A stretch of 59,983 nucleotides of DNA, taken from the NCBI GenBank assembly GCA_902761665.1, contig CACWLA010000010.1:1-59983 (forward strand), in the 5' to 3' direction. Position 1 is the stretch's first letter; the number at the start of each line of letters is the position of its first letter. The notes beneath the pieces are model-generated. The model was not told where the DNA came from and did no database searches. It saw only the letters and a list, made by a program, of their open reading frames with translations. A program made the translations under genes and the position numbers. Source of the stretch: an uncultured Lachnospiraceae bacterium (GTDB taxonomy: Bacteria > Bacillota > Clostridia > Lachnospirales > Lachnospiraceae). Below, piece by piece: positions 1-59,983 of this stretch.

Positions 1-31
1 AAAAGGGCGCGTTGCAAAATAAGCGCAAAAC

Positions 32-78
32 AAAAGAGACACCAGTACAGCCCAAAGGGGTTGGCTGGTGCCTCTTTT
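32..78 (+). terminator. Hairpin upstream of the transposase
   Basis: Two 14-base arms (32-45 and 65-78) pair with one A/C mismatch and are followed by a short T run. The hairpin lies 17 bases before the transposase start. It resembles an intrinsic terminator and could stop outside transcription entering the transposase gene, a known insulation device in insertion sequences, or it could end a gene lying left of the window. Confidence 0.55.
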
Positions 79-95
79 TGCGTTAAAATCAAGGT

Positions 96-1643
96 GTGAA
101 CAAAATCAAAACGCAAGAACAGTGTAGCGTAGTTGAGAGAAATGGTCAACTGGTGATTACACTGAATACAGAAAAAATGATACCGGAAGACGCACCCGTC
201 CGGTTGACAGACGCCCAGCTTGAAGAGTTGGATTACAGGAGGTTATATCGGGCGTTCTCGCCAAAAGGACGAAAGCCAGTCACCGATCCGCGGGTGATGT
301 TCAAGGTATTGGTCTTTGCCAATCAAAACCGCATCTATGGAAGCCGGCAGATAGAGGAAGTCTGCCGGAAACATATCGACTTCATCTGGCTGCTGAACGG
401 TGAGCCGATTCCGGATCACAGTACGATCACACGCTTCAAAAAGAGGTGCTCGAAAGAGATAGAGGACCTATTTTATCAGTATACCCAATTTCTGGAAAGA
501 CAGGGCGAAACGGATCATGAAGTGGTGTTTATAGACGGAACGAAAATAGAAAGCCGCGCTGGCCGATATACGTTCTGCTGGAGAGGCAGTACGGAAAAAG
601 CTCTCGAGAAGACAAAGAATGCAGTAAAAGAACGGACAGGACTTTCGACTCTGCAAGAGCTTAGTACGTTGTTGGGGAAAAGCCGGCCGGCTGTCATGGT
701 TTCCGGGAAAGGCCATCCTAAAACACCGGAGCAAAAGACATGGGAGAGGCTCGATCATCTGCGAAAGCAATGGGAAAACGGCCTGAAATCGCTTGAAATC
801 ATGGGTCCGGATCGAAACAGTTATGCCAAAACAGACCCTGACGCAACCTTCATGAGAATGAAAGAAGATCACATGAGAAATGGTCAGCTGAAGCCGGGAT
901 ACAATGTCCAGATCGCTGTGAACAGCGAATACATCACCGGCGTGGAAGTGTTTTCAAATCGAAATGATCACGGAACGCTTGAGCCTTTCCTTCGGCAGTT
1001 AGAAAAGAAACACGGCAAGAAGTACAGTAAAGTCACCGCTGACGCGGGATATGAAAGCATGGACAACTACCTGTATCTGGAAGAAAACGGTCAAATGAGC
1101 TTTATCAAGCCTGCGAACCATGAGCAGGCAAAAACGAAGAAGTTCAAGAGCCAGATCGGCCGTGCAGAAAACATGTGCTATGATGAAAAGCGCGATTGTT
1201 ACATCTGTGCTGAGGGAAGAACCCTTTCTTTAAAAAGAGAAAGCGAAGATCGAAAAAGCCGATACGGTGTCATGATCAGCCATTACCGCTGCGAAAACTG
1301 CTCTGAATGCCCACGCCGTCCCGAGTGCTGTCAGGCAGCTGACAAAGAGAAGCAAAAAGAGATCCGGGTGCGAAAGCTGCTCAAGGAAAAAAGAGCCAGA
1401 TCCGAAGCCAACATCACAACGGAAGAAGGAGTCTTTCTTCGTCTGTGCCGTTCCATACAAGTGGAGGGCGCCTTCGGATTGTTGAAAAATGATTTCGGAT
1501 TCCGACGATTTCTTTCGACCGGAAAAACAAATGTAAGGACCGAGCTTTTCCTTCTGGCAATGGGTTTCAATCTGAAAAAGCTTTGGAAAAAACGGGAAAA
1601 CGGCAGATTGAAAACCCATCTTTCCACCGTGAAAACGGGATAG
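96..1643 (+). CDS. IS1182-family transposase (DDE type)
   Basis: Cut-and-paste transposase of 515 residues. The N-terminal DUF772-type segment (about residues 45-115) reads RAFSPKGRKPVTDPRVMFK and ends in PIPDHSTITRFKKR. The first catalytic Asp is in VVFIDGTKIES (D147), the second in VTADAGYES (about residue 318) and the Glu in QVEGAFGLLKNDFGF near the C-terminus. A cysteine-rich patch (CENCSECPRRPECC) precedes the Glu region, as is common in this family. The GTG start at 96 has AAGG directly beside it rather than at proper spacing, so translation should be weak. The length is full for the family and there is no frameshift, so the element may be active. I could not fix its terminal inverted repeats; the left end may lie at or beyond the window edge. 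Confidence 0.93.
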   Translation: MNKIKTQEQCSVVERNGQLVITLNTEKMIPEDAPVRLTDAQLEELDYRRLYRAFSPKGRKPVTDPRVMFKVLVFANQNRIYGSRQIEEVCRKHIDFIWLLNGEPIPDHSTITRFKKRCSKEIEDLFYQYTQFLERQGETDHEVVFIDGTKIESRAGRYTFCWRGSTEKALEKTKNAVKERTGLSTLQELSTLLGKSRPAVMVSGKGHPKTPEQKTWERLDHLRKQWENGLKSLEIMGPDRNSYAKTDPDATFMRMKEDHMRNGQLKPGYNVQIAVNSEYITGVEVFSNRNDHGTLEPFLRQLEKKHGKKYSKVTADAGYESMDNYLYLEENGQMSFIKPANHEQAKTKKFKSQIGRAENMCYDEKRDCYICAEGRTLSLKRESEDRKSRYGVMISHYRCENCSECPRRPECCQAADKEKQKEIRVRKLLKEKRARSEANITTEEGVFLRLCRSIQVEGAFGLLKNDFGFRRFLSTGKTNVRTELFLLAMGFNLKKLWKKRENGRLKTHLSTVKTG

Positions 1644-1757
1644 GATTCAGATAATCGAATAGTATTCACAAAAGCGTGGAATCAGTCAGCCATGCTCGCT
1701 TCAATGGCGGTATAACAAGAAATTTTTTACCATTTCCCGCTTCATTATCCTGCTGTT

Positions 1758-1833
1758 TATACACGAAAAAGGACGCGTCGCAGTCATTCATTCTGCAACG
1801 CGTCCTTTTGCAACGCGTCCTTTTTCGTGTATA
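1758..1833 (-). terminator. Terminator of the malic enzyme operon, with a 15-bp tandem duplication in one arm
   Basis: Perfect 21-base inverted arms lie at 1758-1778 and 1813-1833, sharing the core AAAAAGGACGCGT. The right arm contains a second copy of TGCAACGCGTCCTTT in tandem (1794-1808 and 1809-1823), so two alternative hairpins can form. It sits four bases after the malic enzyme stop and reads as an intrinsic terminator on the minus strand. The core resembles the terminator at 47012-47056. Confidence 0.75.
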
Positions 1834-1836
1834 AGG

Positions 1837-3009
<1,173 letters not shown>

Positions 3010-3020
3010 GCTAAGCTCCT

Positions 3021-4133
3021 TTATTTGTTTTCAAAGTCGAAATGATACGGCAGGTTAAAGCGGTCTCTGAGACCGATGAGTTCCTTCTGGATGGATTCGC
3101 CGACCGGGACACCCTTGTCTTTTCTGTCCTGCCAGGCTTCCCATTCCTTTTCGCCGGCGGTGTAGATGCGTTCCGCGCCCGGTGCTTTTTCGGAATTCCG
3201 AAGGCCGCGCAGGATCTCGCCCGTCGTATGCTTAAAGGTATCCAGACCCATGAAGAATTCGGGGTTGATGACGAAGAAGAAATGGCCGAGGCGGTACATG
3301 CGGTTCGTGCCGTCGGGGTTCTTGCCGGAAAGCTCCTTCATGAAGGGGCCGCCGCAGAGCGCTGCAGAGAGGATCTCCACGATGGTTGTGAAGCCGTAGC
3401 CCTTGTAGCCGCCGGTCGCTTCGCCGAGGCCGCCGATGGAAAGGAGAGCGCACTTGCCGGCGCGCATGTCCTTCAGGATCTGCCCGGAATCGGTCATGGT
3501 GCCGCCGTCCTTCGTGACGACCAGGCCTGCAGGGGTCTCCTTGCCGCTCCGTTCGTAGAACTCGATCTTGCCGTTCTGGACGATGCTCGTCGCGCAGTCG
3601 AAGTTGAAGGGGAAGTCCTCGTCGGTCGGGATGGTGAAGGTGAAGGGGTTCGTGCCCATCATCGGCTCCACGCCCCAGGTCGGTGCCACGGACGGGCGGG
3701 CGTTGGTGCCCGAGATGCCGATCATGCCGGCCTTCTCCGCCATGGTGGTCCAGTAACCGGCGATGCCGTAGTGGGTGGAATTCATGATGGCGCCGCCGGC
3801 CATGCCGTAGACTTTCGCCTTTTCGATCAGCTTTTCCATCATGTGATAGCTCGCCACCATGCCCATGCCGTTGTTCGCGTCCATGACGACGGTGGTGGGG
3901 GTCTCTTTCAGAATGTCGATCTTCGTGACCGGCAGCAGGGTGCCGTTGTCGATGCGGTCCAGATAGATCGGCTTAAAACGGTTGCAGCCGTGGCTTTCGA
4001 TGCCGCGGCGGTCCGATTCCAGAAGCACGTCGGCGCAGATCTTCGCGTCTTCCTCCGGCACGCCGTAGGCCTTGAATACGTCGATCATGAAATTGTTCAT
4101 GAGTTCCCAGGAAACATAGGGTCTTGTCTCCAT
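3021..4133 (-). CDS. Type-2 malate/L-lactate dehydrogenase family oxidoreductase (Ldh2)
   Basis: NAD(P)-dependent 2-hydroxyacid dehydrogenase of the Ldh_2 family, which also holds malate, lactate, sulfolactate and ureidoglycolate dehydrogenases and 2,3-diketogulonate reductase. The N-terminus has the family pattern ADVLLESDRRGIESHGCNRF (about 37-56). AGGAIMNSTHYGIAGYW carries the conserved His, and the glycine-rich GTNPFTFTIPTDED follows. The 370 residues are full length. The ATG at 4133 is preceded by AAGGAGG. It is first in a two-gene operon with malic enzyme, so malate is the most likely substrate, but the family is too broad to be sure. Confidence 0.88.
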   Translation of the reverse strand: METRPYVSWELMNNFMIDVFKAYGVPEEDAKICADVLLESDRRGIESHGCNRFKPIYLDRIDNGTLLPVTKIDILKETPTTVVMDANNGMGMVASYHMMEKLIEKAKVYGMAGGAIMNSTHYGIAGYWTTMAEKAGMIGISGTNARPSVAPTWGVEPMMGTNPFTFTIPTDEDFPFNFDCATSIVQNGKIEFYERSGKETPAGLVVTKDGGTMTDSGQILKDMRAGKCALLSIGGLGEATGGYKGYGFTTIVEILSAALCGGPFMKELSGKNPDGTNRMYRLGHFFFVINPEFFMGLDTFKHTTGEILRGLRNSEKAPGAERIYTAGEKEWEAWQDRKDKGVPVGESIQKELIGLRDRFNLPYHFDFENK

Positions 4134-4181
4134 TTTTACCTCCTTGAGAAGGCAGGCAGCCCTGCCTGATTTTCCGCAAAT

Positions 4182-4210
4182 ACTTTACTCCTTTTCCCGG
4201 CGTTTTTCAA
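4182..4210 (-). promoter_or_regulatory. Sigma-A-type promoter for the Ldh2-malic enzyme operon
   Basis: On the minus strand: TTGAAA (4205-4210), 17 bases, TAAAGT (4182-4187). It gives a leader of about 40 bases containing a small hairpin (AGGCAG/CTGCCT near 4151-4168) just before the ribosome binding site. Confidence 0.65.
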
Positions 4211-4302
4211 GACGGAGACGCGGAAAAAGACCTGTTTACGGCAAAAAAACCTTCGGAAGGCACAATTTCTTAAATTTTCGTGAATTAATAAGAGGAAAGT
4301 TC

Positions 4303-4330
4303 TTTACAGATCTTCGAAAATGAGTAAAAT
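4303..4330 (+). promoter_or_regulatory. Promoter for the DUF975-like gene
   Basis: TTTACA (4303-4308), 16 bases, TAAAAT (4325-4330), about 50 bases before the ATG at 4382, which has GAGAGGAG upstream. Confidence 0.6.
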
Positions 4331-4381
4331 TGTTTCAGGGTCAGATGACCCGCAACCCTTATCCCGAGAGGAGAAGAAACA

Positions 4382-5152
4382 ATGATCAAAACCATTTATC
4401 AAAGAGCGATTGCCGTTCTGATGAAGAAGCCGATCCGCCTGTGGGCCATCGGTCTTCTCGGCGCCGTGCTGGTTGGTTTTTTAAGCTTGCTTGGCGGATT
4501 TGTTCCGATCATCGGCATCATCCTGACGACGCCGGCCCAGATCGGTCTGCTGCTCGTCTATCTGCACGGCTACCGCGGCGAGGAGATCTATTCCGCTCAG
4601 CTGCTGGAAGTCTATGAGAAGAAGGACGACACCTGGAAACGCCTCGTGATCGGTATGCTGTGGAAGGACCTGTGGGTCTTCATCTGGGCGCTGATCCCGA
4701 TCGCCGGCATCGTCCTTGCCATCATCAAGGCCTATCAGTACCGCCTGACCCCGTACATCCTGGCACAGGAACCTGAAGTGAAGCCTACCGACGCCATCAG
4801 GCTGTCCAAGGAACGCACGAAGGGCTACGTCGGCGCGATGTTCGGTGCGGACATCCTGCCCTATCTGGCTGTCGGCATCGTTGCCATGATCCTCGGCGCC
4901 CTTGCCCGGATCAGGTACATCGGCTGGCTGTTCGGCATCGTGCTGTTCGTGCTGGTCGTTGCCTGCGTGCTGTTCATGAGACTCTTCCTCGGTCTCGTCG
5001 GCGCGGCGTTCTATGAAGAACTGATGCACCCGACCATGCCCGCTCCCGGCGCACAGGCCGGCGGCGAGAAGGTGTTCTGCCCGCAGTGCGGCGCTGCCGT
5101 CGATAAGGGCACCGCGTTCTGCCCGAGCTGCGGCGCGAAGATCGAACAGTAA
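4382..5152 (+). CDS. DUF975-like membrane protein with C-terminal zinc ribbon
   Basis: 256 residues with about five hydrophobic helices (roughly 20-40, 42-62, 95-115, 158-180, 185-215). The central LSKERTKGYVGAMFGADILPYL and terminal LFLGLVGAAFYEEL resemble the DUF975 integral membrane family. The C-terminal tail ends in two CxxC knuckles (FCPQCGAAV and FCPSCGAKI), a double-zinc-ribbon motif common on Firmicutes membrane proteins. No enzymatic motif is visible. It is a single gene with its own promoter and terminator. Function unknown; the DUF975 match is from memory of the family pattern. Confidence 0.75.
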   Translation: MIKTIYQRAIAVLMKKPIRLWAIGLLGAVLVGFLSLLGGFVPIIGIILTTPAQIGLLLVYLHGYRGEEIYSAQLLEVYEKKDDTWKRLVIGMLWKDLWVFIWALIPIAGIVLAIIKAYQYRLTPYILAQEPEVKPTDAIRLSKERTKGYVGAMFGADILPYLAVGIVAMILGALARIRYIGWLFGIVLFVLVVACVLFMRLFLGLVGAAFYEELMHPTMPAPGAQAGGEKVFCPQCGAAVDKGTAFCPSCGAKIEQ

Positions 5153-5195
5153 AATACCTGCTGCCGCGGCGAAAACCGCGTGCGGCGTATGCGGA

Positions 5196-5231
5196 AAAGA
5201 GCTGCAGGAGATCCCCTGCGGCTCTTTTTTC
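5196..5231 (+). terminator. Intrinsic terminator after the DUF975-like gene
   Basis: Stem AAGAGCTGCAGG / CCTGCGGCTCTT (one G-U pair) followed by TTTTTT. Confidence 0.8.
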
Positions 5232-5260
5232 TTGCGGCGAAGCGGCTTTGGTGCTATACT
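5232..5260 (+). promoter_or_regulatory. Promoter of the hydrolase/acyltransferase/DUF6320 operon
   Basis: TTGCGG (5232-5237), 17 bases, TATACT (5255-5260). It starts directly after the previous terminator and gives a leader of about 20 bases with AAAGGAG. Confidence 0.65.
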
Positions 5261-5284
5261 GAATCAGTTAGAAAGGAGCTTCGT

Positions 5285-6184
5285 ATGCCGCGTATTCCCG
5301 ACAGCATGATCCCTCGTCTCCGCGAGAGAATGATGAAAATGAAGCAGGCGCCCGAGCCGGATCCCGTGGAAACGGAACGGAAACTGATGAACTTTGCCGG
5401 CGCTGCGATGCGGAATCTTCTGCGGAAGGGAGCGGTGAGGAAAGTGATCCCGCTCGAGCACTGCAGGGCGGCGCTGCTTGTCCCGAAAAAGGTATCCTGT
5501 GAGGGCGTGGTCATGTATCTCCACGGCGGCGGCTACTGCACCGGGGACCTGGACTATGCCTGCCTCTACGGCGAAGTCCTGGCCTCGGATACCGGTGCGG
5601 TCACCTTCTGCCCGGCTTACCGTCTGGCGCCGGAGGAACCCTTTCCGGCGGCGCTTGATGACGCGCTTGAAGCTTACGAATGGATCCTGAACACGTATCC
5701 CGGAAAGCCCGTCTCGCTGATCGGCGAGTCCGCGGGCGGCGGCCTCTGCTATGCGCTCGCCGTGAAACTGAAGGAGAAGGGGCTCCCGCTCCCGGCGGGG
5801 ATCGTAGCGCTTTCGCCCTGGACCGACCTTACGCTTTCCGGAGACTCCTATGCATATAACCGGGAGGCTGACCCGTCGCTGACCGCGGAAAAACTGGCCG
5901 TCTTCGCTGCGGATTACTGCGCTGGGACCGACCCTTCGGCCCCCTTCGTCTCGCCGCTTTTCGCTGACCTCCGGGGCCTTCCGGAAAGCCTGATCTTCGC
6001 GGGCGGGGACGAGATCCTTCTGGACGATGCCGTCCGGATGCAGGCGGCGCTGGAAGAAGCCGGCTGTCAGGCGGAACTGACCGTCGCGGACGGCCTGTGG
6101 CATGCATACGTTTTGTACGGACTGAAGGCAAGAGAAGCGGATTCCGAAAGGATCCGGGACTTCTTAAGGAGCAGATCGCAATGA
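5285..6184 (+). CDS. Alpha/beta hydrolase, hormone-sensitive-lipase-like esterase
   Basis: Serine ester hydrolase of the HSL (family IV) type, 299 residues. The oxyanion-hole motif YLHGGGYCTG is at about 77-86, the nucleophile elbow IGESAGGG at about 145, the Asp in GGDEILLDD (about 240) and the His in WHAYVLYG (about 271), so the triad is complete. No signal peptide, so cytoplasmic. The ATG at 5285 follows AAAGGAGCTTCGT; an in-frame upstream extension lies across the promoter and is rejected. The stop overlaps the next start as ATGA, coupling it to an HxxxDG acyltransferase-like gene, which suggests work on one acyl-ester pool. Confidence 0.9.
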   Translation: MPRIPDSMIPRLRERMMKMKQAPEPDPVETERKLMNFAGAAMRNLLRKGAVRKVIPLEHCRAALLVPKKVSCEGVVMYLHGGGYCTGDLDYACLYGEVLASDTGAVTFCPAYRLAPEEPFPAALDDALEAYEWILNTYPGKPVSLIGESAGGGLCYALAVKLKEKGLPLPAGIVALSPWTDLTLSGDSYAYNREADPSLTAEKLAVFAADYCAGTDPSAPFVSPLFADLRGLPESLIFAGGDEILLDDAVRMQAALEEAGCQAELTVADGLWHAYVLYGLKAREADSERIRDFLRSRSQ

Positions 6185-7446
6185 GACCCTGGATGCGTCT
6201 TGACAATGCGGCGCTGATCTTTCCCGCGACCCAGAACAGCCGCTGGGTCAACACTTTCCGCCTTTCCGCGGACCTTGCGGAAACGGTGGATCCCGCCCTC
6301 CTCGGGCAGGCAGTGAAGGACTTGATGCCGCGCTTTCCGACGGTATACGTGAAACTCGGCAGGGGACTCTTCTGGTATTATCTGCAGGCGGTGGACAAGG
6401 CGCCGGACGTCATTCCCGAGTACGCCTATCCCCTGACCCACATGAGCCGCCGCGAGCAGAAACGCTGCTGCTTCCGCGTGCTTTATCATGAAAATCGAAT
6501 CGCGGTCGAATTCTTCCACGCGATAACGGACGGGACCGGCGGTGAAATTTTCCTGAAATCTCTGGTTGCCCGTTATTTGGAACTTCGTTACGGGGTACCG
6601 GTGGAAGCGGTCTTTGGCATCCGGGACCGGTGGGATGCGCCCACGGCCGAAGAACGCCGGGACGCCTTCCAGACTTACACCGGCGACTTCCCCATGAGCC
6701 GCCGCGAAGATACGGTCTACCGCCTTTTCGGAACGCCTGATGCGACCGGCTTCATGCACGTCATTACGGGGATCGTCCCAACCGGCGAGCTCGTCCGGAA
6801 AGCGCGGGAGTACGGCGCGACGGTGACGGGCTTCCTTGCCGCAGTCATGATGAAGACCATCATCGGCATGCAGGAAGGCCATGTCCGGAGAGAGAAGCGC
6901 CGCCCGGTCAAGGTCACGATCCCGATCAACCTCCGGAAGGTCTTCGGCGCAGATACGCTCCGCAATTTTGCCCTAGTCCTCAACATCGGCGTCGACCCGC
7001 GTCTCAAGGACTATTCGCTGGAAGACCTCTGCCGCGAGTACCGGCACCAGATGGACCTGGAAAATACACCGGAAAGGATGGCGGCGCGCATTGCCGCGAA
7101 CGTCCTTCCCGCCCGGAACAAACTGCTGCGCATCGCCCCGCTCTTCATCAAGAACATCGCCATGCGGAGCGTCTACAACCGCTGCGGGGAACGGAAGGGC
7201 TGCATCAACATCTCGAATCTCGGCAGCATTGCCCTGCCGGAAGGGATGCGGCCTTACGTCACCCGGGTCGATTTCATGATCGGCGTGCAGCTCAGCTACC
7301 CGAACAACTGCTCGGTGGCCAGCTGCGGCGACGTCACCACCATCAACATGATCCGGAACATCCGGGAGACCGAACTCGAGCGCCGTTTCTTTTCGGAACT
7401 CGTCCGGCTCGGGATCCCCGTGTCCGTGGAATCCAACGATCCCTGA
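6181..7446 (+). CDS. Condensation/alcohol-acetyltransferase-like protein (HxxxDG)
   Basis: 421 residues beginning at the ATGA overlap. The acyl-CoA-dependent acyltransferase/condensation signature HAITDGTGG is at about 112-120, after IAVEFF. Later parts include KVTIPINLRKVFGADTLRNFALVLNIG and INISNLGSIALPEGM, typical of the two-lobed fold shared by alcohol acetyltransferases, wax ester synthases and NRPS condensation domains. No carrier-protein or adenylation partner is nearby, so a stand-alone O- or N-acyltransferase is more likely than peptide synthesis. Substrate unknown. The neighbours are a serine esterase and a DUF6320 membrane protein. Confidence 0.75.
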   Translation: MRPWMRLDNAALIFPATQNSRWVNTFRLSADLAETVDPALLGQAVKDLMPRFPTVYVKLGRGLFWYYLQAVDKAPDVIPEYAYPLTHMSRREQKRCCFRVLYHENRIAVEFFHAITDGTGGEIFLKSLVARYLELRYGVPVEAVFGIRDRWDAPTAEERRDAFQTYTGDFPMSRREDTVYRLFGTPDATGFMHVITGIVPTGELVRKAREYGATVTGFLAAVMMKTIIGMQEGHVRREKRRPVKVTIPINLRKVFGADTLRNFALVLNIGVDPRLKDYSLEDLCREYRHQMDLENTPERMAARIAANVLPARNKLLRIAPLFIKNIAMRSVYNRCGERKGCINISNLGSIALPEGMRPYVTRVDFMIGVQLSYPNNCSVASCGDVTTINMIRNIRETELERRFFSELVRLGIPVSVESNDP

Positions 7447-7464
7447 AAGGAAGGAGGAAGAACC

Positions 7465-8160
7465 ATGTACTGCGTAAGATGCGGCGTGTCGCTGGAAGAA
7501 GGCGCGGCCGAATGCCCGCTCTGCGGAACGCCGGTCTGGAATCCGGAAAACAGGGAGAGGAACACGCACTACAACGCCGACCTGTATCCGGAACCCGAAA
7601 AGAGCGGGAAATATACTCTGCTCACGGTCATCACCCTGGTAATGCTCGGGACGGCACTCGGCTGCCTCATCGCGTGCCTTGCGGCCTACGGAAGGATGGC
7701 CTGGTCCGGCTACGTCGTTCTCGGCGAAGCTTTCGTCTACGTGACACTGGTGCTGCCCTTCTGGTTCAGGCGCTACTACCCGGCAGTCTTCATTCCCTTA
7801 AGCTTCCTTGCTCTCGGAGGATATCTCGTCTACATCAACGCCGCGACCGGCGGACACTGGTTCCTGCCGTTCGCGTTCCCGGTGACCGGTATGGCGTTCA
7901 TCGTCACCTATCTCGGCGCAGGCATCGCGCTGCTGCGTTTCAAACCGCGCACCAAACTGAGGCTCATCGGACTTTTATTCATCCTGACCGGCGGCTTCAC
8001 GATGCTGCTGGAATTCTTCCTGCACATCACCTTCAAGGTCAGGATGTTCAACTGGTCACTCTATTCCGCAGGCTTTTTCGGGCTGATCGGCGCGTTCCTT
8101 TTCGCCTCGTCGCTGATCAAACCGCTGCGGCGCGCGATGTATAAGAAACTGTTCATCTGA
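7465..8160 (+). CDS. DUF6320-type zinc-ribbon membrane protein
   Basis: 231 residues. The N-terminus MYCVRCGVSLEEGAAECPLC is a four-cysteine zinc ribbon (CxxC...CxxC). After a linker with HYNADLYPEPEKSGKYT follow about six transmembrane helices from residue 50 to 220. This layout fits my memory of DUF6320. The start has GGAAGGAGG. It is the third gene of the hydrolase/acyltransferase operon; a cytosolic zinc ribbon on a membrane bundle could dock the two enzymes at the membrane, which is inference only. Confidence 0.75.
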   Translation: MYCVRCGVSLEEGAAECPLCGTPVWNPENRERNTHYNADLYPEPEKSGKYTLLTVITLVMLGTALGCLIACLAAYGRMAWSGYVVLGEAFVYVTLVLPFWFRRYYPAVFIPLSFLALGGYLVYINAATGGHWFLPFAFPVTGMAFIVTYLGAGIALLRFKPRTKLRLIGLLFILTGGFTMLLEFFLHITFKVRMFNWSLYSAGFFGLIGAFLFASSLIKPLRRAMYKKLFI

Positions 8161-8202
8161 CAGGGAGAGGCGCTCCTTACGGCCTCTGAAAGGAAGAGAT
8201 CC

Positions 8203-8982
8203 ATGAACACACAGGAAGCATTTAAGAAAGGTCTGGAAACGATCCGCCGGCTGGCAGGAGATCACGGCGGCGCCGTTACGGTGTCCGAGATCCTGCAGGC
8301 ATTTCCGGGCGTCGATCTGGACGAAGATCAGATCGGCGAGATCTACGATTATCTGGAACGGGAAAACATTACACTGAAGGACTATGTTCCGCACGATACG
8401 CGCACGCTCGACCTCTCCGGCGAAGAGGAGGAAGATGCGGAACTTTCGGAGGAAGACCGGAAGATGCTCGACTTCTACCTGGAAGATCTGGAGGCGGTCC
8501 TGCCGCTGGCGCAGGGTGAGATCGAAGCGCTTGCGGAAAAACTGACCGGCAGCGATGAAGACGCGCGGGATGCCGCACGCACGCGCCTGACCGAAGGAAA
8601 CCTCCACTATGCGGTCATCCTCGCCCGTGAGTTTGCGGGGAAAGGCGTCCCCCTCATCGACCTCATCCAGGAGGCGAACCTCAGCCTGATGGAGAGCCTT
8701 GACGTCTACGGCACAGGCGACGGCGACCTCGAGGATTTCCTGGAGAAAGGCGCGCGGAAGACCCTGCGGGCGCTGGTGAAGGAAGAAGAGGGCTTTGCCC
8801 GTATGCAGGAAGACATGACGAACGCCGCGAACCGCGTGCTGGAGGCGGTGAAGGAGCAGGAGGCCGAGGAAGGCCGCGCCCTGTCTGCGGAAGAACTCTC
8901 GGCGCGTCTCGGCATGCCCGTCTCCCGCGTGGAAGCCGTGCTGAAGGAATCCGCGAAGGCCATAAAGAACGCGGAGAAGTAA
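8203..8982 (+). CDS. Sigma-70-like protein lacking promoter-recognition regions
   Basis: 259 residues. Residues 1-65 resemble sigma region 1.1 and an acidic stretch follows. From about 85 to 170 the protein follows sigma regions 1.2 and 2.1-2.2: LEAVLPLAQGEIEALAEKL, TEGNLHYAVILAREF and the core-binding signature GVPLIDLIQEANLSLMESL. The next part should be region 2.3-2.4 (KFSTYATWWIRQAI in housekeeping sigmas) but reads DLEDFLEKGARKTLRALVKEE, without the aromatic residues that melt and read the -10 box. A region-3-like LSAEELSARLGMPVSRVEAV ends the protein and region 4 is absent. It may bind RNA polymerase core without reading promoters. Start ATG after AAAGGAAG. Confidence 0.8.
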   Translation: MNTQEAFKKGLETIRRLAGDHGGAVTVSEILQAFPGVDLDEDQIGEIYDYLERENITLKDYVPHDTRTLDLSGEEEEDAELSEEDRKMLDFYLEDLEAVLPLAQGEIEALAEKLTGSDEDARDAARTRLTEGNLHYAVILAREFAGKGVPLIDLIQEANLSLMESLDVYGTGDGDLEDFLEKGARKTLRALVKEEEGFARMQEDMTNAANRVLEAVKEQEAEEGRALSAEELSARLGMPVSRVEAVLKESAKAIKNAEK

Positions 8983-9093
8983 GCGGGGCGGACCGCTTTC
9001 CGCGCTTTTTCGGAAGTGCTTGAATTGTTAATCGAAATGCGGGCGAGACCTAAGATTCTTAAGCGGTTTCTTGTATCCCGCCGCGGTGTTTTG

Positions 9094-9102
9094 TGCTAAA
9101 AT
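9094..9102 (+). promoter_or_regulatory. Extended -10 promoter for pyruvate phosphate dikinase
   Basis: TGCTAAAAT (9094-9102) gives a leader of about 48 bases ending in TTAGGAGGAATTTTAC. No convincing -35 box at 17 bases; the extended TG may compensate. Confidence 0.5.
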
Positions 9103-9156
9103 ATTCGCGTTAAAAATGTATGACATTGACTCACTATAACTTAGGAGGAATTTTAC

Positions 9157-10383
9157 ATGAAGAAATGGGTGTATCTGTTCTCGGAAGGCAATGCCAAGAT
9201 GCGCAACCTTCTGGGCGGCAAAGGCGCCAACCTGGCCGAAATGTCCAATATCGGCCTTCCCGTGCCGCAGGGCTTTACCATCACCACCGAAGCCTGCACG
9301 CAGTACTATGAAGACGGCCGTCAGATCAACGACGAGATCATGGGACAGGTCATGGAATATGTTGCCAAGATGGAAGAGATCAACGGCAAGAAGTTCGGCG
9401 ACCTGGAGAACCCTCTGCTGGTGTCCGTGCGCTCCGGCGCCCGTGCGTCCATGCCCGGCATGATGGATACCATCCTGAACCTCGGCCTGAACGACGAAGT
9501 CGTTGCGGCGATGATCGCGAAGAACCCCGATCCGAAGTTCGAACGTTTCGTTTACGACTCCTACCGCCGCTTCATCCAGATGTTCTCTGACGTCGTCATG
9601 GAAGTCGGCAAGAAGTATTTCGAGCAGCTCATCGACAAGATGAAAGAAGAACGCGGCGTGCACTTCGACGTGGAACTGACCGCGGCCGACCTGAAGGAAC
9701 TGGCTGAGCAGTTCAAGGCCGAATACAAGAGCCAGCTGGGCGAAGATTTCCCCTCCGACCCGGTCGTGCAGCTTAAGGAAGCCATCCGTGCGGTGTTCCG
9801 CAGCTGGGACAACCCCCGCGCGAACGTCTACCGCCGCGACAACGACATCCCTTATTCCTGGGGCACTGCCGTCAACGTCATGCCGATGGTCTTCGGCAAC
9901 CTGAAGCGTCGCCTTCACCCGCGATCCCGCGACCGGCGAGAAGAAGCTCATGGGCGAGTTCCTGACCAACGCGCAGGGCGAAGACGTCGTGGCCGGCGTC
10001 CGCACCCCCATGCCCATCAGCGAAATGGAAGAGAAGTTCCCCGAAGCTTACGAGGAATTCATCAAGGTCTGCGACCTGCTGGAGAACCACTATCACGACA
10101 TGCAGGACATGGAGTTCACCGTGGAGAACGGCAAGCTTTACATGCTGCAGTGCCGCAACGGCAAGCGCACCGCTCCCGCCGCCCTGAAGATCGCCTGCGA
10201 TCTGGTGGACGAGGGCATGAAGACCGAACAGGAAGCCGTCCTGATGATCGATCCGCGCAACCTGGACACCCTGCTGCATCCGCAGTTCGACGCGGCTGCC
10301 CTGAAGGCGGCGACCCCGCTCGGCAAGGGCCTCGGCGCCTCTCCCGGCGCTGCCTGCGGCAAAGTCGTTTTCAACGCCGATGA
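9157..10383 (+). CDS. ppdK: Pyruvate, phosphate dikinase, N-terminal fragment (frameshifted)
   Basis: The first 249 codons are the PPDK N-terminal ATP-grasp domain: WVYLFSEGNAKMRNLLGGKG, SVRSGARASMPGMMDTILNLG, SYRRFIQMFSDVVMEV and VFRSWDNPRANVYRRDNDIP. After MVFGNL (position 9903) the frame is lost; from there to 10383 the translation is arginine-rich nonsense over the true PPDK frame, which resumes in the frame of the next entry. As read, the fragment ends inside the nucleotide-binding domain and lacks the phospho-His and PEP/pyruvate domains, so it could not work alone. The ATG follows TTAGGAGG. With PPi-PFK elsewhere in the window, an intact enzyme would serve PPi-linked glycolysis. Confidence 0.85.
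   Translation: MKKWVYLFSEGNAKMRNLLGGKGANLAEMSNIGLPVPQGFTITTEACTQYYEDGRQINDEIMGQVMEYVAKMEEINGKKFGDLENPLLVSVRSGARASMPGMMDTILNLGLNDEVVAAMIAKNPDPKFERFVYDSYRRFIQMFSDVVMEVGKKYFEQLIDKMKEERGVHFDVELTAADLKELAEQFKAEYKSQLGEDFPSDPVVQLKEAIRAVFRSWDNPRANVYRRDNDIPYSWGTAVNVMPMVFGNLKRRLHPRSRDRREEAHGRVPDQRAGRRRRGRRPHPHAHQRNGREVPRSLRGIHQGLRPAGEPLSRHAGHGVHRGERQALHAAVPQRQAHRSRRPEDRLRSGGRGHEDRTGSRPDDRSAQPGHPAASAVRRGCPEGGDPARQGPRRLSRRCLRQSRFQRR
9895..9913 (+). other. ppdK: Frame-disrupting deletion in ppdK
   Basis: PPDKs carry about eight residues of the type xGETSGTG between VFGN and VAFTR. Here only seven bases (CTGAAGC, 9901-9907) separate GGCAAC (FGN) from GTCGCC (VA), where 24 would be expected, so about 17 bases are missing and the frame shifts. 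The lost glycine-rich loop immediately precedes the VAFTR arginine of the ATP site. Confidence 0.85.
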
Positions 10384-12001
10384 CGCCGTTGCCTGGAAGG
10401 AACGCGGCGAGAAGGTCGTTCTGGTCCGTCTGGAGACCTCCCCTGAGGACATCACCGGCATGAAGGCTGCGCAGGGCATCCTGACCGTGCGCGGCGGCAT
10501 GACCAGCCACGCGGCCGTCGTTGCCCGCGGCATGGGCAAGTGCTGCGTTTCCGGCTGCACCGCCATCAACATGGATGAAGAGAACAAGTGCTTCACCCTC
10601 GGCGGACAGGAATTCCACGAAGGCGACTGCATCTCCATCGACGGTTCCACCGGCAACATCTACAGCGGCCTGATCCCGACCGTGGATGCTTCGATCGCCG
10701 GCGAATTCGGCCGTGTCATGGCCTGGGCTGACAAGTATCGCCGTCTTGGCGTGCGTACGAACGCGGATACCCCGCAGGATGCGCAGAAGGCCCGCGAGCT
10801 CGGTGCGGAAGGCATCGGCCTGTGCCGCACGGAGCACATGTTCTTCGAAGAAAACCGTATCGCGGCATTCCGTGAAATGATCTGCTCCGACACGGTGGAA
10901 GAAAGAGAAAAAGCGCTGGAGAAGATCCTGCCTTATCAGCAGAGCGACTTCGAAGGCATTTACGAAGCCATGGAAGGCTGCCCTGTGACGATCCGTTTCC
11001 TGGATCCGCCGCTTCACGAATTCCTGCCTACCGAAGAGGATGATATCCGCAAGCTGGCGGATGCCCAGGGCAAGACCGTGGAACAGATCAAGGCCATCAT
11101 TGCCTCCCTGCACGAATTCAACCCGATGATGGGCCACCGCGGCTGCCGTCTGGCCGTCACCTATCCGGAGATCGCGGTCATGCAGACCAAGGCGGTCATC
11201 CGCGCAGCGATCAACGTCCAGAAGAAGCACCCCGAATGGACCATGCGTCCCGAGATCATGATCCCGCTTGTCGGCGACGTCGCTGAGCTGAAGTATGTCA
11301 AGAACTTTGTCGTCGAGACGGCTGATGCCGAGATTGCGGCTGCCGGCGTTGACATGAAGTACATGGTCGGTACCATGATCGAGATCCCTCGTGCGGCGCT
11401 GACTGCTGACGAGATTGCGAAGGAAGCGGAATTCTTCTCCTTCGGCACCAACGACCTGACTCAGATGACCTTCGGCTTCTCCCGTGACGATGCGGGCAAG
11501 TTCCTCAGCTCCTACTACGAGAAGAAGATCTACGAGAACGATCCGTTTGCCAAGGTCGACCAGAACGGCGTCGGCAAGCTGGTCAAGATGGCTGCGAAGC
11601 TCGGCCGCGAGACCCGTCCGGATCTGCACCTCGGCGTGTGCGGCGAGCACGGCGGCGATCCTTCGTCCGTGGAATTCTTCCACAAGGCCGGCATGGATTA
11701 CGTCTCCTGCAGCCCGTTCCGCGTTCCGATCGCGAGACTGGCCGCTGCCCAGGCTGCGATCACTGCCGAAAAGGAAGCGGCTGAGAAGGTCGATCTGAAG
11801 GCGAAAGCCGAGGACGTCAAGGCCGATCTGAACGATAAGCTCGAGACCGCTAAGGCCGCTCTGAAGGAAGCTTCCGAGAAGTACCGCGCCATTGCTGCCG
11901 ACAAGGCCGAAGACCTGAAGGACGTTGCCGCCGCGGCATGGAAGAGCCTGAAGGCCGGCTGGGAAGAAGCCAAGAAGACCTTTGACGAAGAAAAGAAATA
12001 A
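9950..12001 (+). CDS. ppdK: Pyruvate, phosphate dikinase, central and C-terminal fragment with charged C-terminal extension
   Basis: Carries the rest of PPDK from MGEFLTNAQGEDVVAGVRTP onward; the true frame resumes at 9908. It holds the swivelling phospho-His domain (LTVRGGMTSHAAVVARGMG) and the TIM-barrel PEP/pyruvate domain (GLCRTEHMFF, RFLDPPLHEFLP, FNPMMGHRGCRLAVTYPEI, FFSFGTNDLTQMTFGFSRDD, GVCGEHGGDPSSVEF, SCSPFRVPIARLAAAQAA). PPDK normally ends about there, but this protein runs on for some 77 residues rich in Lys, Glu and Ala (AEKEAAEKVDLKAKAEDVKA and similar), which should form amphipathic or coiled helices. Whether this half is translated separately is unknown. Confidence 0.85.
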   Translation: MGEFLTNAQGEDVVAGVRTPMPISEMEEKFPEAYEEFIKVCDLLENHYHDMQDMEFTVENGKLYMLQCRNGKRTAPAALKIACDLVDEGMKTEQEAVLMIDPRNLDTLLHPQFDAAALKAATPLGKGLGASPGAACGKVVFNADDAVAWKERGEKVVLVRLETSPEDITGMKAAQGILTVRGGMTSHAAVVARGMGKCCVSGCTAINMDEENKCFTLGGQEFHEGDCISIDGSTGNIYSGLIPTVDASIAGEFGRVMAWADKYRRLGVRTNADTPQDAQKARELGAEGIGLCRTEHMFFEENRIAAFREMICSDTVEEREKALEKILPYQQSDFEGIYEAMEGCPVTIRFLDPPLHEFLPTEEDDIRKLADAQGKTVEQIKAIIASLHEFNPMMGHRGCRLAVTYPEIAVMQTKAVIRAAINVQKKHPEWTMRPEIMIPLVGDVAELKYVKNFVVETADAEIAAAGVDMKYMVGTMIEIPRAALTADEIAKEAEFFSFGTNDLTQMTFGFSRDDAGKFLSSYYEKKIYENDPFAKVDQNGVGKLVKMAAKLGRETRPDLHLGVCGEHGGDPSSVEFFHKAGMDYVSCSPFRVPIARLAAAQAAITAEKEAAEKVDLKAKAEDVKADLNDKLETAKAALKEASEKYRAIAADKAEDLKDVAAAAWKSLKAGWEEAKKTFDEEKK

Positions 12002-12028
12002 TGCGGAACAGGCAATAGTTCCGTACCG

Positions 12029-12074
12029 CAAGGGACCGTTCCCGCCTGAAAAGGCCGGGGACGGTTCCTTTTCC
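12029..12074 (+). terminator. Intrinsic terminator after ppdK
   Basis: Stem AAGGGACCGTTCCCG pairs with CGGGGACGGTTCCTTTT using G-U pairs, followed by T residues. Confidence 0.75.
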
Positions 12075-12124
12075 GTTTCAGAAGCGGAGACGGCTGTTTT
12101 CCTGTAGGAAAATGCGGCAGGGTA

Positions 12125-12133
12125 TGTTATAAT
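12125..12133 (+). promoter_or_regulatory. Extended -10 promoter
   Basis: TGTTATAAT (12125-12133) lies 28 bases before the ATG at 12162, with AAAGGAG between. No clear -35 box. Confidence 0.6.
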
Positions 12134-12161
12134 AAATCAATTAAAGCAAAGGAGATCCGGC

Positions 12162-12941
12162 ATGGAACGATTCAGAAAACTGAGCTACTTTCAGAAACTG
12201 CTGCTGATCGCGCAGGCGGTCATGGTACTTGTTTTCAGCGTGCTCTATGCGGTAACGGTCCGGCGGGAAGGTTTCGCCTATGAGGACGGCCTCCTCATGC
12301 GCTCAGAGGCGAACGGCGATATCCTCTGGTCAGGAAATGTGGGCGGCCAAAAGGCAGCCTTCACCGTGCATCCGGACAAAAGCGTGGAATACCGGTGCGG
12401 CGACAGTTCCTGCGGTCCTTATGAAGTCAGGGAGGATCCGTCTGCCGTGCCAAAAGGGCACGCACTGAGCGCCTCCATGACCGGCATCGAAATATACCGC
12501 GGAGAAACACGCCTCTTCCGCGGCGGCCTTCTGCGCCAGCATGATGAAAAAGGTTCCATCAGCCTTTACCGTGAAGATGGGATGCCGGAATTCGAACTGC
12601 AGGTAAGCGCGCCGGGAGCCATCGTCGTACATCAGGAAGGGGAGATCACGTATTACAAGGAGCCCGGTCCGTATGCGATCGCGCAGCTTGTTTACGGTCC
12701 GCCGCTCTGGCATTACGGGAACCTGAGTTTCTGGGTGGGAGGAATGATCTTCTGCCTCATGACCGCGCTTGCCGTGTTCTTCTGGGGAGATATTTTCCGC
12801 TGGAATCTGAAAAGATCATTCCGCAATGCGGAAGGCGTGGAACCGTCAGAACTTCTGATTGCGTCGCGCTCGCTCTCCTGGATTGCGATGACGCTGGCGG
12901 CGCTGTTTCTCTTCATCTTCGGCCTGCGGCAGATGGCGTGA
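12162..12941 (+). CDS. Uncharacterised membrane protein with extracytoplasmic beta-type domain
   Basis: 259 residues, not recognised. A first transmembrane helix spans about 13-33 (LLLIAQAVMVLVFSVLYAVT). A polar region of some 150 residues follows with one cysteine pair (YRCGDSSCGPYEV). Then come a helix at about 187-208 (LSFWVGGMIFCLMTALAVFF) and a final helix at about 235-256. The short RNLKR-type loop between the last two helices is basic, suggesting it is cytosolic and the large domain faces outside. It starts a plus-strand run of small genes. No enzyme motif is visible. Confidence 0.7.
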   Translation: MERFRKLSYFQKLLLIAQAVMVLVFSVLYAVTVRREGFAYEDGLLMRSEANGDILWSGNVGGQKAAFTVHPDKSVEYRCGDSSCGPYEVREDPSAVPKGHALSASMTGIEIYRGETRLFRGGLLRQHDEKGSISLYREDGMPEFELQVSAPGAIVVHQEGEITYYKEPGPYAIAQLVYGPPLWHYGNLSFWVGGMIFCLMTALAVFFWGDIFRWNLKRSFRNAEGVEPSELLIASRSLSWIAMTLAALFLFIFGLRQMA

Positions 12942-13037
12942 CGACATGCTGCTGTCATACCGCAGTACTGTGGATGAGATCTGACCTGCGGCGGATGACA
13001 AATGAGCCGGAAAGACCGGCTTAACGGAGAAAGTACG

Positions 13038-13883
13038 ATGCTTTGGAATGCGAAAAACGGACAGGCGGACGTCGGAAACGGAACGATGAGTTACGTTTCC
13101 TTCGGGCGCGGTGCGCGGCCTTTCGTCATCCTGCCGGGGCTGTCTGACGGCCTCGCGACGGTGAAGGGCAAAGCCCTGATGCTGGCGGGGCCTTACCGGC
13201 GCTTTTTCGATAAGTATACGGTATACATGTTCAGCCGGCGGGACGAACTGCCGGAGGAATACTCGATCCGCGAAATGGCTGCCGACCAGGCCATCGCCAT
13301 GAGGCGGCTCGGCCTTGAAGGCGCTGCCGTCATGGGTGTTTCCGAAGGCGGAATGATCGCCCAGTATCTTGCGGTCGACCATCCGGATCTGGTGAGCCGG
13401 CTGGTCCTTGCCGTCACGGCGCCGCGGGCGGAGGAACTCACGAAAGAGCGCCTTGCCTGCTGGATGAAACTCGCACAGGAAGGAAGTCATAAGGCGCTGA
13501 TGATCGACACGGCGGAAAACAGCTACTCGCCGGCATATCTGCGGAAATTCAGGACGAGCTATGCAGTCATCGGATTCATCGGAAAGCCGTCCGACCGGTA
13601 CCGCCGCTTCCTTGCGAACGCCCGCGCGATCCTCGCATTTGACGCGTCGGAGGAACTGAAAAAGATCGCCTGCCCGGTGCTCATCATCGGCGGCGCGGAC
13701 GATAAGATCGTCGGGATCGAAGCCTCACGCGAACTCCATGAGCGGATCCCCGACAGCGAACTTTACGTTTACGAAGGCCTCGGCCACGCCGCCTACGAGG
13801 AAGCGAAAGACTTCAACAAGCGCGTTTTCGACTTTCTGGAGAAAACGCTTCCCGCGGCGGCGGATCAGGGAGAAAAGGCATGA
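13038..13883 (+). CDS. Alpha/beta hydrolase
   Basis: About 281 residues. Nucleophile elbow AVMGVSEGGMIAQYL (about 96-110), acid region VLIIGGADDKIVG (about 215-227) and His in GLGHAAYEEAKDF near the C-terminus complete the triad. The oxyanion region is FVILPGLSDG. I prefer the ATG at 13038, which has GGAG nine bases upstream, over an in-frame ATG at 13002 with no ribosome binding site. The stop overlaps the next start as ATGA. Related proteins include carboxylesterases and lyases; substrate unknown. Confidence 0.85.
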   Translation: MLWNAKNGQADVGNGTMSYVSFGRGARPFVILPGLSDGLATVKGKALMLAGPYRRFFDKYTVYMFSRRDELPEEYSIREMAADQAIAMRRLGLEGAAVMGVSEGGMIAQYLAVDHPDLVSRLVLAVTAPRAEELTKERLACWMKLAQEGSHKALMIDTAENSYSPAYLRKFRTSYAVIGFIGKPSDRYRRFLANARAILAFDASEELKKIACPVLIIGGADDKIVGIEASRELHERIPDSELYVYEGLGHAAYEEAKDFNKRVFDFLEKTLPAAADQGEKA

Positions 13884-14236
13884 ACATTCAGATCTTCGGA
13901 ACGAAAAAGAGCGCGGATACGCGCAAGGCAGAGCGGTATTTCAAGGAGCGCCGCATCCGTTTTCAGTCAGTGGACCTAGCGGAAAAAGGCCTTTCCAAAG
14001 GCGAATTCCAGAAGGTCGCGCAGGCGGTCGGCGGGCTCGATGCCATGATCGATCCGGACTGCAAAGATAAGGACCTGCTCGCGCTCATTAAATACATCGC
14101 CGCAGAGGACAGGCTGCAGAAGGTACTGGAAAACCAGGCCGTGCTGAAACAGCCCGTTGTCCGGAACGGCAGCAAGGCCACCGTCGGCTATCAGCCGGAA
14201 GCATGGAAACGCTGGGAACAGGAAGAAAAGCAATGA
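13880..14236 (+). CDS. ArsC/YffB-family thioredoxin-fold protein with Ser in place of the active-site Cys
   Basis: 118 residues of the ArsC-like family, which also contains Spx and arsenate reductases. The fold markers are present: N-terminal MNIQIFGTKKSADTRKAERY, then KERRIRF, and C-terminal VLKQPVVRNGSKATVGYQPE. In the relatives I remember, the loop reads GTKKC; here it is GTKKS (Ser11), and the only Cys is at about position 60 in DPDCKDKD. Thiol chemistry of the usual kind should therefore be absent. It is coupled by ATGA overlaps to the hydrolase before and to an unknown gene after. Confidence 0.8.
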   Translation: MNIQIFGTKKSADTRKAERYFKERRIRFQSVDLAEKGLSKGEFQKVAQAVGGLDAMIDPDCKDKDLLALIKYIAAEDRLQKVLENQAVLKQPVVRNGSKATVGYQPEAWKRWEQEEKQ

Positions 14237-14889
14237 AAGAACTGCAAACGAACGGGATCACGTTCATTGACGCCGTGCCGGGAGGAGACGGCTCGTGGTA
14301 TTATGGCCTCAGCTTCGACCAGGGGGACCTGTACGAAGCAGAGGAGATCTTTAAGGACGGCCGCGAAGTGCGGGGCAGGGAATTCTGCCTGATCAGCTTC
14401 CCGGACGGCGAGGTCTTCCGTCCTCTGGAAAAGCGCACGGGCGCCTATCCCGCGGAGGCCGTGTACGAAAACGGAAAGATATGGTTCCCGGAAGCCGATT
14501 TCCCGGCAGGCCTCATCCGGATCTTTGCCTTCGACTGTGAAAGCCGTGAGACGGAGACCGCGGCGGAGATCCCGCTTTCTTCCGTGAAGGACTGCTACAA
14601 CCTGCAGCTGCACGTCCGCCCGCTTTGCTTAACGCGCCAGGGCGGCGCTGACGGACAGTTTGAGATCGTCTGGCCGGAAAAAGCCGCTTTTCCTCTTGAT
14701 CCGCACGAGAGTTTCTTCCTGCGGGACGGCGAAAAACTCTATTTCAACCGCTGGGACGAAGAGGGGGAAGGCGACGGGTACCGCTACTGGGAGGAGACTG
14801 TCGTGAGAGACCTCGGGGGCAATGTTCTTGAAGTCCTTCCGGGCGACGTGCGGCTCATGCCGGACGGCGAGATCTGGCACCTTGGTTGA
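14233..14889 (+). CDS. Uncharacterised protein
   Basis: 218 residues from the ATGA overlap at 14233. Not recognised. Mostly beta-rich and acidic, with repeated aromatic/gly turns (DGSWYYGLSFDQGDLYEAEE, FPDGEVFRPL, NGKIWFPEADF), no signal peptide and no transmembrane helix. It sits between an ArsC-like gene and an HD-domain nucleotidase, all closely spaced, so it is probably co-transcribed with them. Confidence 0.7.
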   Translation: MKELQTNGITFIDAVPGGDGSWYYGLSFDQGDLYEAEEIFKDGREVRGREFCLISFPDGEVFRPLEKRTGAYPAEAVYENGKIWFPEADFPAGLIRIFAFDCESRETETAAEIPLSSVKDCYNLQLHVRPLCLTRQGGADGQFEIVWPEKAAFPLDPHESFFLRDGEKLYFNRWDEEGEGDGYRYWEETVVRDLGGNVLEVLPGDVRLMPDGEIWHLG

Positions 14890-14908
14890 ACCTGCAAGGA
14901 GAGAAACG

Positions 14909-15511
14909 ATGGATGCACGCGAGTTCTTAGACATCCTGCACGTGGCGGAGCGGCTTAAAGATACGCCGCGCCACTGCACCACTTCGAAGAGACGCACCGA
15001 GAGCGTTGCCGAACACAGCTGGCGCATCTCGCTCATGGCCTTCCTGCTGAGGCGCGAGTTCCCCGAACTGGACATCGACCGGGTCGTGGACATGTGCCTG
15101 ATCCACGACCTCGGCGAGTGCTTCACCGGCGACATTCCGACCTTCCTGAAGACCGACAGCGACCGTGATACGGAGGACAGCCTGCTTGCGCAGTGGGTAC
15201 GGACCCTCCCGCCCGAAGTTTCGGCGGAGATGGCCGGCTTGTATGCCGAGATGGACGCTCAGGAAACGCTGGAAGCGAAGCTCTATAAGTCGCTCGACAA
15301 GCTCGAAGCCGTGATCCAGCATAACGAATCGCCCCTCGATACCTGGGAGCCGCATGAGTACGAACTGAACAAAAAGTACGCGTTCGATACCGTGAGCTGG
15401 TCGGCCTGGCTGACCGCGCTCCGCCGGGAGATCCTAGAGGATACCCTGGAAAAGATCGCCGAAGAAGGCGGTGAGGCCGTAGGCAGTGCGGATGCGCCTG
15501 CCGGAAACTGA
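14909..15511 (+). CDS. HD-domain nucleotidase (YfbR/HDDC2-like)
   Basis: 200 residues. HD metal-site motifs are visible: RTESVAEHSWRISLMAFLL (first His), MCLIHDLGECFTGDIPTF (HD pair) and the downstream Asp in YKSLDKLEAVIQHNE. This pattern is typical of YfbR/HDDC2 5'-deoxynucleotidases, which turn dNMPs into deoxynucleosides. The ATG at 14909 follows AAGGAGAG; the upstream in-frame extension overlaps the previous gene and is rejected. A second nucleotidase-like gene lies at 17199. Confidence 0.85.
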   Translation: MDAREFLDILHVAERLKDTPRHCTTSKRRTESVAEHSWRISLMAFLLRREFPELDIDRVVDMCLIHDLGECFTGDIPTFLKTDSDRDTEDSLLAQWVRTLPPEVSAEMAGLYAEMDAQETLEAKLYKSLDKLEAVIQHNESPLDTWEPHEYELNKKYAFDTVSWSAWLTALRREILEDTLEKIAEEGGEAVGSADAPAGN

Positions 15512-15524
15512 AAAGGAGAGGACC

Positions 15525-16496
15525 ATGGCTTTTTCGGACAAACTGAACGGCTTCTGGGAGGAAGGATACCACTACTATCTGGAATTCCGCGATGAGAAGA
15601 TGACGCTGCGCCGCTACGACCGCGTGATCGAACTGGAGACGAAAGTCAGCTACGACGCGGCAGCGATGGAGCGCGGGGAGAGCGTCGTCATCACGCCTGA
15701 AAACGACCGCATCTCGAGCGGCCTTACGGGCAACATGATGCGCGAGATCCATGAGATCCGTTTTGAGGACGGCATCATCCATCTGACGCTGCACGACTAC
15801 GCTGACGAATACCTGCCCTACACCCTGAAAAAGACGGAGCGCGGTCCTTTCGACCATATCGTGATCCGCGACGATGAATTTCTGGAAGGGCTTCAGGGCG
15901 TCTGGAAACAGTGGGGCGCGAAGAGCGGAGGAAACGACCTCGTCATCAGGGGGAACCACCTGAAGTGGGGCATCTGGGGCGAAGACGATTTCCACGTGAT
16001 CAGCTACAACCTTGACGGCCGGTACGATCCGGACCGCGTTTACCTGGTGCCGGCCGACCTGACGCGCGACAGCTTCAGCGGCTTTACGAAGTTTGACGTG
16101 AAGCCGGACATGCTGATCACGACCCAGATGGTGTACGACATGAGCATGCCGTCGACCGTCTTCGCGCGGGCGGACATGCTGGATAAGATCGAAGTTCCCG
16201 GCTCGGCAAAGCGTGCGCCGGTCAATACGATGATGAATCCGGGCGGCATGACGGGCGGTTTTCTTGGCATGGGCATGAACGGAATTCCCGGCATGGGCAT
16301 GATGCCTCAGCCGGACATCCGTCCAATGGGAACGCCTGAACCGGAACCTCATCCTGCTCCCTCGCCCGACCTGGCCGCGAAACAGGGACCGACCATTCTG
16401 GATGACGGCAGTACCTTCTGCCCCGACTGCGGGACGAAACTGGAACCGCCCATTCCGAAATTCTGCTGGAACTGCGGCGCCCGCATCAGGAAGTAA
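15525..16496 (+). CDS. Uncharacterised protein with Gly/Met/Pro-rich linker and zinc ribbon
   Basis: 323 residues. Residues 1-230 look like a soluble beta-rich domain with paired segments (NGFWEEGYHYYLEFRDEKM and LQGVWKQWGAKSGGNDLVI), possibly a duplicated lipocalin-like barrel. A low-complexity stretch (about 232-280) rich in Gly, Met and Pro follows, including GMGMNGIPGMGMM. The C-terminus is a CxxC pair of knuckles (FCPDCGTKL and FCWNCGARI). The ATG follows AAAAGGAGAG. No family recognised. It is the third zinc-ribbon protein within 12 kb. Confidence 0.7.
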   Translation: MAFSDKLNGFWEEGYHYYLEFRDEKMTLRRYDRVIELETKVSYDAAAMERGESVVITPENDRISSGLTGNMMREIHEIRFEDGIIHLTLHDYADEYLPYTLKKTERGPFDHIVIRDDEFLEGLQGVWKQWGAKSGGNDLVIRGNHLKWGIWGEDDFHVISYNLDGRYDPDRVYLVPADLTRDSFSGFTKFDVKPDMLITTQMVYDMSMPSTVFARADMLDKIEVPGSAKRAPVNTMMNPGGMTGGFLGMGMNGIPGMGMMPQPDIRPMGTPEPEPHPAPSPDLAAKQGPTILDDGSTFCPDCGTKLEPPIPKFCWNCGARIRK

Positions 16497-16499
16497 GCG

Positions 16500-17183
16500 A
16501 TGATCGGTGATCTTTGTATCCGAACGAAGAAGGACCTGACCGACGCCGTGGAAGCGTACGGTTTCCTTCCGCTGTTCGCGAACTCCGTTCCCGGCTTCTC
16601 CGTGGAGGAGCATGCCGTTCCGGAGGTCTGGTATTCCCCGGGCAGCGACGACTGGCCGGTCTGGGAGTGGAAAGGACCGGTGATCCGCGAGAGCGGCTGC
16701 GCCTATGGCAAGTTCTTCGAAAAGAAGGCCGTCTTCATCAGCCGCGAATGGTTCCCGGACTTCGCGAACTTCCGGCGGGACGGCTACGATTTCGATGCCC
16801 GCTGGGACGACGGCCTTGCTTCCTACGCGGATAAGGACCTTTACGAACTGCTGGACGCGAACGCCCCCGTCGTGTCCACCGGCCTGAAACGGCTCGGCGG
16901 CTACGGAAAGGGCGGCCGAAAGGGCTTTGAGACCGTGATCACGCGCCTCCAGTCGCAGGGCTACGTCCTCATCAGCGACTTCGTCTATGCAAGAAGCAAG
17001 GACGGAAACACCTACGGATGGGGCCTTTCGCAGTATTCGACGCCGGAACGCTTTTTCGGCCCAACCTTTCGGGAAACGGTCTACACGCGCACGCCGGAAG
17101 CATCTTACGAACGCATTCTGCGGCACCTCCGGACGGTCCTGCCCGACACCGATGAGAGACTCATCCGGAAGATCCTGAAATAA
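16500..17183 (+). CDS. AlkZ-related protein
   Basis: 227 residues. The pattern VWYSPGSDDWPVWEWKGPVI, AYGKFFEKKAVFISREWFPD and the later GKGGRKGFETVITRLQSQGYVLI then GNTYGWGLSQY fits proteins I remember annotated as AlkZ-related, a short relative of the winged-helix crosslink glycosylase AlkZ/YcaQ. The N-terminal DLTDAVEAYGFLPLFANSVPGF is also typical. Whether it has glycosylase activity is unknown. The start is three bases after the previous stop with AGGAAG upstream. Confidence 0.6.
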   Translation: MIGDLCIRTKKDLTDAVEAYGFLPLFANSVPGFSVEEHAVPEVWYSPGSDDWPVWEWKGPVIRESGCAYGKFFEKKAVFISREWFPDFANFRRDGYDFDARWDDGLASYADKDLYELLDANAPVVSTGLKRLGGYGKGGRKGFETVITRLQSQGYVLISDFVYARSKDGNTYGWGLSQYSTPERFFGPTFRETVYTRTPEASYERILRHLRTVLPDTDERLIRKILK

Positions 17184-17198
17184 GAGAGGAAACAGACC

Positions 17199-17759
17199 AT
17201 GACGATCCTTGTGGACATGGACGATACGATAGAGCAGCTGCTGAAGGAATGGATCCGCAGCGTGAATGAAAAATTCGGGCGTTCGGCGACGGTCGACGAA
17301 GTGAAAAGCTGGAACGTAGCGGCAGTCTACCCGGGGCTTTCCTGGGAAGATGTCTATATGGTCACGGTCGAACCCGGCTTCTGGGGCAGGGTGGAGCCCA
17401 TCCCCGGCGCTGCCGAAGGTTTGAAAAAACTGATGGACAGAGGCCACGACATCATGATCGTGACCGCGACCTACTATGAATCGGTGCCGGAAAAGATGCG
17501 GGATCTGCTGTTTAAGTATTTTCCCTTCCTCAGCTGGGATCAGGTGATCATCACCTCGAGGAAGCAACTGATCAGAGGCGACGTCCTGATCGACGACGGC
17601 ATCCACAACCTTGAGGGCGGCGACTACGCGAAGATCCTGGTGACGGCGCCGCACAACATTGACTACGACGCCGAAGCGAACGGCATGATCCGCGTGAAGG
17701 ACTGGGATGAGATCCTGAGCGCCGTCGAAATGCTGGAGAGGAATGCGGCGGAAGCGTGA
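17199..17759 (+). CDS. 5'(3')-deoxyribonucleotidase-like HAD protein (NT5C family)
   Basis: 186 residues. HAD motif I is LVDMDDTIEQ (catalytic Asp pair at 6 and 8), motif II is MIVTATYYES, motif III includes SRKQLIRGDVLIDDGIHN (Lys then Asp-Asp). The size and the PGFWGRVEPIPGA segment fit NT5C-type enzymes that remove the phosphate of deoxynucleoside monophosphates. The ATG follows AAGAGAGGAAACAG. Together with the HD nucleotidase at 14909 it suggests dNMP pool control or salvage. Confidence 0.85.
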   Translation: MTILVDMDDTIEQLLKEWIRSVNEKFGRSATVDEVKSWNVAAVYPGLSWEDVYMVTVEPGFWGRVEPIPGAAEGLKKLMDRGHDIMIVTATYYESVPEKMRDLLFKYFPFLSWDQVIITSRKQLIRGDVLIDDGIHNLEGGDYAKILVTAPHNIDYDAEANGMIRVKDWDEILSAVEMLERNAAEA

Positions 17760-17829
17760 TGCGGGAAGAACATCAGCTGTCACAGAAAGACCTCTACGGC
17801 GGTTCTGCCGTATTTAGGAGGAGATAAAC

Positions 17830-18165
17830 ATGAAAGAATTTCTTGCGCAGCATCTTGAACTTGTGCTTGCGGCGGCCGCCGTATGCGTTTTCGTGATCGC
17901 ATTCGTGAGACTGCTCAAAAAGGCCAAACGCATCGACAGGGAAGGCCTCGTCGCCGATGCGGTCGTCTCCGGTTTCCGGGAATCCTACGATGCGGAGACC
18001 CACAGCAGATCCTACACGACCATGGTCCGGTTTACGGACAGGGACGGCGTGGAGCGCGAATGTCCGATGGCCATTTCGTCGAAAATCGAATACGAGGTGG
18101 GCCAGGAACTCCGCATCAAATACCTGCCGGGCGAATACAAGATGGTCCGCCTGGTGAAGGAGTAA
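17830..18165 (+). CDS. DUF3592-like small membrane protein
   Basis: 111 residues: one N-terminal membrane helix (about 9-30, LELVLAAAAVCVFVIAFVRLL) and a small beta domain with VRFTDRDGVERECPM and VGQELRIKYLPGEYKMVRL, the usual DUF3592 pattern. Preceded by TTAGGAGGAG. Function unknown. Confidence 0.75.
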   Translation: MKEFLAQHLELVLAAAAVCVFVIAFVRLLKKAKRIDREGLVADAVVSGFRESYDAETHSRSYTTMVRFTDRDGVERECPMAISSKIEYEVGQELRIKYLPGEYKMVRLVKE

Positions 18166-18198
18166 AGCGGCGGTAAGGCGCTGACAGGAGGAGAGGAA

Positions 18199-19608
18199 AT
18201 GGCTGAGAAAACGGGCGGGGCACCGACGGACAGAGAGAGGATATTTGCCGACATGCCGGTCGGCAGGGCGCTCTATGTCATGGCGGCGCCGACGGTCATC
18301 AGCCAGCTCATCAACCTGATCTACAACATGGTCGACGCCTTCTACATCGGGCGGACCGGCGACCCCTACAAGATGGCTGCCACGACCATTACCATCTCGC
18401 TCATGATGCTGAACGTTGCATTCGGCAATCTCTTCGGGATCGGCGGCGGGAGCCTCATTGCCCGTCTGATGGGGTTAGGCAGGCGTGACGAGGCGAAAGC
18501 GGTCAGCAGTTTCGCTGTCTGTGCGACGCTGGGGACAGCAGTCCTCTATGCCGCGGCAGTCGGCCTGTTCCGGGAGCCGCTCCTGCGCTTTCTCGGCGCG
18601 TCCGATGCAACGATCGGCTATGCCTCGAGCTATGCGACGATCGTTCTCGTGATCGGCCTGCTGCCGATGATGCTGTCGCAGGTGCTCGCGCATCTCCTGC
18701 GGAACGTCGGCTGCGCGAAGGAGGCAAGCTTCGGCCTGTCGGGCGGCGGGGTCCTCAACATGATCCTCGACCCGCTGTTCATGTTCGTCATCCTGCCAAA
18801 GGGGATGGAAGTGACCGGCGCGGCAGTCGCGACAGCGCTGTCCAACTACTGCGCCTGCATCTATCTGCTCAGCGTTTACCGCAGAGCCGAAAAAGATGCG
18901 CCGCTCAGCCTGCGCCCTGCCGATGCCCGGAGCGTCAGCCCGGAGAACCGGCGGAGCGTCTTTGCGGTCGGGCTTCCCTCCGCGATCCAGCTCGCACTCT
19001 TCGACCTCGCCAATATCTGTGCAAACAAACTGGCGGCGGCGCACAGCGACCTGGTGCTGGCCGGCCTCGGCATCGTCATGAAGATCGAGCGGATCCCCAA
19101 CGCCGTCAACATCGGCATCTGCCAGGGCATGATGCCGATCGTCGCTTTCAATTACGCATCCGGCAACCACGCGCGCATGCATGAAACGATGCGCAAGGCG
19201 AGGTTTTACGGCCTTCTGATCGCGGGGGCGAGCATCGCCTTGCTGGAGATCTTCGCAAGGCCGGTCTCGCAGCTGTTCCTGAGCACTTCGGCGGGGGATG
19301 CTGCGGCAGCCCTGACGACGCTCAGCTTTGCGGCGCTGTTTCTCAGGATCCGGGCCATCGCTTCTCCCGGCCAGTTCCTCTGCTACAACTCCTCGTTTTC
19401 CATGCAGGCGATCGGCAGCGGGAGCGCGCCGCTCCTTCTGGCATGCATCCGGGAACTGCTCATGTACATTCCGCTCATGTTCCTGCTGGACGGCCTGTTC
19501 GGCGAGGTCGGCCTTGCGGCGGCGCTTCCGGCAGGAGAGTGGCTGACCGCGGCCTTTGCCGTCATTCTTCTGCGGCGGGTGCTGCGCAGGAAAACCGCGC
19601 AGGCTTGA
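18199..19608 (+). CDS. MATE-family multidrug/cation antiporter
   Basis: 469 residues with about twelve transmembrane helices in two homologous MatE halves. The N-terminal PTVISQLINLIYNMVDAFYIG is the family hallmark. Likely exports drugs or metabolites using an ion gradient. Ribosome binding site GACAGGAGGAGAGG. The TGA stop lies inside the TTGACA -35 box of the next, metal-controlled gene. Confidence 0.93.
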   Translation: MAEKTGGAPTDRERIFADMPVGRALYVMAAPTVISQLINLIYNMVDAFYIGRTGDPYKMAATTITISLMMLNVAFGNLFGIGGGSLIARLMGLGRRDEAKAVSSFAVCATLGTAVLYAAAVGLFREPLLRFLGASDATIGYASSYATIVLVIGLLPMMLSQVLAHLLRNVGCAKEASFGLSGGGVLNMILDPLFMFVILPKGMEVTGAAVATALSNYCACIYLLSVYRRAEKDAPLSLRPADARSVSPENRRSVFAVGLPSAIQLALFDLANICANKLAAAHSDLVLAGLGIVMKIERIPNAVNIGICQGMMPIVAFNYASGNHARMHETMRKARFYGLLIAGASIALLEIFARPVSQLFLSTSAGDAAAALTTLSFAALFLRIRAIASPGQFLCYNSSFSMQAIGSGSAPLLLACIRELLMYIPLMFLLDGLFGEVGLAAALPAGEWLTAAFAVILLRRVLRRKTAQA

Positions 19609-19633
19609 CATAATCCGCCGGAAAGTGTTACAT
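19605..19633 (+). promoter_or_regulatory. Promoter of the NiCo riboswitch / CDF exporter
   Basis: TTGACA (19605-19610), 17 bases, TTACAT (19628-19633). The -35 box overlaps the MATE stop codon. Transcription would begin at about 19640, just before the aptamer. Confidence 0.75.
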
Positions 19634-19642
19634 TCATCCGTG

Positions 19643-19748
19643 TACAGACTGAACAGGCGCGGCGTAAGGCCGCAGCCGGGCCCGTGGCAGTGGAGAAGAT
19701 CCGCAGGACAGCAGTTACAAAAAGGGACTGCAGCCCTGCGGTCTTTTA
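19643..19748 (+). promoter_or_regulatory. NiCo (czcD) riboswitch with intrinsic terminator
   Basis: A leader RNA with the conserved blocks I associate with the Ni2+/Co2+-sensing czcD motif: ACUGAACAGGC (from about 19648), GCAGCCGGGC (about 19672) and GCAGGACAGC (about 19703). They border a four-way junction: the hairpin GCGGC-GUAAG-GCCGC, a GGGCCCGUGGC arm and a UGGA-GAAGA-UCCGC arm. It is followed by a terminator hairpin (19726-19743, GACTGC/GCGGTC) with a T run, then the ribosome binding site. Metal binding is expected to prevent termination and switch on the downstream metal exporter. Location before a CDF transporter is the expected context. Confidence 0.82.
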
Positions 19749-19775
19749 TTACAGTATTCAGGAGGATCGCCGCCG

Positions 19776-20660
19776 GTGAAAAAAGAATCATCATTTGAAG
19801 CCGTGGCAACACGGGTCTCGGGCGTCAGCATCGCCGTCAATCTGCTTCTGGCAGCGTTCAAGTTTGCAGCCGGTGCGATCGGGCGTTCCGGCGCCATGAT
19901 CAGTGACGCCGTGCACTCGTCTTCGGACGTGTTCGGGAGCCTCATCGTCATCGCGGGCGTCAGAATGTCCGAGAAAGCCTCGGACAAGGACCATCCCTAC
20001 GGCCACGAGCGGATGGAATGCGTGGCATCGCTCCTGCTGGCGGGCATCCTGGCTGCCGCCGGTTTCTCGATCGGAAAGGAGGCTGTGACGTCTGTCTTTA
20101 CGCGCGCCTATGAAACGGCTGCCGCACCCGGCACCGTGGCGCTCATCGCCGCCGTCGTTTCGATCGCCGTCAAGGAAGCGATGTTCTGGTATACGCGGAA
20201 CAATGCCCTGAAGATCCGCTCGGGCGCGCTGAAGGCGGAAGCCTGGCACCACCGCTCCGATGCCCTGTCCTCCGTGGGCGCCCTCATCGGTATCGGCGGA
20301 GCGCGGCTCGGGGTGAAGGTCCTGGAACCCATCGCCAGCATCGTGATCTGCCTCTTCATCCTCAAGGTCGCGGTCGATATTTTCCGCGAGGCCGTCGACA
20401 GCATGGTCGACCGGGCTTGCGATGAGGAGACGGAAAATGCGATCAGGCGCAGCGCCGCCGCGCAGCAGGGGGTCCTGCACGTTGACAGGCTGAAGACGCG
20501 GCAGTTCGGCCGGAAGATCTACGTCGATATCGAGATCGCTGCGGACGGCGACCTTTCCCTCCGGGAAGGCCACGACATTGCACAGAAGGTCCATGACACC
20601 ATCGAAAAGGACTTCCCCGAGGTCAAGCACATCATGGTCCATGTGAACCCTTCGGACTGA
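19776..20660 (+). CDS. Cation diffusion facilitator (CDF) metal exporter
   Basis: 294 residues. Membrane helices span about 12-200, with the metal-site motifs of TM2 (SDAVHSSSDVFGS) and TM5 (HHRSDALSS) and the loop motif DKDHPYGHERME. A cytosolic ferredoxin-like domain ends the protein (DRLKTRQFGRKIYVDIEI to MVHVNP). The start is GTG at 19776, eight bases after GGAGGA. The NiCo riboswitch upstream suggests it exports Ni2+ and/or Co2+ using the proton gradient. Confidence 0.93.
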   Translation: MKKESSFEAVATRVSGVSIAVNLLLAAFKFAAGAIGRSGAMISDAVHSSSDVFGSLIVIAGVRMSEKASDKDHPYGHERMECVASLLLAGILAAAGFSIGKEAVTSVFTRAYETAAAPGTVALIAAVVSIAVKEAMFWYTRNNALKIRSGALKAEAWHHRSDALSSVGALIGIGGARLGVKVLEPIASIVICLFILKVAVDIFREAVDSMVDRACDEETENAIRRSAAAQQGVLHVDRLKTRQFGRKIYVDIEIAADGDLSLREGHDIAQKVHDTIEKDFPEVKHIMVHVNPSD

Positions 20661-20730
20661 GTTCTCCGGAGCGGGGCAGTCATCCCGGGCCTACCGGTGC
20701 AGACTGCGGAAAACAGAGGGAACTGAAAAA

Positions 20731-20760
20731 AGAAGCGGCTGGATTTTCCCGGCTGCTTCT
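20731..20760. terminator. Hairpin between the CDF gene and gtrA
   Basis: AGAAGCGGCTGG (20731-20742) pairs over 12 positions with CCGGCTGCTTCT (20749-20760) using two G-U pairs. The A run on its left makes it a good terminator on the minus strand and a poor one on the plus strand. It directly abuts the -10 box of the next gene. Confidence 0.5.
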
Positions 20761-20768
20761 GCTATAAT
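20760..20768 (+). promoter_or_regulatory. Extended -10 promoter of gtrA, possibly leaderless
   Basis: TGCTATAAT (20760-20768). The ATG of gtrA begins at 20776, only seven bases after the -10 box, so transcription should start at or next to the start codon and no Shine-Dalgarno sequence is available. Confidence 0.6.
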
Positions 20769-20775
20769 ATTTGCC

Positions 20776-21231
20776 ATGAAAATTTTTGAGACCAAAAACT
20801 TCCGCGAAATACTCCGCTACCTGATCGTGGGCGTTCTGACGACCGTCGTCAGTCTCGGCGTTTATTACGGCCTGACGCTGACGGTGCTGGATCCGAACAA
20901 TGCCGTCCAGCTGCAGATCGCCAATGTTCTGTCGTGGATCGCGGCGGTGACTTTTGCCTATATCGCCAACCGGAAATATGTATTCCGCAGTGAAAACAGA
21001 AACGTGCTGCAGGAGGCGGCGGCCTTTTTCGCTTCGAGGGTCGGAACCCTGCTCATGGACATGGGCATCATGTTCGTCAGCGTAACACTCCTCGGTTTTA
21101 ACGATAAGATCATGAAGCTGGTCGTTCAGGTCGTGGTCACGGTCGCCAACTATGTTTTCAGCAAACTGATGGTGTTCAGAAAGAAGCCGGAAGACCCGGC
21201 GGACAGCGGACAAGAAAGGGAAATACCGTAA
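20776..21231 (+). CDS. GtrA-family membrane protein
   Basis: 151 residues with four transmembrane helices; the first includes RYLIVGVLTTVVSLGVYYGL and the family motif FAYIANRKYVFRS follows helix two. GtrA proteins are thought to help move lipid-linked sugars across the membrane, usually with a glycosyltransferase, which is not adjacent here. The start appears leaderless. It ends 14 bases before a phosphatase-receptor gene. Confidence 0.85.
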   Translation: MKIFETKNFREILRYLIVGVLTTVVSLGVYYGLTLTVLDPNNAVQLQIANVLSWIAAVTFAYIANRKYVFRSENRNVLQEAAAFFASRVGTLLMDMGIMFVSVTLLGFNDKIMKLVVQVVVTVANYVFSKLMVFRKKPEDPADSGQEREIP

Positions 21232-21245
21232 GAGGGAGTTCAGTC

Positions 21246-23414
21246 ATGGGTGAGAAAAAATACCGTCCTCTCCGTTCCAAGATCACGTTTACGATCATCA
21301 TCGTGGTCATTCTTTCGCTGCTCGGCATGGGCGCAGTCTTCCTGATCAATACGAACCGGGTCTCCAAGACACTGATCAATTCCAATAAGCAGATGTCTCA
21401 GACCTCGCGCTCCATGTCCTCCGAATCGATGGAGAAACTGACGCGCATCCGTCTGCAGGAAGTGGCTGAGGATAAGGCCGAACTGGCTGACCGCATGTTC
21501 TATGAATTCGAACGGGCCGTGGGCGTGGTTGCTTCGGCAGTACAGAAACTGTATGAAGAACCGGAGAAATTCCCGGAACGGGAGATCGCCCTGCCGGACC
21601 CGGCTAACGACGGAAAACTGGCCGTGCAGGTCCTTTACGCCTCGGATACGGATCCGGAGGACGGGGACATTATCCGTGAGACCCATTTGCTCGGCAACCT
21701 GCAGGAACTGCTCTATGCGATCAATCTCAACGACGAGAGCATCGCATCCAACTATTTTGCCTCGGAGAGCGGCATCATGGTGCAGGCTGACTTCATTTCC
21801 GGGAAGAAGTTCGACGCGCAGGGCAATCTGATGCCGCTGGATGCCAAGGAAAGACCCTGGTATGTCGGGGCAAAGGAGAGCGGCGTGGTGTATCTGACGC
21901 CGGTCACGCGGGATCTGCACACGCCGCAGCTGGCTGTCATGTGCGGCGTTCCGGTCTACTGCGACGGCGTCTTCAAGGGTGTTGCCGGCGCGGGCATGTA
22001 TCTGGACCTCTTAAGCCGCATGATCGAACACGTCGATCTCGGCGACAAGGGAAACATCTGCATCGTCAATGACCTGGGCAGGATCCTTTTCTCCAACCTG
22101 AAAACGGGGTCGTTTTCGGTAGAGGAAGGAACGACGGATCTGCGCCTTTCCGCGAATGATGAACTCCGCTCACTGGTCAACGAAGCACTGAGCGGGAAAG
22201 AGGGCGTAAAGCAGCTGCTGCTTGACGGCGCGCAGTGCTACGCCGCCTACGCGCCGATGAAGACCGTGGGCTGGTCGGTGTTCGTCGTCCTGGCCAAGGA
22301 TGAAGTCGACGCACCGACGATAGCACTGCAGAACGACCTTGACCGCATCGCAGCCGCTTCGGAAGAGGAAGCGGACGGACGGGCAAGAAGTGCGATCCTC
22401 CTCATTCTCTCGGTGATCGCGGCGGCGCTCTGCGTTGCCATTGTCGTTTCTCTCATCCTCTCGAACCGCATCGTACGGCCGATCCGGCAGCTGACGGATG
22501 AGGTCGGCCGGGTCAAGGGAGAAGACCTTGATTTCAAATGGGAAACGAATACCGGTGACGAGACCCAGCTGCTGGCCGAGGCCTTCCAGTCCCTGACGGG
22601 ACGCATGAAGACTTACGTCAGCGACATTGAGAAGATCACTGCGGAGAAGGAACGTATCGGTACGGAACTGGAACTGGCGACAAGGATCCAGGCGGACATG
22701 CTGCCCGGGGTGTTCCCGGCATTTCCGGACCGAAAGGATTTTGACATCTTCGCCTCCATGACGCCTGCGAAGGAAGTCGGCGGTGATTTCTACGATTTCT
22801 TCCTGCTCGACGAGAATCATCTGGCATTAGTCATTGCCGACGTTTCGGGCAAGGGGGTCCCTGCGGCCCTATTCATGATGGTGTCCATGATCCTGATCCG
22901 GAATGAAGTCAAGAACGGCCTCAGTCCCGCAAACGTGCTGCGGCGGATCAACGATCAGATCTGCAGCGGCAACCGGGAAGATATGTTCGTCACGGTCTGG
23001 CTGGGGATCCTGGATCTTGCGACCGGAAAACTGACGGCGGCAAATGCCGGACACGAATATCCGACGCTGAAGCAGCCGGACGGCAGCTTCGAACTGATCA
23101 AGGATCCGCACGGCTTCGTGATCGGCGGACTGCCAGATGAGTATTATACGGAGTATGAGTGGCAGCTTCAGCCCGGTGCGAAGATCTTCGTCTATACCGA
23201 CGGCGTTCCCGAAGCCGGTGAGTCCCGTTCCGCACTCTACGGGACGGATCGGATGATGGAAGCCCTCCGCGCGGCGGAAAATGAGAGCCCGCAGAAGATC
23301 CTGGAAGCCGTAGACGCCTCTGTCCGCAAATACGTGGGCAATGCCCCGCAGTTCGACGACGTGACCATGCTCTGCGTGGAATACAAGGGGCAGGAGACGG
23401 ACAGCAGAGAGTGA
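21246..23414 (+). CDS. Membrane receptor with extracellular Cache-like domain, HAMP and SpoIIE/RsbU PP2C phosphatase
   Basis: 722 residues. TM1 at about 13-34; a large outside domain (about 40-370) with PWYVGAKESGVVYLTPVTRD, typical of dCache ligand-binding modules; TM2 at about 380-403; HAMP with NRIVRPIRQLTDEVGRV; a short coiled coil; then a PP2C-type phosphatase (about 485-718). Metal-binding Asp residues sit in KEVGGDFYDFFLLD, IADVSGKGVPAAL, YTDGVPEAG and FDDVTMLCVEY. Such proteins dephosphorylate anti-sigma-factor antagonists, so an external signal probably tunes a partner-switching pathway whose partners are not in this window. RBS GAGGGAG. Confidence 0.9.
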   Translation: MGEKKYRPLRSKITFTIIIVVILSLLGMGAVFLINTNRVSKTLINSNKQMSQTSRSMSSESMEKLTRIRLQEVAEDKAELADRMFYEFERAVGVVASAVQKLYEEPEKFPEREIALPDPANDGKLAVQVLYASDTDPEDGDIIRETHLLGNLQELLYAINLNDESIASNYFASESGIMVQADFISGKKFDAQGNLMPLDAKERPWYVGAKESGVVYLTPVTRDLHTPQLAVMCGVPVYCDGVFKGVAGAGMYLDLLSRMIEHVDLGDKGNICIVNDLGRILFSNLKTGSFSVEEGTTDLRLSANDELRSLVNEALSGKEGVKQLLLDGAQCYAAYAPMKTVGWSVFVVLAKDEVDAPTIALQNDLDRIAAASEEEADGRARSAILLILSVIAAALCVAIVVSLILSNRIVRPIRQLTDEVGRVKGEDLDFKWETNTGDETQLLAEAFQSLTGRMKTYVSDIEKITAEKERIGTELELATRIQADMLPGVFPAFPDRKDFDIFASMTPAKEVGGDFYDFFLLDENHLALVIADVSGKGVPAALFMMVSMILIRNEVKNGLSPANVLRRINDQICSGNREDMFVTVWLGILDLATGKLTAANAGHEYPTLKQPDGSFELIKDPHGFVIGGLPDEYYTEYEWQLQPGAKIFVYTDGVPEAGESRSALYGTDRMMEALRAAENESPQKILEAVDASVRKYVGNAPQFDDVTMLCVEYKGQETDSRE

Positions 23415-23463
23415 GCAGCCGCTTCGCATCGGCTGCATGAGGAGCCTGAAAAAACGGCGGCAT

Positions 23464-23501
23464 AAAAAAACGGAGCATCCTGACGAATGCCCCGTTTTTT
23501 T
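23464..23501. terminator. Bidirectional terminator between convergent genes
   Basis: AAAAAAACGG and CCGTTTTTTT flank a GCAT/ATGC inner stem. It serves the phosphatase receptor (plus) and the ABC importer operon (minus). Confidence 0.85.
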
Positions 23502-23505
23502 CATG

Positions 23506-24300
23506 TTACGACAGCAGTACCGCGTCGGTCTCTTCCTGCGTGCCCGCGAGGGCGGCGAAGCGGTCGAGAAGTTCCCGCTTGGTCAGCTTTTTCTTTTCTT
23601 CTCCGGCAATGTCCAGGATGATCTTTCCTTCGTTCATCATGATGAGGCGGTTTCCGTGATTGATCGCGTCACGCATGTTGTGGGTGATCATCATGCAGGT
23701 GAGGCCGTTCTCCGCAACGATGCGGTCGGAAAGATCAAGGACCTTGGCGGCGGTCGCCGGGTCAAGTGCCGCGGTATGTTCATCCAGAAGCAGAAGCTGC
23801 GGTCTTTTTAACGAAGCCATGAGCAGGGTGAGCGCCTGGCGCTGCCCGCCGGAGAGAAGCCCCACCTTGGAGGTCATGCGCTCTTCGAGACCCAGACCGA
23901 GTTCTTTCAGCTTTTCATGGTAAATCTCTTTTTCTTCGCGGGAAATGCCCCATTTCAGGCCGCGCCGCTCGCCGCGCCTTGCGGCCAACGCAAGGTTTTC
24001 GTCGATCTGCATGGTCGGCGCCGTGCCCATCATCGGATCCTGAAAGACCCGGCCGATAAAGGCCGCGCGTCTGTGCTCCGGCAGGTTCGTCACGTCCCGG
24101 CCGCCGATGAGGATGCGGCCGGCATCGACCGGGAAGGTACCGGCGACGGCATTTAACAGCGTTGACTTTCCGGCGCCGTTGCCGCCGATGACTGTCAGGA
24201 AATCTCCCTCCGCCAGATGCAGTTCCAGCCCGGCAAGAGCCTTCTTTTCGTTGACGGTTCCGGGATTGAAGGTTTTGCAAAGATGCTCGATCCTCAGCAT
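23506..24300 (-). CDS. ABC transporter ATP-binding protein (TrpZ-like)
   Basis: 264 residues. Walker A is IGGNGAGKSTLLNAV (about 40), Q-loop in GRVFQDPMMGT, signature LLSGGQRQALTLLMA, Walker B LLLLDEHTAALDP and the switch His in MITHNMRDAINHG. Last gene of a three-gene importer of the PF04392 (TrpXYZ/YufN-like) class. The ATG at 24300 has AAGGAGG upstream and overlaps the permease gene end by seven bases; a long upstream in-frame extension lies inside the permease gene and is rejected. Confidence 0.93.
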   Translation of the reverse strand: MLRIEHLCKTFNPGTVNEKKALAGLELHLAEGDFLTVIGGNGAGKSTLLNAVAGTFPVDAGRILIGGRDVTNLPEHRRAAFIGRVFQDPMMGTAPTMQIDENLALAARRGERRGLKWGISREEKEIYHEKLKELGLGLEERMTSKVGLLSGGQRQALTLLMASLKRPQLLLLDEHTAALDPATAAKVLDLSDRIVAENGLTCMMITHNMRDAINHGNRLIMMNEGKIILDIAGEEKKKLTKRELLDRFAALAGTQEETDAVLLS

Positions 24301-25226
24301 GCGGGACCTCCTTCCTTTTCCGCTTTGGCGCGCGGGCGGACCTTCCCTTTCCAGTACGGGATCGCGAGGAAGATCGCTACGGTCGCGGCGGTGAGGAGTT
24401 TCAGGTCGTTCGTGTTCAGACCCATCTGCAGCACGACCTGGAGCACCAGATAGTACACGATGGCACCGATCGAGACGGCGAAAAGTTTCAGCGCGAAATT
24501 GATGAAGATCTTTCCGAAGATGACTTCGCCGATGATGACGGCAGCGAGACCGATCACGATGCCGCCGCGTCCCATGTTGACGTCTGCCGAACCCTGATAC
24601 TGGGCCAGCAGGGCACCGGAGAAGGCGACCAGACCGTTCGAGAGCATCAGCCCGAGAACGATGTTTCCGCGGGTATCGATGCCCTGCGCGCGGGCCATTG
24701 CAGGATTCGCGCCGGTCGCACGGATCGAGGAACCCTTTTCCGTGCCGAAGAACCAGTACAGAGCAGCGATCACGACGACCGTGATGAGAAGCAGGAGCGG
24801 CAGTGGGTTTTTCAGCGACAGTTCGCGGACGAAACGCTGCGAGACCGTCAGGTCGTATTTGTCCACGCTCAGCGCCTGGTTGGCCTTGCTGCCCATGATC
24901 CGCAGGTTGACCGAATACAGGGCAAGCTGCGTGAGGATGCCGGACAGGATGGCCGGTATGCCGCAGCGGGTGTGCAGAAGGCCGGTGATCAGTCCGCACA
25001 GAAGCCCCACGGCAAAGGCGATGAGCAGGGCGGTCACGTGGCTGACGCCGGCGCGGATCAGCATGACGGCCGTCGCGCCGCCCGCAGCCAGGGTCCCGTC
25101 GACAGTCAGGTCGGCGACATCCAGGATGCGGAAGGTGATGTATACGCCGATCGCCATGATGCCCCAGATGAGGCCCTGGGCAATGGCGCCGGGCAGAGAA
25201 TTCAGGAGGGAAGAGAAGAATGTCAT
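24294..25226 (-). CDS. ABC transporter permease (TrpY-like)
   Basis: 310 residues with about eight membrane helices. Of the branched-chain-amino-acid-type permease fold: GAIAQGLIWGIMAIGVYITFRI near the N-terminus, GSSIRATGANPAMARAQGID as the cytoplasmic coupling segment and NGLVAFSGALLAQYQG. I choose the ATG at 25226, seven bases after GAGGTG, over a GTG two codons earlier. Middle gene of the importer operon. Confidence 0.9.
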   Translation of the reverse strand: MTFFSSLLNSLPGAIAQGLIWGIMAIGVYITFRILDVADLTVDGTLAAGGATAVMLIRAGVSHVTALLIAFAVGLLCGLITGLLHTRCGIPAILSGILTQLALYSVNLRIMGSKANQALSVDKYDLTVSQRFVRELSLKNPLPLLLLITVVVIAALYWFFGTEKGSSIRATGANPAMARAQGIDTRGNIVLGLMLSNGLVAFSGALLAQYQGSADVNMGRGGIVIGLAAVIIGEVIFGKIFINFALKLFAVSIGAIVYYLVLQVVLQMGLNTNDLKLLTAATVAIFLAIPYWKGKVRPRAKAEKEGGPAC

Positions 25227-25245
25227 GAACACACCTCAGAAATCA

Positions 25246-25281
25246 AGATCCTTCGGTCCGCTGCGCTTCCTCAGGATGACA
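25246..25281. repeat. Interspersed intergenic repeat (GTCATCCTGAG...GAAGGATCT type)
   Basis: The minus strand reads TGTCATCCTGAGGAAGCG and ends in CCGAAGGATCT. This closely resembles a short palindromic repeat I know from many bacterial genomes. It lies between the binding-protein and permease genes of one operon, so it would be transcribed. Confidence 0.55.
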
Positions 25282-25340
25282 GGTTTGCCGCTGCACATGG
25301 CAGGAATGGCGCAGGCGCCGCTTCGGGATGGCGCTTCGGG

Positions 25341-26318
25341 TCACTGCGCGATGGCTTCGTAGCCGGCAGGCGGGGTCAGGCCCAGCGCGTCGCAGTTCGC
25401 CTTATTGTACTTCTTGGAAGCGGTCGTGTATTCGACGGGCATCTTGGAAATGTCCGCTTCGCCCTTCAGGATGCGGGCGGCCATCTGACCGGTCGTCACG
25501 CCCAGGTCGTAGTAGCTGATGGACAGGGTGCAGACGCCGCAGCCGGCGCAGATGCCTTCCTCGCCGCAGACGGCCGGGACCTTCGCGGGCAGGAGGATGT
25601 TGGCAATGGATTCGGCGTTGTTGGCGGCGGTATTGTCAGTCGGGATGTAGATGACGTCGCTGGAATCCGCGGCTTTCTGCGTCACGGCGGCAAGGTCGTT
25701 GGTGTCGGTAAAGGCAAATTCAGTGCAGTTGAAGCCGAGTGCGGTGAGGGCCTTGCCGACTTCATCGACCTGGTAGCGGGAATTCGCTTCGGCAGAGCAG
25801 AAGAGCAGGCCGACGTTCTTCGCATCCGGGAACCATTCCTTCACCATCGCAGCCTGTGCCTGCAGGTCGGCGAGGTCGGAGGTGCCGGAGACGTTTCCGC
25901 CGACGGTGCCGCTGAAATCAGGAATGTCCAGGGCAACGCCGTAGGCAGTGATCGAAGTGCCGAGGACCGGAATGTCGGAAGTGGCAGATGCGGCAGCCGT
26001 CAGAGCCGGCGTCGCGTTGGCCATGATCAGGTCGACCTTGGACGAAACGAAGCCGTTGATGATCGTCGCGCAGTTGGCGGGCTCGCCCGAGGCGTTTTTC
26101 TCTTCGAATTTCACGCGGCCGGGAAGTTCTTTCTCGAGAGCGTCGCGGAAACCTTTGGTCGCGGCGTCAAGGGCAACGTGCTGGACGAACTGACAGATGC
26201 CGACGGTAAAGGTCTTTTCTTCGGCCGGCGCTGTCGTGGTGGCGGCGGGCTGTGAGCCGCAGGCGCAGAGCAGAGCGGCGAGAATGATTGCGGTAAGGGT
26301 ACGGGTCAGTTTTTTCAT
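25341..26318 (-). CDS. ABC transporter substrate-binding lipoprotein (PF04392, TrpX-like)
   Basis: 325 residues. Lipoprotein signal peptide MKKLTRTLTAIILAALLCAC with the lipidated Cys at about 20. The mature protein has the family features ICQFVQHVALDAATKGFRDA, GLLFCSAEANSRYQVDEV and YDLGVTTGQMAARILKG. Such proteins feed an ABC importer; characterised relatives bind tryptophan, tyrosine or nucleoside-like ligands, and the ligand cannot be told here. No T-box or trp-leader is visible upstream. RBS AGAAGGAG. Confidence 0.9.
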   Translation of the reverse strand: MKKLTRTLTAIILAALLCACGSQPAATTTAPAEEKTFTVGICQFVQHVALDAATKGFRDALEKELPGRVKFEEKNASGEPANCATIINGFVSSKVDLIMANATPALTAAASATSDIPVLGTSITAYGVALDIPDFSGTVGGNVSGTSDLADLQAQAAMVKEWFPDAKNVGLLFCSAEANSRYQVDEVGKALTALGFNCTEFAFTDTNDLAAVTQKAADSSDVIYIPTDNTAANNAESIANILLPAKVPAVCGEEGICAGCGVCTLSISYYDLGVTTGQMAARILKGEADISKMPVEYTTASKKYNKANCDALGLTPPAGYEAIAQ

Positions 26319-26408
26319 AATGGAACTCCTTCTAAAAACAAATGCGGAAAGAGGCGGCAGGATGCTTGGGTTCCGTATGCCGTTCTTTCCACGTTCGATT
26401 ACTTTTAC

Positions 26409-26437
26409 ACTTTAAACCTTTAAAGTTGTGAAGTCAA
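26409..26437 (-). promoter_or_regulatory. Promoter of the TrpXYZ-like ABC operon
   Basis: On the minus strand: TTGACT (26432-26437), 17 bases, TAAAGT (26409-26414). The spacer holds TTTAAAGGTTTAAA, a short repeat that might bind a regulator. Leader about 85 bases. Confidence 0.65.
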
Positions 26438-26554
26438 GTACTTTTTGCTGAAAAATACAAAAAAATATTTCCGCCCGCTGCTTTTTGTGCAGGGTGGATT
26501 TTTCCGCACGATTATGCTAAGATGTCACCGTCGTCGAAAAGAATTGGAGGATTT

Positions 26555-27730
26555 ATGAGTAAGATCTATTATTTTGTCGACTACGAGAACGTTCATGAAG
26601 CGGGGATCACCGGCATGAACAAGCTTCCGAAGGACAGCGAGGTCCATCTGTTCTATTCGCAGAACGCAAACAAACTGAATCTGGATCTGCTGCGCTTCGT
26701 GAAAGCAAAGGTACGGGTCCACAAGGTCAAGCCCGGCAAGCAGTCCCTGGACATGCAGATGGTGAGCTACCTGGGCTACTGCATCGGCGATGAGGACAAG
26801 GAAGGCACTTTTATCCTGGTATCGAAGGACACCGATTACGCGAACACGGTGCTGTTCTGGCGGGAGGAAGGCGTGGAAGTTAAGGTCCAGCCGGCCATCC
26901 TGGAGGAAAAGAACGCAGAAGGAATGGAACGGGCACTGCGGTCGGTGAAGGTCACGCGGCGGGGCAGAAGAGGCGGCAGGAAGACCGCTGCTGCCGTGCA
27001 GGAGACCGTGACGGAAGACGTGAAGGCGGAAGCGCCCGCTGCGGAACCGGTTCCGTCAGCGCCTTCAGTAAAGGAAGAACTTCCTGCGGAAGTACCGGCA
27101 GAAGAGGCTCCTGCGCAGGCTGAAGAAGCCGTCAAGGAGGAGAAGAAGACCTCCCGCCGGGGCAGACGCGGCGGCCGCGGACGGAAATCCCAGTCAGAAG
27201 CCGCCCCTGCGGAAACCGTGAAAGAGCCCGAGGCAGAAACTCCCGCAAGGGAGGGAAAAACGGCAGCGAAAGCCGAGAAGACCGAAAAGCCCGAAGTGAA
27301 GGCACCGGCGGCTAAGGCAGAGAAGGCCGAAGCGAAGACGCCTGCCGCGAAGGCGTCAAAGACCGAAAAGCCGGAGAAGAAAGCTGAGAAGACCGAGAAG
27401 CCGGAGAAGACTGAAGCCAAGCCTCCCGTGCAGAACAAGGCAGTCCCGGACGAACCGGCCAAGGTAACGGTCACGGTGCACGATGTCCCCATGGTGACTC
27501 ACGCGGTCGCGCCGCAGCCCAAGCCGGAAAAGACGGCCTCATCACGCGTGCAGGCAGTGCTTGCTGAGAAGAAAGCGGATGCCGCGGTGGCACGCAAGGT
27601 CGCTTCCATCGTGCAGAAGCACGAAGGCGCAAAGAACAGCCGCCAGGCGGTCTATCTGGAGATCCGCAAGACCTTCGGCCAGAAGATGGGCGTCGATCTG
27701 TACAACCAGATCAAACCGTTATTGCGTTAA
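26555..27730 (+). CDS. NYN/PIN-like nuclease with long disordered Arg/Gly and Lys/Ala linker
   Basis: 391 residues. Residues 1-125 are a NYN (DUF88/LabA-like) domain: YYFVDYENVH (D9), KQSLDMQMV (D66) and LVSKDTDYA (D92, D94) place the acidic metal-binding residues of PIN-type RNases. Two arginine-rich patches follow (RRGRRGGRKT at about 135 and SRRGRRGGRGRKSQ at about 215), within roughly 200 residues of Lys-Ala-Glu-Pro low complexity. A compact helical end (about 345-391) reads ARKVASIVQKHEGAKNSRQ and LEIRKTFGQKMG. Probably an RNA-processing nuclease with an RNA-binding tail. The ATG at 26555 has TTGGAGG; the earlier in-frame start lacks a site. Confidence 0.82.
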   Translation: MSKIYYFVDYENVHEAGITGMNKLPKDSEVHLFYSQNANKLNLDLLRFVKAKVRVHKVKPGKQSLDMQMVSYLGYCIGDEDKEGTFILVSKDTDYANTVLFWREEGVEVKVQPAILEEKNAEGMERALRSVKVTRRGRRGGRKTAAAVQETVTEDVKAEAPAAEPVPSAPSVKEELPAEVPAEEAPAQAEEAVKEEKKTSRRGRRGGRGRKSQSEAAPAETVKEPEAETPAREGKTAAKAEKTEKPEVKAPAAKAEKAEAKTPAAKASKTEKPEKKAEKTEKPEKTEAKPPVQNKAVPDEPAKVTVTVHDVPMVTHAVAPQPKPEKTASSRVQAVLAEKKADAAVARKVASIVQKHEGAKNSRQAVYLEIRKTFGQKMGVDLYNQIKPLLR

Positions 27731-27764
27731 GGCGCAGCCGGAGACAGGACCCGTGAAACACGCA

Positions 27765-27801
27765 AAAAGAGAACGCATCCCTCGGGATGCGTTCTCTTTA
27801 T
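27765..27801 (+). terminator. Intrinsic terminator after the NYN gene
   Basis: AAAGAGAACGCATCC pairs perfectly with GGATGCGTTCTCTTT around a CTC loop. Confidence 0.85.
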
Positions 27802-27854
27802 TTCGGGCACTCATGCCCGGACTGCAGTGACGGATAGGTTATCTTCAGTGAAAA

Positions 27855-28052
27855 TCATAATTTCACGACGTTGACAGCCTGCGGTCCTTTCTCACTTTCA
27901 ACCACTTCGAATTCGACGGGCGCGCCTTCTTCGAGGGACTTGAAGCCTTCCATGCTGATTCCGCTGTAATGAACAAAAACATCCTTGCCGCTCTCGTCAC
28001 AGATGAAGCCGAATCCCTTCTGGTTGTTGAACCACTTAACAGTGCCTTTCAT
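27855..28052 (-). CDS. Cold-shock protein (CspA family)
   Basis: 65 residues: [20 protein letters not shown] with RNP1 (KGFGFI) and RNP2 (VFVHYS), then [20 protein letters not shown]. Single-stranded nucleic-acid-binding RNA chaperone of normal length. The ATG at 28052 is six bases after GGGAGGAA; the ATG four codons earlier lies in the ribosome binding site and is rejected. Confidence 0.95.
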
Positions 28053-28103
28053 TGTTCCTCCCATGCTTCCTGAAATGATTCTTGCGTTCAGGAAACCTTA
28101 CCT

Positions 28104-28132
28104 ATATTAACACTAAGCGGATAATAAGTAAA
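28104..28132 (-). promoter_or_regulatory. Promoter of the cold-shock gene
   Basis: Minus strand TTTACT (28127-28132), 17 bases, TAATAT (28104-28109). The leader of about 45 bases contains CCTGAA...TTCAGG, able to form a small hairpin. Confidence 0.7.
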
Positions 28133-28209
28133 GCATTTCGGGAAAAATTGCAAAAATGACTTTAAAATATTCATAAACAATTTTTTTGCCCTTCGTTTGC
28201 AGAATGGCT

Positions 28210-28238
28210 TTGACAGAGACTGCACATTTGTGATAAAT
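28210..28238 (+). promoter_or_regulatory. Promoter of tmcAL
   Basis: TTGACA (28210-28215), 16-17 bases, GATAAAT (28232-28238), followed by AGGAGG and the ATG at 28265. Confidence 0.65.
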
Positions 28239-28264
28239 TCCGGGTAAACAGGAGGAACGGTCCC

Positions 28265-29443
28265 ATGACAAGAATTGCCGGCATCATAGCGGAGTACGAT
28301 CCCTTTCACGCAGGGCATGCCTATCATATTGCGGAAACGAAACGCATGACCGGTGCGGACGGCGTGATCTGCGTCATGAGCGGACCTTTCATGCAGCGCG
28401 GAGAGCCGGCGTTTCTGGACAAATACGCGCGGGCGGAAGCGGCAGTCAGGGGCGGCGCCGACCTGGTGCTGGAACTGCCTCCCCGTTTTGCAGCGGCGAG
28501 CGCGGAAGGTTTCGCAAGGGGCGCAGCAGGCCTTCTTGCTGCCTGCGGCTGCGTGACGGACCTTTCCTTCGGCGCGGAAACGGATGACCTGGAGCTCCTG
28601 CGGAAGACGGCAGACGCGCTGTCGGAGGATACGCTTGCGGACGATGCGAAAAACTTCATGAAGGAAGGCAAGTCCTACGCGGCGGCGCTTTCTGCAGCGC
28701 TTGAAGCACGTGACCCGGCCATGGCTGCGGTCATCGCCTCGCCCAACAACATGCTTGCCGTGGAATACCTGAAAGCCCTGAAGACAGCGGACGGGGCTGC
28801 AGGGATCAGACCGCTTGCGGTAAAGCGGATCGGCGCGGACTATCACGACGAAACGTACCGGCCGGAAGGCGCAGACGGCGGACCGGCTGGATTTCCTTCC
28901 GCCTCTTCGATCCGGAAAGCCGTTCTGGAGGGAAGATACTGCGGCGGTCAGGACTATTCCCTCGCCGCAGATCCCGAGATGATGGCTGCCCCGCTTGCGG
29001 CCAAGCTCAGGACTCTCGCCTACACCGGCGCGGACCTTACGGCGTATGAAGACGTTTCCGCCGATCTCGCAGCGCGCATCATGGCCGCAGCCCCGTTTAC
29101 GGGCAGTTTCGGAGAACTCTGTGACCGCGTCGTCACGAGGACTTTCACGCTTGCCCGCGTAAAGCGCGCATTCGTGCATATCCTGCTTGAGATCCGAAAG
29201 GGCGACGTCAGAAAGCCGCCGGCTTACCTGAAGATCCTGGGACTCCGGGAAGGCAGTCCTGCCGTCCGGGCATTCGCAGAAAAGGCAAGGCTTCCGCGCA
29301 TTACGAAGGAGGCGGACGACGGTGCAGGGCTTGCGGAAGACAGCCGTTTTGCGCAGGATCTCTACCATCAGATGGTCTTTGCAGCACACGGGAAAGTGCT
29401 CCCGGACGATTACCGGCGAAGCCCTTTCATCCTGCGAAGATAG
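28265..29443 (+). CDS. tmcAL: tRNA(Met) cytidine acetate ligase
   Basis: 392 residues of the YlbM/TmcAL family, which activates acetate with ATP and acetylates the wobble cytidine of elongator tRNA-Met. The N-terminus RIAGIIAEYDPFHAGHAYHI holds the HxGH nucleotidyltransferase motif (usual form EYNPFHNGH), then VMSGPFMQRGEPAFLDKYARAE, FGAETDD and SPNNMLAVEYLKAL. FPSASSIRKAVLEG is the later family block. Full length, own promoter and terminator. Confidence 0.92.
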   Translation: MTRIAGIIAEYDPFHAGHAYHIAETKRMTGADGVICVMSGPFMQRGEPAFLDKYARAEAAVRGGADLVLELPPRFAAASAEGFARGAAGLLAACGCVTDLSFGAETDDLELLRKTADALSEDTLADDAKNFMKEGKSYAAALSAALEARDPAMAAVIASPNNMLAVEYLKALKTADGAAGIRPLAVKRIGADYHDETYRPEGADGGPAGFPSASSIRKAVLEGRYCGGQDYSLAADPEMMAAPLAAKLRTLAYTGADLTAYEDVSADLAARIMAAAPFTGSFGELCDRVVTRTFTLARVKRAFVHILLEIRKGDVRKPPAYLKILGLREGSPAVRAFAEKARLPRITKEADDGAGLAEDSRFAQDLYHQMVFAAHGKVLPDDYRRSPFILRR

Positions 29444-29473
29444 ATCCGGGGCAGAAAACTTGGCATGTCAGTG

Positions 29474-29502
29474 ATGCGGCAGTTGAAACTGCCGCATTTT
29501 TA
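29474..29502 (+). terminator. Intrinsic terminator after tmcAL
   Basis: ATGCGGCAGTT / AACTGCCGCAT (29474-29497) followed by TTTT. Confidence 0.85.
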
Positions 29503-29546
29503 TGGTATTGTCAACTTGGTATATGCTTTGAAAAGCGAGGTGCTCC

Positions 29547-31634
29547 ATGCGCGATCTAATGCGATCAATAGTAAGATGGCCGGTCTGCTTCCTGATCTGG
29601 ATCCTTTGCGGAACAGGCGTGTTTTTCGTGCTGATGCTTATGGGACAGCCGGGCTGGATCGCTGTTGCAGTGACCGCCGGTGGCGCGCTGATCCTGACGG
29701 TCATCTGGTTCGTCCTGCTGAAGAAGCGTGCAGCAGACTCTCTGGCACAGATGAGCATCGAAACGTCTGAAGGCCTGAAGGACCGCATGATGAAACTTGC
29801 AAATCCTTACGCCCTCATCAGCGGGAACGGCAAGATCGTCTGGCGCAACGAAGCTTTTGATCAGATGCTTGAAGACTACGGCACCGACGCCATGGTCCTG
29901 ACCGATAAGCTGGGCGACATTTTCCCGGACGCGGAGCGATTCTGGACGCGCTGGCTGGAACAGGATGAAGCGGATGAGGAAGAGACGAAAGAGCAGCCGG
30001 AAGCCGTTGCCAGGGCGGTCGCGGCGCAGCAGTCCGAGGAAGGTGAAGCACCGTCCCGGCACTACCTCTCTCTCGGCGAGCGGATCTATGCCGCCGACGT
30101 CCGGCGGGTGGAAGGCGGCGCTGCCTTTGCCGCGCTGATGCTGAGCGACGAGACGGAACATCTGAAGACCCTCATTCAGCTGCAGGACGAGCGAAACGTT
30201 TCCGGCCTGTGCTGCGTTGACAACTTTGAAGAACTGCTGAAGAGTACCGAGAACGAACAGCACAGCCTGCTGTCTGCGATCATCGAACAGCGTATCACCA
30301 AATATTTCCAGAAATACAATGGCATCACCTGCAAGACGGAGCGTGACCGCTTTTATATCTCCATGGATGCCAAGGGGCTCCGGGCAAGTTCGGCGGACCG
30401 CTTCTCACTGTTGTCGGACGTCAAGACGATCAAGCTCGGCAATACGACGCCGGTCACCCTGAGCATTGCTTTCGGTGCTGACGGCGCGAACTACGACGAA
30501 AACCTGGATCTTGCCCGGGCTGCCATGGACCTTGCCCTGGCGCGCGGCGGCGATCAGGCGATCGTCAAGACGCCGGAAGAAGTGGAATACTTCGGCGGCA
30601 AGGCGCTCGGCGAAGCCGCGCTCACCCGCGTCAAGGCACGCGTGAAGGCGCAGGCGCTGCGCGAACTCATGGCCGGCAAGGACCAGATCTTCGTCATGGG
30701 GCACAGCTTTGCCGACAATGACTCCTTCGGCGCTTCCGTCGCGGTCTACCGCATGGCGGCCTCCCTGCACAAGGAAGCACATATCGTGCTGAATAATGTT
30801 TCCTTCTCGGTCCGCCCGCTGTATGAGCGCTTTGAGACCGATCCGAACTACCCGCGCGAGATGTTCCTGAAGAGCGCCGAAGCCGAGAGGCGGATAAAGG
30901 ACAGCGCCCTTGTGATCCTGGTGGATACGAGCCGCGCCGTCATGAGCGACTGCCCCGCCCTGCTGACGAAGACCGACCAGATCGTCGTGATCGACCATCA
31001 CCGCCAGGCATCCGATTCGGTCGCGGCCATCCTGTCCTACGTGGAGCCCTATGCCTCCTCTGCCTGTGAGATGGCTGCCGAGATCATGCAGTACTTCGGT
31101 GAGGAACTTGTGCCGAACGCGCTGGAAGCCGAATCGATCTACAGCGGCATCATCGTGGATACGAACAATTTTGCCGACCGCACGAGCGCGAGGACCTTCG
31201 AGGCTGCCGCATATCTCAAGCGCTGCGGCGCAGACCTCGTGAGAGTCAAGAAGCTCCTGAGGGAGAATTACAACGAATACAAGGCCAAGGCCGACACGAC
31301 CTGCCGGGCTGAGATCTTCATGGACGGCTACGCCTTCTCGGAATGTGAAGCCGAAGGTCTCGACAGCCCGACCATCGTGGGGGCGCAGGCAGCCAACGAA
31401 CTGCTGAACATTTCCGGGATCAAGGCGAGTTTCGTCTTCACGAAACTGAAGGACACGGTCTTCGTGAGCGCGCGTTCGATCGACGAGGTGAACGTGCAGC
31501 TGATCTGCGAACGCCTGGGCGGCGGCGGACATTTGAGTGTTGCGGGCGTGCAGATGAAGGACGTGAGCGTGGAAGAAGCCATGGAACGCGTCAAGGAAAC
31601 GATCAGACTGATGGTAAAGGAAGGTGCGATCTGA
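29547..31634 (+). CDS. gdpP: Cyclic-di-AMP phosphodiesterase
   Basis: 695 residues with the GdpP/YybT layout: two N-terminal membrane helices (about 10-52), a PAS-like domain (about 70-175), a degenerate GGDEF domain (about 180-345), then DHH and DHHA1 domains. The DHH domain has VMGHSFADNDSFGAS (about 382) and VIDHHRQ (about 480); DHHA1 ends with GGGGHLSVAGVQ (about 657). It splits c-di-AMP to pApA and so acts in osmolyte and cell-wall control. The PAS-GGDEF linker (EQDEADEEETKEQPEAVARA) is unusually acidic. Start ATG after GAGGTG; ATGA overlap with rplI. Confidence 0.95.
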   Translation: MRDLMRSIVRWPVCFLIWILCGTGVFFVLMLMGQPGWIAVAVTAGGALILTVIWFVLLKKRAADSLAQMSIETSEGLKDRMMKLANPYALISGNGKIVWRNEAFDQMLEDYGTDAMVLTDKLGDIFPDAERFWTRWLEQDEADEEETKEQPEAVARAVAAQQSEEGEAPSRHYLSLGERIYAADVRRVEGGAAFAALMLSDETEHLKTLIQLQDERNVSGLCCVDNFEELLKSTENEQHSLLSAIIEQRITKYFQKYNGITCKTERDRFYISMDAKGLRASSADRFSLLSDVKTIKLGNTTPVTLSIAFGADGANYDENLDLARAAMDLALARGGDQAIVKTPEEVEYFGGKALGEAALTRVKARVKAQALRELMAGKDQIFVMGHSFADNDSFGASVAVYRMAASLHKEAHIVLNNVSFSVRPLYERFETDPNYPREMFLKSAEAERRIKDSALVILVDTSRAVMSDCPALLTKTDQIVVIDHHRQASDSVAAILSYVEPYASSACEMAAEIMQYFGEELVPNALEAESIYSGIIVDTNNFADRTSARTFEAAAYLKRCGADLVRVKKLLRENYNEYKAKADTTCRAEIFMDGYAFSECEAEGLDSPTIVGAQAANELLNISGIKASFVFTKLKDTVFVSARSIDEVNVQLICERLGGGGHLSVAGVQMKDVSVEEAMERVKETIRLMVKEGAI

Positions 31635-32083
31635 TGAAACTGGTACTGCTGCAGGACGTCAAGTCCCTGGGGAAGAAAAATGATATCGTAACGGTCAACG
31701 ACGGCTACGCGCGGAATTTCCTGATCCCGAAGAAACTCGGCGTGGAAGCGACTGCTGCCAACCTGAATAATCTGAAGGTACAGAAGGAGAACGCTGCGTT
31801 CCAGGCGGCCGAGCAGCTGAAGGCGGCACAGGAACTCGCCTCGAAGATCGGCTCCGTTAAGCTGGAAATGCCGGTCAAGGTCGGCGGCAGCGGCAAGCTG
31901 TTCGGCGCGCTGTCCTCCAAGGAGATCGCGGATGCGATGAAGGAGCAGTTCGGGATCGAAATGGATAAGAAAAAGATCGTTCTGGACGAACCGATCAAGG
32001 AGGTCGGCGAGCGGACCGTTCTGGTCAAGCTGCACAAGGACGTGACCGCAAAACTGGCACTGAACGTTAAGGCACTGCAGTAA
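31634..32083 (+). CDS. rplI: 50S ribosomal protein L9
   Basis: 149 residues: MKLVLLQDVKSLGKKNDIVT with NDGYARNFLIPKKLG is the L9 signature, followed by the long central helix and the C-domain. Starts on the ATGA shared with gdpP and ends on a TAATG shared with dnaB, so the three genes are translationally coupled, in the conserved Firmicutes order. Confidence 0.97.
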   Translation: MKLVLLQDVKSLGKKNDIVTVNDGYARNFLIPKKLGVEATAANLNNLKVQKENAAFQAAEQLKAAQELASKIGSVKLEMPVKVGGSGKLFGALSSKEIADAMKEQFGIEMDKKKIVLDEPIKEVGERTVLVKLHKDVTAKLALNVKALQ

Positions 32084-33426
32084 TGGAAGAGAACCTCATC
32101 AAAAGAATACAGCCGCAGAGCACGGAGGCCGAGCAGACCGTCATCGGCTCCATGATCCTCGACAACGAATGCATCCCGAACATGCAGAACCTCATCTCCG
32201 GGCGGGATTTCTACAACCGCCAGTACGGGGTCCTTTTTGATGCGATCGTCGAGCTGTATACCGAAGGCAAGGCCGTGGACATCCTGACCCTGCAGAACCG
32301 CATGAAGGAAAAGGACGTCTCGCCGGAACTCGCAAGCATGGAATATATGGGCGAACTGATCGCCTCCGTGCCCATTTCCGCGAACGCGAAGTACTACGCG
32401 GAGATCGTGTACGAAAAAGCCCTGCTGCGCCGTCTGATCCATGCGTCCGAGGACGTCGCGAACGAATGCTATGCCGGCAAGGACAAGCTGGAGAAGATCC
32501 TCGAGGACGCTGAGAGCAGCATGTTCAAGGTGCTGAACGAGCGGAAATCTGCGGAGTTCGTCCCAATCGCCGAGATCGCGATGAACGCGCTGGAAAAGAT
32601 CAACGAAGCGTCGAAGACCAAGAACCCGGTCACGGGTCTTGCTACCGGCTTCATCGACCTCGACCGCATGACGACCGGCCTGCACGGCTCCGACTACGTG
32701 CTGATCGCCGCCCGTCCGTCCATGGGCAAGACCGCTCTCGCGCTGAACATCATCCAGAATGTCGTCTTCCGCGACGGCAAGAGTGCGGCGATCTTTTCCC
32801 TGGAAATGTCCAAGGAAGTGCTGATGAACCGTCTGTTCGCGCAGGAGAGCCGCGTGGATGCCCAGAACATCCGGACCGGCAACCTGTCGGACGAAGACTG
32901 GGATAAGCTCCTCGAAAGCGCCGACACCATCGGCCGTTCGAACCTGATCATCGACGATACCCCGGGCATCAGCGTCAGCGAGCTGCGCTCGAAGTGCCGC
33001 AAGTTCAAACTGGAGCACGGCCTGGACCTCGTTGTCATCGACTATCTGCAGTTAATGAGCGGAAGCGGAAAAGGCGGCGAGAATCGTCAGCAGGAGATCA
33101 GTGAGATCTCCCGCGGCATCAAGGCTCTGGCCCGTGAGCTGGATGCGCCCATCATCGCTCTGTCGCAGCTCTCCCGCGCGCCGGAAGCGAGAAACGACAA
33201 GCGTCCCATGATGAGCGACCTCCGTGAATCGGGCGCCATCGAGCAGGATGCCGACGTGGTCATGTTCCTGTACCGTGACGAGTACTACAACAAGGATACG
33301 GATGCGAAGGGCATCACCGAACTGATCATCGGCAAGCAGAGAAACGGCCCCATCGGGACTGTCCGCCTGATCTGGCTGCCGCAGTACGTCAAGTTCGGCA
33401 ACTATGATAAGGACAGAAACGACTGA
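32083..33426 (+). CDS. dnaB: Replicative DNA helicase
   Basis: 447 residues. N-terminal DnaB domain PQSTEAEQTVIGSMILD, RecA-like domain with Walker A ARPSMGKTALALNI, Walker B LDLVVIDYLQLMSG, arginine-finger region MMSDLRESGAIEQDADVVMFLYR. Hexameric fork helicase that pairs with the DnaG primase encoded at 42628. Starts at the last A of the rplI stop codon. Confidence 0.97.
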   Translation: MEENLIKRIQPQSTEAEQTVIGSMILDNECIPNMQNLISGRDFYNRQYGVLFDAIVELYTEGKAVDILTLQNRMKEKDVSPELASMEYMGELIASVPISANAKYYAEIVYEKALLRRLIHASEDVANECYAGKDKLEKILEDAESSMFKVLNERKSAEFVPIAEIAMNALEKINEASKTKNPVTGLATGFIDLDRMTTGLHGSDYVLIAARPSMGKTALALNIIQNVVFRDGKSAAIFSLEMSKEVLMNRLFAQESRVDAQNIRTGNLSDEDWDKLLESADTIGRSNLIIDDTPGISVSELRSKCRKFKLEHGLDLVVIDYLQLMSGSGKGGENRQQEISEISRGIKALARELDAPIIALSQLSRAPEARNDKRPMMSDLRESGAIEQDADVVMFLYRDEYYNKDTDAKGITELIIGKQRNGPIGTVRLIWLPQYVKFGNYDKDRND

Positions 33427-33440
33427 AACGGATAAACAAG

Positions 33441-33486
33441 GCAAAGCGGCAGTTCCGGAGAACCGGAACTGCCGCTGCCTTTTTTT
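33441..33486 (+). terminator. Intrinsic terminator after dnaB
   Basis: A perfect 14-base stem AGCGGCAGTTCCGG / CCGGAACTGCCGCT with loop AGAA and a following T7 tract. Confidence 0.92.
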
Positions 33487-33578
33487 CGGCAATCTTCTCT
33501 GCTGCCCGGATATCGCGAATAATAAGTTGCAAATCAATTTTCGGAAGTAAATTTTCGGGATAATTGACATTTCCGAAA

Positions 33579-33587
33579 TGCTATGAT
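33579..33587 (+). promoter_or_regulatory. Extended -10 promoter deciding the downstream start
   Basis: TGCTATGAT (33579-33587). A TTGACA lies at 33564 but only 12 bases upstream, too close for a normal -35. The in-frame ATG at 33583 overlaps this box, which supports the TTG at 33628 as the true start. Confidence 0.55.
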
Positions 33588-33627
33588 ACCCTTTTCGCAG
33601 AAGACTTCAGCAAAAGGAGAAACGGCA

Positions 33628-34152
33628 TTGGACGAACATGTTGAAATGAATACGGTCCCGGAAATGCAGACACCCCCCGTCATGCAGGCGGAACCGGAAA
33701 AGAGAGAGAATGTTCTTGGGGGCATCGTCGGCGCATTTCTTTTTTCTCTGGCAGGAGGCGTGATCTGGTTCCTGCTGGACATGGTCGGCTTTTACGCAGG
33801 GATCTCAGGCCTGATCGGTGCTGTCTGCGCGATCCAGGGCTACAGGATCTTCGGCGGACGCCTGAGCAAAAAAGGCGTGATCATCGCGGCGGTCATTTCC
33901 CTGCTGGTCCTCGCTCTTGCGTGGTATCTCTGCTTTGCCAAGGATCTGTTCCAGGCGCACAAGGAATGGTATGCCGCGAAAGAAATCGACTATATGCCGA
34001 CCTATGCGGAATGTGTCCGTGCCGGCGGCCTCTGGCTGAAGGAAGAGCCTGAGATAGCGAGGAGCTACCTGCTGAATCTGCTGATTGGCATTGCGCTGGC
34101 GATCGTCGGGTCGGTCCGCTACATCATCAACGCATTTAAGGAAAACACCTGA
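33628..34152 (+). CDS. Uncharacterised membrane protein
   Basis: 174 residues. I choose the TTG at 33628, which has AAAGGAGA at proper spacing; the ATG at 33583 lies in the -10 box. An acidic, methionine-rich N-terminus (DEHVEMNTVPEMQTPPVMQA) precedes four hydrophobic segments: GGIVGAFLFSLAGGVIWFLL, then MVGFYAGISGLIGAVCAIQG, VIIAAVISLLVLALAWYLCF and, at the end, LLNLLIGIALAIVGSVRYII. No family recognised with confidence. Single gene with its own promoter and terminator. Confidence 0.75.
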   Translation: MDEHVEMNTVPEMQTPPVMQAEPEKRENVLGGIVGAFLFSLAGGVIWFLLDMVGFYAGISGLIGAVCAIQGYRIFGGRLSKKGVIIAAVISLLVLALAWYLCFAKDLFQAHKEWYAAKEIDYMPTYAECVRAGGLWLKEEPEIARSYLLNLLIGIALAIVGSVRYIINAFKENT

Positions 34153-34163
34153 TCAACAGGAAT

Positions 34164-34205
34164 AAGAAAACGGCCGGGTCCGAAAGGACTTGGCCGTTTT
34201 CTTGT
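34164..34205. terminator. Bidirectional terminator between convergent genes
   Basis: AAGAAAACGGCC / GGCCGTTTTCTT with inner GTCC/GGAC. Serves the membrane protein (plus) and the ABC exporter operon (minus). Confidence 0.85.
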
Positions 34206-34222
34206 TCTCCGGAAGACCGGAA

Positions 34223-36112
34223 TCATTCCTGCCCCTGCAGCAGCTGCTCCTTGTTGTACTGGAGCATGTAGAGGCGGTGGTAGCTGCCCTTTTTGTGCAG
34301 CAGTTCCTGGTGGCTGCCCTGCTCGATGATCTCCCCGTGCGACAGCACGATGATGTTGTCCGCGTGCTGGATGGTGGAGAGACGGTGCGCGACGATCAGC
34401 ATGGTACCGATGTTCCGCATCTTTGCCAGGGAATCCTGGATCAGCAGTTCGGTCTCGGTATCGATGTTTGCCGTCGCCTCGTCGAGGATCATGACCTCGG
34501 GACGGTGGATGACCGTGCGGGCGAAGGAGAGGAGCTGGCGCTGACCGGCGGAGAAGTTGTTGCCGCGCTCACGCACGACCTCGTCCAGGCCGCCGTCCAG
34601 CTTGCCGATGAAGCTGTCCGCATTCACGTAGCGGCAGGCCTTCCAGACTTCGTCATCCGGGAAGTCGTCCCGCAGGACGATGTTGCTGCGGATGGTGCCT
34701 GAGAAGAGGAAGACGTCCTGCAGCATCTGCCCGAAGTGTTTCCGGAGCGACGCGATCTTAATGTGCCGGATGTCGATGCCGTCGATCAGGATCTGTCCTT
34801 TCTGGATGTCGTAGTTTCGGACGATCAGGGAAAGGATCGTGCTCTTGCCGGAACCGGTGGCGCCGACAAGGGCGACCGTATCCTTCGCGTTCACGTGGAA
34901 GGATACACCCTTGAGGACCCATTCCTCAGGCTTGTAGGCAAACCAGACGTCCCTGAATTCGATCTCCCCGCGGATCTCTTCCAGATCGATCGCATCGGGT
35001 TCATCCAAGACTTCCGGCTTCATGTCCAGCACGGTGAAGATCTTCTCCGCAGAAGCAAAGGCGGACTGCAGCATGTTGAACTGCTCGGCCAGGGTCTGGA
35101 TCGGATTGAAGAACTTGGAGATGTACATGTAGAAGGTGACCACGGTACCGCCGGTGATGACCTGTCCCATGAAGCTCGTATTTTTGATGATGCCGCGGCT
35201 GCCCAGGTAGAAGAGGCAGAGAACGGCGGAAATGTTCAGCATGTAGACCATCGGACGGAAGATGCCGAAGACGAAGATCTGTTTCTGCTTGGCTTTCTTC
35301 AGGGTCGTGCTCTTGCCGAGAAACTCCTGCATCTTGCGGCCTTCGCGGTTGTAGATCTGCGTGACCTTGATGCCGGAAAGGTTCTCGCTGAGGTAGGTGT
35401 TGATGTCGGTGGTCCCGTCCTTCACCCTGCGGTAGGCGCGCCGCGAGAACTTGCGGAAGATCACCGTGAACAGCACGAGGAACGGCACGAAGCAGAGGAT
35501 CATCAGAGTCAGTTCGAGGTTCAGCATGAACATCGCAGCGAGCACGCCGATGATGACGAGCGCATTCCTGACCATGGTGACCAGGATGTTCGTGAACATG
35601 AACGAAATGGCGTTCGTGTCGTTGCATTCACGCGTCACGAGCTTGCCGACCGGGATGTTGTTCAGCTGCGCGTGCGAGAGACCCTCGATATGCGTGAACA
35701 GCTGCTTCCGCATGGAGGAGAGGATCTTCTGTCCGGTCCTCTGCAGCATCACCGACTGGACGAAGGTGCAGAACATGGACAGTACGAGGAGGAGCGCGTA
35801 GAAGACGACTCTCCGGTAAAGTTCGGGCAGTTCGAATTCGGTCTTGATCATTTCCTCGATGTTGCCGATGATGACGGGCGAGATCAGGTCGTAGCCGATC
35901 GACAGAAGCATGATGAAGAAGATGAGTCCGAATTCCTTCCGGTAAGGCTTCGCGTAGGCGAGCAGCCGGGAGATGATCTCCTTATCGGGGATGTGGCGGT
36001 CGAAGCCGATGGCTTCCTTCTTATCCTTCATGGTGACGAAGGCCACGATGAAGCCGACGGTGAAAACGCCGATGATGGCGCCGACGATCAGAAGAGGCAG
36101 ATACTCACGCAT
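34223..36112 (-). CDS. ABC exporter subunit, heterodimeric, catalytically competent half
   Basis: 629 residues. An extra N-terminal helix (about 5-25) precedes the six-helix exporter domain (about 60-350); the ATPase domain has Walker A VGATGSGKSTILSL, a signature region NNFSAGQRQLLSFAR (departs from LSGGQ), Walker B VMILDEATANID with the catalytic Glu, and the switch His in IVAHRLSTIQHAD. The ATG at 36112 has AAGGAGGT eight bases upstream; a GTG three codons earlier overlaps that site and is rejected. It overlaps its partner gene by eight bases and should form an LmrCD/TM287-288-type heterodimer exporting drugs, lipids or peptides. Confidence 0.92.
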   Translation of the reverse strand: MREYLPLLIVGAIIGVFTVGFIVAFVTMKDKKEAIGFDRHIPDKEIISRLLAYAKPYRKEFGLIFFIMLLSIGYDLISPVIIGNIEEMIKTEFELPELYRRVVFYALLLVLSMFCTFVQSVMLQRTGQKILSSMRKQLFTHIEGLSHAQLNNIPVGKLVTRECNDTNAISFMFTNILVTMVRNALVIIGVLAAMFMLNLELTLMILCFVPFLVLFTVIFRKFSRRAYRRVKDGTTDINTYLSENLSGIKVTQIYNREGRKMQEFLGKSTTLKKAKQKQIFVFGIFRPMVYMLNISAVLCLFYLGSRGIIKNTSFMGQVITGGTVVTFYMYISKFFNPIQTLAEQFNMLQSAFASAEKIFTVLDMKPEVLDEPDAIDLEEIRGEIEFRDVWFAYKPEEWVLKGVSFHVNAKDTVALVGATGSGKSTILSLIVRNYDIQKGQILIDGIDIRHIKIASLRKHFGQMLQDVFLFSGTIRSNIVLRDDFPDDEVWKACRYVNADSFIGKLDGGLDEVVRERGNNFSAGQRQLLSFARTVIHRPEVMILDEATANIDTETELLIQDSLAKMRNIGTMLIVAHRLSTIQHADNIIVLSHGEIIEQGSHQELLHKKGSYHRLYMLQYNKEQLLQGQE

Positions 36113-37886
36113 TCTGCTCACCTCCTTCCTCTTCGAGCTTCTGCAGCTCGACCATGGTCCGGTAAGCCGGGCAGGAACGCTGCAGGGCTTCGTGGCTGCC
36201 GACGGCCTCGATGCGGCCGTCCTCGACCAGAATGATTTTATCCATCTGTTCGATGGTGGAGATCCGGTGCGCGATCAGGATGGTGGTCTTGCCGGCACGG
36301 GTCTTTTTCAGGTTGTCGAGGATGATGCGCTCCGTCTTGGTGTCCACGGCGGAAACGGAGTCGTCCAGGATCAGGATCGGCGCGTTCTTCATGAGGGCGC
36401 GGGCGATCGAGATGCGCTGCTTCTGACCGCCGGAAACGGTCACGCCGCGTTCACCGAGCACCGTTTCGTAGCGGTCGGCGAATTCCTTGATGTTGCCGTC
36501 AACGTCTGCGAGCACCGCGGCTTCTTCCACGGCATCGGTCTCGGCGTCATCCACCGCGAAGGCGATGTTGTGGGCGATCGTGTCGCTGAACAGGAAGTTG
36601 TCCTGCGGGACGTAGGCTGCCGCCGCACGGACGTCGCGGATCGGCACGCTGTTGACGTCGTGCCCGTCAATGAAGATCGTGCCGTCAGGTACGTTGTAGG
36701 TACGGAGGATCAGGTCGACGATCGTGGTCTTGCCGGAACCGGTGCGGCCGACGAGGCCGACGTTTTCACCCGCGTTGATGGTGAAACTGACGTCCTTCAG
36801 GACGTCGAACTCGCCGTCGGGATAGCGGAAGTTGAGGTGGCGGAACTCGATCTCACCCTTGACCTCGGGCATTTCGGAAACGTCTTTGCGGTCCTTCACG
36901 TCCTGCGGCGCGTCAAGCAGTTCGCCGATGCGCTTCAGGGACGCCTTGCCGCGGCTCGACATGTCGATCAGTTCGGAGATCGCCATGATGGGCCAGATGA
37001 CCGCGGTGAAGTAGCCGATGAATTCCATCAGCTGACCGGCGTTGAACACGCCTTCGTGCACGAGATAGCCGCCGTAGCCGAGGATGACGCAGATGACGGA
37101 CTCGACGAAGAGCGTGACCAGGATGCGGAGCGTGACGGCCGTCTTGACGAAGTTCACGTTGGCTGTTTCATTTTCCTCATTCAGCTTGCCGAAGGCCATC
37201 AGCTCCTTCGTTTCCTTGACGAAGGCCTTGATGACGGCGATGCCGGAAAAACTTTCCTGCGAGAAGTCGGAGAGCTTCGAGAACGCGGCCTGGCGGATGT
37301 CCCAGCGGCGGGTCATCTCCTTGCCGACAATGGTGCTGGAGACGAGCAGAAGCGCCATGGGGACCAGGGCGAAGAGCGTCAGGCGGATGTCCATGCCGCC
37401 CATGCGCCAGATCGAGAAGCCGCCGAGCAGCACGGTGTCAAAGAACATCAGCATGCCGCCGCCGTAGCAGTCCTGCACGGTCTCGAGGTCGTTCGTGAAC
37501 AGGCTCATAAGGTCGCCGACCTTATGTACCTGGTAGTACTGCTGGGAAAGATCCTTCGCGTGGCTGAACATCTGGTTGCGGATGTCGGTCTCGACCTTGA
37601 TGGCGGAACCGAAGAAACAGATGCGCCACAGGAAGCGCCCGGCCACGATGGTGAGGATGATCTTCACCATGGGAAGGCAGACGCGGTCCAGCAGGAAATC
37701 CATGTCGAAGGGGATCTGCGCCCCGTCCACGATGACGTAACCCTGGTTGATGCCGTTGATGACCGAAGCGTAGATGTTCGGGATCAGCAGCTGGAGATAG
37801 TCAACCATCCCCAGCGTGGCGACGCCGAGGATGATCCAACCCAGGTATTTCAGGTAGTACTTGTTGATGTGTTTGCCGAAGATCAT
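36105..37886 (-). CDS. ABC exporter subunit, heterodimeric, degenerate-site half
   Basis: 593 residues: six-helix transmembrane domain (about 20-310) then ATPase with Walker A VGRTGSGKTTIVDL, a standard signature TVSGGQKQRISIARAL and Walker B ILILDDSVSAVDT, in which the catalytic Glu is Asp. This asymmetry with the partner is characteristic of heterodimeric exporters having one degenerate ATP site. First gene of the operon; ATG after TGGAGGT. No regulator gene adjoins, and the substrate is unknown. Confidence 0.92.
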   Translation of the reverse strand: MIFGKHINKYYLKYLGWIILGVATLGMVDYLQLLIPNIYASVINGINQGYVIVDGAQIPFDMDFLLDRVCLPMVKIILTIVAGRFLWRICFFGSAIKVETDIRNQMFSHAKDLSQQYYQVHKVGDLMSLFTNDLETVQDCYGGGMLMFFDTVLLGGFSIWRMGGMDIRLTLFALVPMALLLVSSTIVGKEMTRRWDIRQAAFSKLSDFSQESFSGIAVIKAFVKETKELMAFGKLNEENETANVNFVKTAVTLRILVTLFVESVICVILGYGGYLVHEGVFNAGQLMEFIGYFTAVIWPIMAISELIDMSSRGKASLKRIGELLDAPQDVKDRKDVSEMPEVKGEIEFRHLNFRYPDGEFDVLKDVSFTINAGENVGLVGRTGSGKTTIVDLILRTYNVPDGTIFIDGHDVNSVPIRDVRAAAAYVPQDNFLFSDTIAHNIAFAVDDAETDAVEEAAVLADVDGNIKEFADRYETVLGERGVTVSGGQKQRISIARALMKNAPILILDDSVSAVDTKTERIILDNLKKTRAGKTTILIAHRISTIEQMDKIILVEDGRIEAVGSHEALQRSCPAYRTMVELQKLEEEGGEQNA

Positions 37887-37978
37887 TCGGAAATAACCTC
37901 CATTTTACCCTCTGCCGGAACGCGGAGAGGGTGGTACGGCAGCGCCGTGACGGGTAAGGGCGGTTAAGCCCGACTGGG

Positions 37979-38019
37979 TAAAAAACGCCGCCGCATCATG
38001 AGAAGACGACGCGGCGGCA
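37979..38019 (-). terminator. Terminator of the DUF1858 gene
   Basis: GCCGCCGC and GCGGCGGC arms followed on the minus strand by GTTTTTT. Confidence 0.8.
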
Positions 38020-38038
38020 TTCTGTCAGGGAACAGCGG

Positions 38039-38242
38039 TCAGCGTTCCACGGCAAAATATTCGTTCAGCGCGTTCACGACCTGTTCGGGATTCATGCCGT
38101 GCACGGCACAGGCCTCTTCGATGGTTTCCATCTGGGAAGCCGGGCAGCCGACGCAGTGCATGCCGCTGCCCATCAGGATGGCAGCGCAGCCGAAATCTTC
38201 GCGAAGCAGGTCGCCGATCATGGTATCTTTCGTAACTTCCAT
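38039..38242 (-). CDS. DUF1858 domain protein
   Basis: 67 residues, a free-standing DUF1858: VTKDTMIGDLLREDFGCAAI, then GMHCVGCPASQMETIEEACA (the CxxC motif) and HGMNPEQVVNALNEYF. The family is linked to hybrid-cluster proteins and redox enzymes and may bind a metal or act in sulfur chemistry; no partner adjoins. RBS GGAGGTTT. Confidence 0.92.
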   Translation of the reverse strand: MEVTKDTMIGDLLREDFGCAAILMGSGMHCVGCPASQMETIEEACAVHGMNPEQVVNALNEYFAVER

Positions 38243-38360
38243 AGTTCAAAACCTCCTGTGATGACTCACGAGGGAAAGTATACTCTAATATAAAAGAAAG
38301 CGCAATAGGCGGAAACGTCTTTTTTAAGGGCATAAATTCCGCTTTTTCCTTAATTACGGC

Positions 38361-38389
38361 TTGAACTCCGGGAAACTTCGTGCTATAGT
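38361..38389 (+). promoter_or_regulatory. Promoter of the PPi-PFK gene
   Basis: TTGAAC (38361-38366), 17 bases, TATAGT (38384-38389) with an extended TG at 38381. The leader of about 78 bases holds two hairpins: CGCCCCG/CGGGGCG near 38410-38425 and GGCAGC/GCTGCC near 38428-38451. A strong promoter by eye. Confidence 0.75.
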
Positions 38390-38472
38390 ATGGACCGTTA
38401 AAAATTTAACGCCCCGTCGGGGCGTGCGGCAGCTGCTTTTCCGCGCTGCCGGTGAAGAAGAGGAGCATATTT

Positions 38473-39696
38473 ATGGCAAACGTAGTGGTTGGACAATCCG
38501 GCGGACCTTCCTCCGTCATCAACAATTCCCTGGCCGGCGTGTACAAGCGCGCCAAGATCCTGGGAGCAGATAAAGTGTACGGCATGCGCCACGGCATCCA
38601 GGGCTTCCTGGAGGAACGCCTGGTGGACCTTGATGAATACCTGAAGGATGACAGATCCTTCAACCTTCTGCGGACGACGCCTTCGTCCTTCCTCGGCTCC
38701 TGCCGCTATAAGCTGCCGGATTTCGAGATCGATGACAGAGTCTACAAGAGGATCTTCCAGATCCTGGCCAAGTACCAGATCGAAGCCTTCATCTATATCG
38801 GCGGCAACGATTCCATGGATACCATCCGCAAGCTGGCGGATTACGGCCAGAAGACCGGTTCTTCCGTGACCTTCGTCGGCGCGCCGAAGACCATTGACGA
38901 CGACCTGATGGAAACGGACCACACCCCCGGCTACGGCAGCGCGGCGAAGTACATCGCCACCACGACCAAGGAAGTCATCCGCGACATGGTGGTGTATGAG
39001 CACAAGCCCAGCGTCTTCGTGATGGAAGTCATGGGCCGGAACGCCGGCTGGCTGACGGCGGCGACCGCACTTTCCCGCGGCACCGACTGCGTCGGTCCCG
39101 ACCTCATCTATCTGCCGGAAATGAACTTTGACCTGGCGAGCTTCCGTGAGGACGTCGGACGCATCCTGAAGCGCAAGGACTGCGTGCTGGTCGCGGTCTC
39201 CGAAGGCATCCACACCGCCGATGGGACTTTCATCCCCGAACTGCAGGGCGCTGACCTCGCGGTCGACTCCTTCGGCCACAAGGCCATGGGCGGCACCGCC
39301 GAAGTGCTGTGCAAGTTCTGCGAGAAGGAATTCGGCGTGAAGACCCGTTCGCTGGAACTCTCCGTGATGCAGCGCTGCGCGGCGCACATCGCCTCCCGCA
39401 CCGACGCAGAAGAAGCTTTTGCTTCCGGCGCCGCTGCCGTGGAAGCTGCCCTGCGCGGACAGACCGGCCTGATGGCGACCCTCGTGCGCGAATCCAACGA
39501 TCCGTACGTCTGCTCCATCTCGCTCGCGGACGTTCACAAGATCTCCAACGCGGAACGCAAGGTCCCGCGCAGCATGATCAACGAAGCCGGCAACGACGTG
39601 ACCGATGAATTCATCAGCTACGCCCGCCCGCTCATCATGGGCGAACTGCAGCCGGTCATGAAGGACGGCGTGCCGCAGCACCTGGTGCTTTATTAA
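38473..39696 (+). CDS. pfp: Pyrophosphate-dependent 6-phosphofructokinase
   Basis: 407 residues. The phosphoryl-donor motif is YIGGNDSMDT, with Asp where ATP enzymes have Gly (GGDG), and the second motif is PKTIDDDL with Lys instead of Gly, both marks of PPi use. MGRNAGWLTAATAL and AMGGTAEVL are further family blocks. It makes fructose 1,6-bisphosphate reversibly with PPi. The ATG at 38473 follows GAGGAGC. With PPDK it would support a PPi-economising glycolysis. An upstream in-frame GTG at 38452 covers the ribosome binding site and is rejected. Confidence 0.9.
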   Translation: MANVVVGQSGGPSSVINNSLAGVYKRAKILGADKVYGMRHGIQGFLEERLVDLDEYLKDDRSFNLLRTTPSSFLGSCRYKLPDFEIDDRVYKRIFQILAKYQIEAFIYIGGNDSMDTIRKLADYGQKTGSSVTFVGAPKTIDDDLMETDHTPGYGSAAKYIATTTKEVIRDMVVYEHKPSVFVMEVMGRNAGWLTAATALSRGTDCVGPDLIYLPEMNFDLASFREDVGRILKRKDCVLVAVSEGIHTADGTFIPELQGADLAVDSFGHKAMGGTAEVLCKFCEKEFGVKTRSLELSVMQRCAAHIASRTDAEEAFASGAAAVEAALRGQTGLMATLVRESNDPYVCSISLADVHKISNAERKVPRSMINEAGNDVTDEFISYARPLIMGELQPVMKDGVPQHLVLY

Positions 39697-39723
39697 GAGA
39701 GTGTCCCCCGCGGGGAAATGACT

Positions 39724-39756
39724 GAAAAGGCTCCGGACATGTTCCGGAGCCTTTTT
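39724..39756 (+). terminator. Intrinsic terminator after pfp
   Basis: AAAAGGCTCCGGA / TCCGGAGCCTTTTT around CATGT. Confidence 0.88.
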
Positions 39757-39829
39757 GCATGCGTTTTGGGGAGGAAAGGACGGTTTCGCGGCCTTTTCGG
39801 GCACGGAAAGCGGCATTTTCCGCGAAAAC

Positions 39830-39858
39830 TTGCACCGTGTGGCGAAACCTGCTATAAT
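39830..39858 (+). promoter_or_regulatory. Promoter of the rRNA methyltransferase gene
   Basis: TTGCAC (39830-39835), 17 bases, TATAAT (39853-39858) with extended TGC. The in-frame ATG at 39859 touches the -10 box and cannot be the start, supporting the ATG at 39886. Confidence 0.75.
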
Positions 39859-39885
39859 ATGTCCCGTAAGAAAGATGAGGGCAGC

Positions 39886-41040
39886 ATGCATACGTTTATT
39901 GCACCGTGCCATTTCGGCCTGGAAGCAGTTTTGAAGAAAGAGGTCTGGGACCTCGGCTATGACGTCGTGAAGGTGGAAGACGGAAAAGTCTTCTTCGAAG
40001 GCGACGCGGAAGCCGGGGCGCGTGCCAATGTCTTTTTGCGGACCGCAGAGCGCGTGCTCCTGCAGGTCGGAAACTTTACGGCGAAGACCTGGGACGAGCT
40101 TTTCGAAGGCACGAAGGCGCTTCCCTGGGAGGAGTACCTCCCCGTCGATGCGCGGTTCTGGGTCGCCAAGGCGGCCTCGATCAAAAGCGCGCTGTTCTCG
40201 CCGACGGATATCCAGTCTGTCATGAAGAAGGCCGTGGTCGAGCGGATGAAGAGCCGCTACCACCTCAATTTCTTCCCGGAAAGCGGCGCGTCCTATCCGA
40301 TCCGCGTGGTCCTCATGAAGGATACGGTGACCGCGGCGATCGATCTTTCCGGCGATTCGCTGCACAAGCGCGGCTACCGGAAACTCGTGAGCAAGGCGCC
40401 GATTACCGAGACGCTCGCCGCAGCGCTTCTGATGCTGACGCCGTGGAAGGCCGGCCGCATCCTGGTCGATCCTTTCTGCGGCAGCGGGACTTTCCCGATC
40501 GAGGCGGCGCTGATCGCGGCCAATATCGCCCCGGGCATGAACCGGAGCTTTACTGCGGAAGCCTGGAAGAACCTCATCCCGGAGAAGTTCTGGACCGGGG
40601 CGAAGGAAGAAGCACATGACCTCGTGCAGCTGCCGGAAGACTGCGACATCCAGGGCTACGATCTGGACGCGGAAATCATAAAGGCAGCCCGGGACAATGC
40701 CCGCGCGGCAGGCGTGGGGGACCTCATCCACTTCCAGCAGCGGGACGTCGCCGCGCTCAGCCATCCGAAGAAGTACGGCTTCATCGTGACGAATCCGCCC
40801 TACGGCGAACGCCTGGAAGAGAAGGCGGCGCTTCCGGCGCTCTACCGGACCTTCGGTGAACGCTTCCGGGCGCTCGATGCCTGGTCGGCCTACGTGATCA
40901 CTGCCTATAAGGACGCGGAACGCGACATGGGACTGAAGGCGGCGAAGAACCGCAAGATATACAACGGCATGATGAAGACCTATTTCTATGAATTCCCGGG
41001 GCCGAAGCCGCCGAGAAGAAAGCCTGAGGAAGAAACTTGA
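39886..41040 (+). CDS. THUMP-domain class I RNA methyltransferase (RlmL/YpsC-like)
   Basis: 384 residues: N-terminal ferredoxin-like and THUMP region (about 1-165, HTFIAPCHFGLEAVLKKEVW) and a Rossmann methyltransferase with VDPFCGSGTFPIEAALIAAN (SAM loop) and IVTNPPYGERL (catalytic NPPY). These enzymes make N2-methylguanosine in 23S rRNA. The ATG follows GATGAGGG. An upstream in-frame extension of some 140 bases crosses the promoter and the pfp terminator and is not coding. TTGA overlap with rdgB. Confidence 0.9.
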   Translation: MHTFIAPCHFGLEAVLKKEVWDLGYDVVKVEDGKVFFEGDAEAGARANVFLRTAERVLLQVGNFTAKTWDELFEGTKALPWEEYLPVDARFWVAKAASIKSALFSPTDIQSVMKKAVVERMKSRYHLNFFPESGASYPIRVVLMKDTVTAAIDLSGDSLHKRGYRKLVSKAPITETLAAALLMLTPWKAGRILVDPFCGSGTFPIEAALIAANIAPGMNRSFTAEAWKNLIPEKFWTGAKEEAHDLVQLPEDCDIQGYDLDAEIIKAARDNARAAGVGDLIHFQQRDVAALSHPKKYGFIVTNPPYGERLEEKAALPALYRTFGERFRALDAWSAYVITAYKDAERDMGLKAAKNRKIYNGMMKTYFYEFPGPKPPRRKPEEET

Positions 41041-41651
41041 AAACACTGATCTTTGCCACGGGCAACGCCCATAAGGCATATGAAGTCAAAAAGATGCTGG
41101 AGGGACTTGACGTCAGCGTCCTGACCCTGAAAGACGCCGGCCTGGATCTTGATATCGAGGAGACCGGAAAGACCTTCCGGGAGAATTCCCTGATCAAGGC
41201 CCGCGCAGTGTTCGCGGCATCGAAGCAGGCGGTGCTTGCCGACGATTCCGGCATCGAGATCGACGCCTTCGGCGGCGCGCCGGGCGTCTACAGTTCCCGC
41301 TTCATGGGTGAGGATACCCCTTATCCGGTCAAATGCGCCGCCATCCTGGAACGGATGAAGGATGTGCCGGATGAAAAGCGCGGTGCGGATTTCCGCTGCG
41401 TGATGAGCTTCATCGCACCGGATGCGGAAGGCCGTCCGCAGGAATTCGTGGGAGAAGGCGCCGTTTACGGACGGATCGCCCGCGCGCCCGCCGGGGAGAA
41501 CGGCTTCGGCTACGACCCGGTCTTCCTGTTACCGGAGCGGGGCGTTACGACGGCGGAACTTTCTGACGAAGAGAAAAACGCGATCAGCCACAGAGGACTG
41601 GCACTGCAGGCCATGAAGCCGCACCTCGTCCGCTGGATCACGGAAGAATGA
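41037..41651 (+). CDS. rdgB: XTP/dITP diphosphatase (RdgB/HAM1)
   Basis: 204 residues. LIFATGNAHKAYEVKKML is the nucleotide-binding N-terminus; VLADDSGIEIDAFGGAPGVY and NGFGYDPVFLLPERG are the family blocks. It removes deaminated purine nucleotides such as dITP and XTP. The start is TTG at 41037, sharing bases with the previous TGA (TTGA), with GAGGA seven bases upstream. Confidence 0.95.
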   Translation: MKTLIFATGNAHKAYEVKKMLEGLDVSVLTLKDAGLDLDIEETGKTFRENSLIKARAVFAASKQAVLADDSGIEIDAFGGAPGVYSSRFMGEDTPYPVKCAAILERMKDVPDEKRGADFRCVMSFIAPDAEGRPQEFVGEGAVYGRIARAPAGENGFGYDPVFLLPERGVTTAELSDEEKNAISHRGLALQAMKPHLVRWITEE

Positions 41652-41694
41652 AGGATAAAGAAGAAACCTTACACGGGAAAGGAGCAATACCTAT

Positions 41695-42618
41695 ATGAAA
41701 CGCTATGAGATCTCGCTTCCGTCATCGGACGGAAAGACCACCCTGCACGGCTATCGCTGGGAACCTGAAGGCGACGTCCGCGCGGTCGTCCAGCTCGTAC
41801 ACGGGATGGAAGAATACATCGGCCGCTATGACGAATTTGCCCGTTTTCTTGCGGACCAGGGCATTGCGGTGATCGGCCATGACCATCTGGGCCACGGCGG
41901 TTCCGTGACCGATGAGAGCGAGCTGGGTTATTTTGCGAAGGACAAGGGCTACGAATGCGTGCTGCGCGACATGCACGCCGTGACGCTCCTCGCGAAGAAG
42001 GAATATCCGGACCGTCCGGTCTTCATGTTCGCGCACAGCATGGGCAGCTTCTTCGGCCGCCGCTACATCACGGTCTATCCGCGTGAACTGGCCGGGATCG
42101 TTCTGAGCGGTACGGGCAGCCAGCCTTACATTGCCGTGCACGTCGGCAAGCAGCTGTCCCGCCTCATCGCGCGATTCAAGGGCGACCACTACCGCAGCAA
42201 GATGATCGAGAACCTTGCGGTCGGAGGCTACGGCACCGTCGACAAATGGCTCTGCACCCGCGAAGAGATCGTGGAAGCCTACAAGGCCGATCCGCTCTGC
42301 GGTTTTCCTTTCACCGTCTGGGCATACAAGGATTTCTTCAAGACCATGGAATACCTGGCGCTCGGCAAGGATCAGGACCGCATCCCGAAAGACTTCCCGG
42401 TGCTGCTCGCTGCCGGCATGCTCGACCCTGTGGGCAATAAGTCCAAGGGCGTCCTGCAGGTCTACAACCATTACAAGAAGATCGGCCTCACCGACGCCGA
42501 CGTCTTCCTGTACAAGGACGACATGCATGAGATCCTGAACGAGAAGGACCGGGACGACGTCTACCACGACATCCTCCGCTGGCTCGACAAACGCATCGAC
42601 AACATAAAAACTATCTGA
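41695..42618 (+). CDS. Monoacylglycerol lipase-like alpha/beta hydrolase
   Basis: 307 residues of the serine-aminopeptidase-S33 / lysophospholipase PldB type. Oxyanion region QLVHGMEEYIGRYDEFA, nucleophile FMFAHSMGSFFGRRY (Ser at about 117), acid in LLAAGMLDPVG and His in YKDDMHEILNEKDRDDVY, so the triad is complete. No signal peptide. RBS AAAGGAG. Lies between rdgB and dnaG; probable role is turnover of lipid esters. Confidence 0.9.
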   Translation: MKRYEISLPSSDGKTTLHGYRWEPEGDVRAVVQLVHGMEEYIGRYDEFARFLADQGIAVIGHDHLGHGGSVTDESELGYFAKDKGYECVLRDMHAVTLLAKKEYPDRPVFMFAHSMGSFFGRRYITVYPRELAGIVLSGTGSQPYIAVHVGKQLSRLIARFKGDHYRSKMIENLAVGGYGTVDKWLCTREEIVEAYKADPLCGFPFTVWAYKDFFKTMEYLALGKDQDRIPKDFPVLLAAGMLDPVGNKSKGVLQVYNHYKKIGLTDADVFLYKDDMHEILNEKDRDDVYHDILRWLDKRIDNIKTI

Positions 42619-42627
42619 TGATTTACC

Positions 42628-44442
42628 ATGGCCGCATATTACCCCGATGAACTGATCGAAGAGGTCCGCAGCCGCAGCGATATCGTTGCGGTCGTCGGCA
42701 CGAGGGTCAAACTCACGAAGAGAGGCGCCAACTACTGGGCCTGCTGTCCCTTCCACAGTGAAAAGACCCCTTCTTTCAGTGTGTCGCAGAACAAGCAGAT
42801 GTACTACTGCTTCGGCTGCGGCGCCGGGGGAAATGTGGTCACCTTTCTGATGAATTACGAGAGCTACACCTTCCCGCAAGCCCTCGAATACCTTGCGGAA
42901 CGCGCCGGCATCACCCTGCCGAAGCGTGAAATGACCGGTGAGGAAAAGAGCCGCGAAGGCCTCCGCTCGAGACTCCTTGAGATCAACGGCGAAGCCGCGA
43001 AATTCTACTATTACCAGCTGCGCCAGCCGGTCGGAAAGCCCGGCATGGATTACCTGACGAGACGCGGCCTTTCCGCGGAGACCATGCGCCGCTTCGGGCT
43101 GGGCTATGCCCCCGACGAAGGCTACTACAGCCAGGTCCTGTACCGCTTCCTGAGCGCGAAAGGCTTTACCGACGAGGAACTGCGGACGAGCGGCCTCGTG
43201 CGCTTCAAGGAAGGGCGCGGTGCCTACGATTTCTTCCGCGGCAAGGTCATGTACCCGATCATGGACAAGAACAGCCGCGTCATCGGTTTCGGGGGGCGCG
43301 TCCTGGACGGAAGCCTGCCGAAATACATGAATACGCCGGAAACGCCGCTCTTTGACAAGAGCAGGAACCTGTACGGCCTCTTTGCCGCGAAGCTGACGAA
43401 GCGGCCGTATCTGCTGCTGATGGAAGGCTACATGGACGTCATTGCCCTGCACCAGGCCGGGATCGACTGTGCCGTGGCTTCGCTCGGCACGGCCCTTACC
43501 GAAGGGCACGCGCGCCTTCTGAAGCGCCACACCGACCACGTCATCCTGACCTACGACAGCGACGCCGCCGGGACCAAGGCCGCGATGCGCGCGATCCCCA
43601 TCCTGCGCACGGCCGGCTTCAATATCCGCGTGCTGGATCTTAAGCCCTACAAGGATCCGGACGAACTTATCGTCCACGAGGGCGCGGCGGCCTACGAGGA
43701 ACGCATCCGAAATGCCGTCAACTTCTTCCTCTTTCAGTCGGATGTATGGAAGAAGGAATTCGATCTGAGCGACCCGGCCGGCCTGACTGCGTATTTCCGC
43801 CGCCTGGCTGAGGAACTGACGACCTTCTCAGACGAACTGGAGCGGGAGAACTACCTGAACGCGGTGTGCGAGCGGCAGAAGATCGACCCCGCCCTGCTTC
43901 GGAAGATGATGAACCGCATCGGCAACAGGCAGATGGCGAAGGAACCCGACTACGGTGAAGAACCGGATGAGAATGCCCTGGTGACCCAGAGCGGCCGCAG
44001 GAAGGAAAAGGACGAGGGCCTGCTCGTGGCAGCGCAGATGCTCTTAAACTGGGCAGCCTGCTCCGGGGCGGCACCTTCCCGCATCCGCGCGCTTCTCGAA
44101 GAAGACGACATGCCGACGGAGACCTACAGGGACGTTTACCGGCGCATCCTGAGCGAGAAGGAGAATAAAGGCAGGGTCCTGCCCGCCTCGATCCTGAACC
44201 GCTACCTTGAAGACGAAGCGCAGAGCAAGGAAGCCGCGGCGATCTTCAGCAAGGGCTTCCCGGAGGAAACGCCCGCGGAGGAAAAGGCGCGCATCCTGAC
44301 CGAGTCCTTAAGGCGCCTGCGCCGCGAGCGCCTGAACCGCGAGCTTCGCGAGGCTGACAGCGCGGTGAAGATCCAGCAGCTCGCGAAAGACAGACAGAGC
44401 GTTTACCGGCTGACCGTCACGGCAGCCGATACGGAAGAATAA
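42628..44442 (+). CDS. dnaG: DNA primase
   Basis: 604 residues: CHC2 zinc-binding domain (YWACCPFHSEKTPSFSV and MYYCFGCGAGGNVVTF, about 37-75), primase core with MYPIMDKNSRVIGFGGRVLD, TOPRIM motif LLMEGYMDVIALHQAG (about 265) and TYDSDAAGTKAA, and a C-terminal DnaB-interacting region. It makes Okazaki primers with DnaB (32083). The start has no clear Shine-Dalgarno sequence and lies nine bases after the lipase stop, so coupling is likely. The usual partner rpoD does not follow. Confidence 0.96.
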   Translation: MAAYYPDELIEEVRSRSDIVAVVGTRVKLTKRGANYWACCPFHSEKTPSFSVSQNKQMYYCFGCGAGGNVVTFLMNYESYTFPQALEYLAERAGITLPKREMTGEEKSREGLRSRLLEINGEAAKFYYYQLRQPVGKPGMDYLTRRGLSAETMRRFGLGYAPDEGYYSQVLYRFLSAKGFTDEELRTSGLVRFKEGRGAYDFFRGKVMYPIMDKNSRVIGFGGRVLDGSLPKYMNTPETPLFDKSRNLYGLFAAKLTKRPYLLLMEGYMDVIALHQAGIDCAVASLGTALTEGHARLLKRHTDHVILTYDSDAAGTKAAMRAIPILRTAGFNIRVLDLKPYKDPDELIVHEGAAAYEERIRNAVNFFLFQSDVWKKEFDLSDPAGLTAYFRRLAEELTTFSDELERENYLNAVCERQKIDPALLRKMMNRIGNRQMAKEPDYGEEPDENALVTQSGRRKEKDEGLLVAAQMLLNWAACSGAAPSRIRALLEEDDMPTETYRDVYRRILSEKENKGRVLPASILNRYLEDEAQSKEAAAIFSKGFPEETPAEEKARILTESLRRLRRERLNRELREADSAVKIQQLAKDRQSVYRLTVTAADTEE

Positions 44443-44478
44443 AGGCGCCCGGCATTCCGGACGCAGGGAGGAAACATC

Positions 44479-45135
44479 ATGAAACTCGAAGAGATCCTGC
44501 AGGCCTGTGACCATACCCTGCTGAAACCTGAATCCACCTGGGAACAGATCCGCCAGATCTGCGACGACGGCATGAAGTATCACACGGCGTCCGTCTGCAT
44601 CCCGGCCTCTTTCGTGAAGCAGGCGAAGGAATACGTGGGCGACAGGCTGAAGATCTGCACGGTCATCGGCTTCCCGAACGGCTATTCCACCACGAAGGTA
44701 AAGCTGATCGAAACGCTCGATGCGGTCGACAACGGCGCGGATGAGATCGACATGGTCATCAACATCGGCTGGGTCAAGGAAGGCGCTTACGACAAGGTCT
44801 ACGACGAGATCCGCCGTCTGCGTCTGGCACTGCCGGACAAGATCCTGAAGGTCATCATCGAGACCTGCCTGCTGACCGACGAAGAGAAGATCGAGATGTG
44901 CCGCGTGGTCTCGAAGTCCGGTGCGGACTTCATCAAGACCTCGACCGGTTTCTCGACCGGCGGCGCGACCAGGGAAGACGTGGCCCTGTTCAAGCAGTAC
45001 GTCTCGCCCGGCGTCGGCATCAAGGCGGCCGGCGGCATCGCCGACCTGAAGGATGCGGAAGACTTCCTGAAACTCGGTGCGACCCGCCTCGGCACGAGCC
45101 GCCTCGTGAAGATCGCGAAGGAACAGGGATTATGA
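44479..45135 (+). CDS. deoC: Deoxyribose-phosphate aldolase
   Basis: 218 residues. Class I aldolase: [45 protein letters not shown] and the Schiff-base Lys in [20 protein letters not shown]. It splits deoxyribose 5-phosphate to acetaldehyde and glyceraldehyde 3-phosphate. First of the deoC-cdd-pdp salvage set. RBS AGGGAGG. Confidence 0.96.
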
Positions 45136-45536
45136 GAGACAGCACGCTGATCAAGAAGTGCCTGGAGGCGCGGAAGAGTGCCTACGTTCCGTATTCGCAT
45201 TTTGCGGTAGGGGCAGCGCTCCTGTGCGCGGACGGCAAGGTCTATACCGGCTGCAACATTGAAAATGCATCGTTTTCGCCGACGGTCTGCGCGGAGCGGA
45301 CGGCCTTCTTCAAGGCGGTCAGCGAAGGGCATAAGGATTTTGAGGCGATCGCCATCTGCGGCGCGCCCGACAGTGAGGAGCCGACGGTCATCTGCCCGCC
45401 CTGCGGCGTCTGCCGCCAGGTGATGCAGGAATTCTGCAGACCGGATTTCCGCGTGATCCTCTACGGATCCGAAGGAAGGACGAAAGTCTATACGCTGAGC
45501 GAGATCATGCCGCTCCGCTTTGATCTCATGGACTGA
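45132..45536 (+). CDS. cdd: Cytidine deaminase
   Basis: 134 residues: small tetrameric type with [15 protein letters not shown], the zinc and catalytic motif [10 protein letters not shown] (Cys53, Glu55) and [14 protein letters not shown]. Converts cytidine and deoxycytidine to uridine and deoxyuridine, feeding the phosphorylase downstream. Starts on the ATGA shared with deoC. Confidence 0.95.
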
Positions 45537-45654
45537 GGCGTTTTACTGCCTCGCAGCCGGGACGAAACCTTTCTCAGAGCGATTCACATTCGTTCAAATG
45601 CTCTTCGAAAGCTTTGTCCCGCTCTGCTCGGCACCGAAAACGGGGGAAGCAATA

Positions 45655-46956
45655 ATGAGAATGGTTGATTTGATCCATAAGAAACGCCGCGGGGAGGAAC
45701 TGACGGACGAAGAAATCCGTTTCTTCGTAAGCGGCGTCACCGACGGTTCGCTCCCTGATTACCAGATCAGCGCCTTCTGCATGGCGGTGGTCTTCCAGAG
45801 CATGAGCGACCGCGAGATCGCGACGCTCACCGACGCGATGGCACATTCGGGCGACGAGATCGATCTCTCCGAATTCGGCACGCTCTCCGTGGATAAGCAT
45901 TCCACCGGCGGCGTGGGCGACAAGACCAGCCTGATCCTCGCCCCGATCGTGGCCGCCTGCGGTGCGAAGACGGCGAAGATGTCCGGCCGCGGCCTCGGCC
46001 ATACCGGCGGGACCGTGGACAAACTGGAATCCATCCCCGGCTACCGCGTCGAACTGTCCATCGAGGATTTCCTGAAGCAGAGCCGCGACATCGGCGTCTG
46101 CGTGATTGGCCAGAGCGCGGATCTTGCGCCGGCGGACAAACGGCTTTACGCTCTCCGCGACGTGACCGCGACCGTCGAAGCCATCCCGCTCATCGTCTCC
46201 AGCATCATGTCGAAGAAACTTGCGGCCGGCGCGCATTCCATCGTGCTGGACGTGACCGTCGGGAGCGGCGCCTTCATGAAGGACATCGCCTCCGCCGAAG
46301 TGCTGGCGCGGAAGATGGTCGAGATCGGCCGCCGCTGCGGGCGGAACATGGCCGCCGTCATCAGCAACATGGACGAACCGCTCGGCCACGCGATCGGGAA
46401 CCTTCTTGAAGTGGAAGAGGCTGTCGGCGTACTGAAGGGCGAGGTAAAGGGCGACGTTTACGAGGTCTCCCTGGAACTTGCCGCGGCCATGCTGTCGTTA
46501 GTCTTCGGGATCTCCCATGAAGAGGCGCGGAAGCGGGCGGACGAGTCCATCGCTTCCGGGAAGGCCTTCGATAAATTCAAGGAATGGATCGCCTACCAGG
46601 GCGGCGACACCGCCTGCCTCGACGATACGGCGAAGATGGCGAGAGCCCGTTTTGCCCACGAGGTGAAAGCACCGAAGGGCGGCTACATCACCCGCATGGA
46701 GACCGAGGCGATCGGCAATGCGGCGGGGCTTCTCGGCGCCGGCCGCATGGTGAAGAGCGATCCGATCGATCCGACCGCCGGCATCGTGCTCGCGAAGAAG
46801 ACGGGAGAGAAGGTGAAGAAGGGCGACGTCCTCTGCACGCTCTATGCCGACCGCGAAGAACTTTTCCCGGCGGCGGAGAAAGCCTTCCTCGGGAGCCTTT
46901 CCTTCGGCAGGACCAAGCCCGCACCCGAACCGCTCATTTACAAGATCATCCGTTAA
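45655..46956 (+). CDS. pdp: Pyrimidine-nucleoside phosphorylase
   Basis: 433 residues. DLIHKKRRGEELTDEEI at the N-terminus, SVDKHSTGGVGDKTSLILAP as the phosphate site, KMSGRGLGHTGGTVDKLESI and the C-terminal hammerhead-like domain GAGRMVKSDPIDPTAGIVL. It phosphorolyses uridine, deoxyuridine and thymidine to base plus (deoxy)ribose 1-phosphate. The ATG at 45655 follows GGGGGAAG; a longer in-frame extension overlaps cdd and is rejected. The 118-base gap after cdd shows no clear promoter. Confidence 0.95.
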   Translation: MRMVDLIHKKRRGEELTDEEIRFFVSGVTDGSLPDYQISAFCMAVVFQSMSDREIATLTDAMAHSGDEIDLSEFGTLSVDKHSTGGVGDKTSLILAPIVAACGAKTAKMSGRGLGHTGGTVDKLESIPGYRVELSIEDFLKQSRDIGVCVIGQSADLAPADKRLYALRDVTATVEAIPLIVSSIMSKKLAAGAHSIVLDVTVGSGAFMKDIASAEVLARKMVEIGRRCGRNMAAVISNMDEPLGHAIGNLLEVEEAVGVLKGEVKGDVYEVSLELAAAMLSLVFGISHEEARKRADESIASGKAFDKFKEWIAYQGGDTACLDDTAKMARARFAHEVKAPKGGYITRMETEAIGNAAGLLGAGRMVKSDPIDPTAGIVLAKKTGEKVKKGDVLCTLYADREELFPAAEKAFLGSLSFGRTKPAPEPLIYKIIR

Positions 46957-46974
46957 GCTGAAGCTTGCACGCTG

Positions 46975-47007
46975 TGTCATTGCAGGAGCGAAGCGAGACG
47001 GCAATAT
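46975..47007. repeat. Interspersed intergenic repeat (GTCATTGC...GCGAAGCGA...GCAAT type)
   Basis: TGTCATTGCAGGAGCGAAGC followed by GAGACGGCAATAT closely matches a short dyad repeat seen in many bacterial genomes (GTCATTGCGAGGAGCGAAGCG...GCAAT). It sits just before the pdp terminator. Confidence 0.6.
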
Positions 47008-47011
47008 CACA

Positions 47012-47056
47012 AAAAAGGACGCGCTGCAGCGATTCATGCTGCTGCGCGTCCCTTTT
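47012..47056. terminator. Terminator between pdp and the 716-residue orphan gene
   Basis: AAAAAAGGACGCGCTGCAGC pairs with GCTGCTGCGCGTCCCTTTT. Good in both directions; the sequence, including the loop ATTCAT, is close to the terminator at 1758-1833. Confidence 0.85.
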
Positions 47057-47087
47057 GCTTCTCTGAGGTTTTTCCGTTTCTGCCGGC

Positions 47088-49238
47088 TCAGGCCTTCGGA
47101 CCGCTCAAATACCCGAGGTCAAATCCGGTGTTCAGCGGATCGAGTTCTTCTTCCTGCTGCCCGTTTTTCCGGCCTTTCTGATTCTGTCTGTTCAGTTCCG
47201 GATTGCCTTTTGCATCAGCGCCCTTTCCTTTGCTGATCGCCTTCATACCGTTGATCACCAGGTCGGTCCCCATGTATTTCGGGTTATTTTCCATGACAAG
47301 GGCCCTGTTCAGTTCTTTGGTGTCCAGCATCGCCAGCCCGTCCTTCTTCACGATCTCGGCAGCGATCTTCTTCATGCCGTTCACGCCGTCTTCGTCGGAG
47401 AGGTCGATGATGGTATCGGGATGCACGTTGAATTCGCCGTAGCGCCCGCCCATCAGTGTGGCGGCCTGGTCGTAGTAGAACTTGCCTGCCGGCGGCATGG
47501 GACGTTCTTCCGGATGCTTCGCGTAGTACTTCGTCTGCTCCGCAGACAGCACAAGCTTATTCTTGACGGCAACGTTAAGCAGTCTCTGCGTCTCGGCTTT
47601 GTGCGGATCTCCGTTCTTTTTCTTCTCCATGGCGTTCTCGCTGAACATTTTGGATTCCATCAGGTTGGCCAGAACGATCTCCTCGGCGCATTTCTGCTTC
47701 TCTGCCTCAGTCAGGACCGTCTCGTTCTGTACGGCCTTCGCGAGCTTCAGCTTGGCCTGCATTCTGTCGCTGTCAGCCTTGCTCATGGCGGACAGGCCTT
47801 TCACTGCCTGCATGTCACCTTCTTCCAGACCGTATTTCTCAGTCGCCAGCTTCATCAGAGCAGGGTCACGCTCCAGAAGGTCCACGGTGCATTTGGCAAA
47901 GTCGCACTGGTTGTAAAGGTTGCAGCCGATATTCTTATCGCGCTCCATGGTATCCTGAGTGATGGCCGTGATGCCGCGGGCGATGGCTTCCGCGAGCGGT
48001 TCCTTATTGCCCTGCTTATATTGATCCAGTGCGTCGAACACGTCGAGCCTGGCCGGATTGACCGCAGCTCCCAGATACTTTCCGTGATTTCCGCGGAGGT
48101 CACCCTTCATCAGGTCCGTCGTCACCATTGTCGTACAGGAATTCGAGACGATCTCCTCCGCTCTTTTCTGATCATAACCGAGGCTTACGATCGTTTTGAC
48201 AGCGGTCGCATCGTATTCCGGGGTCAGCTTATAGCCCGAAAGCGCGTTCTTCGGCATCAGCGAGAAGGCGTTGACCAGGCCGCAGTATTCGTCCTGCGAA
48301 AGCGGCTTGCCGCCGATGGAATAATCCTCGATCTTCTTATTGATCTTCTGCAGTTTGTCGAAATCGGCTTTCCGGTAAAAGTGGTTCGTTGTCAGAGGAT
48401 TATCGCGGCCTTCTTTTTCGGCGTCTTCCTTGATCTTTTTATAATATGCCGAATCATGGTCGTACTCCGGATGGTAGACCGGCTCCGGTGCCGTATGGTC
48501 ACGGTACACCTGCTTGCCGACGTCTTTGTAGGAGATATCTCTGTTGAGAGTCGAGATCACACCGTCGAGTTCCTTTTTATCCGTTTGATCCTGTACTCTT
48601 GCTTCCGCTGCGCGGACCTCAGTCATCTCTCCCTGCATTCTCTCATCCGTCCTCGTTCTGCGGACGGCATCGAAGGTCTTCTTCAGCGCTTCCCTCTGCC
48701 GGTAGATCTCACAGTCGCGCTTCCGGTAGCCGCTGATAAGGTAGTTGATCGCGCGGGTAAACCAGTTGGGTCTGCGGTAAACGTGGTTCACGTTATCGGC
48801 AGTCCTTGCCTCGGGGATCTCATCCGTTTTGATGGGCTTGCTGACAAACAGTTCCGGCCTGAACGAGTGGACGCTCGCGCCGATCTGGACGGGATCCTTG
48901 CTGCCGGCCGGGTAGGCGAAAAGGTTGCCGAGCTGGGCCTGGTACCAGAAATCCGGGCTGCCGATGGTGATGCCTGCTTTGGCCAGATCGACCTGCTGCT
49001 CCACACCCTGCTCGTCCTTCTGCATGATGAACATGCTCGGGACACCGTTCTTCATCGGCGCCCGGCCGTTTTGATCCAACTCGATCCCGAGACGGTCCAG
49101 CATCTTGAGGTTTGTGTTCAGGAATGTGAGTTTCGCTTCGCTGATCGCATTCGCGGGAATGAGCACGTTCGGGTCGACCGTGTGGCTTTCATAACGCTTT
49201 CTCGGCTGTTCATACAGATTTTTCGGATCGTACGGCAT
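47088..49238 (-). CDS. Large uncharacterised helical protein
   Basis: 716 residues, not recognised. No signal peptide, membrane helix or enzyme motif. The N-terminus has YDPKNLYEQPRKRYES and LIPANAISEAKLTFLN; residues 180-330 are charged and helical (YRQREALKKTFDAVRR, ADFDKLQKINKKIEDYS); a central part has NSCTTMVTTDLMKGDLRG and NIGCNLYNQCDFAKC with several cysteines; the C-terminal 35 residues are Gln/Asn/Lys-rich and disordered. Its own promoter and terminators make it monocistronic. ATG after AGGAGA. Could be a structural or secreted-without-signal protein; no function is claimed. Confidence 0.75.
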   Translation of the reverse strand: MPYDPKNLYEQPRKRYESHTVDPNVLIPANAISEAKLTFLNTNLKMLDRLGIELDQNGRAPMKNGVPSMFIMQKDEQGVEQQVDLAKAGITIGSPDFWYQAQLGNLFAYPAGSKDPVQIGASVHSFRPELFVSKPIKTDEIPEARTADNVNHVYRRPNWFTRAINYLISGYRKRDCEIYRQREALKKTFDAVRRTRTDERMQGEMTEVRAAEARVQDQTDKKELDGVISTLNRDISYKDVGKQVYRDHTAPEPVYHPEYDHDSAYYKKIKEDAEKEGRDNPLTTNHFYRKADFDKLQKINKKIEDYSIGGKPLSQDEYCGLVNAFSLMPKNALSGYKLTPEYDATAVKTIVSLGYDQKRAEEIVSNSCTTMVTTDLMKGDLRGNHGKYLGAAVNPARLDVFDALDQYKQGNKEPLAEAIARGITAITQDTMERDKNIGCNLYNQCDFAKCTVDLLERDPALMKLATEKYGLEEGDMQAVKGLSAMSKADSDRMQAKLKLAKAVQNETVLTEAEKQKCAEEIVLANLMESKMFSENAMEKKKNGDPHKAETQRLLNVAVKNKLVLSAEQTKYYAKHPEERPMPPAGKFYYDQAATLMGGRYGEFNVHPDTIIDLSDEDGVNGMKKIAAEIVKKDGLAMLDTKELNRALVMENNPKYMGTDLVINGMKAISKGKGADAKGNPELNRQNQKGRKNGQQEEELDPLNTGFDLGYLSGPKA

Positions 49239-49303
49239 ATTCTTTGTCTCCTGCCATTTTTATTGCTTTCCTGCAGCACGGGAATATCCCCGCTGCCGGT
49301 TTC

Positions 49304-49332
49304 ATCATAAACAGGCCGGCCGCAATTTTCAA
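49304..49332 (-). promoter_or_regulatory. Promoter of the 716-residue orphan gene
   Basis: Minus strand TTGAAA (49327-49332), 17 bases, TATGAT (49304-49309); the leader is about 60 bases. Confidence 0.7.
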
Positions 49333-49379
49333 CACTTTTGCCGAAGGAGCATAAAAACGGCATAAATGCCGGACATACG

Positions 49380-49407
49380 AAAAGACCGCCCTTGCAGGCG
49401 GTCTTTT
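49380..49407 (-). terminator. Terminator of the thyA-folA-lipoprotein operon
   Basis: AAAAGACCGCC / GGCGGTCTTTT perfect stem with a six-base loop; T residues follow on the minus strand. Confidence 0.85.
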
Positions 49408-49438
49408 GCCTCATGTGCGGCAGCCCGGAGCCGGTCTG

Positions 49439-49924
49439 TCAGTCCGCAAACGTTATCGCGTGGGCCCATTCGCTGAAGACGGCAAAATTCTTATCGTAGC
49501 GGTTCTTCGCGCAGAAGAACTGCACGCCCCAGAAAGCGTCCTCCGACTCAAAATGCGCCGTGTAATAGCGGTAGTTCAGCTCGCTCCGGAAGTTGTATTC
49601 GTAGTAGGGAATGTCGCCGTCGTGCTTGATCTCATCGATCGTGCGGCCGCTCTGTACGGTCGCCGACCTCGTCAGCTCAGCGTAATCGTCGGCCGTCTTT
49701 ATCGTATCTGGCAGCTGCGATTTGTCCTCGCGGAGGACGATCACGCCGATGGCCTCGCGGTTGGATTTCAGGATGCCGGTGTAGATCTCGTGCGTTCCTT
49801 CCTTGAAGGAGTCGTCCAGCGTGAGCCGCATCTCCTTGATCTCAAATACCTTTTTCTCCGGCGCCGCGCAGCCCGTGCAGCAGAGCACAAGCAGCAGGGC
49901 GAGCAGCAGACATCTGATCTTCAA
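49439..49924 (-). CDS. Uncharacterised lipoprotein
   Basis: 161 residues. Signal peptide MKIRCLLLALLLVLCCTGC with a lipobox ending CTGC, then AAPEKK; mature domain about 140 residues with TLDDSFKEGTHEIYTGILKS and YYTAHFESEDAFWGVQFFCA. I choose the TTG at 49924, which overlaps the folA stop (TTGA) and has AAGGAG seven bases upstream; an ATG seven codons earlier lies inside folA. Anchored to the outer face of the membrane; function unknown. Third gene after thyA and folA. Confidence 0.75.
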   Translation of the reverse strand: MKIRCLLLALLLVLCCTGCAAPEKKVFEIKEMRLTLDDSFKEGTHEIYTGILKSNREAIGVIVLREDKSQLPDTIKTADDYAELTRSATVQSGRTIDEIKHDGDIPYYEYNFRSELNYRYYTAHFESEDAFWGVQFFCAKNRYDKNFAVFSEWAHAITFAD

Positions 49925-50430
49925 TGGGTTCTCCTTCTGCGCCATACCGTAAAGCGGTACACGGCGCCGTTTTCTTCAGCGTGCGGTTCGGAAGCCGATT
50001 CCAGGACCCAGCTGCGCTTTTTCGACAGGTCGGGATAGAAGACGGTCGGCACGATGGGCGGCTCCGTCTCCACCATGGTGACGTAGGCTGTCTCACAGTC
50101 CGGAAGGAGCTTTTCATAGATCTCGCCGCCGCCGATGACGAAGAAGTGTTCGTCGGGTCTTGCCGCGACCAGGCGTCTCAGCGCCGCGAGCGAATGCACG
50201 ACGGTCACGCCCCCGGGCTGATAGCTTCTGTTCCGCGTGATCACGATGTTTTCCCTCCCCGGAAGCGGTTTTCCGCCCGGGAAGGACTCAAGCGTTTTCC
50301 GCCCCATGATGACCGGATGCCCGAGCGTGACGCTTCTGAAATATTTCAGGTCGCCGGGCAGGCGGTAGAGCATGCCCTTTCCGTCGCCGATGCCCCAGTC
50401 CGGGCTTACGGCCACGATAGCCGATACCAT
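49921..50430 (-). CDS. folA: Dihydrofolate reductase
   Basis: 169 residues: SAIVAVSPDWGIGDGKGMLY, PGDLKYFRSVTLGHPVIMGRKT, LPGRENIVITR and FVIGGGEIYEKLLP. NADPH-dependent reduction of dihydrofolate, replacing what thymidylate synthase, encoded just upstream, oxidises. Starts eight bases after thyA with a GAGG site. Confidence 0.95.
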   Translation of the reverse strand: MVSAIVAVSPDWGIGDGKGMLYRLPGDLKYFRSVTLGHPVIMGRKTLESFPGGKPLPGRENIVITRNRSYQPGGVTVVHSLAALRRLVAARPDEHFFVIGGGEIYEKLLPDCETAYVTMVETEPPIVPTVFYPDLSKKRSWVLESASEPHAEENGAVYRFTVWRRRRTH

Positions 50431-50438
50431 GGCGCGCC

Positions 50439-51269
50439 TCAGATCGCGACCGGGATCTTCGCGGTGAAGGGATGGTACTGATAATCCTCGACCTTGAAGG
50501 AATCCTTGGTGAACTGATAGAAATCGGTGACCGAGGGATCAAGCGTCACCTTCGGTGCCGGGAACGGTTCCTTCTCGATCATTTCTCGGACCAGGTCGAC
50601 GTGACGGTCGTAGATGTGGCAGTCGGCGATCACGTGCACGAATTCGCCGGGCTCAAGGCCGGCCACCTGAGCCATCATCATGGTCAGCATCGCGTACTGG
50701 CAGGTGTTCCAGTTGTTCGCGGTCAGCATGTCCTGCGAGCGCTGGTTCAGGATCGCGTTCAGCTTCTTTCCGCTCACGTTGAAGGTCATGCTGTAGGCGC
50801 AGGGGTAAAGACCCATTTCAGACAGGTCGTGATGGTTGTAGATGTTCGTGAGGATGCGGCGGCTGGCCGGATTGTTCTTCAGATCGTAGATCACGCGGTC
50901 GACCTGGTCGAACCAGCCCTCGGCGTATTTGTGCTTCACGCCCAGCTGGTAGCCGTAGGCCTTGCCGATCGTGCCGTTCTCGTCAGCCCAGGAATCCCAG
51001 ATATGGCTGCCGAGCTCGTGGATGTCGTTGGACTTCTTCTGCCAGATCCACAGCAGTTCGTCCAGAGCGGACTTCCACGCCGTGCGGCGGAGCGTCATCA
51101 TGGGGAATTCCTTGGAGAGGTCGTAGCGGTCCACGACCCCGAAGATCTTGACGGTATGGGCAGGCGTGCCGTCTTCCCAGCGCGGGCGCACCTCGTAATC
51201 GGTATCCCAGACGCCGTTTTCCAGGATATTCCGGCAGTTTTTGATGAATAATTCGTCTGCGTAACTCAT
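50439..51269 (-). CDS. thyA: Thymidylate synthase
   Basis: 276 residues. Catalytic Cys157 in GLYPCAYSMTF, dUMP-binding RSQDMLTANNWNTCQYAML and IADCHIYDRHVDLV. Methylates dUMP to dTMP with methylene-tetrahydrofolate. Conserved segments LRRTAWKSALDELLWIWQKK and SRRILTNIYNHHDL follow the Bacillus thyA-A-like or Clostridia form. The ATG at 51269 has GGAGGTCTGTCC; the upstream in-frame extension lies in the leader and is rejected. Confidence 0.95.
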   Translation of the reverse strand: MSYADELFIKNCRNILENGVWDTDYEVRPRWEDGTPAHTVKIFGVVDRYDLSKEFPMMTLRRTAWKSALDELLWIWQKKSNDIHELGSHIWDSWADENGTIGKAYGYQLGVKHKYAEGWFDQVDRVIYDLKNNPASRRILTNIYNHHDLSEMGLYPCAYSMTFNVSGKKLNAILNQRSQDMLTANNWNTCQYAMLTMMMAQVAGLEPGEFVHVIADCHIYDRHVDLVREMIEKEPFPAPKVTLDPSVTDFYQFTKDSFKVEDYQYHPFTAKIPVAI

Positions 51270-51299
51270 GGACAGACCTCCTCGTATTTCTGACATAAA

Positions 51300-51328
51300 A
51301 GTATAACGCAGAACGCGGGAAAGTACAA
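51300..51328 (-). promoter_or_regulatory. Promoter of thyA-folA-lipoprotein
   Basis: Minus strand TTGTAC (51323-51328), 17 bases, TATACT (51300-51305), directly after the upstream permease gene. Confidence 0.75.
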
Positions 51329-51341
51329 GAGCGGGAGAACG

Positions 51342-53546
51342 TCAATTGACCGGAATCGGCTGCGGTTCTTCAGCTGAGGCAAAATACGGGGCAAGCGCCG
51401 GAAGAAGGGAGACGTCTGCACAGAAAAACGTGTGCAGCGAGCATCGCTGACTGCTGCTGCCGTCAGTCTCCAAAAGCGGTGCGACATAATTGATCTCGGT
51501 CAAAGGCTGGTTCGGATCCAGCGGCGTATCGCTTTTCTCGCGCAGGTAATCTGCCAGTTCGGCAAGAATGGCTTCAGCCGGATCAGAATGGTTGACCAGC
51601 CATGCCCCGTTGGAATTGGTTAAGAAGACTCTTTGGCTGTCAGGTTCTTCCCCCGGCCGGGAGATGCTAAGAATAATGCCATATTCCGAGCTTCCGCTGA
51701 TCGGAAATCGTGACAGGCGCTCGAGCTGCGTCAAAAGGAGAGGACGGTACTGCCTGGCAGTCTGTTCCCGTGCCTCCCAGAAGGCATTCCACAGCGCAGG
51801 AAAATGCGGAGTGATCGGAAGCATCAAACGCTTGATTTCATCATTCTCCTGAAATTGAATCAATAAGTATTCCGAAGCGGACTCCCTGTTCGCGGTTTCC
51901 TCTTTGATAAGGTGATACCAGTCGGCATCCGATGCAGCGGCTGCGTCCTTCAGCAGCGCCTGATACAGAGGCGGCAGCATTTTTCTGTTGATCCCTGTGG
52001 AATCCAGTGTTAAGCGCGGATCATCTGCATCCGGGAAAGCTTTATAACAGCGCATGAATGATTCGTTCTGTGAAAACTCTTCAATCAGCTTTTGATAATT
52101 TTCCTCCGAGGCAAAAATCTTACGATAATGGTCTTTCCCATTTACGCGGACAGCGACTTTCAGACGCATGCCGCCGTGCATGTAATTATCGTCTTCCGGG
52201 TCGGCATCCAATATCGTTTGGAGTCCTTCTGCACAAAGCTGTTTGAGAAAAGGACTCCGGAGATCAGCCTTCTCCGTTTCTTCCTGGAAAAATGCATCAG
52301 CGTCGTCCTCCAAAAAATTATAGCTGCCCAAATAACGGACGGATTCGATTTCTTCGGCAGCAGGCCGAAAATGATCGACAGCCGAGCCGGCAAGCAGCGG
52401 GATCCCAATAAACAGCAGGTCCATGACGAGAAGAATGGGCACTGACCTTAATGCATTTTTCAAAGAGCTCAGTTTTCTGTTTGAGACCAGTTGATAGAGC
52501 GAAAGTACCAGAACAGCCAGAAGGAAGATCGGCAGCACAAGAGCCCACAAGCTGATCGTATAGGCGCGCCTCCCCGCCAGGACTTCGACAGCTGAAAGCA
52601 GTGTTTTCAGACAGATCAGAAAAGACAGGAGCAGGCCGACGGCAGAATTGAGACGCGGCGAGACAGCCGCAAGCCCTGCTGTTTCGCTGGGACGGCGGAC
52701 AAAAATGAGTGCACCGGAACCGGCCAACAAAGCCGTTATACCGACCGTATAGATCTGAACCGGTGCGGAAAGAAAAGTGCTCAGATCGGATGATCTTTCG
52801 GTAAGATAGGAGGGGAGTCGGAGTCCCATGACAGAATTTTCGAACGATTTTAGGATAAGTACACTGGGGAGGTGAAAACGGGAATCCACCAGGAAGAAGA
52901 GATGATCCTGCAGCAATACTTTGCCGGTACTGATAATACCCTGCGCAAGATGATACAAGATAAGACGCGGGGCAAAAATGATCAGAAGTGAGGTGATGAT
53001 CGCGGTAAAAAGAGTCCCGCTCAGAGCAGCGGCACAAGCTGAAGCCGCGCTGACGTAAAGACTCATGCAAAAGGCTCCCGCGGCAAAACTGAGGAGCTCC
53101 GGCCATCTGAAAGCGATAAAACCAGGCCTTATCCAGGCGACACAGACGCCGGAGATCAGGGAACTCCCAAAAACCAATAAGGTAAGATAGGTCCATACGG
53201 CGGCCAGAAAACTGCCGTACAGGCAGAGCCTGTTCTGCGGCACCGCGTGATAAAAATCACTGCCTTTCCGGCTGTTCAGAAAGAAAAATATGCGGAAAGT
53301 CAGCAGCGGGGCGATCAGGAGACACAGGTGAAGCAAATAGGGATGCAGGGCGAAGGCAGCCCGGTAGATCGGCATGTTTTCATTCATCAGTTCAGGGGTG
53401 TTGTAGCGGGACGCCCAGAAGCTGATGGTGTGCAGGGAAAAATAACAAGCGGAGAAAAGAAGCGGCAGCAGACTGAAGACGGCAAAGGAGCGGAGCTGCC
53501 GCAGGGCTTCCGTGTAAAGTCTGAGATCAAACAGTTTTTTCTTCAT
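51342..53546 (-). CDS. ABC transporter permease-like membrane protein (YtrC/DUF6449-like)
   Basis: 734 residues. About eight hydrophobic helices in the first 380 residues (SFAVFSLLPLLFSACYFSLH and onward), with NSRKGSDFYHAVPQNRLCLY, the short segment common to GntR-linked ABC-2 permeases (EFYHSLP-type). The last 330 residues are a soluble domain, probably outside, with repeated acidic segments. Coupled by ATGA to the ATPase gene. It is the permease of a YtrABC-like operon whose substrate is unknown; such systems respond to cell-wall stress in Bacillus. Confidence 0.75.
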   Translation of the reverse strand: MKKKLFDLRLYTEALRQLRSFAVFSLLPLLFSACYFSLHTISFWASRYNTPELMNENMPIYRAAFALHPYLLHLCLLIAPLLTFRIFFFLNSRKGSDFYHAVPQNRLCLYGSFLAAVWTYLTLLVFGSSLISGVCVAWIRPGFIAFRWPELLSFAAGAFCMSLYVSAASACAAALSGTLFTAIITSLLIIFAPRLILYHLAQGIISTGKVLLQDHLFFLVDSRFHLPSVLILKSFENSVMGLRLPSYLTERSSDLSTFLSAPVQIYTVGITALLAGSGALIFVRRPSETAGLAAVSPRLNSAVGLLLSFLICLKTLLSAVEVLAGRRAYTISLWALVLPIFLLAVLVLSLYQLVSNRKLSSLKNALRSVPILLVMDLLFIGIPLLAGSAVDHFRPAAEEIESVRYLGSYNFLEDDADAFFQEETEKADLRSPFLKQLCAEGLQTILDADPEDDNYMHGGMRLKVAVRVNGKDHYRKIFASEENYQKLIEEFSQNESFMRCYKAFPDADDPRLTLDSTGINRKMLPPLYQALLKDAAAASDADWYHLIKEETANRESASEYLLIQFQENDEIKRLMLPITPHFPALWNAFWEAREQTARQYRPLLLTQLERLSRFPISGSSEYGIILSISRPGEEPDSQRVFLTNSNGAWLVNHSDPAEAILAELADYLREKSDTPLDPNQPLTEINYVAPLLETDGSSSQRCSLHTFFCADVSLLPALAPYFASAEEPQPIPVN

Positions 53547-54457
53547 GATTCTGCCTCCTTTTCCAGCACATCTTCAAAAGAATAGCCGAGTTCCTTCATC
53601 TCATAAGTAAAGATCTCTTCCAGATTCAAAGGAAGGACATCAAGCAGGATCGGGTCGAGCTGTTTTAGGCGGGCAAGGATCATATTTTTGTCACCGCGCA
53701 GGATCAGCTGCGCAACGCCGCCGTTTATCCGGCAGTTTTCGACCTGAAGCGAAGAAAACAGTTCTTCACTGAAAGGACGGTCAAAAGCGATCTGCACCTT
53801 GAACAGAGAGGTCTTTAAGTCCTGTACGTTGCTCTGCAGGATGAGGCCGCCCTTGTGCAGGAGGGCAAGCTGATCGCAGGTATCCTCCAGCTCCCGCAGG
53901 GAGTGGGATGTGATGATGGCAGTCGCGTTTTTATCAGTCACGTCCTCATTGATCAGGCCTTTGACAAGCCGCCGCATCACCGGATCAAGCCCGTCAAACG
54001 TTTCATCGAAAAAGTAGAAGTCCGGCCGGCAGGAAAGGGCCAACAAGGTGGCAGCCTGCCTCCGCATTCCTTTGGAGAAGCCGTGGATCAGCCGCTTTTC
54101 GTCCAACTGAAAGCTGTTTGTTAAGAAATGAAAGCGTTCTTCGTCAAAATGCGGGTAGAAGCTTTTGTAGAGAACGGCCATGCGTGTAAGGGTCGATCCG
54201 GGCAGGAAAAACAACTCATCCGGAACAAAGACCAGGCGGGCTTTGACGGCAGGGTTATCAAAGACCGAAGCGCCGTCAATGGTGACCTGGCCTTCATCCG
54301 GCTTGTAAACGCCGCTGACCAGCCGCAGAAAGGTGGACTTCCCGGCACCGTTGGAACCAACCATGCCGTAAACGGAGCCTTTTTCAATACGGCAGCTGAT
54401 ATTACTCAGAGCCGTAATGCTGCCGAATCGTTTGACAGCTTGCTGTACCTGAATCAT
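53543..54457 (-). CDS. ABC transporter ATP-binding protein (YtrB/YhcG-like)
   Basis: 304 residues. Walker A VGSNGAGKSTFLRLV, signature GFSKGMRRQAATLLAL (LSGGQ replaced by FSKGM, normal for this subgroup), Walker B DFYFFDETFDGLDP and switch His SHSLRELED. The last 90 residues form the accessory domain of exporter-type ATPases. ATG after GAGGAGG; two bases after the GntR stop. Confidence 0.92.
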   Translation of the reverse strand: MIQVQQAVKRFGSITALSNISCRIEKGSVYGMVGSNGAGKSTFLRLVSGVYKPDEGQVTIDGASVFDNPAVKARLVFVPDELFFLPGSTLTRMAVLYKSFYPHFDEERFHFLTNSFQLDEKRLIHGFSKGMRRQAATLLALSCRPDFYFFDETFDGLDPVMRRLVKGLINEDVTDKNATAIITSHSLRELEDTCDQLALLHKGGLILQSNVQDLKTSLFKVQIAFDRPFSEELFSSLQVENCRINGGVAQLILRGDKNMILARLKQLDPILLDVLPLNLEEIFTYEMKELGYSFEDVLEKEAES

Positions 54458-54459
54458 GA

Positions 54460-54837
54460 TCAGGCCTCCTCTTTATTTGCATAGAGTTGATGAAGTTTTT
54501 TTTCAACGGCCGAGAGAGGAATGCCGAAACTGATCATCTGACGGACGGTTTCTTCAAAACGGGCCATTTGACGGGTCCGCAGCCCGAAAAGGAAGGAACT
54601 GATATCCTGGCGGATGAAGCAGCCCTTTCCGGCTACGGAGACAATGAGTTCGCGGCGGTCCAGCTCCGAATAGGCTTTCTGAATGGTGTTGGGATTGATG
54701 CCTAATGTGATGGAGAGGGTGCGGACGGACGGCAGCGCATCGCCCGGCTTTAACACTTCGCGGGCAACCAGTTGCTCAGCCTGCGTGATGATCTGTTCAT
54801 AGACCGGCGTACGGGAGAGAGAATCAATCTGAAACAT
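54460..54837 (-). CDS. GntR-family regulator (YtrA subfamily)
   Basis: 125 residues: winged helix-turn-helix (SLSRTPVYEQIITQAEQLVA, LPSVRTLSITLGINPNTIQK, GKGCFI) with only a short C-terminal dimer tail, the hallmark of the YtrA subfamily. First gene of the operon; the matching palindrome lies in its promoter, so autorepression is likely. The ATG at 54837 has AAAGGAGT; an upstream in-frame extension is rejected. Confidence 0.93.
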   Translation of the reverse strand: MFQIDSLSRTPVYEQIITQAEQLVAREVLKPGDALPSVRTLSITLGINPNTIQKAYSELDRRELIVSVAGKGCFIRQDISSFLFGLRTRQMARFEETVRQMISFGIPLSAVEKKLHQLYANKEEA

Positions 54838-54869
54838 GCGATACTCCTTTTTGACATTCAACACTTGAC

Positions 54870-54898
54870 TAAGTGTATTAGTTGTGCTAGTACACTTA
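54870..54898. promoter_or_regulatory. YtrA-type GntR operator
   Basis: TAAGTGTATTAG (54870-54881), spacer TTGTG, CTAGTACACTTA (54887-54898): 12-base arms matching at 11 positions. It covers the expected transcription start just downstream of the -10 box of the GntR operon and resembles the known YtrA consensus AGTGTA...TACACT. Confidence 0.82.
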
Positions 54899-54926
54899 TC
54901 CTATCATGCCGTGCAGGGGCTGTCAA
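54898..54926 (-). promoter_or_regulatory. Promoter of the GntR/ABC operon
   Basis: Minus strand TTGACA (54921-54926), 17 bases, TAGGAT (54898-54903), with the operator directly downstream. Confidence 0.75.
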
Positions 54927-54994
54927 GTGGGGTTAGTTAAAAATCATCAAGGTCCGGCAGGATGTTCATTCCCGGGAAAGACAAGCTGTATTAT

Positions 54995-55023
54995 TTGACA
55001 AAACAGACTTAATGTGGTATGAT
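54995..55023 (+). promoter_or_regulatory. Promoter of the toxin-antitoxin pair
   Basis: TTGACA (54995-55000), 17 bases, TATGAT (55018-55023). A short dyad CCATAATATGG (55028-55038) just downstream could be an autoregulatory site. Confidence 0.75.
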
Positions 55024-55054
55024 AAGGCCATAATATGGAGACTGGAGAAACGTG

Positions 55055-55315
55055 ATGGCAAAAATAATACCGATCAAGGATCTGAAAAACACGGCGCAGA
55101 TATCCGAACTCTGTCATGTGGCGGAGGAACCGGTATACGTTACGAAAAACGGTTACGGAGACATGGTCATCATGAGCATGGATCTGTATGAAAAAATGCT
55201 TTATCAGCAGGAACTCATATATGAGATCGGGATATCCGAAGGTCAGATCCGGGAAGGAAAGACAAAAGATGCCTTCGCAGCGCTGGAAGAAATGAGAAGA
55301 AAACATGGCGTATGA
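55055..55315 (+). CDS. Phd/YefM-type antitoxin
   Basis: 86 residues. IIPIKDLKNTAQISELCHVA and VYVTKNGYGDMVIMSMDLYE are the N-terminal DNA-binding Phd/YefM fold; the C-terminal half (GISEGQIREGKTKDAFAALE) is the acidic toxin-neutralising helix. ATG at 55055 after TGGAGAAA. It overlaps the toxin gene by 11 bases. Confidence 0.9.
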   Translation: MAKIIPIKDLKNTAQISELCHVAEEPVYVTKNGYGDMVIMSMDLYEKMLYQQELIYEIGISEGQIREGKTKDAFAALEEMRRKHGV

Positions 55316-55616
55316 GATGCTGATCTCGGAACGTGCGAATTTTCAGATCGACAGGCTGGCCGCATATTTGCTGACGGTCCTGAATAATCGCCAGGCTTGT
55401 ATTCATTTTTTTGATGAACTACAAAAGACTTATGAAATGCTGAGGACAGATCCCTTTTGCTGCAAACTGTGTTCTGAGAAACTTCTTGCACAGAAAGGTT
55501 ACCGGTCCGCGCAGCTTCCGACCATGCGTTACCGGATCATTTATCGGGTCGAAGAGAACAAAATCTACATCGTCGCAGTTTTTCATACATTGGAGAATTA
55601 CTCACGAAAATTGTGA
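55305..55616 (+). CDS. RelE/ParE-family toxin
   Basis: 103 residues. YEMLISERANFQIDRLAAYL, then GYRSAQLPTMRYRIIYRVEE and IYIVAVFHTLENYSRKL follow the ParE/RelE fold, with conserved Arg and Tyr near the C-terminus. ParE members poison gyrase and RelE members cut mRNA; which applies is not clear. More cysteines than usual (FCCKLCSEK). Confidence 0.87.
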   Translation: MAYEMLISERANFQIDRLAAYLLTVLNNRQACIHFFDELQKTYEMLRTDPFCCKLCSEKLLAQKGYRSAQLPTMRYRIIYRVEENKIYIVAVFHTLENYSRKL

Positions 55617-55626
55617 TACAGAAACA

Positions 55627-55656
55627 AGAGTGCAGCCGCCGGGACTGCACTCTATG
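55627..55656. terminator. Bidirectional hairpin between the toxin and serpin genes
   Basis: AGAGTGCAG / CTGCACTCT perfect nine-base stem; only weak T tracts on either side. Confidence 0.6.
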
Positions 55657-55676
55657 TTTATATTCCGAAGCCAGGC

Positions 55677-57194
55677 TTACGGTTGATTGACGATGCCGGC
55701 GTAGAGCGGGAGATCGTCCACGCTTGTCAGCAGGAAAAGGAAGGGACGGTTGAAGATGAGTGAGACTTCATCCGGGATAGCCGCCTTGGTGTCAGCTCTC
55801 CCGAAGGTGAAGGAAACGGCCCGGACGCCTTCTTCGTTCGCGATCAGGCGGGAGGCCTGCCTGAGTTCGCTAAGATAAGCACCTTCTTCCGAGATCCCCG
55901 AAAAATCGGCTTCATGTTCGGAAAATACTTTGGAGATGCCGAGCCGCCGGAAGCTGTCTTTCAGATCGTTTTCCGCGGTGATATCGAAACGCGGCAGAGT
56001 CAGATGCACTTTGACAGGCTTCCAGGCAAGGCCTTCTCCGATCTCGCCCCAGCCCGTCCGGTATTCCTTGCGAATAAGTGTTCTAACAAAGGTCGAATAG
56101 GTCTCATTCCACAGGAGTTCTTCAGGTGTAAAGCCGCCCGCGCCGCGATTTGGCAGGATCAGCCACATGCTCATGCCGCCGCCCATTTTGACGCGCACTG
56201 CCTGAAAGCTGTCGCCCAGAACATAAGTGGTGCTCTCGATATCCTGGTACATATAGGTGACGTCCCGCTTCCCGTCCGGAGCATTAAACGTGCCGGGGTG
56301 GGAATCAATCTTCTTGAATCCATCCCATTTGACGTCCAGGTTCATGGCGGAAACTACGGCTGCCACGGTATTGGGCGTCATGGAGACGCCGTTCGTATAG
56401 CGACCGTCCAGCAGGCCGTCGGTCGCTTCCGTGATCCAGGTGCGGAGCGCCTTGCTGTATCCCTCGGACCCCATCTCACCGCGGAAGGAAGAAGCAAAGT
56501 ACGTGTCCGCCAGTGTCTTTACCGTGTCTTCGTGATAGGAGATACCATTGCTCAGCCAGAGCGAATTGGCAAGGACGCTTTTTGCTTCATGCGTATAGAG
56601 AGAATTCGCGAGGTAAACGGACGAGGCCTGTTTCCGCAGCGTTTCGATGCTGTCCGCGCCGAGCAGCTGCAGGATCTCCGCCCGGCTCTCACCGCCGGTG
56701 CATTCCGCGAGCATCGCGAGGGCCATATAACTGTTCAGGGGAGAGTAGACGCGGTTTGCGTGGTTTCCTTCCGTTTCCGTGCCGCCCAGGATCTCCGCCA
56801 TGCTGCGGTTAAAGAAGTCCGCAAGCGGGATGCCGCTGCCCTTGGCCTCGCCGGCCTTCTGCAGATCGTCCGCGGACCGGCTTCTTTCCGGGTGTTCGGC
56901 TTCTCCGAGGGCATAGGCCTTCAAGACCAGCCCGCTCCGGATATGGAAGGTCCCGTCCAGGATGACGGCGAGTGCGAGCACGGCCAGTACCGGCACCGCG
57001 ATCCGGAGGAACTTATGTTTCCGGAAAGCGCCGGTGACGGCGCCGAGAAGCCCTCTGATCCTTTTTCCAAGTCTTTTTTTCTCCGCTGCCGGAGCCTTTT
57101 CGCCAAGCGCGTCCCACGCTTTTTCCGGCGCGGCAGCTTCGACGAGCTGCATATCGACGCCGTTCAGGGCGTCTGAAATATCGATTTTATTCAT
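55677..57194 (-). CDS. Membrane-anchored serpin, probable anti-sigma partner of the ECF sigma factor
   Basis: 505 residues. A charged cytosolic head (1-61, MNKIDISDALNGVDMQLVEA) resembles heads of Clostridia ECF anti-sigma factors; one helix at about 62-80 (FLRIAVPVLAVLALAVILD); then an outside serpin domain (about 110-505) with NRVYSPLNSYMALAMLAECT, ANSLWLSNGISYHEDTV, VVSAMNLDVKWDGF and the signature IFNRPFLFLLTSVDDLPLYA. The reactive-centre hinge (about 454-463) reads EEGVRAVSFT instead of the Ala-rich EEGTEAAAAT, so classical inhibition is doubtful. The ATG at 57194 follows GGAGGAGG and overlaps the sigma gene's end by eight bases. An upstream extension is rejected. Confidence 0.88.
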   Translation of the reverse strand: MNKIDISDALNGVDMQLVEAAAPEKAWDALGEKAPAAEKKRLGKRIRGLLGAVTGAFRKHKFLRIAVPVLAVLALAVILDGTFHIRSGLVLKAYALGEAEHPERSRSADDLQKAGEAKGSGIPLADFFNRSMAEILGGTETEGNHANRVYSPLNSYMALAMLAECTGGESRAEILQLLGADSIETLRKQASSVYLANSLYTHEAKSVLANSLWLSNGISYHEDTVKTLADTYFASSFRGEMGSEGYSKALRTWITEATDGLLDGRYTNGVSMTPNTVAAVVSAMNLDVKWDGFKKIDSHPGTFNAPDGKRDVTYMYQDIESTTYVLGDSFQAVRVKMGGGMSMWLILPNRGAGGFTPEELLWNETYSTFVRTLIRKEYRTGWGEIGEGLAWKPVKVHLTLPRFDITAENDLKDSFRRLGISKVFSEHEADFSGISEEGAYLSELRQASRLIANEEGVRAVSFTFGRADTKAAIPDEVSLIFNRPFLFLLTSVDDLPLYAGIVNQP

Positions 57195-57744
57195 GCCACA
57201 GATCCTCCTCCTGAAGGAAATGCCAAAGTTTGTTCCGCGTGCGTTCGAGGCGCATCTTGACGCTGCCTTCGCTCGCGCGCAGTTCGGCCGCGATCTCACG
57301 GATGGGGCAGGCATACCAGTAGCGAAGCAGAAAGACGCGGCGGTCCTTTTCTTTCAGCTGCGCGAGAAAACGGCCCAGCGCTTCCCGGAGGGCAAGCTCA
57401 TCGGCAATCGCGTTTTCAGACCCGTCAGGCAGAACGTCCTCCAGTTCCTCCAGGCTCTGCTCGTACGCCTCCGTAAACTTCCGCTTCGGATCCTTCCGCC
57501 GCTTGTCGATGGCGAGCTGGCGGGAGAGCATGCCGAGATAGGAGCGCAGCGACGCCGGCCTTGCCGGCGGGACCGTTCGCCAGAGTTTCAGAAGCACGTC
57601 GTTCTCCACTTCCTCGACGTCTGCCGGATCCGCCAGGATCTGCCCCGCGATATAACGGCAGTAGGCGCCGTATTTTTCTCTGATGCTGCCGACCGCGTCT
57701 TCGGAGCGCTCAAGGAGTGCCGCGATCAATGCTTTGTCATCCAT
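57187..57744 (-). CDS. ECF-type RNA polymerase sigma factor
   Basis: 185 residues. Region 2 (about 25-90: KYGAYCRYIAGQILADPADV, VENDVLLKLWRTVPP, LRSYLGMLSRQLAIDKRRKD) and region 4 (about 125-180: LKEKDRRVFLLRYWYACPIR, IAAELRASEGSVKMRLERTR). The ATG at 57744 has AGCAGGA upstream; an in-frame GTG at 57801 is possible but has no site. The operon partner is the membrane serpin, the place normally taken by an anti-sigma factor. No ECF-type promoter of its own is evident. Confidence 0.92.
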   Translation of the reverse strand: MDDKALIAALLERSEDAVGSIREKYGAYCRYIAGQILADPADVEEVENDVLLKLWRTVPPARPASLRSYLGMLSRQLAIDKRRKDPKRKFTEAYEQSLEELEDVLPDGSENAIADELALREALGRFLAQLKEKDRRVFLLRYWYACPIREIAAELRASEGSVKMRLERTRNKLWHFLQEEDLWHE

Positions 57745-57837
57745 GATCCTGCTCACTTTCGTGACGGGGCCTGCCGCCCCGCCTGTTCCAAAGGCCTTCA
57801 CTCATAGAAACGAAGGCCGGAGGGGAAAAGTAACACC

Positions 57838-57846
57838 ATTATAGCA
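57838..57846 (-). promoter_or_regulatory. Extended -10 promoter of the sigma-serpin operon
   Basis: Minus strand TGCTATAAT (57838-57846). A weak TTAATA lies 17 bases upstream. Housekeeping type; an ECF autoregulatory promoter was not found. Confidence 0.6.
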
Positions 57847-57898
57847 TCCCAATCACGATATATTAAAAAAAGTTTTTACAAGTCAACTGGAAAAACTC

Positions 57899-57927
57899 TT
57901 GATTTTAGAACACTTTTTTGGTATTTT
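57899..57927 (+). promoter_or_regulatory. Promoter of the AAA_14/DUF4143 gene
   Basis: TTGATT (57899-57904), 17 bases, TATTTT (57922-57927), followed by GGAGGT and the ATG at 57946. Confidence 0.55.
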
Positions 57928-57945
57928 ATGCGTGGAGGTAAGCGT

Positions 57946-59142
57946 ATGATTCTTAGACCTGATTATATAGAAGCGGTTCGTCCGTTTATAGATGCTCCTT
58001 TGGTAAAGATTCTGTCTGGTATCCGCCGCTGTGGAAAATCGACCATTTTTTTGATGCTCCGGGAGGAGTTTTTGAACAGAAGGGTTTCTGAAAAGAATAT
58101 TATATCTCGTTGTTATACGGATCAGGAACTTGATAGCATCGATCAGGAGTCCATGTATAAAGACCTGAAAGCAGCAATAGCCGGAAAAGGCCGCTGTTAT
58201 CTTTTGCTGGATGAAGTACAGGAAGTGAAGGGATGGGAAAAAGTTGTCAACAGCCTGCTTGAAAATGCAGATGCAGACATTTATGTGACCGGTTCCAACT
58301 CAAAGTTAATGAGCAGTGAGATATCGACATATCTTACCGGCCGCTATGTGTCAATTCCTGTTTACACCTTATCATTCCGCGAATTCCTGCAGTTTAAGAA
58401 AAACAGAAACAGCAGCCGCTCAGAGTTGTTAGAAGAATATATCCGCAAGGGCGGATTCCCGTTGATTGCGCTTGGCGAGTATGAAGATCAGACAGTATGG
58501 CAGATCGTAGAAGGCATTTACCATACGGTCGTGTCACGCGATATTGTAAAACGCCATCATATAGCTAAGCAGGATCTTTTTGACCGGGTGGTTCGTTTTG
58601 TGATCGAAAATATGGGCAAGACCTTTTCAGCTAATGCTATTAGTATGTTTCTGAAGAGTGAACACCGCACGGTCTCCGTAGAGACGATCTATAACTATCT
58701 TCGCTGGCTGGAACAAGCGTTTATCATTTATCCATGCAAACGTTTCGATTTACAGGGGAAGGCTGTTCTGAAGACACAGGAAAAATATTATCTGGCTGAT
58801 GTGTCGCTGAAATATGCACTGTTTGGTTATAACGGGAGGATGCGTTCAGCTGTTTTGGAAAATATCATCTATCTGGAAATGCGTCGCCGCGGTTTTGATG
58901 TCTATATCGGAAAGCTGGGGACCAGGGAGATCGACTTTGTGGCTCAAAAGCGAGATGAGACGGTCTATGTGCAGGCTTGTGTATCCGTCCCGGAAGATTC
59001 AACCCGCGAAACAGATAATCTGCTTGAGATCCCAGACAATTATCCTAAGTATGTGGTGACGCTTGACCGACTGGCAACGGGAAATGAGAACGGGATCCGC
59101 ATTGTACATCTTGAGGATTTTCTGCTGGCAGATAAATGGTGA
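57946..59142 (+). CDS. ATPase of the AAA_14 / DUF4143 family
   Basis: 398 residues. N-terminal AAA with a P-loop variant LSGIRRCGKSTIFLMLRE (about 27-44), Walker B YLLLDEVQEVKGWE and sensor region YVTGSNSKLMSSEISTYLTG; the C-terminal half is DUF4143 (YNYLRWLEQAFIIYPCKRFD, LENIIYLEMRRRGFDVYIGK, EIDFVAQK), which resembles a PD-(D/E)xK nuclease fold. Common, often transferred, of unknown role. The gene is clearly more AT-rich than its neighbours, suggesting recent acquisition. ATG after GGAGGT; an in-frame ATG at 57928 lacks a site. Confidence 0.92.
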   Translation: MILRPDYIEAVRPFIDAPLVKILSGIRRCGKSTIFLMLREEFLNRRVSEKNIISRCYTDQELDSIDQESMYKDLKAAIAGKGRCYLLLDEVQEVKGWEKVVNSLLENADADIYVTGSNSKLMSSEISTYLTGRYVSIPVYTLSFREFLQFKKNRNSSRSELLEEYIRKGGFPLIALGEYEDQTVWQIVEGIYHTVVSRDIVKRHHIAKQDLFDRVVRFVIENMGKTFSANAISMFLKSEHRTVSVETIYNYLRWLEQAFIIYPCKRFDLQGKAVLKTQEKYYLADVSLKYALFGYNGRMRSAVLENIIYLEMRRRGFDVYIGKLGTREIDFVAQKRDETVYVQACVSVPEDSTRETDNLLEIPDNYPKYVVTLDRLATGNENGIRIVHLEDFLLADKW

Positions 59143-59262
59143 AGAACAGAAAAACAACACGTTTTGTGGTAGTAAAATAGAGCTTTTAATCCGGAAAAGG
59201 AAACGGCAAATTACATGGGACTGCAAGACAGCGAAAATTCTAAAAAATTTCTAAAAACCCTC

Positions 59263-59291
59263 TTGACACACCGGTTTATCAATGGTAAACT
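59263..59291 (+). promoter_or_regulatory. Promoter of the blaI-M56 operon
   Basis: TTGACA (59263-59268), 17 bases, TAAACT (59286-59291). Two inverted repeats overlap and follow it. Confidence 0.78.
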
Positions 59292-59323
59292 CGGCTTGTC
59301 AGGGGGTTTATCGCAAATAAACC
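59271..59323. promoter_or_regulatory. Two candidate BlaI operators
   Basis: Site 1: GTTTA...TAAAC inside CCGGTTTATCAATGGTAAAC (from 59271), across the spacer and -10 box. Site 2: GGTTTAT-CGCAA-ATAAACC (59305-59323), perfect seven-base arms in the leader. The arm sequence differs from the TACA/TGTA dyads of staphylococcal BlaI but the position is right for autorepression. Confidence 0.65.
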
Positions 59324-59376
59324 GGTCGGATGGCTGCATTCTGATCGATATGTCCCCGGCAATAAGGAGATCTGTC

Positions 59377-59748
59377 ATGAGTGATTACAAACTGGGAGAA
59401 GTGGAAACGCGTTTTGCCGAACTGATCTGGGAAAATGAACCGCTCGGTTCCGGCGAACTGGTGAGGCTCTGCGCCGAAAAGCTCGGCTGGAAGAAATCCA
59501 CGACTTATACGGTGCTCAGAAAACTCTGTGAAAAAGGGTATTTCCGCAACGAAGGCGGCGCCGTGACTTCGCTCATTTCCCGTGAGGGCATGCAGGCGCA
59601 GGAAAGCCGCCGTTTCGTAGAAGATTCCTTCGGCGGGTCTCTCCCGGCCTTTTTTGCGGCCTTTACTTCGGAGAAAAAACTGTCTGACGGAGATGTCGCG
59701 GAGATCCGCCGGATGATCGACGATTACGGAAAGGAGACATCAAAATGA
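59377..59748 (+). CDS. BlaI/MecI-family transcriptional regulator
   Basis: 123 residues: winged helix (LGEVETRFAELIWENEPLGS, WKKSTTYTVLRKLCEKGYF) and C-terminal dimerisation helices (GSLPAFFAAFTSEKKLSDGD). In the family, a membrane M56 peptidase cleaves the repressor on sensing beta-lactams or another wall signal. The ATG at 59377 follows AAGGAGA; a longer in-frame extension crosses the promoter and is rejected. ATGA overlap with the next gene. Confidence 0.93.
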   Translation: MSDYKLGEVETRFAELIWENEPLGSGELVRLCAEKLGWKKSTTYTVLRKLCEKGYFRNEGGAVTSLISREGMQAQESRRFVEDSFGGSLPAFFAAFTSEKKLSDGDVAEIRRMIDDYGKETSK

Positions 59749-59983
59749 TCAGCATGCTGCTGCTCCGTCTCGCCTTTAAAAAGGCGCCGAAAAGCCTTGT
59801 CTGCGCGCTGTGGATCCTCGTCGGGCTGCGTCTTGTGATCCCGACCATGCCTTCGAGCAGCGTCTCCGTGATCCCGGAGGCGGTCTCGGGCGGCGCTGCC
59901 GTAGAAGCGCTGGAAAAGCAGTACGTGGAAGAAACGACGGTGATCCGTGAGGATCAGAACGAAGAACTCTATAAGCAGATCAC
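59745..59983 (+). CDS. BlaR1-like M56 peptidase, partial (cut by window end)
   Basis: 79 residues visible, open at the window edge. MISMLLLRLAFKKAPKSLVC followed by ALWILVGLRLVIPTMPSSS is the typical first membrane helix of an M56 protein, then an acidic outside loop. ATGA-coupled to blaI, so identification rests on context and this N-terminus. No HExxH motif is in view. Confidence 0.75.
   Translation, partial: MISMLLLRLAFKKAPKSLVCALWILVGLRLVIPTMPSSSVSVIPEAVSGGAAVEALEKQYVEETTVIREDQNEELYKQI

Follow-up and report, generated by a model that had tools for sequence, protein, structure and literature searches.

An ECF sigma factor paired with a membrane serpin: a candidate anti-sigma factor that may double as a protease trap in Lachnospiraceae

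How does a bacterium perceive that foreign proteases are at work on its surface, and could a protease inhibitor itself carry the message inside? The question is raised by a pair of genes in the stretch of DNA that we analysed (the window: 59,983 nucleotides from an uncultured Lachnospiraceae bacterium), where an ECF sigma factor gene is followed by the gene of a membrane protein that has a serpin as its outer domain. An initial annotation had taken this protein for an anti-sigma factor with the serpin as its sensor. Two parts of that interpretation, the ECF linkage and a head that behaves as an anti-sigma module, hold up; the third, the serpin hinge as the mark of a sensor, does not. We think it rather probable that the protein is a membrane serpin trap doubling as an anti-sigma factor, such that protease attack would free the sigma factor to remake both sigma factor and serpin. 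If true, this would be another RsiV-like case, in which the inhibitor of a stress enzyme is at the same time the anti-sigma factor reporting on it, and it might show by what means Clostridia of gut and rumen notice proteases from the host, protozoa or competitors.

The sigma protein is short (185 aa) and contains sigma70 regions 2 and 4 only (PF04542 and PF08281, both above cut-off). It scores 71.3 bits with the NCBIfam model TIGR02937, against a cut-off of 42.9, and is an ECF sigma factor. We prefer the ATG at 57744 as its start because a GTG at 57801 would fall on the expected transcription start. The next gene overlaps it by eight bases (57187-57194), as the initial annotation had it, and the two are probably co-transcribed (Table 1). 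The operon seems to hold these two genes only, because a terminator-like hairpin comes after the serpin gene; it has the longest stem among four such hairpins in the region, where shuffled sequences give a mean of 3.0.

Hydropathy, Pfam, AF2 and Foldseek agree with the proposed division of the second protein (505 aa) into head, one membrane helix and complete serpin. A basic, charged head (residues 1-61) precedes a single hydrophobic helix at 62-80, and Pfam Serpin (PF00079) matches residues 141-505 with an E-value of 3.9e-45, covering profile positions 16-370 of 370. The AF2 model, made from a 75-row alignment, has a serpin fold with pLDDT of at least 90 at 280 of 505 residues and below 50 at the reactive loop (462-471); a Foldseek search with this model returns serpins, with native tengpin in second place. 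The protein thus contains a complete serpin fold. Its place directly behind an ECF gene, its N-terminal head and its one helix give it the predicted layout of a single-pass ECF anti-sigma factor.

Table 1. Features of the sigma-serpin operon, with positions in the window
Feature	Position	Strand	Basis
Candidate sigma-A-like extended -10 promoter, TTAATA-17-TATAAT, possible basal promoter	57838..57866	-	consensus scan
Predicted ECF-type promoter GTTACTTT-N12-TTCGTTTC, 62 bp before the sigma ATG	57807..57834	-	conservation among 6 orthologous operons
ECF sigma factor gene, 185 aa	57187..57744	-	Pfam and NCBIfam matches
Gene overlap, 8 bp, ATGAATAA	57187..57194	-	sequence
Gene of the candidate serpin anti-sigma factor (head-membrane helix-serpin), 505 aa	55677..57194	-	sequence, Pfam, AF2
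Probable cytosolic anti-sigma head, residues 1-61	57012..57194	-	related heads behind non-serpin ECF partners; covariation with sigma
Membrane helix, residues 62-80	56955..57011	-	hydropathy; helix 63-82 in the AF2 model
Juxtamembrane linker including KAYALGEAEHP, residues 81-121	56832..56954	-	A-x-A as possible signal-peptidase site
Serpin domain, residues 122-505	55680..56831	-	Pfam PF00079, AF2, Foldseek
Serpin hinge P17-P8, EEGVRAVSFT	55806..55835	-	ortholog identity; small inward residues
Reactive-centre loop P7-P3', putative P1 Lys470	55776..55805	-	low ortholog identity
Terminator-like hairpin 3' of the serpin gene	55627..55653	-	11-pair stem, then T-rich tail

Recurrence of the ECF linkage in relatives had been set beforehand as a test, and the linkage recurs, beginning with the genome itself. 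This 2.13-Mb draft (94% complete) encodes 7 serpins, four of which carry a head and sit directly behind an ECF gene; the other three begin with a signal peptide or lipoprotein start and have no ECF gene. A rough estimate from 7 serpins, 19 sigma genes and about 1,900 genes, half of them on the right strand, leads us to expect about 0.04 such pairs by chance. With four observed, the pairing is not a matter of chance, and that a 2.1-Mb genome keeps four copies suggests that attack by proteases may weigh heavily there.

Serpins occur in all 16 genomes of the genus (87 matches). Among the 74 distinct serpin ORFs examined first, 33 sit directly behind an ECF gene; thirty share bases with it (exactly 4 bp in 24 cases), and in all 33 the membrane helix begins at residue 24 or later. 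Sixteen additional regions yielded one new ECF-linked serpin (L260). At least one ECF-linked serpin is present in 13 of the 16 genomes, and none was seen at the loci examined in G009, G010 and G013. Of 150 genomes from the family's other genera, 61 encode serpins; among the 83 ORFs examined there, 16 are ECF-linked, and 15 of these have their membrane helix late in the chain. The best 80 of 405 loci in named genomes gave 67 ECF-linked serpins among 87 ORFs (66 with a late helix), in a scan that used an alignment of ECF-linked serpins and is hence biased towards them. The titles of these records name Lachnospiraceae, Oscillospiraceae and other Clostridia, and the module is found, for example, in Flavonifractor sp. 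An112, Flavonifractor sp. AGMB03687 and Ruminococcus sp. YE71. The three sets (116 ECF-linked records together) partly overlap; L145, for instance, is the same locus as L063.

Only two of the 116 records have a headless, early-helix serpin behind the ECF gene (L102 from G016, and L213 from an uncultured Oscillospiraceae bacterium), and in both the head-serpin gene comes next. The operon order is then ECF, secreted or lipoprotein serpin, head-membrane-serpin, and one ECF factor seems to control both a releasable serpin and the membrane serpin. Another locus (L135, G098:C51) has five lipoprotein-like serpin genes in tandem and no ECF gene in the 9.8 kb fetched.

Does the head really act on the sigma factor? 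One could argue that it is a mere membrane anchor, that the gene overlap makes the serpin an ECF target and that the anti-sigma factor is some other protein. Pfam does not recognise the head: its anti-sigma families match none of 75 members, and its zinc-finger anti-sigma (ZAS) domain none of them at E up to 0.05. The NCBIfam anti-sigma model matches 8 of the 75, all below its cut-off. However, related heads stand behind ECF genes with unrelated outer domains. When a profile of 22 heads was searched against the window's own genome, 12 matches at E up to 10 came back. Three are ECF-linked serpins; two of these had gone into building the profile, and the remaining one is weak (E 0.08). Another four contain no serpin and are encoded immediately behind an ECF gene of their own (E 1e-9, 2e-6, 9e-5 and 0.008, the last covering only the part around the membrane helix), and five are weak partial matches from profile position 19 onward (E 0.01-0.5). 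The head of the window protein, which is longer, is not among the 12, so its own anti-sigma role rests on position, layout and covariation. In this genome 19 of the 20 matches to sigma region 2 yielded a sigma ORF, and a serpin follows four of the 19.

The covariation concerns 88 of the 116 records, kept after leaving out L080, L102, L141, L213 and near-duplicates. In these non-redundant pairs the distances between heads follow those between sigma factors (Spearman rho 0.58) far more closely than those between the serpins on the very same chain (0.23). Partial correlations are 0.56 for head and sigma, 0.17 for head and serpin and 0.03 for sigma and serpin; none of 500 permutations reaches the partial value of 0.56, to which co-inheritance could add, sigma and head being physically adjacent. 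Thus sigma factor and head belong together as one unit, and serpins are mounted on it. As had been proposed, the head is probably an anti-sigma module. A mere anchor would leave this covariation and the related heads unaccounted for, and no other gene lies between the sigma gene and the hairpin past the serpin gene to supply the missing anti-sigma factor; we find that explanation very improbable.

The mounting has changed often. In a quick FastTree tree of 205 serpin domains, rooted at the midpoint and made without L080, L102, L141, ORFs below 380 aa and near-duplicates, ECF linkage requires at least 31 changes, 17 of them forced by well-supported branches. This count is too high by an unspecified number, because loci cut at contig ends and genes in second place within an ECF operon (L187, L212, L213 and L216 among them) count as rows labelled non-ECF. 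ECF linkage occurs on both sides of the midpoint root: the clade of the window has it in 80 of 110 serpins, the other clade in 7 of 95. Repeated changes on the tree imply that heads were gained, lost or swapped many times.

What, then, does the serpin do outside the cell? The initial annotation held that the hinge EEGVRAVSFT lacks the small residues needed for trapping and so fits a sensor better than an inhibitor. In serpins, positions P14, P12, P10 and P8 face inward when the loop inserts and the odd-numbered ones face outward. The four inward residues here are V, A, S and T, so nothing that counts is missing from the hinge; its bulk sits at P13 (R), P11 (V) and P9 (F). In each of the 87 ECF-linked serpins scored, P14 is small or aliphatic, and P12 and P10 are small. 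The same small inward positions, with the same aromatic P9, are found in 26 of 28 non-ECF serpins of the window's clade; in the other clade the count is 64 of 71. The search pattern behind these counts demanded Gly at P15 and preferred small residues, so P15 itself is no test, and the scoring dropped 19 of the 205 tree rows, all labelled non-ECF, in which the pattern found no hinge. A hinge of the form V/C-x-A-A-A-Y/F-T is a trait of the window's whole serpin clade, ECF-linked or not, and seven ECF-linked serpins in the other clade have a classical GT hinge. By its residues the window's hinge appears competent for insertion, and inhibition is predicted.

These counts bear on the idea that the serpin is purely a sensor, bound or cut by a protease that it never traps, and that its change of shape alone would free the sigma factor. 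Non-inhibitory serpins that exploit the shape change do exist, the layout and its recurrence are in keeping with such a role, and the R/V/S/F hinge of the window's lineage is unusual, with V at P11, S at P10 and F at P9 where a fast trap is concerned. Against this, the hinge type is a clade trait common to non-ECF serpins, the small inward positions are kept in every ECF-linked serpin scored, and the seven GT hinges are those of textbook inhibitors. A pure sensor therefore strikes us as unlikely, if deserving of some weight, and we keep to a serpin that would trap.

The loop itself behaves like bait. Among six orthologs, mean identity is 95% in the hinge, 73% in the serpin body and 45% in loop positions P7-P3', and only 5 of 370 ten-residue windows diverge as much as this loop. 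A conserved hinge beside a fast-evolving bait is what one expects of a loop that faces changing proteases, and the divergence seen here between conserved flanks is consistent with a protease bait. The counted P1 (K470) is Lys in four of the six orthologs and Met and Gln in the others, with the scissile bond uncertain by about one residue; a Lys at this position would fit a trypsin-like protease.

How would the cut outside reach the head inside? The linker between membrane and serpin varies widely in length among members, which argues against a rigid mechanical link. Many members have an A-x-A motif after the helix. We also considered whether this possible signal-peptidase site is specific to ECF-serpins, which the counts do not support, since it is only slightly commoner in them: among bearers of the YP motif (47 of 80 ECF-linked serpins and 16 of 30 other serpins of the clade), it lies within 4 residues of that motif in 33 of 47 ECF-linked and 9 of 16 other serpins. 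Because A-x-A is non-specific and the linker length variable, release is more likely gated by access to the cutting site than by a rigid lever.

The promoter suggests what the sigma factor may control. In six orthologous operons upstream conservation sets in abruptly 62 to 76 bp before the ATG with GTTAC[TC]TT-N12-TTCGTTTC, which contains ECF-like -35 and -10 elements. In the window's genome, allowing up to 2 mismatches, the motif occurs once, as does a reversed control; when the pattern is relaxed to allow a spacer of 16 to 18, one additional site appears, on C29. Across the 16 genus genomes, with at most 1 mismatch, there are seven copies, one each in seven genomes, and no match of the reversed control. 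Each of the seven stands ahead of an ECF-serpin operon, namely the six orthologs and L050. The motif of a second paralogue group is different; at up to 2 mismatches it turns up in 5 of 16 genomes, as a single copy in each and with no match of the control, and four of the five copies are placed 24-26 bp upstream of an ECF-serpin operon. Separate predicted promoter codes are used by at least two paralogue groups. Since the conserved promoter was found only before ECF-serpin operons, the detectable regulon is the operon itself, in a scan that would miss weaker or degenerate targets. A sigma-A-like promoter further upstream came from a consensus scan that found one site, against a mean of 1.1 in shuffles, and is a weak signal alone.

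Some other serpin genes lie in or near these operons. The fifth copy of the second-group motif (L052, G008:C27:9713-13709) precedes a headless membrane serpin, followed by an ECF gene and a head-serpin. In L260, L261 and L262 (from G006, G007 and G004) the ECF-serpin pairs have classical GT hinges, and two lipoprotein serpins in tandem, with a conserved upstream element of their own, are found 2-3 kb away. We considered these lipoprotein serpins as members of the regulon and rejected them, given the intervening genes and the lack of a clear match between that element and the ECF promoter.

Could the serpin be mainly a surface inhibitor under ECF control, joined to an ordinary anti-sigma head that answers another cue, be it envelope stress, the state of the membrane or cutting of the linker by any protease? 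The very variable linker, the swapping of serpins relative to sigma factor and head, and the additional serpins in or beside some operons all speak for it. Such an arrangement would not explain why serpin and head are joined on both sides of the tree, instead of a simple anchor and a separate serpin, nor why the only detected targets are serpin operons. We give it a slim chance.

We therefore return to the serpin as trap and anti-sigma factor in one. The starting points of this model, read from sequence, are the gene pair, the head-membrane-serpin layout, the related heads, the covariation, the promoter, the small hinge residues and the fast-evolving loop. At rest, the cytosolic head would bind the sigma factor and hold it at the membrane, and outside the serpin would present its loop as bait. 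The signal would be a protease: it would cut the loop, the serpin would insert it, and the serpin would then be spent or the protease trapped. Either outcome would turn the anti-sigma factor into a substrate of regulated proteolysis, a cascade in which, by analogy with RsiV, a site-1 cut near the membrane would be followed by the site-2 protease RseP. An RseP is encoded in the genome, which says little because site-2 proteases were found in 14 of 14 control genomes. Induction would follow, as the freed sigma factor would transcribe its own operon and so make more sigma factor and more membrane serpin.

Each serpin molecule is consumed by one encounter. Because the serpin is single-use and the only detected product of the sigma factor is more sigma factor and serpin, such a circuit would replace the inhibitor as fast as it is consumed. 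In its strongest form, this would be a self-replenishing suicide-inhibitor circuit. The surface serpin would be bait, trap, sensor and anti-sigma factor at once! The sigma factor would have essentially one promoter, its own, and each spent serpin would free one sigma factor, so that cells would count protease hits stoichiometrically. Several parallel copies in a genome would make up a panel of insulated, protease-specific channels that differ in their sigma-promoter pair and in their loop. We put this stronger form forward tentatively, with somewhat more doubt than belief. The module is compact and recurrent, occurs in named records and has a candidate promoter, and is thus directly testable in laboratory hosts.

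The closest parallel is RsiV, the membrane anti-sigma factor of the ECF factor sigma-V in Bacillus subtilis and Clostridioides difficile, whose outer domain binds and inhibits a stress enzyme. RsiV is described as lysozyme receptor, lysozyme inhibitor and anti-sigma factor in one (PMC5014341). Binding of lysozyme lets signal peptidase cut RsiV, with RasP acting next (PMC5014341; PMC6066255), and activation of sigma-V in C. difficile is reported to raise the operon of sigma-V and RsiV strongly (PMC6066255). By analogy, ECF-serpins may be viewed as anti-sigma factors that use an inhibitor as receptor, with a serpin in place of RsiV's lysozyme inhibitor. The outer domains differ: that of RsiV is DUF4163/DUF3298 and faces lysozyme, whereas the one here is a serpin, by its fold a single-use protease trap. 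Pfam finds neither DUF4163 nor DUF3298 in the window protein or the 75 members, which places them outside the RsiV family, and no match to RsiV's DUF4179 region in the 75 ECF-serpins.

To our knowledge no other serpin acts as a transcriptional receptor, and this one would be the first; nor do we know of a siropin, a tengpin or a miropin joined to an anti-sigma head. Protease-inducible control of a serpin is known from Bifidobacterium breve, for which the primary paper is said to be Alvarez-Martin 2012. Serpin expression there is described as protease-induced and reportedly autoregulated through a two-component system (PMC8012564). Unlike the arrangement proposed here, control is exerted by a separate system, and the serpin is not itself the regulator. 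Siropins (PMC5127057), tengpin and miropin resemble the window's serpin in fold, loop and hinge, tengpin and miropin by sequence and tengpin also by fold. The available text of the siropin paper does not contain the term "sigma factor" (PMC5127057), and a paper on serpin phylogeny mentions, in the parts accessible, membrane-anchored prokaryotic serpins and not sigma (PMC8233489). The open-licence literature searched yielded no description of a serpin joined to an anti-sigma factor or an ECF sigma factor.

Membrane anti-sigma families with varied outer sensor domains have a precedent in RsgI and sigma-I of cellulolytic clostridia (PMC3413522, PMC12484212). RsgI differs in its partner, SigI, and in outer modules that bind polysaccharides, and the accessible parts of these papers name no serpin version (PMC3413522, PMC12484212). 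The N-terminal domain of RsgI found no match in our Pfam scans and the sigma protein matches ECF models, so the pair falls outside SigI/RsgI.

On the opposite strand, just past the end of the serpin gene, the window encodes a Phd/YefM antitoxin and ParE-type toxin pair (55052-55616, +). Further along (59215-59981, +) lies a regulator of the penicillinase-repressor (BlaI/MecI) type, and the next frame, truncated where the contig stops, is perhaps the membrane sensor of this regulator. Elsewhere in the genome four further ECF genes (L227, L228, L229 and L230, on C30, C3, C16 and C32) each precede the gene of a head-membrane protein without any Pfam match at E up to 0.01; these proteins are perhaps uncharacterised sensors of the same anti-sigma kind.
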